Positions 1 through 24,936 of a stretch of 24,936 nucleotides of DNA are shown one piece after another. The stretch's first letter is position 1. Every line of letters begins with the position of its first letter. Source of the stretch: a virus. Under the pieces are notes generated by a model. That model was not told the origin of the DNA and ran no database searches. It saw only the letters and a list, made by a program, of their open reading frames with translations. The translations under genes were made by a program, and so were the position numbers. The stretch is taken from positions 8,032 to 32,967 of IMG/VR virus record IMGVR_UViG_3300008117_000661; one strand, 5' to 3'.

Positions 1-162
1 TTACAGCGGTCTATAAGCTACCTTGAAAGACAACGGGATAACATCCTTGAGGCAGTAGCTTACAGACACCAGCAATATCTCATTCAAGAGCAATTGCGAG
101 TAATGGAAGCCAAACGCCAAGAGGAACTTGACGATGAGGCTACATTATTACTACTTCTGTAA
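1..162 (+). CDS. C-terminal end of an unidentified phage protein (5' partial)
   Basis: Frame 1 is open from the first base to a TAA at 160-162 and encodes the last 53 residues of a protein. The fragment is polar and probably helical, rich in Gln, Glu and Arg, and ends in a run of five leucines. It lies immediately upstream of the head genes in the same direction, so it is probably part of the packaging/portal end of the virion operon. There is too little of it to name. Its end overlaps the apparent start of the next gene. Confidence 0.6.
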   Translation, partial: LQRSISYLERQRDNILEAVAYRHQQYLIQEQLRVMEAKRQEELDDEATLLLLL

Positions 163-1052
163 GTGCAGACGCACAATATAAATTAGCTTACGAACACCTA
201 CACGCTGGCAGATACGAGTCAGGTTTTAGGTTATTTGAATACCGCTGGCATCCTGAGATTATTGCCAAACAAGCCCAGCCATACGCACCAGCGTTAAAGA
301 TGCCTGTATGGAGAGGCGAACCATTAATTAACAAATCCATCACCGTACAGATGGAGCAAGGGTTTGGTGACATCCTAATGTTTGCCCGATTCCTACCTGC
401 CCTAAAAGCGTTAGGCGCAAAGCAGGTTGTAGTCCTACAGGAAGGCACACTTCACCACCTTTTAGGTCAATTACACAGCGTAGATGTGTTTAGTAATGAC
501 TTAACAGAGGGTGCGGCAACCCAATCAGACTACTGGATAGGGTCAATGTCGCTCCCGTACTATATTTCGTTATCCCACCCGCTAGTCAAAGCTATGTTCC
601 CCGTGACCCGTAAGAAGATTGTGGGTTCAGAAGGCTATTTACACGCCCTGCCTAGCAATATCCCGCCCAAAATCGGGGTAAATTGGGAAGCAAGCAAGCA
701 AACCCTGTACTACATTAAGTCAATTGACTACCGACACATGGCTGAACTGGTCGGTGATGACGCTTATAGCCTAAATCCTAACTCCGATGGGCTATTTCAC
801 CCCCTGCCTGACGATGGTTGGAAGAAAAACTGGGTGCAAACCGCCTCGCACATAAAGGCGATGAAAGGAATTGTGACCGTAGACACAGGAACAGCGCATT
901 TAGCTGGCGCATTAGGCGTTAAATGCGTGGTTTTACTACCTAAAGAGGAGTTTGTATGCTGGCGGTGGAAGAATGCCCGCTGGTATGACAGCGTTTGCCT
1001 ACTTAGACCCGAAGAATACGACCAATTACCTGACATCATAAGGAGAATGTAA
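147..1052 (+). CDS. Glycosyltransferase family 9/41-like protein with TPR-like N-terminus, apparent ATT start
   Basis: The C-terminal two thirds reads as a GT-B glycosyltransferase of the heptosyltransferase (GT9) or TPR-linked type. It has the conserved block EQGFGDILMFARFLP, a later block ending in VDTGTAHLAGALG (the sugar-nucleotide site region), and a closing WRWKN/RWYDS segment. The first ATG is at 300, but the frame stays open upstream to 138. That upstream stretch encodes a TPR-like helix pair ending in FRLFEYRW, which normally precedes the GT domain in this family, so the ATG at 300 is probably internal. No ATG, GTG or TTG exists in that stretch. ATT codons at 144 and 147 follow a GAGG at 136-139, and 147 gives the better spacing of 7 bases. 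Family knowledge predicts sugar transfer, and its place in the head operon suggests a virion protein as target (inference). It ends TAATG with the next gene. Confidence 0.75.
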   Translation: MTTSVSADAQYKLAYEHLHAGRYESGFRLFEYRWHPEIIAKQAQPYAPALKMPVWRGEPLINKSITVQMEQGFGDILMFARFLPALKALGAKQVVVLQEGTLHHLLGQLHSVDVFSNDLTEGAATQSDYWIGSMSLPYYISLSHPLVKAMFPVTRKKIVGSEGYLHALPSNIPPKIGVNWEASKQTLYYIKSIDYRHMAELVGDDAYSLNPNSDGLFHPLPDDGWKKNWVQTASHIKAMKGIVTVDTGTAHLAGALGVKCVVLLPKEEFVCWRWKNARWYDSVCLLRPEEYDQLPDIIRRM

Positions 1053-1450
1053 TGGCTTTAGTCAAAGTCACCGTTAAATGCCCGCATTGTAAGGTCGATC
1101 ATGAAGAATACGACCAAAGCAAGTTTGATGACCGTGAAAAGTACCTAGCCTACTGGAATCTACCTTTTGAGGGCGAGGAAGCTGACAAGGCATGGCAAGC
1201 AAAGCTGGAGATGACACCCAAGGAAGCCCCAACGGTGATACCTGACATAGAGGGTCACATAAGCATGGCAGACGGCACATGGATTTCTAGTCGTTCTAAG
1301 CACCGTGAGAATCTAAAGCGCAACAATTGCATTGAACTAGGCAACGATGTGCCTACACAGCAAAAAACCCATGAATTTAGCCGTAAAGACCAAGAAGCCC
1401 GTAAACGGCAGATTGCTGAAATAGCATATTCAAAACTTAACTATAGATAG
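1052..1450 (+). CDS. Small phage structural-region protein with N-terminal CPHC motif
   Basis: A protein of 132 residues beginning with a CPHC knuckle at about residues 10-13. No second Cys pair follows, so a complete zinc ribbon is not evident. The middle (about 66-100) contains a DGTWISSRSKHRENLK stretch followed by Cys-Ile-Glu-Leu-Gly-Asn. I recall this pattern, a DG..I.SR..HR..L signature with a closing GN, from small unassigned proteins in podovirus head operons, some annotated as FmdB-like. The C-terminus is basic and helical. Its start overlaps the glycosyltransferase stop (TAATG), so the two are translationally coupled. It sits directly before the scaffold, which suggests a role in head morphogenesis, but function is unknown. 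Confidence 0.7.
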   Translation: MALVKVTVKCPHCKVDHEEYDQSKFDDREKYLAYWNLPFEGEEADKAWQAKLEMTPKEAPTVIPDIEGHISMADGTWISSRSKHRENLKRNNCIELGNDVPTQQKTHEFSRKDQEARKRQIAEIAYSKLNYR

Positions 1451-1458
1451 GGAAAACC

Positions 1459-2553
1459 ATGTCAGATGACCGCAGAGAGTTACTGGAAGCCGCACTAGAG
1501 CAAGCCGAAGAAGGCACACTTGAAGCACCTATTGAAAAGGAGATTGAAGTAAATGACGATCCAATCGAAGCCGAGAGCAGTGAAGAAAGTAACGAAGAAA
1601 GTCCTGACCGTGACGAAAAAGGTCGCTTCAAAGCCAAGGAAGCCAGCGCAGAAGTCGATAGCGAAACAGATACCGTTGAAGAACCTGACAGCGTGGGACA
1701 AGTTCCTGCTGTGGCTGAAGAAGTAAAACGCCCAACTACATGGAAAAAAGAGTATGTAGAAATTTGGAACAAGATGGAAAAGGGCGAACAGCTTAACAAA
1801 GAAGATTTCGTTAAGTTTGCTGAATACGCTAACCAACGGGAAGCTGAGTACAAGAAGGGTGTATCTGCCTATAAAGCCGAAGCCGACAACGCTAGACAGC
1901 TAACCGAAGCAATTGGCCCATTTGTTCCTGAACTACAAAAGCATGGCATTCACCCAGTAGCTTGGATACAGAACCTAGGTCGGGCGCACTATACGCTTGC
2001 TAATGGAACTTACGAACAAAAGCTACAAGCGTTTAATAGACTTGCACAAGATTATGGAATACAATTAAATTCAGATAGCTTACAAATGCCTGAACAGGCG
2101 TATGTAGACCCGTATCAACAGCAGTTAATGCAACAGCTACAAGCAACACAACAGCAGGTGCAACAACTGTCAGCGATTCGGGAGCAAGAAGAAAATGCTC
2201 GTTTGATGTCAGAAATCGAACGGGTAAGCAGTAACAAGGAGCGGTTTCCGCACTTTGACATGGTAAGGGAAGATATGGCTCAATTACTTGAGCGAGGTAT
2301 AGCCCAAGACCTTGAAACGGCTTATGCCAAAGCGGTGCGTATTAACGATGAAGTTTACAAGCTGGAGCAGGATAGACTCCTAAAGTCAGCAGGTACTCAA
2401 GCATCTAAGGCACAGCAAGTAGCAAAAGCTAAAGCAACTGCTGTTAGTCCGAAGTCCGTTACTCCTAGCGGTCAGGTGTCTAAGACAGATGCAAAGGACA
2501 GACGCTCAATGCTAATGGCTCAAATAGCCGAAGCAGAAAGCGGTAGGGTTTAA
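1459..2553 (+). CDS. Putative capsid scaffolding protein
   Basis: A protein of 364 residues with an extremely acidic N-terminal quarter (Glu/Asp-rich to about residue 90). A helical middle follows with a TTWKKEYVEIWNKM segment near residues 92-105. Next come a Gln-rich coiled-coil stretch (about 213-250) and a basic, Lys/Ala/Ser-rich tail. This charge pattern (acidic front, coiled-coil middle, basic end) and the position immediately before the major capsid gene are typical of phage scaffolds, which organise coat subunits and then leave the prohead. Scaffolds are poorly conserved in sequence, so the call rests on composition and position. The ATG follows a weak ribosome site (AGGGAAAACC). Confidence 0.75.
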   Translation: MSDDRRELLEAALEQAEEGTLEAPIEKEIEVNDDPIEAESSEESNEESPDRDEKGRFKAKEASAEVDSETDTVEEPDSVGQVPAVAEEVKRPTTWKKEYVEIWNKMEKGEQLNKEDFVKFAEYANQREAEYKKGVSAYKAEADNARQLTEAIGPFVPELQKHGIHPVAWIQNLGRAHYTLANGTYEQKLQAFNRLAQDYGIQLNSDSLQMPEQAYVDPYQQQLMQQLQATQQQVQQLSAIREQEENARLMSEIERVSSNKERFPHFDMVREDMAQLLERGIAQDLETAYAKAVRINDEVYKLEQDRLLKSAGTQASKAQQVAKAKATAVSPKSVTPSGQVSKTDAKDRRSMLMAQIAEAESGRV

Positions 2554-2576
2554 CTTAACTTAATAAAGGAAATATC

Positions 2577-3557
2577 ATGGCATTTGCTAATAGTGCAATT
2601 ACCGATATTATCGCTACTACCATTCAAAGCCGTAGCGGTGTATTGGCCGACAACTTGACGCAGAACAACGCAGTGCTTCAGCGTCTTAACTCAAAGGGCA
2701 ATGTACGCCCATTCTCAGGCGGTAATGTAATCCTTGAGGAAATCATGTACAACGATCCAAATACGAACAATGTTAATTCGTATAGCGGATACGAAGTTTT
2801 AAATATTACCCCTGATAGCCCAATCTCTGCGGCACAGTTCAGCATTACTCAGTACGCTGACTCTGTAACAATGAGTGGTCTAGAAATGCTCCAAAACTCA
2901 AGCAAAGAAGCAATCATTGACCTGTTAGATGGTCGTATGCAAGTTTCTGAAGCCCGTCTTTTGAACCGCATTTCAAGTGACATCTATGGTGACGGTACAG
3001 GTAACGGTGGTAAGAACATTACTGGTTTAGCGGCCGCTGTTGCTGTTGCTAATACAACTGGTACATACGGTGGTATCAATCGTGCAAACTGGACATTTTG
3101 GCAAAACCAATCTTCCACAGGTGCAGATTCTTCTAGCTTGATTCAAGCCGCTATGACTTCTGCCGCAATCAAGTCTGTTCGTGGAACTGATAAGGTAGAC
3201 CTCATTATTGCTGGTAACACCCTGTATCAACGCTATGTTGCATCCTTACAGGCTATACAGCGTATTGCTGGTGTAGACGAAGGTGCGGCTGGCTTTGCTT
3301 CCTTGAAGTTCTACGGTGGTGGTATGTCTGCCGATGTTGTACTCGGTGGTGGTATTGGCGCACAAGAGAATGCGCTTTATATGTATCTCTTGAACACCAA
3401 CTACATTTTCTTCCGCCCACACAAAGAGCGTAATTTCGTTCCTATCGGTGGTGAGCGTCAATCGATTAACCAAGATGCAATCGTGAAGCTGTATGGCTGG
3501 GCTGGTAACCTTACCTGCTCTAATGCTTCATTGCAAGGCATCTTGTCAGGCACTTAA
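2577..3557 (+). CDS. Major capsid protein
   Basis: A protein of 326 residues, the usual size for an HK97-fold coat protein without a long N-terminal delta domain. The N-terminus is Ser/Thr/Asn-rich. The middle has a glycine-rich loop followed by ITGLAAAVAVAN and a GGINRANWTFW segment (about 155-175), an arrangement common in podovirus coat proteins. The C-terminal part contains an FRPHKERNFVPIGG stretch typical of the last beta-strands. It is preceded by AAAGGAAATATC, a good ribosome site, and lies between a scaffold-like gene and a small capsid-associated gene. Codon choice differs mildly from its neighbours (GGT, GCT and CGT favoured), as expected for the most highly expressed phage gene. 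Confidence 0.9.
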   Translation: MAFANSAITDIIATTIQSRSGVLADNLTQNNAVLQRLNSKGNVRPFSGGNVILEEIMYNDPNTNNVNSYSGYEVLNITPDSPISAAQFSITQYADSVTMSGLEMLQNSSKEAIIDLLDGRMQVSEARLLNRISSDIYGDGTGNGGKNITGLAAAVAVANTTGTYGGINRANWTFWQNQSSTGADSSSLIQAAMTSAAIKSVRGTDKVDLIIAGNTLYQRYVASLQAIQRIAGVDEGAAGFASLKFYGGGMSADVVLGGGIGAQENALYMYLLNTNYIFFRPHKERNFVPIGGERQSINQDAIVKLYGWAGNLTCSNASLQGILSGT

Positions 3558-3584
3558 TCCACTGATTAGAAAAGGAAAATTATC

Positions 3585-3878
3585 ATGGCATATACAACTC
3601 TCCCCATCGCTGGCGTAGACTTGGATGGTGTTGCTTACACCAACTCAAACTCCGCTGGCACAGCAATTCCTACCATTGGGCCACTCGGTCTACAGACTTT
3701 TGCAAATAATGGCTTACGCTATGTATTCGCACAAGCTGGTGTAGCAATTGCCGCATCAACCGCTACTTGCGTAATCAACGCTTCCACATTCCAAGTTACC
3801 TTGGGTGCAGGTACATATGTGTCAGGTGCTTCAATGGCATCGGGCGATTATGGATGGTTTAGCAAGGCTAGTGTTTAA
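3585..3878 (+). CDS. Small capsid-associated protein (possible head decoration)
   Basis: A protein of 97 residues rich in Ala, Gly, Thr and Ser, with alternating hydrophobic beta-strand patterns and no transmembrane segment or coiled coil. It follows the major capsid gene by 27 bases behind a strong AAAGGAAAA ribosome site and is the last gene before a strong terminator. It shares the capsid gene's optimised codon use, which implies high expression. Small beta-rich proteins in this place are often decoration or head-fibre proteins, which is the best guess. No recognisable motif confirms it. Confidence 0.65.
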   Translation: MAYTTLPIAGVDLDGVAYTNSNSAGTAIPTIGPLGLQTFANNGLRYVFAQAGVAIAASTATCVINASTFQVTLGAGTYVSGASMASGDYGWFSKASV

Positions 3879-3901
3879 TAGCTTTTTGTAGTAAAAACGG
3901 G

Positions 3902-3931
3902 GGGGTTACCTTAATTGGTAGCCCCTTTTTT
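3902..3931 (+). terminator. Rho-independent terminator after the capsid genes
   Basis: A 9-bp stem (GGGGTTACC at 3902-3910 with GGTAGCCCC at 3917-3925, one G-U pair) encloses a 6-base loop TTAATT and is followed at once by six Ts (3926-3931). It lies 23 bases after the small capsid-associated gene and before the ribosome site of the next gene. It probably sets the capsid transcript level above that of the tail genes, since no obvious new promoter is visible before 3967 and some readthrough would be needed. Confidence 0.9.
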
Positions 3932-3966
3932 CCTTTTAACAACCTAATACCTTAGGAGAATTAAAA

Positions 3967-4614
3967 ATGGCATTACCTTCAGATGAAAACAACGCAGACA
4001 GCCGTTTACAGGTTCGTTTCTACAAGCGACCCGTACAACAAGAACAAGAATCCCTAGAAGCTGGCAGACCAATATTTAAAGAGTTCGACTTTGTACACAT
4101 CTGTGTAGCTGGCGATACCCTGACCGAAATCGATACTTATGCGCTACCTAGCCATAAGACCCGTTTTCCGATCCAGTGGGCTAACTACATGAACCGTGTG
4201 GGCGCAAACGAACCTGATATTGTCGGCACTCCCGTATCGGAATGGCCTATCGTGTCAAAAAGCCAAGCCGAGGAGTTAAGGGCATTAAAGTTCCACACTG
4301 TTGAAGCGATTGCACACGCATCTGACCTACAGTTACAGCGCATGGGTATGGCGGCAGGAATGTCACCTTATGCGTTCCGTGACAAGGCAAAGGCATTTTT
4401 AAATCTAGCTACCAATGCGGCAGAAACCGATAAGCGTGAAAGCGAAATCAATTCTTTGAAAGAAGAACTTGCCAAAAAGGACTTAGAAACTGCTAAAATA
4501 AAAGCAGAAACAGATGCGAAGCTGGCTCAAATGCAGGATCAAATGGCCGCTATACTTGCCGCTGTTGGTGAAAAGAAAACCCGTAAAAAAGCGGTAGCCA
4601 CAGAGGAAGCTTAA
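3967..4614 (+). CDS. Conserved phage structural-region protein with C-terminal coiled coil
   Basis: A protein of 215 residues. The first 130 residues form a compact domain with a REFDFVHI-like strand pattern (here KEFDFVHICVAGD) and a segment reading HKTRFPIQWANYM. A TPVSEWPIVSKSQAEEL block follows and then a helix-hairpin-like region (AHASDLQLQRMGMAAGM). I know this arrangement from unassigned proteins in the head-to-tail region of many podovirus-like genomes. Residues 145-200 are a charged coiled coil ending in a basic tail. It starts a new transcriptional segment after the terminator with an AGGAGAATTAAAA ribosome site. A role in head completion or as an internal head protein is inferred from position only. 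Confidence 0.65.
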   Translation: MALPSDENNADSRLQVRFYKRPVQQEQESLEAGRPIFKEFDFVHICVAGDTLTEIDTYALPSHKTRFPIQWANYMNRVGANEPDIVGTPVSEWPIVSKSQAEELRALKFHTVEAIAHASDLQLQRMGMAAGMSPYAFRDKAKAFLNLATNAAETDKRESEINSLKEELAKKDLETAKIKAETDAKLAQMQDQMAAILAAVGEKKTRKKAVATEEA

Positions 4615-4615
4615 T

Positions 4616-5518
4616 ATGTCATCGACCATGCTCCAATTAGTCCAGCAAGTAACCGCTGAACTAAACTTAGCCATTCCTACCTATGTGCAGGGCAATACAA
4701 GTCAGGATGTGCAACAAGTCCTAGCCTTGATGAACCGTGCTGGGTATGACTTGGTTAAGGAGTATGACTGGCAAGCTTTGGAACTGGAGTACCGTTTCTA
4801 CACCACAGCAATTACTACGACCTGCGACACGATTAACAATACCTACAATTTATTGAATGTTGGTAATGTCACGGGTCTAAACAGCAATTACTCAGTAGTC
4901 GGTACTAATGTTCCACAAGATACTTATGTAGAAAGCGTAGCAGGGTCTACCGTAACTGTTAGCCAGCTTGCATCGGCTACCAGCGTAGGTGGAACTGTTA
5001 CCTTCTCACAGACCAAGTATCCATTACCGCCTGACTTTGAAACCATTACGGACAATACGCATTGGGACAAGACAAAACATTGGCAGATGCTTGGGCCTGA
5101 AGATGCTCAACAATGGCAGTGGCTAAAGTCGGGTTATATCTCAACAGGCCCACGGATTCGTTGGCGTATTTTGGGTAGTCAGTTCCAAATTTGGCCGCCT
5201 TACAACACACAAGAATATTTAGGTTTTGAGTACCGCTCAAAAGGTTGGGTAAGAAGTGCCGCTGGAGCAGTCAAAAACAGCTTTACCGTTGATACCGATA
5301 CGACTGTATTGGATGACACCGTATTAGTCTTAGCTACAAAACTTAAGTATTTCCAAATCAAGTCGTTTGATACAACAGCACTGCAACAAGACTATAACCG
5401 TTATTTAAGCGTTGCCAAGGCTAACGATAAGGGTTCAGCTACCCTATCCTTTGCGCCATACCCAAGCAAGGTGCTTATTGGTTACGCCAATATCCCCGAC
5501 ACAGGCTACGGTAGCTAA
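4616..5518 (+). CDS. Head-to-tail adaptor/connector-like protein
   Basis: A protein of 300 residues. The N-terminus is helical and matches the start of adaptor-type connector proteins (LVQQVTAELNL, then a QQVLALMNRAGYDLVKEYDW helix at about residues 33-53). Residues 80-128 look like a small inserted beta domain with a VTGLNSNYSVVGTNVPQDTYV stretch and repeated VTVS/VTFS strands, a common ornament in phage virion proteins. The remainder (YPLPPDFETI, then WRILGSQFQIWPP) resembles the body of podovirus head-completion proteins. It sits one base after the previous stop and directly before the tail hub, as expected for the joint between portal and tail. Confidence 0.65.
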   Translation: MSSTMLQLVQQVTAELNLAIPTYVQGNTSQDVQQVLALMNRAGYDLVKEYDWQALELEYRFYTTAITTTCDTINNTYNLLNVGNVTGLNSNYSVVGTNVPQDTYVESVAGSTVTVSQLASATSVGGTVTFSQTKYPLPPDFETITDNTHWDKTKHWQMLGPEDAQQWQWLKSGYISTGPRIRWRILGSQFQIWPPYNTQEYLGFEYRSKGWVRSAAGAVKNSFTVDTDTTVLDDTVLVLATKLKYFQIKSFDTTALQQDYNRYLSVAKANDKGSATLSFAPYPSKVLIGYANIPDTGYGS

Positions 5519-5520
5519 AT

Positions 5521-7290
5521 ATGGCGGTCGCTAAAAGGTTTACCGCTACTACTACCTCGTTACCTGCTCCAATAGGGGGCTGGAATGCTAGGGACTCTTT
5601 GGCAGAAATGAACCCGTTAGATGCGGTTCAGATGGTCAATTTCTTTCCTACGCCTACCGATGTCACGATGCGTAAAGGTTACACAAAGTATTCAACAGGA
5701 ATCACGGGCGCAGTCCTATCTTTGATGAATTACTCTAGCCCAACGACCACCAAGCTGTTTGCGGCTACTTCTACAATTATTTACGATGCAAGCACCTCAA
5801 CAGCTACCCAAAGTCTGACAGGTAACACCGATGGTAAGTGGATTCATTCCATGATTACTACAGCGGGTGGATCATTCATGCCAGCCGTTAACGGGGTTGA
5901 CCCAATGGTAGTTTATGACGGTACAAGATGGTCAAGAAGTGCTACTACATCAACGGCACAGACAATTTCAAGCATCACACGGGGTGGCACAGGTAACCTT
6001 ACCGCTACCCTAGTAACTGCCAGCGCACATGGTTTAGTGACAGGCAATACCATCACCGTTGCAGGAGCAACACCCGCAGAATTTAACGGTACTTACCGCA
6101 TTACGGTCACGAATGCGACAACCTTTACCTACACAATGACCACAGCACCTAGCGGTAATGCGACTGTTGTAGGCACATATACGATTGATTACTACATTAC
6201 AGGTAAAAACTCTAATACATTTGCATATGTAAACTTGTTTAAAGAGCGTCTGTATTTTGTAGAAAAGAACACGCTTAGTTTTTGTTATTTACCCGTAGAT
6301 TCTATTAATGGGGCGGTAACCTCATTCCCCTTGGGTGGCATCTTTAAACGAGGTGGCTACCTACAAGCAATGGGAACTTGGACTATTGACGCTGGCTACG
6401 GGGTCGATGACCTAGCCGTATTCGTTACAAGTAACGGAGAAGTCGCTGTTTACAAGGGTTCTGACCCATCTGACCCGAATGATTGGGCTTTAGTAGGTAT
6501 TTGGAACATCGGACAAACCTTTGCCCGTAAGTGCGTGTTTAAGTTTGGTGGTGACATCCTGCTTTTGACCGAAGATGGTCTTGTACCCCTATCGGCAGGA
6601 CTGCAATCCACTCGCCTAGACCCCCGTGTCAACATTACCGATAAGATTTTCTACGCTATTAGTCAAGCGGCAGACCTTTATGCTACAAACTTTGGTTGGC
6701 AGATGAATTATTTTGCCAAACAAAATATGCTGATCGTCAATGTTCCCATAACGGGCGGGTCTGAACAGTATGTCATGCACAACATTACAAAGTCATGGGG
6801 AAGATTTACCAACCTCAACGCAAACTGCTGGGAGTCTAGCGGTGACGATATGTACTTTGGTGCTACGGGTTTTGTAGGTAAGTTTTACGATACCTACGCA
6901 GATGCGGGTACAAACATCAAGGCATTCGTTCAACAGGCATACTCGTATTTTGACTCTAGGGGGCAACAAAAACGCTTTACCTTAGTACGCCCTATCCTAC
7001 AGACCGATAACGGCTTACCGACCGTTCTATGCGGTCTAAGCACGGACTTTGATACCGTTGAGTTAACCAACCAAATATCATTTAACCCCGCTATCTTACA
7101 AATAGGTGAGTGGGATATGGATACATGGGATAACGCTAACTGGGGCGGTGGATTGACCACGACTAAGATATGGCAGGGCGTAACAGGATTAGGTTATGCA
7201 GGATCAGTTAGTATGAATGTTGCATCGCAAAACATTGAGTTTCACTGGGCTAGTACAGACTTTGTAATGGAGAAGGGTGGCGTACTCTAA
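5521..7290 (+). CDS. P22 gp10-like tail hub / packaged-DNA stabilisation-type protein
   Basis: A protein of 589 residues beginning with LPAPIGGWNARDSLAEM and a PTPTDVTMRKGY segment. This is the hallmark start of the beta-propeller hub protein of short-tailed phages, which closes the portal after packaging. Blade-like repeats follow, such as FGGDILLLTEDGLVPLS (about 343-359). Residues about 148-222 form an inserted domain (TASAHGLVTGNTITVAG, then ATTFTYTM), a mobile beta-sandwich common in phage structural proteins. Near the C-terminus come WDMDTWDNANWGGG and a final beta-rich segment. The next gene overlaps its stop (TAATG). The fold call is from remembered family patterns. The position after the adaptor supports it. 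Confidence 0.75.
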   Translation: MAVAKRFTATTTSLPAPIGGWNARDSLAEMNPLDAVQMVNFFPTPTDVTMRKGYTKYSTGITGAVLSLMNYSSPTTTKLFAATSTIIYDASTSTATQSLTGNTDGKWIHSMITTAGGSFMPAVNGVDPMVVYDGTRWSRSATTSTAQTISSITRGGTGNLTATLVTASAHGLVTGNTITVAGATPAEFNGTYRITVTNATTFTYTMTTAPSGNATVVGTYTIDYYITGKNSNTFAYVNLFKERLYFVEKNTLSFCYLPVDSINGAVTSFPLGGIFKRGGYLQAMGTWTIDAGYGVDDLAVFVTSNGEVAVYKGSDPSDPNDWALVGIWNIGQTFARKCVFKFGGDILLLTEDGLVPLSAGLQSTRLDPRVNITDKIFYAISQAADLYATNFGWQMNYFAKQNMLIVNVPITGGSEQYVMHNITKSWGRFTNLNANCWESSGDDMYFGATGFVGKFYDTYADAGTNIKAFVQQAYSYFDSRGQQKRFTLVRPILQTDNGLPTVLCGLSTDFDTVELTNQISFNPAILQIGEWDMDTWDNANWGGGLTTTKIWQGVTGLGYAGSVSMNVASQNIEFHWASTDFVMEKGGVL

Positions 7291-7730
7291 TGCTATGTTT
7301 TGATAAAGAACTAATCGGGCAATGGGTAGCAAACCGTGTAAACGGAGTGTTTACGCCTGAAAACTCAAGCTGTATTGGGTTATTAGATAAGACAGGAACA
7401 GTCATTGCGGGCGTGTGGTACGAAGGCTATACCAAGACCTCAATAATGACCCATATTGCCATTGACGGGCAGATGTCTAAACAGTTCCTAGCTACTATTT
7501 TTGACTATCCTTTTGTACAATTGGGTGTAAATAAGCTGATTGGGCCAACCAATTCAAGTAACGAAGATGCAATGCGGTTCAATTACAAGTTAGGTTTTAT
7601 TGAAGAAGCACGGATTAAAGATGCGTTCCCCGATGGGGATATGGTCTTATTAACATTAACCAAAGACAAATGTAGGTTTTTAGGAGAGAAGTATGGGAAA
7701 GAGCGCACCGTCAGCACCGCCACCACCTGA
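7290..7730 (+). CDS. GNAT-family acetyltransferase-like protein
   Basis: A protein of 146 residues. It has the alternating strand-helix pattern of a GNAT acyltransferase: an N-terminal helix, a GVWYEGYTKTSIMTHIAID pair of strands, a helix with F-P-F (FDYPFVQLGVNKLIG), then NSSNEDAMRFNYKLGFIEEA. That last motif (N..A...Y.KLGF.EE) is the familiar end of the acetyl-CoA site in GNAT enzymes such as RimJ-like proteins. A proteobacterial-type phage family of this size often sits between the tail hub and ejection genes. The substrate is unknown, and a virion or host protein is possible. It begins at TAATG with the hub gene and overlaps the next gene by 38 bases. Confidence 0.75.
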   Translation: MLCFDKELIGQWVANRVNGVFTPENSSCIGLLDKTGTVIAGVWYEGYTKTSIMTHIAIDGQMSKQFLATIFDYPFVQLGVNKLIGPTNSSNEDAMRFNYKLGFIEEARIKDAFPDGDMVLLTLTKDKCRFLGEKYGKERTVSTATT

Positions 7731-8523
7731 TTACGCAGGTGCGGCTAGAGAAACAGCGGCAGGTAACCTAGATGCGGCACGGGCTAATATTGCCGCCAAC
7801 CGTGTTAATCAGATTACACCGTATGGCAATGTTAATTATGCAATGACAGGTGAGGATAAGTACGGTAATCCAACTTGGACAGCTACTCAGACGCTTGCTC
7901 CTGACCAACAACGCTTATTAGACATACAAAACCAACTAAGCATTGGCACTGGTGAACTAGGCGAAAAAGGTCTTGGATATGTCAGAAACATGATTGACAA
8001 GCCATTTGATACAAGTGCTTTGCCATCGACAGGCTTTAATCCTAGTCAGACATACCAAGAAGCCTATATGCAAAGGCTTGCCCCACAGCTTCAACAAAAT
8101 CGTGACAAGCTACAACAGCAACTAGCCAATCAAGGTATTGACATTGGTTCTGAAGCGTATGACCGAGCAATGATGCAACAAGCCCAGCGTGAGAATGACC
8201 TTCTTTTGGGCGCAACAACCCAAGGTTTTGGCGTAGGTCAACAAGCTAGAGGTCAAGCCCTACAAGAACAAGCGTACCTTAGAAATGAACCAATTAACAC
8301 CTTAAACGCTGTTCGTTCAGGCGCACAAGTAACTAGCCCACAATTTGTAAACCCAGCCAGCCAAGCAGTCACCGCTGGCCCTGATTTACTCGGTGCGGCA
8401 CAAGCGCAAGGTAATGCGGCAATGAACGCTTATAACGCTCAGGTAGCTTCCCAAAACGCTAACACCCAAGGACTCTACAGTCTTGGTGGATCGGCAATGA
8501 TGGCTGGAGCAATGTTCTTCTAA
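7693..8523 (+). CDS. Ala/Gln-rich virion protein, probable DNA-ejection (internal) protein
   Basis: A protein of 276 residues starting with a proline-rich tip (SAPPPPDYAGAA). A long Gln- and Ala-rich helical region follows (about 90-200: LQQNRDKLQQQLANQGI, YDRAMMQQAQRENDLL). The tail ends in a hydrophobic Gly/Ala/Met stretch. This composition and the PPPPDY start recur in small internal or ejection proteins of podovirus-like phages. The start at 7693 lies inside the acetyltransferase gene but is well supported by TAGGAGAGAAGT just before it. It ends TAATG with the PAPS-reductase gene. Role in genome delivery is inferred from composition and neighbourhood. Confidence 0.65.
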   Translation: MGKSAPSAPPPPDYAGAARETAAGNLDAARANIAANRVNQITPYGNVNYAMTGEDKYGNPTWTATQTLAPDQQRLLDIQNQLSIGTGELGEKGLGYVRNMIDKPFDTSALPSTGFNPSQTYQEAYMQRLAPQLQQNRDKLQQQLANQGIDIGSEAYDRAMMQQAQRENDLLLGATTQGFGVGQQARGQALQEQAYLRNEPINTLNAVRSGAQVTSPQFVNPASQAVTAGPDLLGAAQAQGNAAMNAYNAQVASQNANTQGLYSLGGSAMMAGAMFF

Positions 8524-9248
8524 TGCAAGACTTTTTAAACCGCCACGAAAAGATTGCCTTGATGTTTTCAGGCGGTAGAGATTCGCTTGCGTGTTTAGAG
8601 TTATATCGTGATTACTTAGACAAAATGACCCTAATATGGGTCAATACAAGTGCAAACTTCCCTGAAATCGAAGATTACATGGATCAGTTAAATGTTCCTA
8701 ATTTTGTAGAAGTTCGCACAAACCAGCCGTTATCGTTAGAGGTAAACGGTCACCCTGTAGACATATTACCTGTCAATTTCAGCAATATTGGACAAGCAGT
8801 TACAAGCCAAAAAGACATTAAATTACGCACTTACTTTGATTGCTGTGCTGAGAACCAATGGATACCAGCGCACCAAAAGATACAAGAACTAGGGATTACC
8901 TGCGTTGTTCGGGGTCAAAGACAGTCCGAATCACACAAAAACCCTATTAAGTCAGGTGAAGTTATTGACGGCATTGAATATGTTTTTCCAATACTGCATT
9001 GGTCTGACCAAGATGTAGTCGAGTACCTAAAGAGCAAAGACATTGAAATTACCGAGCGTCTATCGATGTCGCACTCTAGCCTAGATTGCTGGAACTGTAC
9101 CGCTTATATTGCTGACAGTAAACAACGCTTTGAATACATTAAAAAGCATTACCCACAACAGCACGAAGCAGTAGTCAATTTGCTAAAAAGAATCGATAAT
9201 GTAGTAACAGCAGAAATAAACAAAATTCGTCAAATTACAGAGGTTTAG
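8523..9248 (+). CDS. PAPS-reductase/adenine-nucleotide alpha-hydrolase family enzyme
   Basis: A protein of 241 residues with the PP-loop SGGRDS at residues 16-21, which binds the phosphates of ATP or PAPS. A Cys-Cys pair lies at 107-108. A CVVRGQRQSES block (about 127-137) matches the RG.R...S motif of PAPS/APS reductases. It is followed by FPILHWSDQDVVEYL (about 155-169), the conserved P...W...DV..Y segment, and a second pair CWNC at 189-192. The family reduces sulfate donors (CysH) or, in relatives such as DndC, acts in DNA phosphorothioation. Which reaction applies here is unknown. It lies inside the virion operon, coupled by TAATG to an ejection gene, an unusual place for a metabolic enzyme but one I recall from other phages. 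Confidence 0.85.
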   Translation: MQDFLNRHEKIALMFSGGRDSLACLELYRDYLDKMTLIWVNTSANFPEIEDYMDQLNVPNFVEVRTNQPLSLEVNGHPVDILPVNFSNIGQAVTSQKDIKLRTYFDCCAENQWIPAHQKIQELGITCVVRGQRQSESHKNPIKSGEVIDGIEYVFPILHWSDQDVVEYLKSKDIEITERLSMSHSSLDCWNCTAYIADSKQRFEYIKKHYPQQHEAVVNLLKRIDNVVTAEINKIRQITEV

Positions 9249-9250
9249 AC

Positions 9251-9607
9251 ATGAATCCGTATACACCCCAAAAACCGTTGATGATGGAAAATATGCAGGA
9301 TGTATCGGGTCAGCGACCTGTATTTATGAATGAGGCGGCTCAAGAACAATTGCACCGTGCATTGTTGCAACAAAACCTTGGTTCGCCTGTAGGTCAAGGC
9401 TATTCAACTGGTGTAAACCCTTATGCCTTAGCGCAAATGTTAAGACAGGGACAAAAAGCCCCTTACGGTGGTACATTCCAAGGCGCATACGGTCAACAGG
9501 GTCAGTATATGCAAGACGCTATGAACCCTATGACTCAACAACAACAGCAATTAATGAATCAGGGTGGCCCTGAATTTATGTCGTTCAATACCCCGTTTGC
9601 AGGATAA
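9251..9607 (+). CDS. Small Gln/Met-rich virion-region protein
   Basis: A protein of 118 residues rich in Gln, Met, Gly, Pro and Asn. It has low-complexity stretches (MTQQQQQLMNQ near residues 93-103) and no visible enzymatic motif, membrane segment or signal. It sits two bases after the PAPS-reductase-like gene and three bases before a large ejection-type gene, all on one transcript. The composition matches the flexible parts of neighbouring ejection proteins, so an internal virion component is the likeliest role. Function is not recognisable from sequence. Confidence 0.6.
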   Translation: MNPYTPQKPLMMENMQDVSGQRPVFMNEAAQEQLHRALLQQNLGSPVGQGYSTGVNPYALAQMLRQGQKAPYGGTFQGAYGQQGQYMQDAMNPMTQQQQQLMNQGGPEFMSFNTPFAG

Positions 9608-9610
9608 ATT

Positions 9611-10864
9611 ATGGCAAATCCATTAGATCAATACTCAAATCCTTACCAGCCTGAAATATTAGGCATGGATCGTCAGCGCAAGCTGGCTGAAATGCTTATT
9701 GCTCAAGGTCAACGACAACCTCAAGGGCAGATGGTTGGTAATCAATTTATTCCTGTAGCCCCTACACAGAATTTAGCAAACTTATTTAATACCGCATTGG
9801 GCGCATATGGAATGTACCAAGCGGATCAAAAAGCATTAGATTTAGCTAACCGTATTCGTCAGGGTGAGATTGAAGCGTTTGCTGATTTTGAGAAAACTAG
9901 ACGGGGTACACCAGCTGTTGTTGAAAATACTGAAATGGCTGGGCCATATACAGGCAATGTGCCTAAACCAATGCTTTCTAGAGATGTTGTTCCAGCAGTG
10001 CCACCTAACCCACAAGCGGCATATGCAAACTTGTATTACAACCCTAAAGCATCGCCAAAAATGCGTGATTTAGCGTTTGCTAAGATTACTGCTGAACCTG
10101 AAGGATTTATTTTGCCTGAAGGTTCTACCCGTGTTGAAAAGCAACCCGATGGAACTTATAAAGTAGTAGCGTCAGGTGGTGATAAAACAAGTTCAGAATA
10201 TAAAGATTATTTAATGGCTCAAAAAGACCCAATTGCGCCATTTAAGGGTAGTTTTGTAGATTACCAAACAATGAATAATCGTTCTAAAGCACCTAGCGTT
10301 AATGTTAATACTGCTAACAAATTTGCTAGTGGGTTTGCTAGTAAAGCTAGTGAAGGTGCATACAATTTGTATGAACAAGCACTTGCCGCACCACAAGCTA
10401 TTGAAAATGCAAAACGAACCATTCAACTTGTTAACAGTGGTGCATTTACAGGAGCGGCCGCTGATATTAAATTACAAGCCGCAAGATTATTTAATGTGGT
10501 GGGCGCAAACAATCAAGACACAATTAGCAAAACTGAACAGTTATTTTCTAACCGTGGTAAAGCAATGCTTGGCTCGATTAAATCTTCAGGTCTTGCTGGT
10601 AGCCAAGGTCTGACTGAAGGTGAACGCAAGTTCTTGACACAAGCTGAAGGCGGTACTATTACCTTAGATGCCGAAACATTAAAAGCAATGGCTGGTCTTG
10701 AAATTAAGATGGCTGTGCAAAATCAAAAACGCTGGAACGCTCAAGCAAGCAGAATGGACAGAGAAGTTCTTAATGCTACAGGGGCAGGGCCTGTTGAGGT
10801 TTATACAGGTATTGGCACGATTGATGAAAGTAATCCACTTTTAGCACCAAAACCAAAGAAATAA
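9611..10864 (+). CDS. Putative DNA-ejection / internal virion protein
   Basis: A protein of 417 residues. The N-terminus is Gln-rich with a small-residue/hydrophobic helix (LANLFNTALGAYGMYQADQ, about 56-74). A central proline-rich spacer follows. The C-terminal half (about 240-390) is all-helical and Ala/Lys/Gln-rich, with a GSIKSSGLAGSQGLTEGERKF stretch reminiscent of ejection or transglycosylase-associated virion proteins. No catalytic motif is clear. It is part of a run of four Gln/Ala-rich genes before the fibres, the usual place for ejection proteins in podoviruses, which leave the capsid with the DNA to cross the cell envelope. Spacing to both neighbours is one to three bases. Confidence 0.65.
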   Translation: MANPLDQYSNPYQPEILGMDRQRKLAEMLIAQGQRQPQGQMVGNQFIPVAPTQNLANLFNTALGAYGMYQADQKALDLANRIRQGEIEAFADFEKTRRGTPAVVENTEMAGPYTGNVPKPMLSRDVVPAVPPNPQAAYANLYYNPKASPKMRDLAFAKITAEPEGFILPEGSTRVEKQPDGTYKVVASGGDKTSSEYKDYLMAQKDPIAPFKGSFVDYQTMNNRSKAPSVNVNTANKFASGFASKASEGAYNLYEQALAAPQAIENAKRTIQLVNSGAFTGAAADIKLQAARLFNVVGANNQDTISKTEQLFSNRGKAMLGSIKSSGLAGSQGLTEGERKFLTQAEGGTITLDAETLKAMAGLEIKMAVQNQKRWNAQASRMDREVLNATGAGPVEVYTGIGTIDESNPLLAPKPKK

Positions 10865-10865
10865 T

Positions 10866-12941
10866 ATGGCACTAAATCAATTAATTGGTAATCCTGATTA
10901 CGAAAACGCCAATATAGCGACTAAAAACGCTATTTTTGAGAAGTTTGCAAAGGATGATCCAAACTTTACTAATGCTAATGAAGCTACTAAAGAAGCTATT
11001 AGGGATCGTTTTGGTATTAGCCAAGCCGCTATTGATCGTGAATTTCAATCAGCTGGCACACCTAGCGTATTAGATACAAAAAGCAATGAACGCAACCTTG
11101 GTGGCATCGTAAAACAGAGTGCTATTAAAGGTGTTTCAGGTTTAGGCGATATTGTTATGGGTTTTCCCAAAGATGTATCAAATCTATACCAATATTTTTC
11201 AACTAAAAATGCAGAAGTTCCTGTTAAATCACGCCCTGTAACTGGATTTTTACAGCGTCAAGGTGTTTTAACACCCGAAAACGAACCAAATAACCCGTTA
11301 TACAAGGCAATTGACTTTACTACCCAAGTCGCTACAGGCGGTGGTGTTAATCCTTATACGCTAGGTAGGTCAGTAGCTACCAAACCATTATTACAAGCTG
11401 GTGGTGACATTAGTAAACAATTTGGTCGTATTGCTGTAGCAGGGCCAATCGGTAGCGCAACGCAACAAAGCTTAGAAGCAGTAGGTGCAAGCCCTTTTCA
11501 ACAAATGATTGGTACAGCCGCCACAATGGGCGCAACAGGTGCGGCTACTGGTGGTGTAAGGTCTACCCCTTCTGATGTGGTAAACAGAGGTTTAACTGGC
11601 GTAACACCCGCACAATTGCGTTTAGCCGAAATGTTGCAACAAGAATCTGTCAGACTTGGAATGCCATTAACGGGCGCAGAAGCTATTGCTCAAGTAACAG
11701 GCAACAAAGCACTAACAGCTACACAGCGATTTGTAGAAAATGCCCCAGCAAGTTCTGCCACCATGAGTCAATTTATGGCTGGTAGACCCGCTGGCGTTCA
11801 ACAAGGATTTGGTAATGTAATGCAACAGATTAGCCCTAATGCGCCTACATCTGCTACCCCATTTAACTTACAACAAGCTGGGCAAAATGTAATTCGTGGT
11901 GCGGAATCATCTGTAACTGGTAATGTAACGCCATACTTTACGCAAGCTGGCAAACAAGCAGTGCCAAACACAGATATTGCTGGCATGATGACAAATCCTA
12001 AGATTGCGGATGCAGTCGAATATGTACGCTCTACAGGCACATACGGGGTTAAAAACGAACCAGCTAATTCGCTTAGAACTTTAATTGCCGCAAAACAATA
12101 TTTAGATGACCAATACAGCAAACAAATGAATGCTGTAACGGGTGCTGAAAAGAATGCCGCAAGGGTTACTTGGACAGCAAACCGTCAGTTAGATGATTAT
12201 CTAAATACTGTTTCTCCTGATTACGCTAGGGGTAGCCAAAAATTTGAGGTAGCACAAAAGACTCAAATGACCCCATTAAGACAAGGGCCAGTAGGTCAAA
12301 TTGCAGAAGGTGCTACAGGCGCAGATGTCTTAATGCCACAAAAACCCGTATCTTTGTATCCTGCCGACATTAAGCGCACGGCTGATTTGTTACGCAGAAA
12401 AGACCCCAATGCCTTGCCTGAATGGACACGCCAAAACTTAGAGGCAACATTTAACGAAACCACCCAAAAACTATCAAGCGGTGAAAATCAATTTGGTGGG
12501 CCTAAATTTGCCGCAAGCATTGCTGGTAACAAACAACAGCGTGACAACCTACGCACCTTAGTAACAGAATCTAGCGGTATGCAAGCATGGCAAGGATTTG
12601 AAAAGTTTTTAGATATTGCAGAAGCACAAGGTCAGCGTATGCAAGCTAACTCGGCAACATCGTTTAATGATTTAATGAAACAAGATTTAGGAACGGGCAA
12701 AGTATCTAAAGCATTAGCACCGTTAAAATTGTTCTCGAATGTTGTAGATTGGGCTGAAAATGTACAACTTGGTAGAAACACACAGATGTTAGCTAAAATG
12801 TTAACTGACCCTGATTCTGTCGCTAAATTGCAAGAACTTGCAAGAACTGGCCCAAAATCGGCTAAAGCACAGGTTTTAGCTAATTCATTGGCAGGTGCTT
12901 ATGTTGCGCCAAAACCTGAACTTACAGAGGAATCAAAATGA
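10866..12941 (+). CDS. Large internal virion / DNA-ejection protein
   Basis: A protein of 691 residues, the largest in the window. It opens with two imperfect short repeats (NPDYENANIATKNAIFEKF and DPNFTNANEATKEAIRDRF, residues about 8-26 and 31-49), small helical modules seen at the start of phage ejection and virion-associated proteins. Residues 80-240 hold several Gly/Ala-rich amphipathic or weakly hydrophobic helices (GVSGLGDIVMGFPKDVSN, then IGTAATMGATGAATGG), suited to inserting into membranes. The rest is long helical sequence. It is the last ejection-type gene, overlapping the fibre gene by four bases (ATGA). No lysozyme motif was found. Confidence 0.7.
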   Translation: MALNQLIGNPDYENANIATKNAIFEKFAKDDPNFTNANEATKEAIRDRFGISQAAIDREFQSAGTPSVLDTKSNERNLGGIVKQSAIKGVSGLGDIVMGFPKDVSNLYQYFSTKNAEVPVKSRPVTGFLQRQGVLTPENEPNNPLYKAIDFTTQVATGGGVNPYTLGRSVATKPLLQAGGDISKQFGRIAVAGPIGSATQQSLEAVGASPFQQMIGTAATMGATGAATGGVRSTPSDVVNRGLTGVTPAQLRLAEMLQQESVRLGMPLTGAEAIAQVTGNKALTATQRFVENAPASSATMSQFMAGRPAGVQQGFGNVMQQISPNAPTSATPFNLQQAGQNVIRGAESSVTGNVTPYFTQAGKQAVPNTDIAGMMTNPKIADAVEYVRSTGTYGVKNEPANSLRTLIAAKQYLDDQYSKQMNAVTGAEKNAARVTWTANRQLDDYLNTVSPDYARGSQKFEVAQKTQMTPLRQGPVGQIAEGATGADVLMPQKPVSLYPADIKRTADLLRRKDPNALPEWTRQNLEATFNETTQKLSSGENQFGGPKFAASIAGNKQQRDNLRTLVTESSGMQAWQGFEKFLDIAEAQGQRMQANSATSFNDLMKQDLGTGKVSKALAPLKLFSNVVDWAENVQLGRNTQMLAKMLTDPDSVAKLQELARTGPKSAKAQVLANSLAGAYVAPKPELTEESK

Positions 12942-13519
12942 GTAGAAACGGATCGGGTACATATTCCCTACCAGCGGGTAATCCCGTAGTAACTGGCACA
13001 ACTATATCAAGTACATGGGCTAATAACACCATGAATGATTTGGCGGCCGCTTTAACTGACTCGGTTGCCGCAGATGGTCAAACCCCAATGACGGGGAACT
13101 TAGACCTAAACACGCACAAGATAGTTAACTTAGTAGCTGGTAGTGCGGCAGGAGATGCAATAGAGTTTGCTCAATTTAAGACACCTACCTTTACAGGTAA
13201 TGTCACCATGTCATCTACTGGGTTTGCTTTAATTCCCGCAGGAACTACCGCAGAAAGACCCGCAAGCCCCGCAAATGGTCAGATTCGTTATAACACCACG
13301 ACTGCTCAGTTTGAAGGCTATCAAGGCGGTGCATGGGGTCAATTAGGTGGTGGTGCTACGGGTGGTGGCGGTGATGAGGTATTCGTGGAGAACTCAAGAG
13401 TCGTAACTACAAACTATACAATTCCTGTAGGCAAATCAGCCGAAAGTGTTGGGCCTATCACAATCAATGCAGGTATTACTGTGACAGTAAGTTCAGGCGA
13501 AAGATGGGTGGTATTGTAA
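12938..13519 (+). CDS. Tail fibre stalk / anchor protein
   Basis: A protein of 193 residues. The N-terminal 110 residues carry the signature of phage fibre attachment regions: a GNPVVTGTTISSTWANNTMND start, a PMTGNLDLNTHKIVNL block and FTGNVTMSS. Residues 105-130 (AERPASPANGQIRYNTTTAQFEGYQGGAW) form the well-known fibre module ending in a Trp. A Gly-rich hinge follows and then a short beta C-terminus (YTIPVGKSAESVGPITI), a common closing domain in fibre and tail-appendage proteins. Overall short for a complete fibre, it probably anchors separate adhesin subunits encoded downstream. It overlaps the ejection gene by ATGA. Confidence 0.8.
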   Translation: MSRNGSGTYSLPAGNPVVTGTTISSTWANNTMNDLAAALTDSVAADGQTPMTGNLDLNTHKIVNLVAGSAAGDAIEFAQFKTPTFTGNVTMSSTGFALIPAGTTAERPASPANGQIRYNTTTAQFEGYQGGAWGQLGGGATGGGGDEVFVENSRVVTTNYTIPVGKSAESVGPITINAGITVTVSSGERWVVL

Positions 13520-13562
13520 GATGAAAACCACTAAAATATACAAAAGGAGTAAATAATGTCTA

Positions 13563-13967
13563 TTGTCTTACAAGGGAACTGTAGGTTTAGTGTCAGGTAA
13601 TTTAGGGACTCCTTCAACTTTAGTCGGAACAAATATTACTGGAACCGCCAATAGTTTAAATGCTGGCTTAGGTGTAAATCAAACTTGGCAAAATGTAACA
13701 GGCAGTCGTGTTAGTGGAACAACTTATACAAACTCTACTGGCAAACCTATTTTTATAAGCATACAAGCCGCCCCCGGTGCGTCTGGCGGGGCATATTTAG
13801 ATGTTTTTATTAACGGTGTCGCACTCGGATATCTAGGGCAAGGTTCTGGAAGTTCTCCATCCACCGCATATGCAAGTTTTTGGACTGTAGTTATCCCGTC
13901 TGGAGATACTTACAAAGCCACTACTGCTGGATCCATTTCTATTGGATACTGGTTCGAACTTCGTTAA
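13563..13967 (+). CDS. Tail fibre tip/adhesin-like protein 1, out of phase with its upstream ATG
   Basis: A protein of 134 residues with a TWQNVTGSRVSGTTYTNSTG segment (about 41-60) followed by beta-rich sequence (PIFISIQAAPG, YLDVFINGV), a fold recurring at the tips of phage fibres. The frame has an in-frame TAA at 13554-13556, so the only usable start is TTG at 13563. The strong ribosome site (AAAGGAGT at 13543-13550) is placed for ATG 13556, which is in another frame and gives only 14 residues. The DNA there is a near tandem repeat of 7 bases (AATGTCT, ATTGTCT, 13555-13568). Removing one copy would join the ATG to this frame as M-S-Y-K. Either a TTG start is used or the gene was phase-shifted recently. 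Confidence 0.7.
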   Translation: MSYKGTVGLVSGNLGTPSTLVGTNITGTANSLNAGLGVNQTWQNVTGSRVSGTTYTNSTGKPIFISIQAAPGASGGAYLDVFINGVALGYLGQGSGSSPSTAYASFWTVVIPSGDTYKATTAGSISIGYWFELR

Positions 13968-13977
13968 GGATAAGACA

Positions 13978-14271
13978 ATGCCACACTTTAAAAACACAAA
14001 CAACGAACTATTTTGGCTTAACGAGGGTGATGACCCTGCGGTTTGGTTACCTAATTGCACACCCATTACTGACGAAGAAGCTAACGCAATTCGTGCTGTC
14101 AAAACGCAAGCTGATTTTAATGCTTTAACTTATGCCGAAAAACGAGCATCAGAATATCCAAACATGGTTGATTACATTGATGGTGTAGTAAAGGGTGACC
14201 AAGCACAGATTGATAAATACATTGCTGACTGCTTGGCGGTCAAGGCTAAGTATCCAAAGGGAGTAGCATAA
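13978..14271 (+). CDS. Small fibre-associated protein, possible assembly chaperone 1
   Basis: A protein of 97 residues from ATG 13978, which has AAGGATAAGACA as ribosome site. A longer version from TTG 13942 would run into the preceding fibre gene. The sequence reads as a mixed-charge helical protein with PHFKNTNNELFWLNEGDDP at the front and YAEKRASEYPNMVDYIDGVV near residues 52-71, then a Lys-rich end. The YPNM.DYIDGVVKGD pattern is one I know from small proteins that follow fibre genes in many tailed phages, usually unassigned or called fibre-assembly proteins. It is placed directly after one fibre gene and overlaps the next by TAATG. Confidence 0.7.
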   Translation: MPHFKNTNNELFWLNEGDDPAVWLPNCTPITDEEANAIRAVKTQADFNALTYAEKRASEYPNMVDYIDGVVKGDQAQIDKYIADCLAVKAKYPKGVA

Positions 14272-14825
14272 TGGCATCAATTATTACAGCCACAACTACA
14301 AGTGGATTAACCCAATCTGCTGACAATAGCGGTGTATTACAGTTAGCATCGGGTGCTGGTAACTTAGTTACTGTGCCATCGGTAACAGGCACAGCAATGG
14401 TTAGCGGTAATATGCCAGCGTTTAGTGCTTATGCTAGTGCAGGAACAAGCATATCAAATGCTACATTTACAAAAATAAATTACGCTACTGAAAATTTTGA
14501 TACAAACAATAATTATGCATCTAGTCGTTTTACCCCTACTGTTGCTGGATATTATCAAATATCAGCAACGGCTAGACTTGGTTCAATAACTGCATCATTA
14601 GTAGTGTGGTCAATATATAAAAATGGTGCAAGTGCCGCTACTGGTGGTAGTTGCGGAGTAGTAGCAGGGTATGTATATCCAGCCATTAGTTCTTTGGTTT
14701 ACTTAAACGGCTCAACAGATTATGTAGAAATATATTGTTATCAAAATACTGGAAGTTCAACTTCAACCGATTTAGGCGGTAGTGGTGACTATACATTTAC
14801 AGGCGTTTTAGTGAGGGCGGCATGA
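14271..14825 (+). CDS. Tail fibre protein 2 with C1q-like head domain
   Basis: A protein of 184 residues. Residues 1-45 are the recurrent fibre N-terminal module (MASIITATTTSGLTQSADNS then GVLQLASGAGNLVTVPSVTG). Residues about 48-184 look like a C1q/TNF-type jelly roll: PAFSAYASAGTSISNATFTKI, FDTNNNYASSRFTPTVAGYY then QISATARLG, IYKNGASA and a final YTFTGVLVRA. In this family three subunits form a globular head that binds surface ligands. It would be a separate receptor-binding tip used alongside or instead of the neighbouring adhesins. It is coupled on both sides, by TAATG before and by ATGA after. Confidence 0.8.
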   Translation: MASIITATTTSGLTQSADNSGVLQLASGAGNLVTVPSVTGTAMVSGNMPAFSAYASAGTSISNATFTKINYATENFDTNNNYASSRFTPTVAGYYQISATARLGSITASLVVWSIYKNGASAATGGSCGVVAGYVYPAISSLVYLNGSTDYVEIYCYQNTGSSTSTDLGGSGDYTFTGVLVRAA

Positions 14826-14983
14826 CATTATTTGACAAAATTATAGCTATTTATCCTAGTCTTACAGACAAAGACTTTATGACTGTAATCACACTACAAA
14901 ACGATTCAGATGGCAAAGGCGATTACATTGCTAAGTGGGAACACCCAACCTTGCCACGACCAACAGATGAGGAGTTAGCATAA
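14822..14983 (+). CDS. Small tail-fibre assembly chaperone-like protein 2
   Basis: A protein of 53 residues, short but fully supported. The ATG at 14822 overlaps the preceding fibre stop (ATGA) and its TAA overlaps the next ATG (TAATG), so it fills the gap exactly. It starts MTLFDKIIAIYPSLTDKDF and ends with YIAKWEHPTLPRPTDEELA. The closing W.HP..P.PT.EEL pattern is typical of XkdW-like and other small tail-assembly proteins found beside fibre genes. Probably a chaperone or folding factor for a neighbouring fibre (inference from motif and place). Confidence 0.75.
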   Translation: MTLFDKIIAIYPSLTDKDFMTVITLQNDSDGKGDYIAKWEHPTLPRPTDEELA

Positions 14984-15534
14984 TGCCTATAACTTTAGAC
15001 GGCACAAACGGAGTTACGACTAATTCGGGAACTCTTATCTCTGCTACAACCATGGGCGTGGGCGGAGCCACTCCAGCCGCATCAGGTTCAGGTATTACAT
15101 TCCCAGCTACTCAATCAGCAAGCACAGACGCTAATACGCTAGATGATTATGAGGAAGGGACTTTTACTCCTAGTTTTGGTGCAAGCACTACTAACCCTAC
15201 TATTTCCTATACTGGAGATACGCAAGGAAAATACACAAAAATAGGTAATGTTGTTTATGTAAATTTAAGAATAGCTATAAACTCATATTCAGGTGGTTCA
15301 GGTAATTTAGAGCTTAGAGGACTTCCATTTACTATTAGTGGTAGTTACCCAGCATTACAAATAGGTTTTAAACAGAGTTGGGTTACGAATGGACCTGATT
15401 ATGCTAGATGTGTTATTAATACTACATATTGTGAAATATACAAAAACAATAATACTGGTGAAACAATAATTAATGTTACTAATGCTCAAGCTGGAGTAGA
15501 TTGTATATTTAATGGTTTTTATTACACAGCTTAA
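14983..15534 (+). CDS. Tail fibre protein 3
   Basis: A protein of 183 residues. Its N-terminal part contains GITFPATQSASTDANTLDDY followed by EEGTFTPSFG (about residues 37-66). This is a widespread phage fibre module that connects stalk to tip. The C-terminal 115 residues are beta-rich with many Tyr, Asn and Gly (YTKIGNVVYVNLRIAI, then LELRGLPFTISGSYPALQIG), as in small trimeric receptor-binding tips. The second half is markedly AT-rich compared with the front, which suggests that the tip was exchanged as a unit. It starts at TAATG with the preceding small gene. Confidence 0.8.
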   Translation: MPITLDGTNGVTTNSGTLISATTMGVGGATPAASGSGITFPATQSASTDANTLDDYEEGTFTPSFGASTTNPTISYTGDTQGKYTKIGNVVYVNLRIAINSYSGGSGNLELRGLPFTISGSYPALQIGFKQSWVTNGPDYARCVINTTYCEIYKNNNTGETIINVTNAQAGVDCIFNGFYYTA

Positions 15535-15551
15535 AAAATAAGAGATAAATT

Positions 15552-15809
15552 ATGGCACTCACAGAATCCACAAGCATTGACCAAATTGAAATCGTAGCTG
15601 ATTGGAACATCCAAGTCCGTCAGGCTACCATTATTGAACGAGATGGTGAGTTTGTATCTCGCACATTCCATCGTTGGGTATTAACTCCTGATATGGACAT
15701 TAGCGACCAAGAACAAAAGGTTCAAGATATTTGTAATGTTGCATGGACACCCGAAGTTCGCCAAGCATACGAAACATTTAAGGCTGATCAAGCACAACGC
15801 TTGGCATAA
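15552..15809 (+). CDS. Small fibre-cluster protein, possible assembly chaperone 3
   Basis: A protein of 85 residues starting 17 bases after the third fibre gene. It has VADWNIQVRQATIIERDGEF (about 15-34), FHRWVLTPDMD and a helical end (EVRQAYETFKADQAQ). I recall a small phage family with the same pattern (W.IQVR.ATVIE..G ... S.FHR.VL.P) at the end of fibre clusters, where function has not been assigned. It is the third small gene to follow a fibre gene in this cluster, so a fibre-maturation role is reasonable, but no direct evidence is present. Confidence 0.7.
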   Translation: MALTESTSIDQIEIVADWNIQVRQATIIERDGEFVSRTFHRWVLTPDMDISDQEQKVQDICNVAWTPEVRQAYETFKADQAQRLA

Positions 15810-15818
15810 GGTATGGTT

Positions 15819-16049
15819 ATGGCGTTTGAGATTGATCCCGTAAAGTACGGTGTCCTTTGGCAAAAGGTAGAAAACTACGAGGCCAAGTTCGATGAAATGT
15901 CTAAAAAGATCGACAAGATGGAAGCTTCTGTTGAAGAACTGGTCGCAATGGCTAATCGTTCTAGGGGCGGTTTTTGGGTCGGTATGGGGTTTGTATCAGC
16001 TTTTAGTTCACTCGTGGGTTTTATCGCACATTGGCTTGGTAACAGGTAG
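15819..16049 (+). CDS. Small single-pass membrane protein of the lysis region (holin candidate)
   Basis: A protein of 76 residues. Residues about 20-45 form an amphipathic coiled coil (KIDKMEASVEELVAMANRS). This is followed by one transmembrane segment (GGFWVGMGFVSAFSSLVGFI, then AHW) and a short basic end. An ATG at 15813 also exists, but AAGG at 15808-15811 is spaced correctly only for ATG 15819. Small one-TM proteins with a preceding coiled coil are common in phage lysis cassettes and are often called holins or holin-like. The next two genes also encode membrane proteins, so the actual holin cannot be singled out. Confidence 0.65.
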   Translation: MAFEIDPVKYGVLWQKVENYEAKFDEMSKKIDKMEASVEELVAMANRSRGGFWVGMGFVSAFSSLVGFIAHWLGNR

Positions 16050-16058
16050 GTTATCAAT

Positions 16059-16499
16059 GTGTCGGATGGTTTACTAGAAGGTGCAAAGTCCCTCAGTAGT
16101 TCCCTAAACGCAAGTCGGGATGTCAGCAAAGAACTATCTAAAAGTATTGCGGATGTTCAAAAAGAAGCTTCCGATGTAGCGCAACAGCGTAACCTTGACA
16201 GGCGCAGGGAACTTAGAGAGAACGAGGTACGCAAGGAACTATTCCTCAAACGAGTCCTAATCCAATGGGAGCATGAGGAGCAGGTCAGGCGGGAAGAAGC
16301 AAAGATACGGGCAGACTTTTTAAAGAAGTACGGTAAACGCTGGGCTGAAGTCGAAGCACTAAAAGCCAAGTTAGAAAAGCAGGACAAAGAGTTTGAAAAG
16401 GCATTTAATAAAGACCTAAATCGTGCAAGAGTAGCGCAATTTTGGTGTTTTGTAGTAGCTGGATATATCGCTTATTTTTTAGTGTGGGGGTCTAAATAA
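16059..16499 (+). CDS. Coiled-coil, C-terminally membrane-anchored protein of the lysis region
   Basis: A protein of 146 residues from a GTG start (16059), preceded by AGG at 16048-16050. The ATG two bases earlier leads to a six-residue dead end. Residues 25-118 are a very charged coiled coil (many Arg, Glu, Lys). Residues about 122-143 form one hydrophobic segment (VAQFWCFVVAGYIAYFLVWG), giving a tail-anchored topology with the coil inside the cell. This is the reverse of an inner-membrane spanin, which has its anchor at the N-terminus, so I do not call it Rz. It ends TAATG with the next gene. Function is unknown, and involvement in lysis timing is inferred from position. Confidence 0.65.
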   Translation: MSDGLLEGAKSLSSSLNASRDVSKELSKSIADVQKEASDVAQQRNLDRRRELRENEVRKELFLKRVLIQWEHEEQVRREEAKIRADFLKKYGKRWAEVEALKAKLEKQDKEFEKAFNKDLNRARVAQFWCFVVAGYIAYFLVWGSK

Positions 16500-17002
16500 T
16501 GGATGCACTACTTGGAATCTTAAAAGGCGTTGCGCCTGTTCTCGCTACAGCGGTGGCAGGGCCAGCAGGGGGTGCGGCAGTAGGCTGGATCGCCTCAAAG
16601 CTAGGCATCCCTGACGATACTATAGAAGGGGTCACCAAAGCCCTTACAGGCAATCCTGAGATGGCTATGAAGCTGAAAGAACTTGACCTTGAGTACGCTA
16701 AATTAGAGATTGCAGACCGTGATTCTGCCCGTAAAGCATACGCCCAAGTCGCTACCTCAGAGTACGCTACAAAGCTGGATAAAGTCGTAGTACCTGTTCT
16801 CGCCCTAGGCGTGGTAGGACTAGCCTTTACCTTGATCGGGGTCTTGATGTTTGTTAATACCCCACAAGATCAACAGCAGATCATCATCTTTGCCCTAGGG
16901 TTTATAACCAGTGCCGCAGGGCAAGTTTTATCGTTCTACTTTGGTTCTAGTCAGGGTTCTAAAGACAAGACCGAAGAAATGAAAGGGATGCTCAAAAAAT
17001 GA
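16499..17002 (+). CDS. Holin-like protein (3-TM holin family of gene-transfer-agent type)
   Basis: A protein of 167 residues. The first 35 residues are Gly/Ala-rich and weakly hydrophobic (GVAPVLATAVAGPAGGAAVG). A helical loop follows with an E-LDLEYAKLEIADRDSARKAYA pattern at about residues 61-83. Two strong membrane segments lie at about 96-119 (VVPVLALGVVGLAFTLIGVL) and 126-149, then FYFGSSQGSKDK and a basic tail. This layout, including the DSAR and YFGSS.GS.DK motifs, is that of the Pfam family described as a 3-TM holin for gene-transfer-agent release. It forms membrane lesions that let the endolysin act. The endolysin gene overlaps it by four bases (ATGA), which supports the role. Confidence 0.8.
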   Translation: MDALLGILKGVAPVLATAVAGPAGGAAVGWIASKLGIPDDTIEGVTKALTGNPEMAMKLKELDLEYAKLEIADRDSARKAYAQVATSEYATKLDKVVVPVLALGVVGLAFTLIGVLMFVNTPQDQQQIIIFALGFITSAAGQVLSFYFGSSQGSKDKTEEMKGMLKK

Positions 17003-17427
17003 ACCTCAGCCCGAACTTCACCCTAGACGAACTGACCCACACAGACCACAGGCAGTTTGACAATACGCCCAATGCCTCAGAGATGGCTAACCTTGTGCGC
17101 CTTGCATCATTTCTTGAGGAAGTTAAGTCTGTCTTAGGTAATAAGCCCGTGATGGTTAACTCAGCTTTTCGTTGCAAAGAAGTCAATGACGCTGTAGGAT
17201 CAAAAGACACTAGCCAGCATCGGATTGGATGTGCCGCAGATATAAGAGTACCAAGCATGACCCCCGATGAAGTCGTTAAGGCGGTGATCGCATCGGGGAT
17301 TGGATATGACCAAATTATTCGAGAATTTGACCGTTGGACACATATTAGTATTCCTAATATTGCTGGCACTGCTCCTCGCAGACAAGCACTGATTATTGAT
17401 AAGGCTGGGACTAGACCCTACGCCTAA
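16999..17427 (+). CDS. Endolysin, peptidase M15A (D-Ala-D-Ala carboxypeptidase-like)
   Basis: A protein of 142 residues with the zinc site of M15A peptidases: SQHRIGCAADIRV (His74 and Asp81) and a second histidine in WTHISI (His115). SAFRC (about 55-59) is the usual substrate-side segment. The enzyme cleaves peptide bonds in the peptidoglycan stem. It has no signal peptide, so it should need a holin for export, and the holin-like gene directly upstream overlaps it by ATGA. Its length is normal for single-domain phage M15 enzymes. The last four bases overlap the end of the convergent leftward gene. Confidence 0.9.
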   Translation: MNLSPNFTLDELTHTDHRQFDNTPNASEMANLVRLASFLEEVKSVLGNKPVMVNSAFRCKEVNDAVGSKDTSQHRIGCAADIRVPSMTPDEVVKAVIASGIGYDQIIREFDRWTHISIPNIAGTAPRRQALIIDKAGTRPYA

Positions 17428-17855
17428 AACAGTTCGGTCAGGTCTACGATTTTCCACAAGTCCTTGGGGACATCGTAGAAGTATTCGTCACGGGCTACCG
17501 CCCTGTTTGGTACTTCTATCAACGGGCAATCCTTAATCTTATTCGCCCTAATCCAATAAGCATGGGTCAAAGGCTTATTGACTACATACATAGTCGTTCT
17601 AGGGTGGTTAAATAACTTATCCTTGCGCTGGGCTATGTGGATCGTTTCAAACGGGCAAAACTCCCAATCCCTGACCTCTACCTCGGCATACCCTAAATGC
17701 TCCCCCTTACGGCTTAATATGAGGTCTACAGCGTATTTATCGGGGTTAGGGGTAGCATCGATATACCAAAGGTTTCTGAGCCACCTAGCGACCGCATCAC
17801 GGGCAGGTGGGTCACAGGCATCGTGCAGGGCTTGGTCAAACTTCTTATATTGCAT
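17424..17855 (-). CDS. Unassigned protein, possible PD-(D/E)XK-type nuclease fold
   Basis: A protein of 143 residues. Residues 40-64 read as a nuclease-like core: an Asp in YAVDLILSRKG (Asp44) and then GYAEVEVRDW with two acids (Glu58, Glu60). An FETIHIAQRKDKLF block follows and then a strand ending MYVVNKPLTHAYW. The D-(13)-E-x-E spacing and the later RK pair resemble a small PD-(D/E)XK family common in phages, but the lysine expected in the third motif is replaced, so activity is uncertain. It is the last gene of a leftward operon and ends tail-to-tail with the endolysin, sharing four bases and leaving no room for a terminator. Confidence 0.6.
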   Translation of the reverse strand: MQYKKFDQALHDACDPPARDAVARWLRNLWYIDATPNPDKYAVDLILSRKGEHLGYAEVEVRDWEFCPFETIHIAQRKDKLFNHPRTTMYVVNKPLTHAYWIRANKIKDCPLIEVPNRAVARDEYFYDVPKDLWKIVDLTELF

Positions 17856-18087
17856 AGCCGTGCATTAGGTAGTTAGTACCGAAAAACACCACGCAGAATA
17901 GGACTGCCGCCAAACCACCAAGCAAGAACATACGAATAGACTCGATACGCTCCTTCTTCTTTTCTGAGGCCCGTAAAGCGTTGTACGCCTCTAGGTCACC
18001 CCAGCCCTTATCAATCATGCGCTGGCGTTGCTCAAACTTGCGCTGTGCTTCATAAAAGCGTTCTGCATCTCGTTCACTCTGTAGCAT
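17845..18087 (-). CDS. Small coiled-coil membrane protein
   Basis: A protein of 80 residues. The first 50 form a charged amphipathic helix (many Arg, Glu, Lys, Gln). One transmembrane segment follows at about residues 53-74 (MFLLGGLAAVLFCVVFFGTN) and a short outside tail. The ATG has a strong AAGGAG ribosome site six bases away. It overlaps the nuclease-like gene by 11 bases and starts nine bases after the lipoprotein gene, so the three are one unit. The topology (large cytoplasmic helix, C-terminal anchor) does not fit a spanin. A role at the inner membrane is all that can be said. Confidence 0.65.
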   Translation of the reverse strand: MLQSERDAERFYEAQRKFEQRQRMIDKGWGDLEAYNALRASEKKKERIESIRMFLLGGLAAVLFCVVFFGTNYLMHGYAI

Positions 18088-18096
18088 GATGACTCC

Positions 18097-18348
18097 TTAT
18101 TGAAAGATACGATAACGGGGATTGCAGGTAACTTCTACGGGTACATCGGTAGTAACCCCGTTGATCCTGCGCTTGGCGGTAATAACTACGGGGCGTGTGC
18201 CAGCATCCTCACACTCATTAATGCCTAGAATTACTTGCGCCCGTGTCATGTGATACGCCTGTTTATCAGTTTCTAGGCTGACATTGGGTGGTTCAAACGA
18301 ACTACAAGCGGTAAGACTTAGCGTACTTAGCAACAAAATATACTTCAT
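18097..18348 (-). CDS. Phage-encoded lipoprotein
   Basis: A protein of 83 residues with a textbook lipoprotein signal: MKYILLLSTLSLTAC, where Cys15 would be lipidated after signal peptidase II cleavage. The residue after Cys is Ser, which favours transport to the outer membrane. The mature part is about 69 residues with two further cysteines (Cys46 and Cys74) able to form a disulfide in the periplasm. It is not paired with an inner-membrane spanin gene. Lipoproteins of this size under early control in phages are often superinfection-exclusion factors that block receptors, a plausible but unproven role here. Confidence 0.75.
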   Translation of the reverse strand: MKYILLLSTLSLTACSSFEPPNVSLETDKQAYHMTRAQVILGINECEDAGTRPVVITAKRRINGVTTDVPVEVTCNPRYRIFQ

Positions 18349-18360
18349 AAAAACCTTTCT

Positions 18361-18374
18361 GCCCCCGAAGGGGC
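18361..18374 (-). other. Intergenic hairpin with UUCG tetraloop
   Basis: Read leftward, GCCCC-TTCG-GGGGC forms a 5-bp all-GC stem capped by the very stable UUCG tetraloop. It lies between the coiled-coil gene (ending 18380) and the lipoprotein gene (starting 18348). A short T-run follows only eight bases later, overlapping the lipoprotein leader, so it is at best a weak terminator and more likely a block to 3' decay or a setter of relative expression. Confidence 0.5.
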
Positions 18375-18379
18375 GTTGA

Positions 18380-18658
18380 TTAACGGGCGGTAACTTTGAG
18401 GGTAATAACTGCGGTGGTCTTGGTGTGTTTCTCGATTAACTCGGAAGGTACATTGGCTTCTGCGTACACAGCTTTGTTATCTACGGTCTTGCGCTGGGAT
18501 AAGGTTACACACGCTTTGTAGAGGTTACCCTCGATGTGTCCTTCTTCTTGTTTGAGTTCGGTCTTGAGTGCTTCTGCCTGTGCTTCTAGGTCAGCAATCT
18601 GTGCCAAGAGCATACCTAATTGGTCAACTTTGGTAATTTGTAGGTCTAAAACTTGCAT
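18380..18658 (-). CDS. Small phage protein with N-terminal coiled coil
   Basis: A protein of 92 residues. Residues 10-38 form a coiled coil (MLLAQIADLEAQAEALKTEL). The second half has a conserved-looking pattern G.IEGNLYKACVTLSQRKTVD then LIEKHTKTTAVITLKVTAR. I recall similar small proteins, with an EG..y.A.vs...r..vD..a motif and a closing V..TAR, in the early or recombination regions of many proteobacterial phages. Function is not assigned. It is the first gene of the leftward operon and has a perfect AAGGAGAATCAA leader. It lies about 35 bases after the predicted start of an operator-controlled promoter. Confidence 0.7.
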   Translation of the reverse strand: MQVLDLQITKVDQLGMLLAQIADLEAQAEALKTELKQEEGHIEGNLYKACVTLSQRKTVDNKAVYAEANVPSELIEKHTKTTAVITLKVTAR

Positions 18659-18700
18659 TTGATTCTCCTTTTCTATCTCACTGCCCGATGCAGTAATGAC

Positions 18701-18730
18701 AGTATAAGTTAAGTAATCTTAACAATGCAA
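18701..18730 (-). promoter_or_regulatory. Leftward promoter with operator in its spacer
   Basis: Read leftward, TTGCAT (18725-18730) and TATACT (18701-18706) are separated by 18 bases and form a plausible sigma-70 promoter with a near-consensus -10. The spacer holds the perfect dyad GTTAAG-N4-CTTAAC (18708-18723). The predicted start is near 18694, giving a leader of about 36 bases before the gene at 18658. The same dyad lies in the rightward early promoter at 21590, so a common repressor is expected to cover both. Confidence 0.7.
18708..18723. promoter_or_regulatory. Operator, perfect copy of GTTAAG-N4-CTTAAC
   Basis: A 16-base perfect inverted repeat with six-base arms and four-base centre TAAT. 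It occupies the -35/-10 spacer of the leftward promoter. Related copies stand at 20940-20954 and 21598-21613, and half-sites at 20911-20921. The likely binder is the Cro/YdaS-like protein encoded at 20955 (inference). Confidence 0.7.
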
Positions 18731-18863
18731 GGTATTTTTATTAGGACAAACCCTAGGTTTTGGAGAAAAACAACAGGGCAGTATTTAGCAGTTACTAGCA
18801 ATAGGGCAGAAAGCCGCAAAATTCCCTAATTACTGCATCCTACTTTGGCGGCTTAACGCCCAT

Positions 18864-18884
18864 AAAAAAGTGGGGTACTCACTT
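18864..18884 (-). terminator. Possible terminator after the recombination operon
   Basis: Read leftward, AAGTG (18884-18880) and CACTT (18872-18868) form a 5-bp stem with a 7-base loop, followed by a run of Ts to 18864. It lies 34 bases after the stop of the nuclease gene and before the next leftward promoter, where a terminator is expected. The stem is short and AT-leaning, so efficiency may be modest. A second small hairpin (GTTCC/GGAAC, 18897-18912) lies between it and the gene. Confidence 0.45.
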
Positions 18885-18917
18885 GCGCTTTCCCCCGTTC
18901 CCGTGAAGGAACTTTGA

Positions 18918-19661
18918 TTATAAGCCGTTCTTGATTTGGTAAACCCGTAACAAATGCTCAAAGCATTCCCAGCCCTTTTGAAGCCGATCCTGCTCAATTT
19001 CAATGAGTTTGACCTGATTGGTCAGGGCATTGACAAAGACGATAGCGCACCGTGCGCTGGGTACTCCAAGACCTTCACGGTAGGCGGCTAACTGCATCTC
19101 ATGCTCAAAATACACATCCACCTTATCTAAGTCGGTTTCTTTGGTCTTAAAATCGACTACAAAGCCCGCCTTAGCCATCAAGTCACACTTGCCACCATAC
19201 CCTAGCGGATGACCAAAAGACTGCTCTGAGAGCCACAATTGTTTCCCAAAGGCGTTCTCTAAAGCTTCTATGATGCCGTTGATGTACGGTGGTTTTTCAG
19301 GCATATACACACCCTCGAACCAAGTTTGAATAATGGCGTGTATTGCAGTGCCTCGTTCTGCCGCTTCCCTGCCCGTAGCCTTACTATCCTGCATCACCCT
19401 AGCTAACCAATCGGCTTCGGGTTCGTCAGGCAGTCTAGGCAAAGTCAATGCGGCTAAGAGGACTTGTTGTTGCTTCCATGTATCAAGCCCTGCTTTCGAT
19501 AGCATTCCGTTAATTGTTGTAACACTTGGCAAAAGTCCGAGTTTCCGTGCGTCACGGAGCGTTGCTGGTCGCTCCCCAGTCTTGCCAATGACTGTATAGG
19601 CTGGAGTGCCGTCTTTCTTATACCAGTGACCTGATTCACTTAATTTCTCCTTGACTATCAT
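18918..19661 (-). CDS. RecB/Cas4-type PD-(D/E)XK exonuclease
   Basis: A protein of 247 residues from ATG at 19661, which has AAGGA four to five bases before it. A start 90 bases upstream exists but would overlap the SSB-like gene and adds an unconvincing Arg/Met-rich end. The nuclease core is complete: the RGTAIH motif with His108, Asp160 in GGKCDLM, Asp170 and Lys172 in VVDFKTK, and the RecB-family QxxxY motif in EMQLAAYREG (Gln190, Tyr194). Enzymes of this type resect DNA ends during phage recombination or act as DNA-end processors. The adjoining SSB-like gene, seven bases upstream, fits a recombination module. Confidence 0.85.
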   Translation of the reverse strand: MIVKEKLSESGHWYKKDGTPAYTVIGKTGERPATLRDARKLGLLPSVTTINGMLSKAGLDTWKQQQVLLAALTLPRLPDEPEADWLARVMQDSKATGREAAERGTAIHAIIQTWFEGVYMPEKPPYINGIIEALENAFGKQLWLSEQSFGHPLGYGGKCDLMAKAGFVVDFKTKETDLDKVDVYFEHEMQLAAYREGLGVPSARCAIVFVNALTNQVKLIEIEQDRLQKGWECFEHLLRVYQIKNGL

Positions 19662-19668
19662 GGTGTCC

Positions 19669-20286
19669 TTAGAATGGGGGTGGGCCAAAACCATCATCAT
19701 CTGCCAGCTTGGGCGCATTCTTCTCACGCTCCTGCTGACCCCGCCACTCACTACTTTCCGCTATCTTTTCTTTGTAATACTTAGGTAGCGCATCGTATTC
19801 TTCTTGTTTATAACTTTGCAACCAAAAGATTTTGGTGGGGTTAATACCTTCAGGCTGGGCGTTACGCAATGCGCTAGGAACAGGGCTGATACCTGAAATA
19901 TTAGCGTACTTACCATCCTCAGAGTGCGTAATATTGACCATGCAGAACTTACCCAATAAGTTCTTGAGGTCAAAGTTCTTACGATCCTCGGTGGTCATTT
20001 TTTTGTTTGACCATGCTTCTAGGTCTTGGCGTAACCGTGCCTGATCCCCAAGGCTGACCGTATACCGCTTAGATACAATTAATGGCTTGCCATCGTCTGT
20101 CTGTAATGGTTTGCCATCCTCATCATCTCCGTGCAATTCCCAAGTCAATACAACCTTGTGCATGATTTTGGTTTCTCCAGCCCACTCGGTAGCTTGATGG
20201 CCTAGGTCGATGACGGAATAAAGCCGTGCCATATGCAAGCCAGCAGGGGCAATTCTAAAATCTCGTTGGGTATCAGAAATAATCAT
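19669..20286 (-). CDS. Single-stranded DNA-binding-like protein
   Basis: A protein of 205 residues. Residues 1-130 have beta-barrel character with alternating strands (HMARLYSVIDLG, KVVLTWELHG, LIVSKRYTVSLG, KFCMVNITHSEDGKYANIS), consistent with an OB fold of the phage SSB type. The last residues are strongly acidic and end ADDDGFGPPPF, which matches the acidic tail with terminal Pro-Phe by which SSB proteins recruit partner enzymes. It lies seven bases before the RecB-type nuclease gene. No separate annealing protein (RecT, Erf, Redbeta) is present in the window, so this protein may support that step or a gene outside the window supplies it. Confidence 0.75.
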   Translation of the reverse strand: MIISDTQRDFRIAPAGLHMARLYSVIDLGHQATEWAGETKIMHKVVLTWELHGDDEDGKPLQTDDGKPLIVSKRYTVSLGDQARLRQDLEAWSNKKMTTEDRKNFDLKNLLGKFCMVNITHSEDGKYANISGISPVPSALRNAQPEGINPTKIFWLQSYKQEEYDALPKYYKEKIAESSEWRGQQEREKNAPKLADDDGFGPPPF

Positions 20287-20296
20287 TTTTTTTCCT

Positions 20297-20659
20297 TTAA
20301 ATATTTTTTTGTGTACGAAAAACCAATACGGTATTGGTTTCTCTGTCTACAAGCGTTGAACAAACTCCGTTACCCCAGTGTTTGCTAGTCCATGCCGCAA
20401 TACTGCCACGGATTGTTTCAGGATCGTAGTCAAGGCAAGGTATTTCAGCCGCTTGGTCAGGTACGAGGTTTTTAATGTAAGGTAAAAAATGACTTGATAG
20501 CGTACCCATAGGGTATTGCAAAGGTCTGCGTTTTTTACGGGCTACAATTTCTAAATCGCCATGTTTGTTGCCATCACTATCAATAATTGCAAATTTAAAA
20601 TTGCAAGCATTAAGCATGGATATTATTTTTGGCAAGGTAATGCGTTCAATGTTGGTCAT
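20297..20659 (-). CDS. Unassigned protein of the recombination operon
   Basis: A protein of 120 residues. The front is helical (ITLPKIISMLNACNFKFAII). The middle is basic (HGDLEIVARKKRRPLQYPMG). The end has YDPETIRGSIAAWTSKHWGN followed by a strand and TVLVFRTQ. The basic core followed by a W-containing helix looks like a nucleic-acid-binding protein, and I recall a phage family with the same G.Y..P...P...S..AW..K.WG pattern, of unknown function. Its start overlaps the stop of the previous gene by ATGA, and it precedes the SSB-like gene by ten bases. Confidence 0.65.
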   Translation of the reverse strand: MTNIERITLPKIISMLNACNFKFAIIDSDGNKHGDLEIVARKKRRPLQYPMGTLSSHFLPYIKNLVPDQAAEIPCLDYDPETIRGSIAAWTSKHWGNGVCSTLVDRETNTVLVFRTQKNI

Positions 20660-20865
20660 ATTGATCTCCCGTATGGGTTAAGGTCTGCAAATACACCTTG
20701 TAAAAAATCACGCTGACGATTAACTGGCGCAAAGCCACAACCATAGCGCAGTAAGTCAATTTGTTCTTTGGATAAATCTGCGCCACCTTCTAGCACAGTA
20801 AAGATGCGTTCAAGTTCACCTTGAAGTTGTAGTAAGTCATTGGTTTGCGATTCTATTTCACTCAT
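20656..20865 (-). CDS. First gene of the recombination operon, small unassigned protein
   Basis: A protein of 69 residues from ATG at 20865, chosen because AGGAGA stands six bases before it. An ATG 36 bases upstream lacks a ribosome site. The sequence begins with an acidic coiled-coil helix (SQTNDLLQLQGELERIFTVL) and ends in a mixed region with the segment DLLRYGCGFAPVNRQRDFLQ. No known motif is recognised. It is the promoter-proximal gene of the leftward operon and overlaps its follower by ATGA, so it is probably expressed early. Confidence 0.6.
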   Translation of the reverse strand: MSEIESQTNDLLQLQGELERIFTVLEGGADLSKEQIDLLRYGCGFAPVNRQRDFLQGVFADLNPYGRSI

Positions 20866-20903
20866 AAGAGTTCTCCTGTTATCACGGCACATACCGTACA
20901 CCC

Positions 20904-20932
20904 ATATTAACTTAACTTAACAACTAATGCAA
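20904..20932 (-). promoter_or_regulatory. Leftward promoter of the recombination operon
   Basis: Read leftward, TTGCAT (20927-20932) and TAATAT (20904-20909) are 17 bases apart. The -35 hexamer is the same as at the 18701 promoter. The spacer contains two overlapping CTTAAC half-sites (20911-20916, 20916-20921), the arm of the operator dyad. Predicted start near 20897 gives a leader of about 32 bases before the gene at 20865. Confidence 0.6.
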
Positions 20933-20939
20933 GAAATAT

Positions 20940-20954
20940 GTTAAGATTACTTAC
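20940..20954 (+). promoter_or_regulatory. Operator-like dyad at the start of the Cro-like gene
   Basis: GTTAAG-ATTA-CTTAC repeats the 18708 operator (read on the other strand) with a degraded last arm. It ends directly before the ATG at 20955. No ribosome site is visible there, and the best -10 candidates (TATGTT at 20937 or TAAGAT at 20942) would place the RNA start within a few bases of the ATG. A near-leaderless mRNA that the protein itself can shut off is therefore likely. Confidence 0.55.
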
Positions 20955-21176
20955 ATGAACTCAGTCGCTATTATTCGTTTATTGGGTGGCCCTACCAAGG
21001 TTGCTAAATTGCTAAATATCAGCGTTCCTGCCGTATCTATGTGGCAGAACGGTGATATACCCTACGATAAGCTGGTGATCCTAGCCGCAACCCTTGAGAA
21101 ACAAAGCCACGGGCTAGTAAACCGAAAGACCCTATTTCCTGAAAGTTATAAATTAATTTGGCCTGAGTTAGATTGA
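20955..21176 (+). CDS. Cro/YdaS-like transcription regulator
   Basis: A protein of 73 residues. Residues 8-37 read LLGGPTKVAKLLNISVPAVS then MWQNGDIPYDKL, the helix-turn-helix of the YdaS/Cro family (LGG..KVA..L.IS..AVS.W...G.IP). The rest is a short end with an LFPESYKLIWPEL segment typical of small phage Cro proteins. Such proteins bind dyad operators as dimers and switch early promoters. Three dyads of one type lie around it (18708, 20940, 21598), which makes it the natural binder. No CI-like partner gene is present in the window. The sequence upstream lacks a ribosome site. Confidence 0.85.
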   Translation: MNSVAIIRLLGGPTKVAKLLNISVPAVSMWQNGDIPYDKLVILAATLEKQSHGLVNRKTLFPESYKLIWPELD

Positions 21177-21178
21177 TG

Positions 21179-21184
21179 TATACT
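21179..21184 (+). promoter_or_regulatory. Possible -10 element of an RNA gene
   Basis: TATACT, identical to the -10 of the 18701 promoter, overlaps the region just after the cro stop codon. Its -35 partner is poor. If used, transcription would begin near 21191, exactly at the first base pair of the structured RNA described for 21190-21319. This is suggestive but weak on its own. Confidence 0.35.
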
Positions 21185-21189
21185 GTGCT

Positions 21190-21319
21190 GGCAGAGTGAA
21201 TACTGCTTGGTAGTTACCCTTTAAACACAGACCCCTTCGGTCTGATCTGAGTGTTTAGTAAATGAGTTAAAGGGCATTTATTAAGCATATTCACCTTAGA
21301 TCAGTCCAAAGGGGTTTTT
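21190..21319 (+). ncRNA. Candidate regulatory RNA with two alternative folds
   Basis: This stretch has no convincing ORF. It can fold as a nested rod: GGCAGA/TCTGCC (21190-21195 with 21325-21330), GTGAATA+TGCTT with AAGCATATTCAC (21196-21208 with 21283-21294, one bulge), CCCTTTAA/TTAAAGGG (21217-21224 with 21267-21274), ACAC/GTGT, and AGACC/GGTCT (21229-21243). A second fold pairs ACCCCTT (21231-21237) and CTGATCTGAG (21242-21251) with CTTAGATCAG (21295-21304) and AAGGGGT (21309-21315), followed by five Ts to 21319. The two folds share bases and exclude each other. It could be an attenuator downstream of cro, an independent small RNA, or a 6S-like rod. Confidence 0.5.
21231..21319 (+). terminator. 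Terminator-like helix within the candidate RNA
   Basis: ACCCCTT...AAGGGGT is extended by an inner ten-base helix and followed directly by TTTTT (21315-21319). The loop is long (about 43 bases), which is atypical for an intrinsic terminator, but the helix totals about 19 pairs with two mismatches. It would end cro transcription if it forms instead of the rod fold. Confidence 0.45.
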
Positions 21320-21330
21320 CTATTTCTGCC

Positions 21331-21521
21331 ACCCGAAACGACAGGGTGTTAGAAGAAGTCGGGGATGGGCTAGAGGCCAGCGAAGATGGATGCGCTGGAG
21401 CGAGGGTCGACACCTGCGATAGCCGATAGGAACTGGGTCAAGCCAGCCTATGTACCAAGCGTTACGGGATACATCTCTTGACAGTACCGCTAGTTTATTC
21501 GGACTTGCCTACAATACAGGC
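21331..21521 (+). ncRNA. Second structured, gene-free block, candidate RNA
   Basis: Between the terminator-like helix and the early promoter the sequence becomes more GC-rich and holds several clean hairpins: ACCC/GGGT (21331-21347), CCAGCG/CGCTGG (21377-21398, ten-base loop), GGT/ACC (21405-21414), ATAGG+CTGG/CCAG+CCTAT (21426-21451, two-base bulge) and GCCT/AGGC (21507-21521). Possible long-range pairs are AAGTC/GACTT (21356-21360 with 21502-21506). No tRNA, tmRNA, RNase P, group I or group II core motif was recognised. Whether it is one RNA with the preceding block is unclear. The remainder to 21589 is A-rich and shows nothing further. Confidence 0.4.
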
Positions 21522-21589
21522 GGTTTAGCTGAATATTGGAAAAAAACAACACTTAGGGAAAATACTTAGAAAAAAAAGCTAAAAAACCC

Positions 21590-21618
21590 TTGACATGGTT
21601 AAGCTACCTTAATAAACT
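21590..21618 (+). promoter_or_regulatory. Rightward early promoter
   Basis: TTGACA (21590-21595, perfect -35) and TAAACT (21613-21618) are spaced by 17 bases, the best sigma-70 promoter in the window. The spacer carries the dyad GTTAAG-CTAC-CTTAAT (21598-21613). Predicted start near 21625 gives a leader of about 36 bases, ending in AAAGGAGCAACAA before ATG 21661. It probably drives the whole early operon to the end of the window. Confidence 0.8.
21598..21613. promoter_or_regulatory. Operator copy in the early promoter
   Basis: GTTAAG-N4-CTTAAT differs from the perfect 18708 operator by one base in its right arm and overlaps the first base of the -10 hexamer. Binding here would block RNA polymerase. 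Its placement in the spacer is the same as in the leftward promoter at 18701. Confidence 0.65.
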
Positions 21619-21660
21619 ACAAGTACTCAATAACGAGTGAGATAGAAAAAGGAGCAACAA

Positions 21661-21858
21661 ATGAAAGTAACTAAATTAGAAAACAACCTGTACCACACAC
21701 AGTACACACTTGATGATGGTTCAATGATTCTTGTGTCCGATACCTTAAAGAAGGTATATATGCAAAACGGCAAATGCGTAAGAAACAGTAACCAAAAGGT
21801 TATTTACTACATGAGCCAAGAGTTAGACAGGTTCTTGGCAAAACAAGCTAACGCATGA
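21661..21858 (+). CDS. First gene of the early operon, small unassigned protein
   Basis: A protein of 65 residues with a strong AAAGGAGCAACAA ribosome site. It appears beta-rich and basic (KLENNLYHTQYTLDDGSMIL, then DTLKKVYMQNGKCV) and ends in a short helix. No family is recognised. First genes behind a strong early promoter in phages are often host-takeover or anti-defence proteins, but nothing in the sequence proves that. It is followed directly by a tiny membrane protein whose ATG overlaps its stop. Confidence 0.7.
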   Translation: MKVTKLENNLYHTQYTLDDGSMILVSDTLKKVYMQNGKCVRNSNQKVIYYMSQELDRFLAKQANA

Positions 21859-21953
21859 TCGAAACCATAATGACCGTGTTTGCAATAGCAACATTTATCA
21901 TTTTTTCAGCCGTCATGATCGTGGCGGCATTTCTTTACTATTGGATGGATTAA
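21855..21953 (+). CDS. Tiny single-pass membrane protein
   Basis: A protein of 32 residues, essentially one transmembrane helix (about residues 4-29: IMTVFAIATFIIFSAVMIVA, then AFLYYW) with an acidic residue near each end. Its ATG overlaps the previous stop (ATGA) and its TAA abuts the next ATG, so it fills the gap between two genes exactly, which supports reality. It is too short for any family call. Small early membrane peptides in phages can alter host membrane processes. Confidence 0.65.
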   Translation: MIETIMTVFAIATFIIFSAVMIVAAFLYYWMD

Positions 21954-22274
21954 ATGAACGCATATGAATTAGCAATTCAGTTAAAAGCTGAATCTAGTCA
22001 AGCTGAGTATGGATATGATGTTGGGGATTGGAAATTGTATGATGATGCCGCCAATATGCTTCGCCAACAAGCAGACCGCATAGCACATTTAGAAATGCTA
22101 CTTGCAAATAGAAATGAAATTATTGATAAATTAGACTTAACCACACCACAAATAAAAGAGTTAAGTGATGAGGAAATATTAGAAATAGGCAATGCAGTTA
22201 CAAACCTTATTGATTCCAATGAAGGCTGGATTGAATTTGCTAGAGCAATACTAAAGAAAGCGAGTGAGAAATGA
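21954..22274 (+). CDS. Unassigned early protein with helical repeats
   Basis: A protein of 106 residues. The first half is helical with DDAANMLRQQADRIAHLEML (about 30-49), a pattern common in small phage proteins. The second has LSDEEILEIGNAV and EGWIEFARAILKKASEK. The end EFARAILKKA is widespread in proteobacterial phage hypotheticals. No function is assigned. Its last eight codons coincide with the first copy of a 23-bp direct repeat, so the repeat is part of its coding sequence. It has no ribosome site of its own and probably uses termination coupling from the preceding peptide. Confidence 0.7.
   Translation: MNAYELAIQLKAESSQAEYGYDVGDWKLYDDAANMLRQQADRIAHLEMLLANRNEIIDKLDLTTPQIKELSDEEILEIGNAVTNLIDSNEGWIEFARAILKKASEK
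22252..22274 (+). repeat. 23-bp direct repeat, copy 1
   Basis: A 23-base sequence identical to 22408-22430, with a period of 156 bases. This copy encodes the last residues (KKASEK and stop) of the upstream gene and contains the GTG start of the zinc-ribbon gene. Confidence 0.9.
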
Positions 22275-22410
22275 TAAAGCTGGGGTTCTTTGTGATTATT
22301 GCAAAGTTGAAATGTTTTACCCAAATCCAAACGCAGTATTAGCGTCTATGCCACCAAAAATGATGGTGCAGTGTTCTAGATGCCATGCAGTTGATTACAA
22401 AATTACTTAA
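22264..22410 (+). CDS. Tiny zinc-ribbon protein within a repeat-bounded cassette
   Basis: A protein of 48 residues from a GTG start inside the first direct repeat. It has two Cys pairs, CDYC (about residues 10-13) and CSRC (about 36-39), spaced as in a zinc ribbon, joined by a FYPNPNAV and PPKMMVQ linker. It overlaps the preceding gene by 11 bases. The ATG at 22271 is out of frame and gives a 23-residue peptide with no motif, so GTG is preferred. It could bind nucleic acid or a host protein. Its stop is the first codon of the second direct repeat. Confidence 0.65.
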   Translation: MRNDKAGVLCDYCKVEMFYPNPNAVLASMPPKMMVQCSRCHAVDYKIT

Positions 22411-22430
22411 AGAAAGCGAGTGAGAAATGA
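22408..22430 (+). repeat. 23-bp direct repeat, copy 2
   Basis: Identical to 22252-22274. Here it supplies the stop of the zinc-ribbon gene and the ribosome-binding/start region of the DnaT/O-like gene (its ATG is 22427-22429). Confidence 0.9.
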
Positions 22431-22804
22431 CATTTCAAGACTTTTACTCGCTATACCCACGCAAAATGGGGCGCAAAGAAGCCGAGCGTAGCTGGAATAG
22501 GCTAACCCCTGCCCAGCAAGCAGAATGCCTAGAAGCCATGCCTAACTACCTTAAATATTGGAAGATTAAGCAGACGCAAAAAGACTTTATCCCGTACCCA
22601 GCCACATTCTTAAACCAAGAACGCTGGACTGACGAGATTGACCTAGAACCCAATAAAAAGCCCGAATTACCGTGGTACTCGACTGAGGAACTGACCGCCC
22701 GTAAAGCGCAGGAAGTCGGATGCCCTGCTTATGCTGGTGAGGCGTGGCAACAATGGCGGGCTAGGATTAGCCAAAAGATCAGGCAGTTAGATGAACAGCT
22801 ATAA
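22427..22804 (+). CDS. DnaT/O-like replication protein fragment-type protein
   Basis: A protein of 125 residues beginning FQDFYSLYPRKMGRKEAERS. Then come LTPAQQAECLEAMPNYLKYW and FIPYPATFLNQERWTDEI. This is the widespread C-terminal domain of phage replication initiators and helicase loaders (F...YP.K..K..A...W.kL...... fIP.P.tWLn..rW.De). It normally sits at the end of a longer protein with a DNA-binding N-terminus, and here it stands alone. The remaining 45 residues are helical. A role in loading the replicative helicase is plausible. The ribosome region is inside the second direct repeat. Confidence 0.75.
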   Translation: MTFQDFYSLYPRKMGRKEAERSWNRLTPAQQAECLEAMPNYLKYWKIKQTQKDFIPYPATFLNQERWTDEIDLEPNKKPELPWYSTEELTARKAQEVGCPAYAGEAWQQWRARISQKIRQLDEQL

Positions 22805-22952
22805 AGACAGAATCGAGTATTTAGCCCAATCCTACATAGCTGTAGCCAAGCGTTACCGCAATTGGGATATGGTTAAAGAACTAATCGAACGCAACAAAGA
22901 CACAGAAGCAGATGTAAAAAAACGCATTAAAGAAATTTTAGGGAAAAAATGA
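22791..22952 (+). CDS. Small basic helical protein
   Basis: A protein of 53 residues overlapping the previous gene by 14 bases and ending at TGA 22950-22952. It reads MNSYKDRIEYLAQSYIAVAK, then a basic helix with many Lys, Arg and Glu, and no known motif. The next gene starts at ATG 22949 (ATGA overlap), while a second open frame begins at ATG 22953, immediately after this stop and in the same frame. It is tightly coupled to both, which supports its being translated. Confidence 0.65.
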   Translation: MNSYKDRIEYLAQSYIAVAKRYRNWDMVKELIERNKDTEADVKKRIKEILGKK

Positions 22953-23752
22953 ATGAGTTGGCTCTTTTCGCAGGTGCTGGTGGCGGAATACTTGGGGGAC
23001 ATCTCCTTGGATGGCGAACCGTCTGTGCCGTTGAGTGGGAACAGTACCCAGCTTGCGTACTTGCCGCAAGACAAAATGACGGACTTCTCCCGCCTTTCCC
23101 AATTTGGGATGATGTTCAAACCTTTGACGGCAGACCGTGGCAAGGAATTGTTGATGTCATTTCAGGCGGCTTTCCATGCCAAGACATCTCTGCCGCAGGA
23201 AAAGGCGCAGGAATCGATGGAGAACGGTCAGGAATGTGGAAAGAAATGGCAAGGGTCATTTGCGAAGTACGACCAAAATTCGTGTTCGTGGAAAACAGCC
23301 CAATGCTCACTCATAGAGGACTTGACCGAGTTCTCGCAGACTTGGCCAACATGGGGTTCGATGCGGAATGGGGAGTGCTGGGAGCGTCAGACATCGGGGC
23401 TAAACATCACCGAAAGAGAATTTGGATTGTTGCCCGACAACGAGAGGTTCTTCCATACTCCAACGACAGGATCAAGCGGTGGGAGCAACAGCAGGAAAGC
23501 CATGCAGAAACGGGGCGTAATATGGCCAACACCGACCACGGGAACGGGTGGGGGCAACGCTGGGGGTTCGGGAGTCAGGCGCACGGCAAAGGAAAATGGG
23601 ACTTATGTGCCGTCTTTAATCAACCCGAACCTGTACGAATGGTTGATGGGGTGGCCGCAAGAGTGGACAGAAATAAAGCCCTTGGAAATGGACAAGTTCC
23701 ACAAGTGGCGGCTGTTGCATGGAACTTATTAATGGAGAAATTTAATGCGTGA
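22949..23752 (+). CDS. C5 cytosine DNA methyltransferase (Dcm-like)
   Basis: A protein of 267 residues with the standard C5 motif order: FAGAGGGILGG (motif I, SAM site, about 7-17), WDDVQTF, SGGFPCQDIS (motif IV, catalytic Cys77), FVFVENSPML (motif VI, about 111-120), HHRKRIWIVA (motif VIII) and NKALGNGQVP (motif X) near the end. It transfers a methyl group from SAM to carbon 5 of cytosine. The recognition region (about 165-235) is short. With no cognate nuclease visible, it probably protects phage DNA from host restriction. This segment is more GC-rich than its surroundings. Almost the whole gene overlaps a second long open frame (22953-23732). Confidence 0.9.
   Translation: MNELALFAGAGGGILGGHLLGWRTVCAVEWEQYPACVLAARQNDGLLPPFPIWDDVQTFDGRPWQGIVDVISGGFPCQDISAAGKGAGIDGERSGMWKEMARVICEVRPKFVFVENSPMLTHRGLDRVLADLANMGFDAEWGVLGASDIGAKHHRKRIWIVARQREVLPYSNDRIKRWEQQQESHAETGRNMANTDHGNGWGQRWGFGSQAHGKGKWDLCAVFNQPEPVRMVDGVAARVDRNKALGNGQVPQVAAVAWNLLMEKFNA
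22953..23732 (+). CDS. Overlapping +1-frame protein within the methyltransferase gene
   Basis: A frame of 259 codons, entirely inside the methyltransferase gene, starting ATG four bases later and directly behind the TGA of the previous gene. Its protein contains TDFSRLSQFGMMFKPLTADR (about 43-62), FAKYDQNSCSWKTAQCSL (103-120), ETWPTWGSM-like FSQTWPTWGSMRNGECW (127-143), IWPTPTTG (190-197) and YEWLMGWPQEW, IKPLEMDKF (228-249). I recall proteins with these blocks (YD..S.SW.TAQ.SL, TWP.WG.MR.GECW, EWLMGWP..WT, KPLEMDKF) annotated separately in many phages. Met42 at 23076 is a possible alternative start. Role unknown. Whether it is translated must be tested. Confidence 0.55.
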   Translation: MSWLFSQVLVAEYLGDISLDGEPSVPLSGNSTQLAYLPQDKMTDFSRLSQFGMMFKPLTADRGKELLMSFQAAFHAKTSLPQEKAQESMENGQECGKKWQGSFAKYDQNSCSWKTAQCSLIEDLTEFSQTWPTWGSMRNGECWERQTSGLNITEREFGLLPDNERFFHTPTTGSSGGSNSRKAMQKRGVIWPTPTTGTGGGNAGGSGVRRTAKENGTYVPSLINPNLYEWLMGWPQEWTEIKPLEMDKFHKWRLLHGTY

Positions 23753-24074
23753 AATAGACCCGAATCGCTGTATAGACTTTATCCTTGATAACGCTGGTAA
23801 GTACGCATCTGCCAAGGGTGAGTTAGCCCAGCTAGAAACCTTTAAAAGCAGTCTAAAAGCCATAATGATGCAGAAGTCGGGTGAACAGACCATTGGAGCG
23901 CAGGAACGGGAAGCATACGCCAGCCAAGACTACCAAGACTTATGCAAAGCTATCGGAGTAGCGACCGAGAACGCTGAGAAGCTGAAATGGGAACTAGAAG
24001 CCGCAAGACTGCGCCACGCTACATGGCAGACCCTAGAAGTATCTAACCGTAACCAAGATCGGATATTAAAATGA
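23745..24074 (+). CDS. Small conserved helical phage protein
   Basis: A protein of 109 residues starting eight bases before the methyltransferase stop. It is all-helical and charged: YASAKGELAQLETFKSSLKA, then AQEREAYASQDYQDL and ATENAEKLKWELEAARLRHA. I know this pattern (Y..AK...A.LE.F.KS.KA.LM, QE..AY....Y, AE.LRW.L.AA..R.E.WR) from a small protein near the replication/recombination genes of many proteobacterial phages. Its role is not assigned. It is coupled to its neighbours by an eight-base and a four-base overlap. Confidence 0.75.
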   Translation: MREIDPNRCIDFILDNAGKYASAKGELAQLETFKSSLKAIMMQKSGEQTIGAQEREAYASQDYQDLCKAIGVATENAEKLKWELEAARLRHATWQTLEVSNRNQDRILK

Positions 24075-24238
24075 TTGAATTACTCAACGAGTTTCAGGTT
24101 CTTAGAACCCTAGTCCGTCACTATGACGATGCCTTAAAAAGCAACAACGCCATACAGATGATGGAGATTGCTGTAGACATTGCAGAATCCGCTGTAAAGC
24201 TAGAACAAGCCAGCGTGGATCATGCCAATGTATCGTAA
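24071..24238 (+). CDS. Small helical protein of the early operon
   Basis: A protein of 55 residues whose ATG overlaps the preceding stop (ATGA). It is helical and acidic (LLNEFQVLRTLVRHYDDALK, then MMEIAVDIAESAVKLEQ), without cysteines, membrane segment or known motif. It overlaps the following HNH-like gene. Its exact fit between two coupled genes supports it as a real gene. Function unknown. Confidence 0.6.
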   Translation: MIELLNEFQVLRTLVRHYDDALKSNNAIQMMEIAVDIAESAVKLEQASVDHANVS

Positions 24239-24518
24239 TAAAAGCTTATTGGAGATAGCTAGAAGTTTCCCCTGCACCCATTGCGGGGCTACAGATGGCA
24301 CAGTGGTTGCCGCACACTCAAATCAACTAAGGGATGGAAAAGGCCGTGGACTCAAAGCACATGATTACAGAATCGCATCACTCTGCTACACCTGTCACAC
24401 AGAAATTGACCAAGGTGCAACACTTAGCAAAACAGAGAGAGTGGGTAGGTGGGAAGAAGCGCACCGAAAGACGATTGCCCTCTTATTCGAGTCGGGGTTT
24501 TTATATACCAAGTTTTGA
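24228..24518 (+). CDS. HNH-like zinc-binding nuclease (DUF1364/NinG-type)
   Basis: A protein of 96 residues beginning MYRNKSLLEIARSFPCTHCG. The Cys pair CTHC is followed by AAHSNQLRDGKGRGLKAHDY and ASLCYTCHTEIDQG. This is a treble-clef arrangement (C..C, then a His in AAHSN, then C..CH) typical of phage HNH-like proteins such as DUF1364 and NinG-type recombination nucleases. ATG 24228 was chosen over 24222 because GGA at 24217-24219 is then properly spaced and the family usually starts M.RNK.LL. Its neighbour is RusA, so a role in resolving or cutting recombination intermediates is likely. Confidence 0.75.
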   Translation: MYRNKSLLEIARSFPCTHCGATDGTVVAAHSNQLRDGKGRGLKAHDYRIASLCYTCHTEIDQGATLSKTERVGRWEEAHRKTIALLFESGFLYTKF

Positions 24519-24559
24519 ACAAATGACCCAAGACACCGTGGAATTGTTAAACTCTCTTA

Positions 24560-24936
24560 ATGTTGATATTAACCCTACCTTTGCCACCAACCGTAAACCA
24601 CTACATCAAAAGTAGTGGTCATAGGCGGTATCTAAGCAAAGAAGCTATTGAGTTTAAAAAACAAGTAGCTGATTATGTAGCCGAATACAGAGTACCAAAG
24701 CTGGGTGATGCCCGCTTAGAAATGAAAATAGTTATTCATTTTGCCAACAAGCGTAAGCAAGATTTGGACAACCGTGTCAAATCACTTTGGGATGCGTTAG
24801 GCGGTAACGGTGCTGGAGTGTTTGATGATGACAGCCAAATTGATGTGTTATTTTTGCAAAGAGGCGTAATAAAAAAAGGCGGTGGATGCCTTGTTTATAT
24901 CGACATTCTTGATAAAATAGAGGAAACTACACCCAT
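24560..24936 (+). CDS. rusA: RusA-family Holliday junction resolvase (3' partial)
   Basis: At least 125 residues, cut by the window end. It begins MLILTLPLPPTVNHYIKSSG, the RusA entry motif (LP.PP..N.Y....G), followed by YLSKEA and a long helix. The catalytic core is RKQDLDNRVKSLWDALGG (Asp68, Asp70, Asn71, Asp78) and VFDDDSQI (Asp89-91), matching the acidic triad and D.DN..K...DAL pattern. RusA dimers cut four-way DNA junctions to separate phage DNA before packaging. No clear ribosome site precedes the ATG, so it may depend on coupling from an earlier gene. It lies 41 bases after the HNH-like gene. Confidence 0.9.
   Translation, partial: MLILTLPLPPTVNHYIKSSGHRRYLSKEAIEFKKQVADYVAEYRVPKLGDARLEMKIVIHFANKRKQDLDNRVKSLWDALGGNGAGVFDDDSQIDVLFLQRGVIKKGGGCLVYIDILDKIEETTP

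Follow-up and report, generated by a model that had tools for sequence, protein, structure and literature searches.

The source of this DNA is a freshwater tailed phage, and the window (the whole stretch analyzed here, 24,936 nucleotides) makes up 25 kb of the 33-kb IMG/VR virus record IMGVR_UViG_3300008117_000661. The major head protein of the phage has relatives in Mx8-like phages. Within the window, a Cro/YdaS-like HTH gene is followed by a non-coding stretch and then by small early genes, beyond which lie genes for a replication-initiation-like protein, a cytosine methylase, and an HNH protein. In addition to its Pfam match, the 73-aa HTH protein matched PHROG repressor families. Two promoter- or leader-like stretches in the window, 21580-21668 and 18650-18739 (minus strand), are 74% alike, and both contain TTAAG..CTTAA palindrome-like repeats together with TTGACA/TAAACT; these stretches are perhaps operators of the HTH protein. 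The gene, the helices of the non-coding stretch, and the domain that follows were placed as listed here:

20955..21176, plus strand: Cro/YdaS-like HTH gene, 73 aa, directly upstream of the RNA (Pfam P22_Cro, 1e-7)
21179..21184, plus strand: TATACT, probable -10 of the RNA's own promoter, from hexamer placement across the family
21190-21195 with 21325-21330, plus strand: P1, class I only; 5' strand common to P0
21191..21206, plus strand: P0, 5' hairpin GCAG/CTGC whose loop is P2a, from the sequence
21196..21202, plus strand: P2a (GTGAATA), partner 21288-21294
21217..21224, plus strand: P3a (CCCTTTAA), partner the apical loop 21267-21274, in class I rods
21229..21251, plus strand: PT 5' arm, terminator-like stem, from covariation
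21252..21264, plus strand: P4 5' arm, partner 21275-21287
21267..21274, plus strand: P3b, apical loop of P4 that pairs with the linker, from pairing compared with shuffled loops
21275..21287, plus strand: P4 3' arm, from covariation
21288..21294, plus strand: P2b, a 7-8 nt bulge between P4 and PT, immediately 5' of the PT 3' arm
21295..21317, plus strand: PT 3' arm, from covariation
21315..21319, plus strand: U-tract (T5), of 5-8 T in almost every relative
21331..21496, plus strand: 3' structured domain, type C, its conserved 3' end missing in the window

The first-pass annotation had described a nested rod whose bases could rearrange into a terminator-shaped helix, and all of the pairings it proposed are present where it placed them. 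Folding was also better than in shuffled controls, a comparison that it had proposed: the minimum free energy (MFE) of 21179-21330 was -55.2 kcal/mol, where shuffled sequences averaged -34.2 (sd 3.67), giving a z of -5.72 with none of 200 shuffles as good, and the minus strand of the same region reached a z of only -3.05. The MFE structure is the PT fold, and forcing P1, P2, and P3 together gave -48.3; this nested rod is nevertheless the MFE structure of growing transcripts until the PT 3' arm emerges. The annotated terminator helix, 21231-21251 with 21295-21315, is the core of PT (21229-21251 with 21295-21317). A run of 12 pairs with one bulge was retained in part, as seven of them are the P2 pairs while part of the remainder takes bases of P4, and no conservation of an extension beyond the seven was noticed in relatives. 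P0-like hairpins of different sequence occur in other rod classes.

With the HTH protein as query, a scan of viral contigs found 191 relatives, of which 80 were kept, and three patterns expected to overlap little returned 94, 97, and 92 stretches from viral contigs. Most of the HTH relatives that we read have an RNA-like stretch after the stop codon, with a very different sequence and an unchanged fold. Intervening genes are possible: in some relatives the RNA lies hundreds of bases past the HTH gene with a gene between, which argues that the RNA is its own unit, and in L050, L102, L110, L111, and L107 it lies several hundred bp beyond the HTH gene. In L203, a tRNA-Thr (TGT) gene (8872-8947) is inserted between the two; this was the only tRNA before the RNA in a tRNA/tmRNA search that found none at the RNA itself.

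Covariance in aligned relatives, one of the checks proposed for the locus, was found in a rod alignment (A1) of 33 copies. P2, PT, and P4 together comprise 41 pairs with 98.9% of cells paired, and 22 pairs and 194 cells were changed on both sides (0/500 shuffles); the covariation score was 0.454, while shuffling gave 0.157 and slid controls did not exceed 0.094. Each helix contributed: P2 (seven pairs) had 99.1% of cells paired and both-side changes in six of the seven, PT (21 pairs) had 98.7% paired and eight pairs changed on both sides, and P4 (13 pairs) had 99.1% paired and likewise eight. For P3, the longest pairing averaged 7.3 in 55 distinct class I rods versus 4.7 with shuffled loops. 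The outermost pair of P1 was kept in 72 of 91 copies versus 62.9 when shuffled (0/2000), and P1 is broken in several recombinants, e.g., L034; pairing of P1 across the U-tract is supported modestly, and in class I only, by these sequences. The L034 copy (2996-3145) is a mosaic, with an AAGCGGA-type 5' half joined to a TCTGCC 3' side.

In a larger descriptor set of 180 distinct sequences, in which P2b was sought just upstream of the PT 3' arm, P2 reached at least 7 bp in 157 compared with 10% with shuffled P2b; the set also takes in a few rodless 3' domains (such as L249, L260, and L261), in which the short pairings are by chance. Those distinct rods with a P2 of at least 6 bp form the set of 168 used below. 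They include classes that cannot be aligned by eye with the window (the L067, L011, L196, L212, L220, L216, and L332 types), the class names resting on our reading of the sequences; clustering by shared k-mers mixed the rod classes because upstream gene sequence was included. Judged from these comparisons, more than 150 distinct relatives have preserved the knotted, terminator-like fold through near-complete sequence change.

The rod and the terminator stem had been interpreted as two mutually exclusive folds. This description applies to P0 and P1, which compete for a strand in class I, and is not supported for P2/P3 and PT/P4: in the window, PT and P4 leave every base of P2 and P3 free, and P2 abuts PT exactly, without gap or overlap, in 141 of the 168 distinct rods. 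Because of this non-overlap and exact abutment, the covariation favors a co-existing pseudoknot over exclusive folds. It indicates a pseudoknot in which the loop of the 5' hairpin would pair with the strand just before the terminator 3' arm and P2 would stack on PT, and the two helices can, as their predicted positions suggest, stack end to end. The same features would suit a stable pseudoknot equally well as a switch. Nested folding of growing transcripts predicted P2 first and PT later: P2 was present in the MFE structure of the transcript ending at P2b in 132 of the 168 distinct rods, a predicted nascent stage with P2 that precedes the point at which the terminator stem wins. P2 was present in 0 of 168 full-length MFE structures, a figure forced by the method because nested energy models cannot represent a pseudoknot.

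The signals flanking the rod are also kept. The TATACT proposed as a -10 at the rod foot has counterparts across the family, with a TATAAT-like hexamer at a fixed distance: 144 of 168 distinct rods, versus 30% in shuffles, have one that matches at five or six of six positions upstream of P0, most often 10-14 nt ahead of P2a. A simple sigma-70 scan did not list TATACT as part of a -35/-10 pair. The rod has G-U pairs that are invariant or nearly so and would be A-C mismatches on the opposite strand, and the window's rod scored 138.6 bits with the rod model on the plus strand and 29.3 on the minus strand, which together show that selection acts on the plus-strand RNA. At the other end, the terminator shape seen at first pass is present, as the G+C-rich PT stem of the window stands directly before T5, the arrangement of an intrinsic terminator, and the U-tract is conserved across rods. 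T-runs are 4-8 long and at least five long in 162 of 168 distinct rods; since rods were cut at the T-run, its presence is partly by construction, whereas its position next to PT is not. A simple terminator scan did not list PT because its loop exceeds 8.

Immediately after the U-tract begins a second structured domain, of which there are several separately folded types. In the sequences inspected the gap is about 10-25 nt, which leaves no room for a promoter, so 3' domain transcripts that start upstream must cross the U-tract. Type A was represented by 40 aligned copies, with an RNAalifold consensus of 42 pairs, 19 of them with compensatory change. Type C, the type in the window, was aligned in 19 copies (type D grouped with it), in which 37 hand-given pairs had 90.1% of cells paired and 24 pairs changed on both sides, with a covariation score of 0.486 versus 0.150 when shuffled; its loop pseudoknot (helix 7) has six pairs, five of them changed on both sides, with 99.1% paired. 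Model R2 gave the window's 3' domain 157.5 bits, with that domain itself among the model's 19 training rows. Compared with L003, the window carries a 148-bp deletion that takes away the domain's conserved 3' end (GTTGGTCGTTCTATGG) along with the beginning of a small gene. At 21481-21540 the deletion leaves the 3' domain running straight into the last part of this 64-aa small gene (remnant ...FGLAYNTGGLAEYW). Type B (TAGCCCGTACTC...), about 250 nt long, follows the U-tract in L010, L014, L027, L035, and others, and cannot be aligned by eye with types A or C. We considered homology of types A and C, which have short motifs in common, and rejected it, as R2, built from type C, matches no type A copy.

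The two parts recombine at the U-tract: one rod class precedes A, B, and C, and A is found behind several rod classes, with the U-tract as the junction. Some phages have type A without a rod, behind a different promoter-like region. Among the type A domains listed by the first pattern, the four without a full rod match (L118, L120, L136, L153) are all no more than about 200 bases from a contig end, a point in favor of rod and 3' domain being one unit.

Downstream genes differ between phages and include small unknown genes and genes for a replication-initiation-like protein, a PAPS reductase, a ParB-like protein/helicase operon, and a terminase small subunit. This variety suggests that the RNA is a gene in its own right and not a switch for a single gene, and makes an attenuator or riboswitch of one particular gene unlikely. 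In L204 (core at about 4713-4743, minus strand), the RNA is found outside the early region, with the terminase small subunit gene immediately after it. The window itself has a PAPS-reductase-like gene amid its tail genes (8523-9248, by eye).

The rod shares with intrinsic terminators a G+C-rich stem base that leads into T5 or a longer T-run; it differs from them in its upstream-pairing bulge (7-8 nt) and loop and in the structured domain that follows. In pseudoknotted riboswitches with terminators, e.g., preQ1, the pseudoknot and the terminator share bases. The RNA resembles preQ1-type riboswitches (PMC11625349) in that a pseudoknot adjoins the terminator, and differs from them in that P2 shares no terminator bases and no downstream gene is conserved. 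HK022 put RNA suppresses termination and pausing at later sites (PMC9378689); it is likewise a structured nascent RNA of the phage early region and offers a model for readthrough, but here the terminator-like stem is inside the element itself, and the relation was compared through Rfam only. GOLLD and ROOL are large structured phage RNAs of unknown function that have kissing loops, are often near tRNA islands, and form cages; many GOLLD RNAs exceed 800 nt, and in GOLLD the 3' part is conserved and the 5' part less so (PMC12286853). This RNA is also a large structured phage RNA, though smaller, with parts of about 135 and 200-240 nt and a U-tract between them, and the Rfam GOLLD and ROOL models gave no match. 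The early impression that no known phage RNA family fits was upheld, as Rfam scans of the window and 18 relatives matched no family. A second suggestion, a 6S-like RNA, was not: there was no match at gathering thresholds and no 6S family at E up to 10, and the kept structure is pseudoknotted rather than an open rod with a central bubble. Searches of the literature, mostly without subscription journals, found no description of this RNA.

Covariation shows a structured plus-strand RNA under selection, beginning near P0, in which the P0 loop pairs with P2b just ahead of the 3' arm of the PT and P4 hairpin, the apical loop also pairs upstream in class I (P3), and the U-tract comes after PT, with one of the 3' domains behind it. 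The reading we favor, with somewhat less than even confidence, is that this is a noncoding RNA gene with a promoter of its own and, as its first module, a pseudoknotted and probably leaky or conditional terminator, with readthrough to the 3' domain. The RNA would be transcribed from its own promoter; P2 (and P3) would form first, with the PT 3' arm still unmade, and PT would then zip up. The stop of polymerase at the U-tract would be set by the speed, or by a partner, of the P2-to-PT exchange. A stop would yield a short RNA of about 135 nt and readthrough an RNA of about 300-380 nt with the 3' domain; in class I readthrough RNA, the sequence after the U-tract would take the P0 strand to form P1. 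Because the U-tract and the 3' domain are both kept although transcripts pass the U-tract, partial or conditional termination is the simplest reading. Against it stand the phages that carry the 3' domain without a rod and the recombinants, such as L034, with a broken P1, and readthrough may be constitutive with the U-tract merely tolerated. The larger claim, that this is a new class of phage regulatory RNA in which a loop-bulge pseudoknot that has a 5' hairpin of its own would gate a terminator, and this terminator would be an exchangeable front end for several unrelated large RNA domains, is tentative and, in our view, somewhat doubtful. If true, it would mean that phages mix and match RNA modules at the U-tract.

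The co-occurrence of rod and 3' domain, the bridging of the U-tract by P1 in class I, and the heavy covariation in both parts would also fit one continuous noncoding RNA of about 300-380 nt, GOLLD/ROOL in spirit, with a U-rich internal linker and no termination. We regard this as unlikely, given that a T-run of at least five right after the G+C-rich stem base is kept across classes of unrelated sequence and that rods and 3' domains are swapped exactly at the U-tract. It is distinctly improbable that the rod is a plain intrinsic terminator ending an RNA of about 135 nt protected by the pseudoknot, with the 3' domain a separate gene under an unseen promoter: the stem and U-tract are there, and other phages do have a rodless 3' domain with its own upstream region, but little promoter room is left between the U-tract and the 3' domain, which is strongly selected structurally though upstream transcripts must pass the U-tract. 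A cis-acting leader of the downstream operon (attenuator, riboswitch, or HK022 put-like processive antitermination RNA) would explain the order of promoter, terminator, structured RNA, and gene, and the ending of the 3' domain just before a ribosome-binding site in several phages; the differing downstream genes, and the further promoter-like site between RNA and gene in many copies, make it very improbable. Sharp boundaries where modules change could point to a DNA-level element (recombination site, origin, or packaging site) with a folding single strand, a reading that is scarcely credible beside the fixed G-U pairs and a promoter and U-tract positioned for RNA.

Phage RNAs of this family could act in takeover, defense, or replication, and the family offers a natural series of pseudoknotted terminators for studying RNA folding during transcription. 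Rfam has no entry for the family, and only one named phage was found to carry it. When named phages were searched at the nucleotide level, the window's RNA stretch gave short chance matches only and two 3' domains gave no match, and a search of plasmids with one query (the L294 rod and type C domain) gave no match. A host assignment through L195 (CAIWVL010000095.1, a Spartobacteria MAG), the sole genome match, was rejected, as model R1 finds no rod there and the sequence after the HTH gene looks coding. The HTH relative lies at the end of this Spartobacteria-binned contig, which shifts in character after about 540 bases and is possibly misassembled. The one named phage, MW202674.1 from Manatee Spring (USA), was reached through the HTH protein; it has a diverged copy of the RNA, over which small minus-strand ORFs are annotated.
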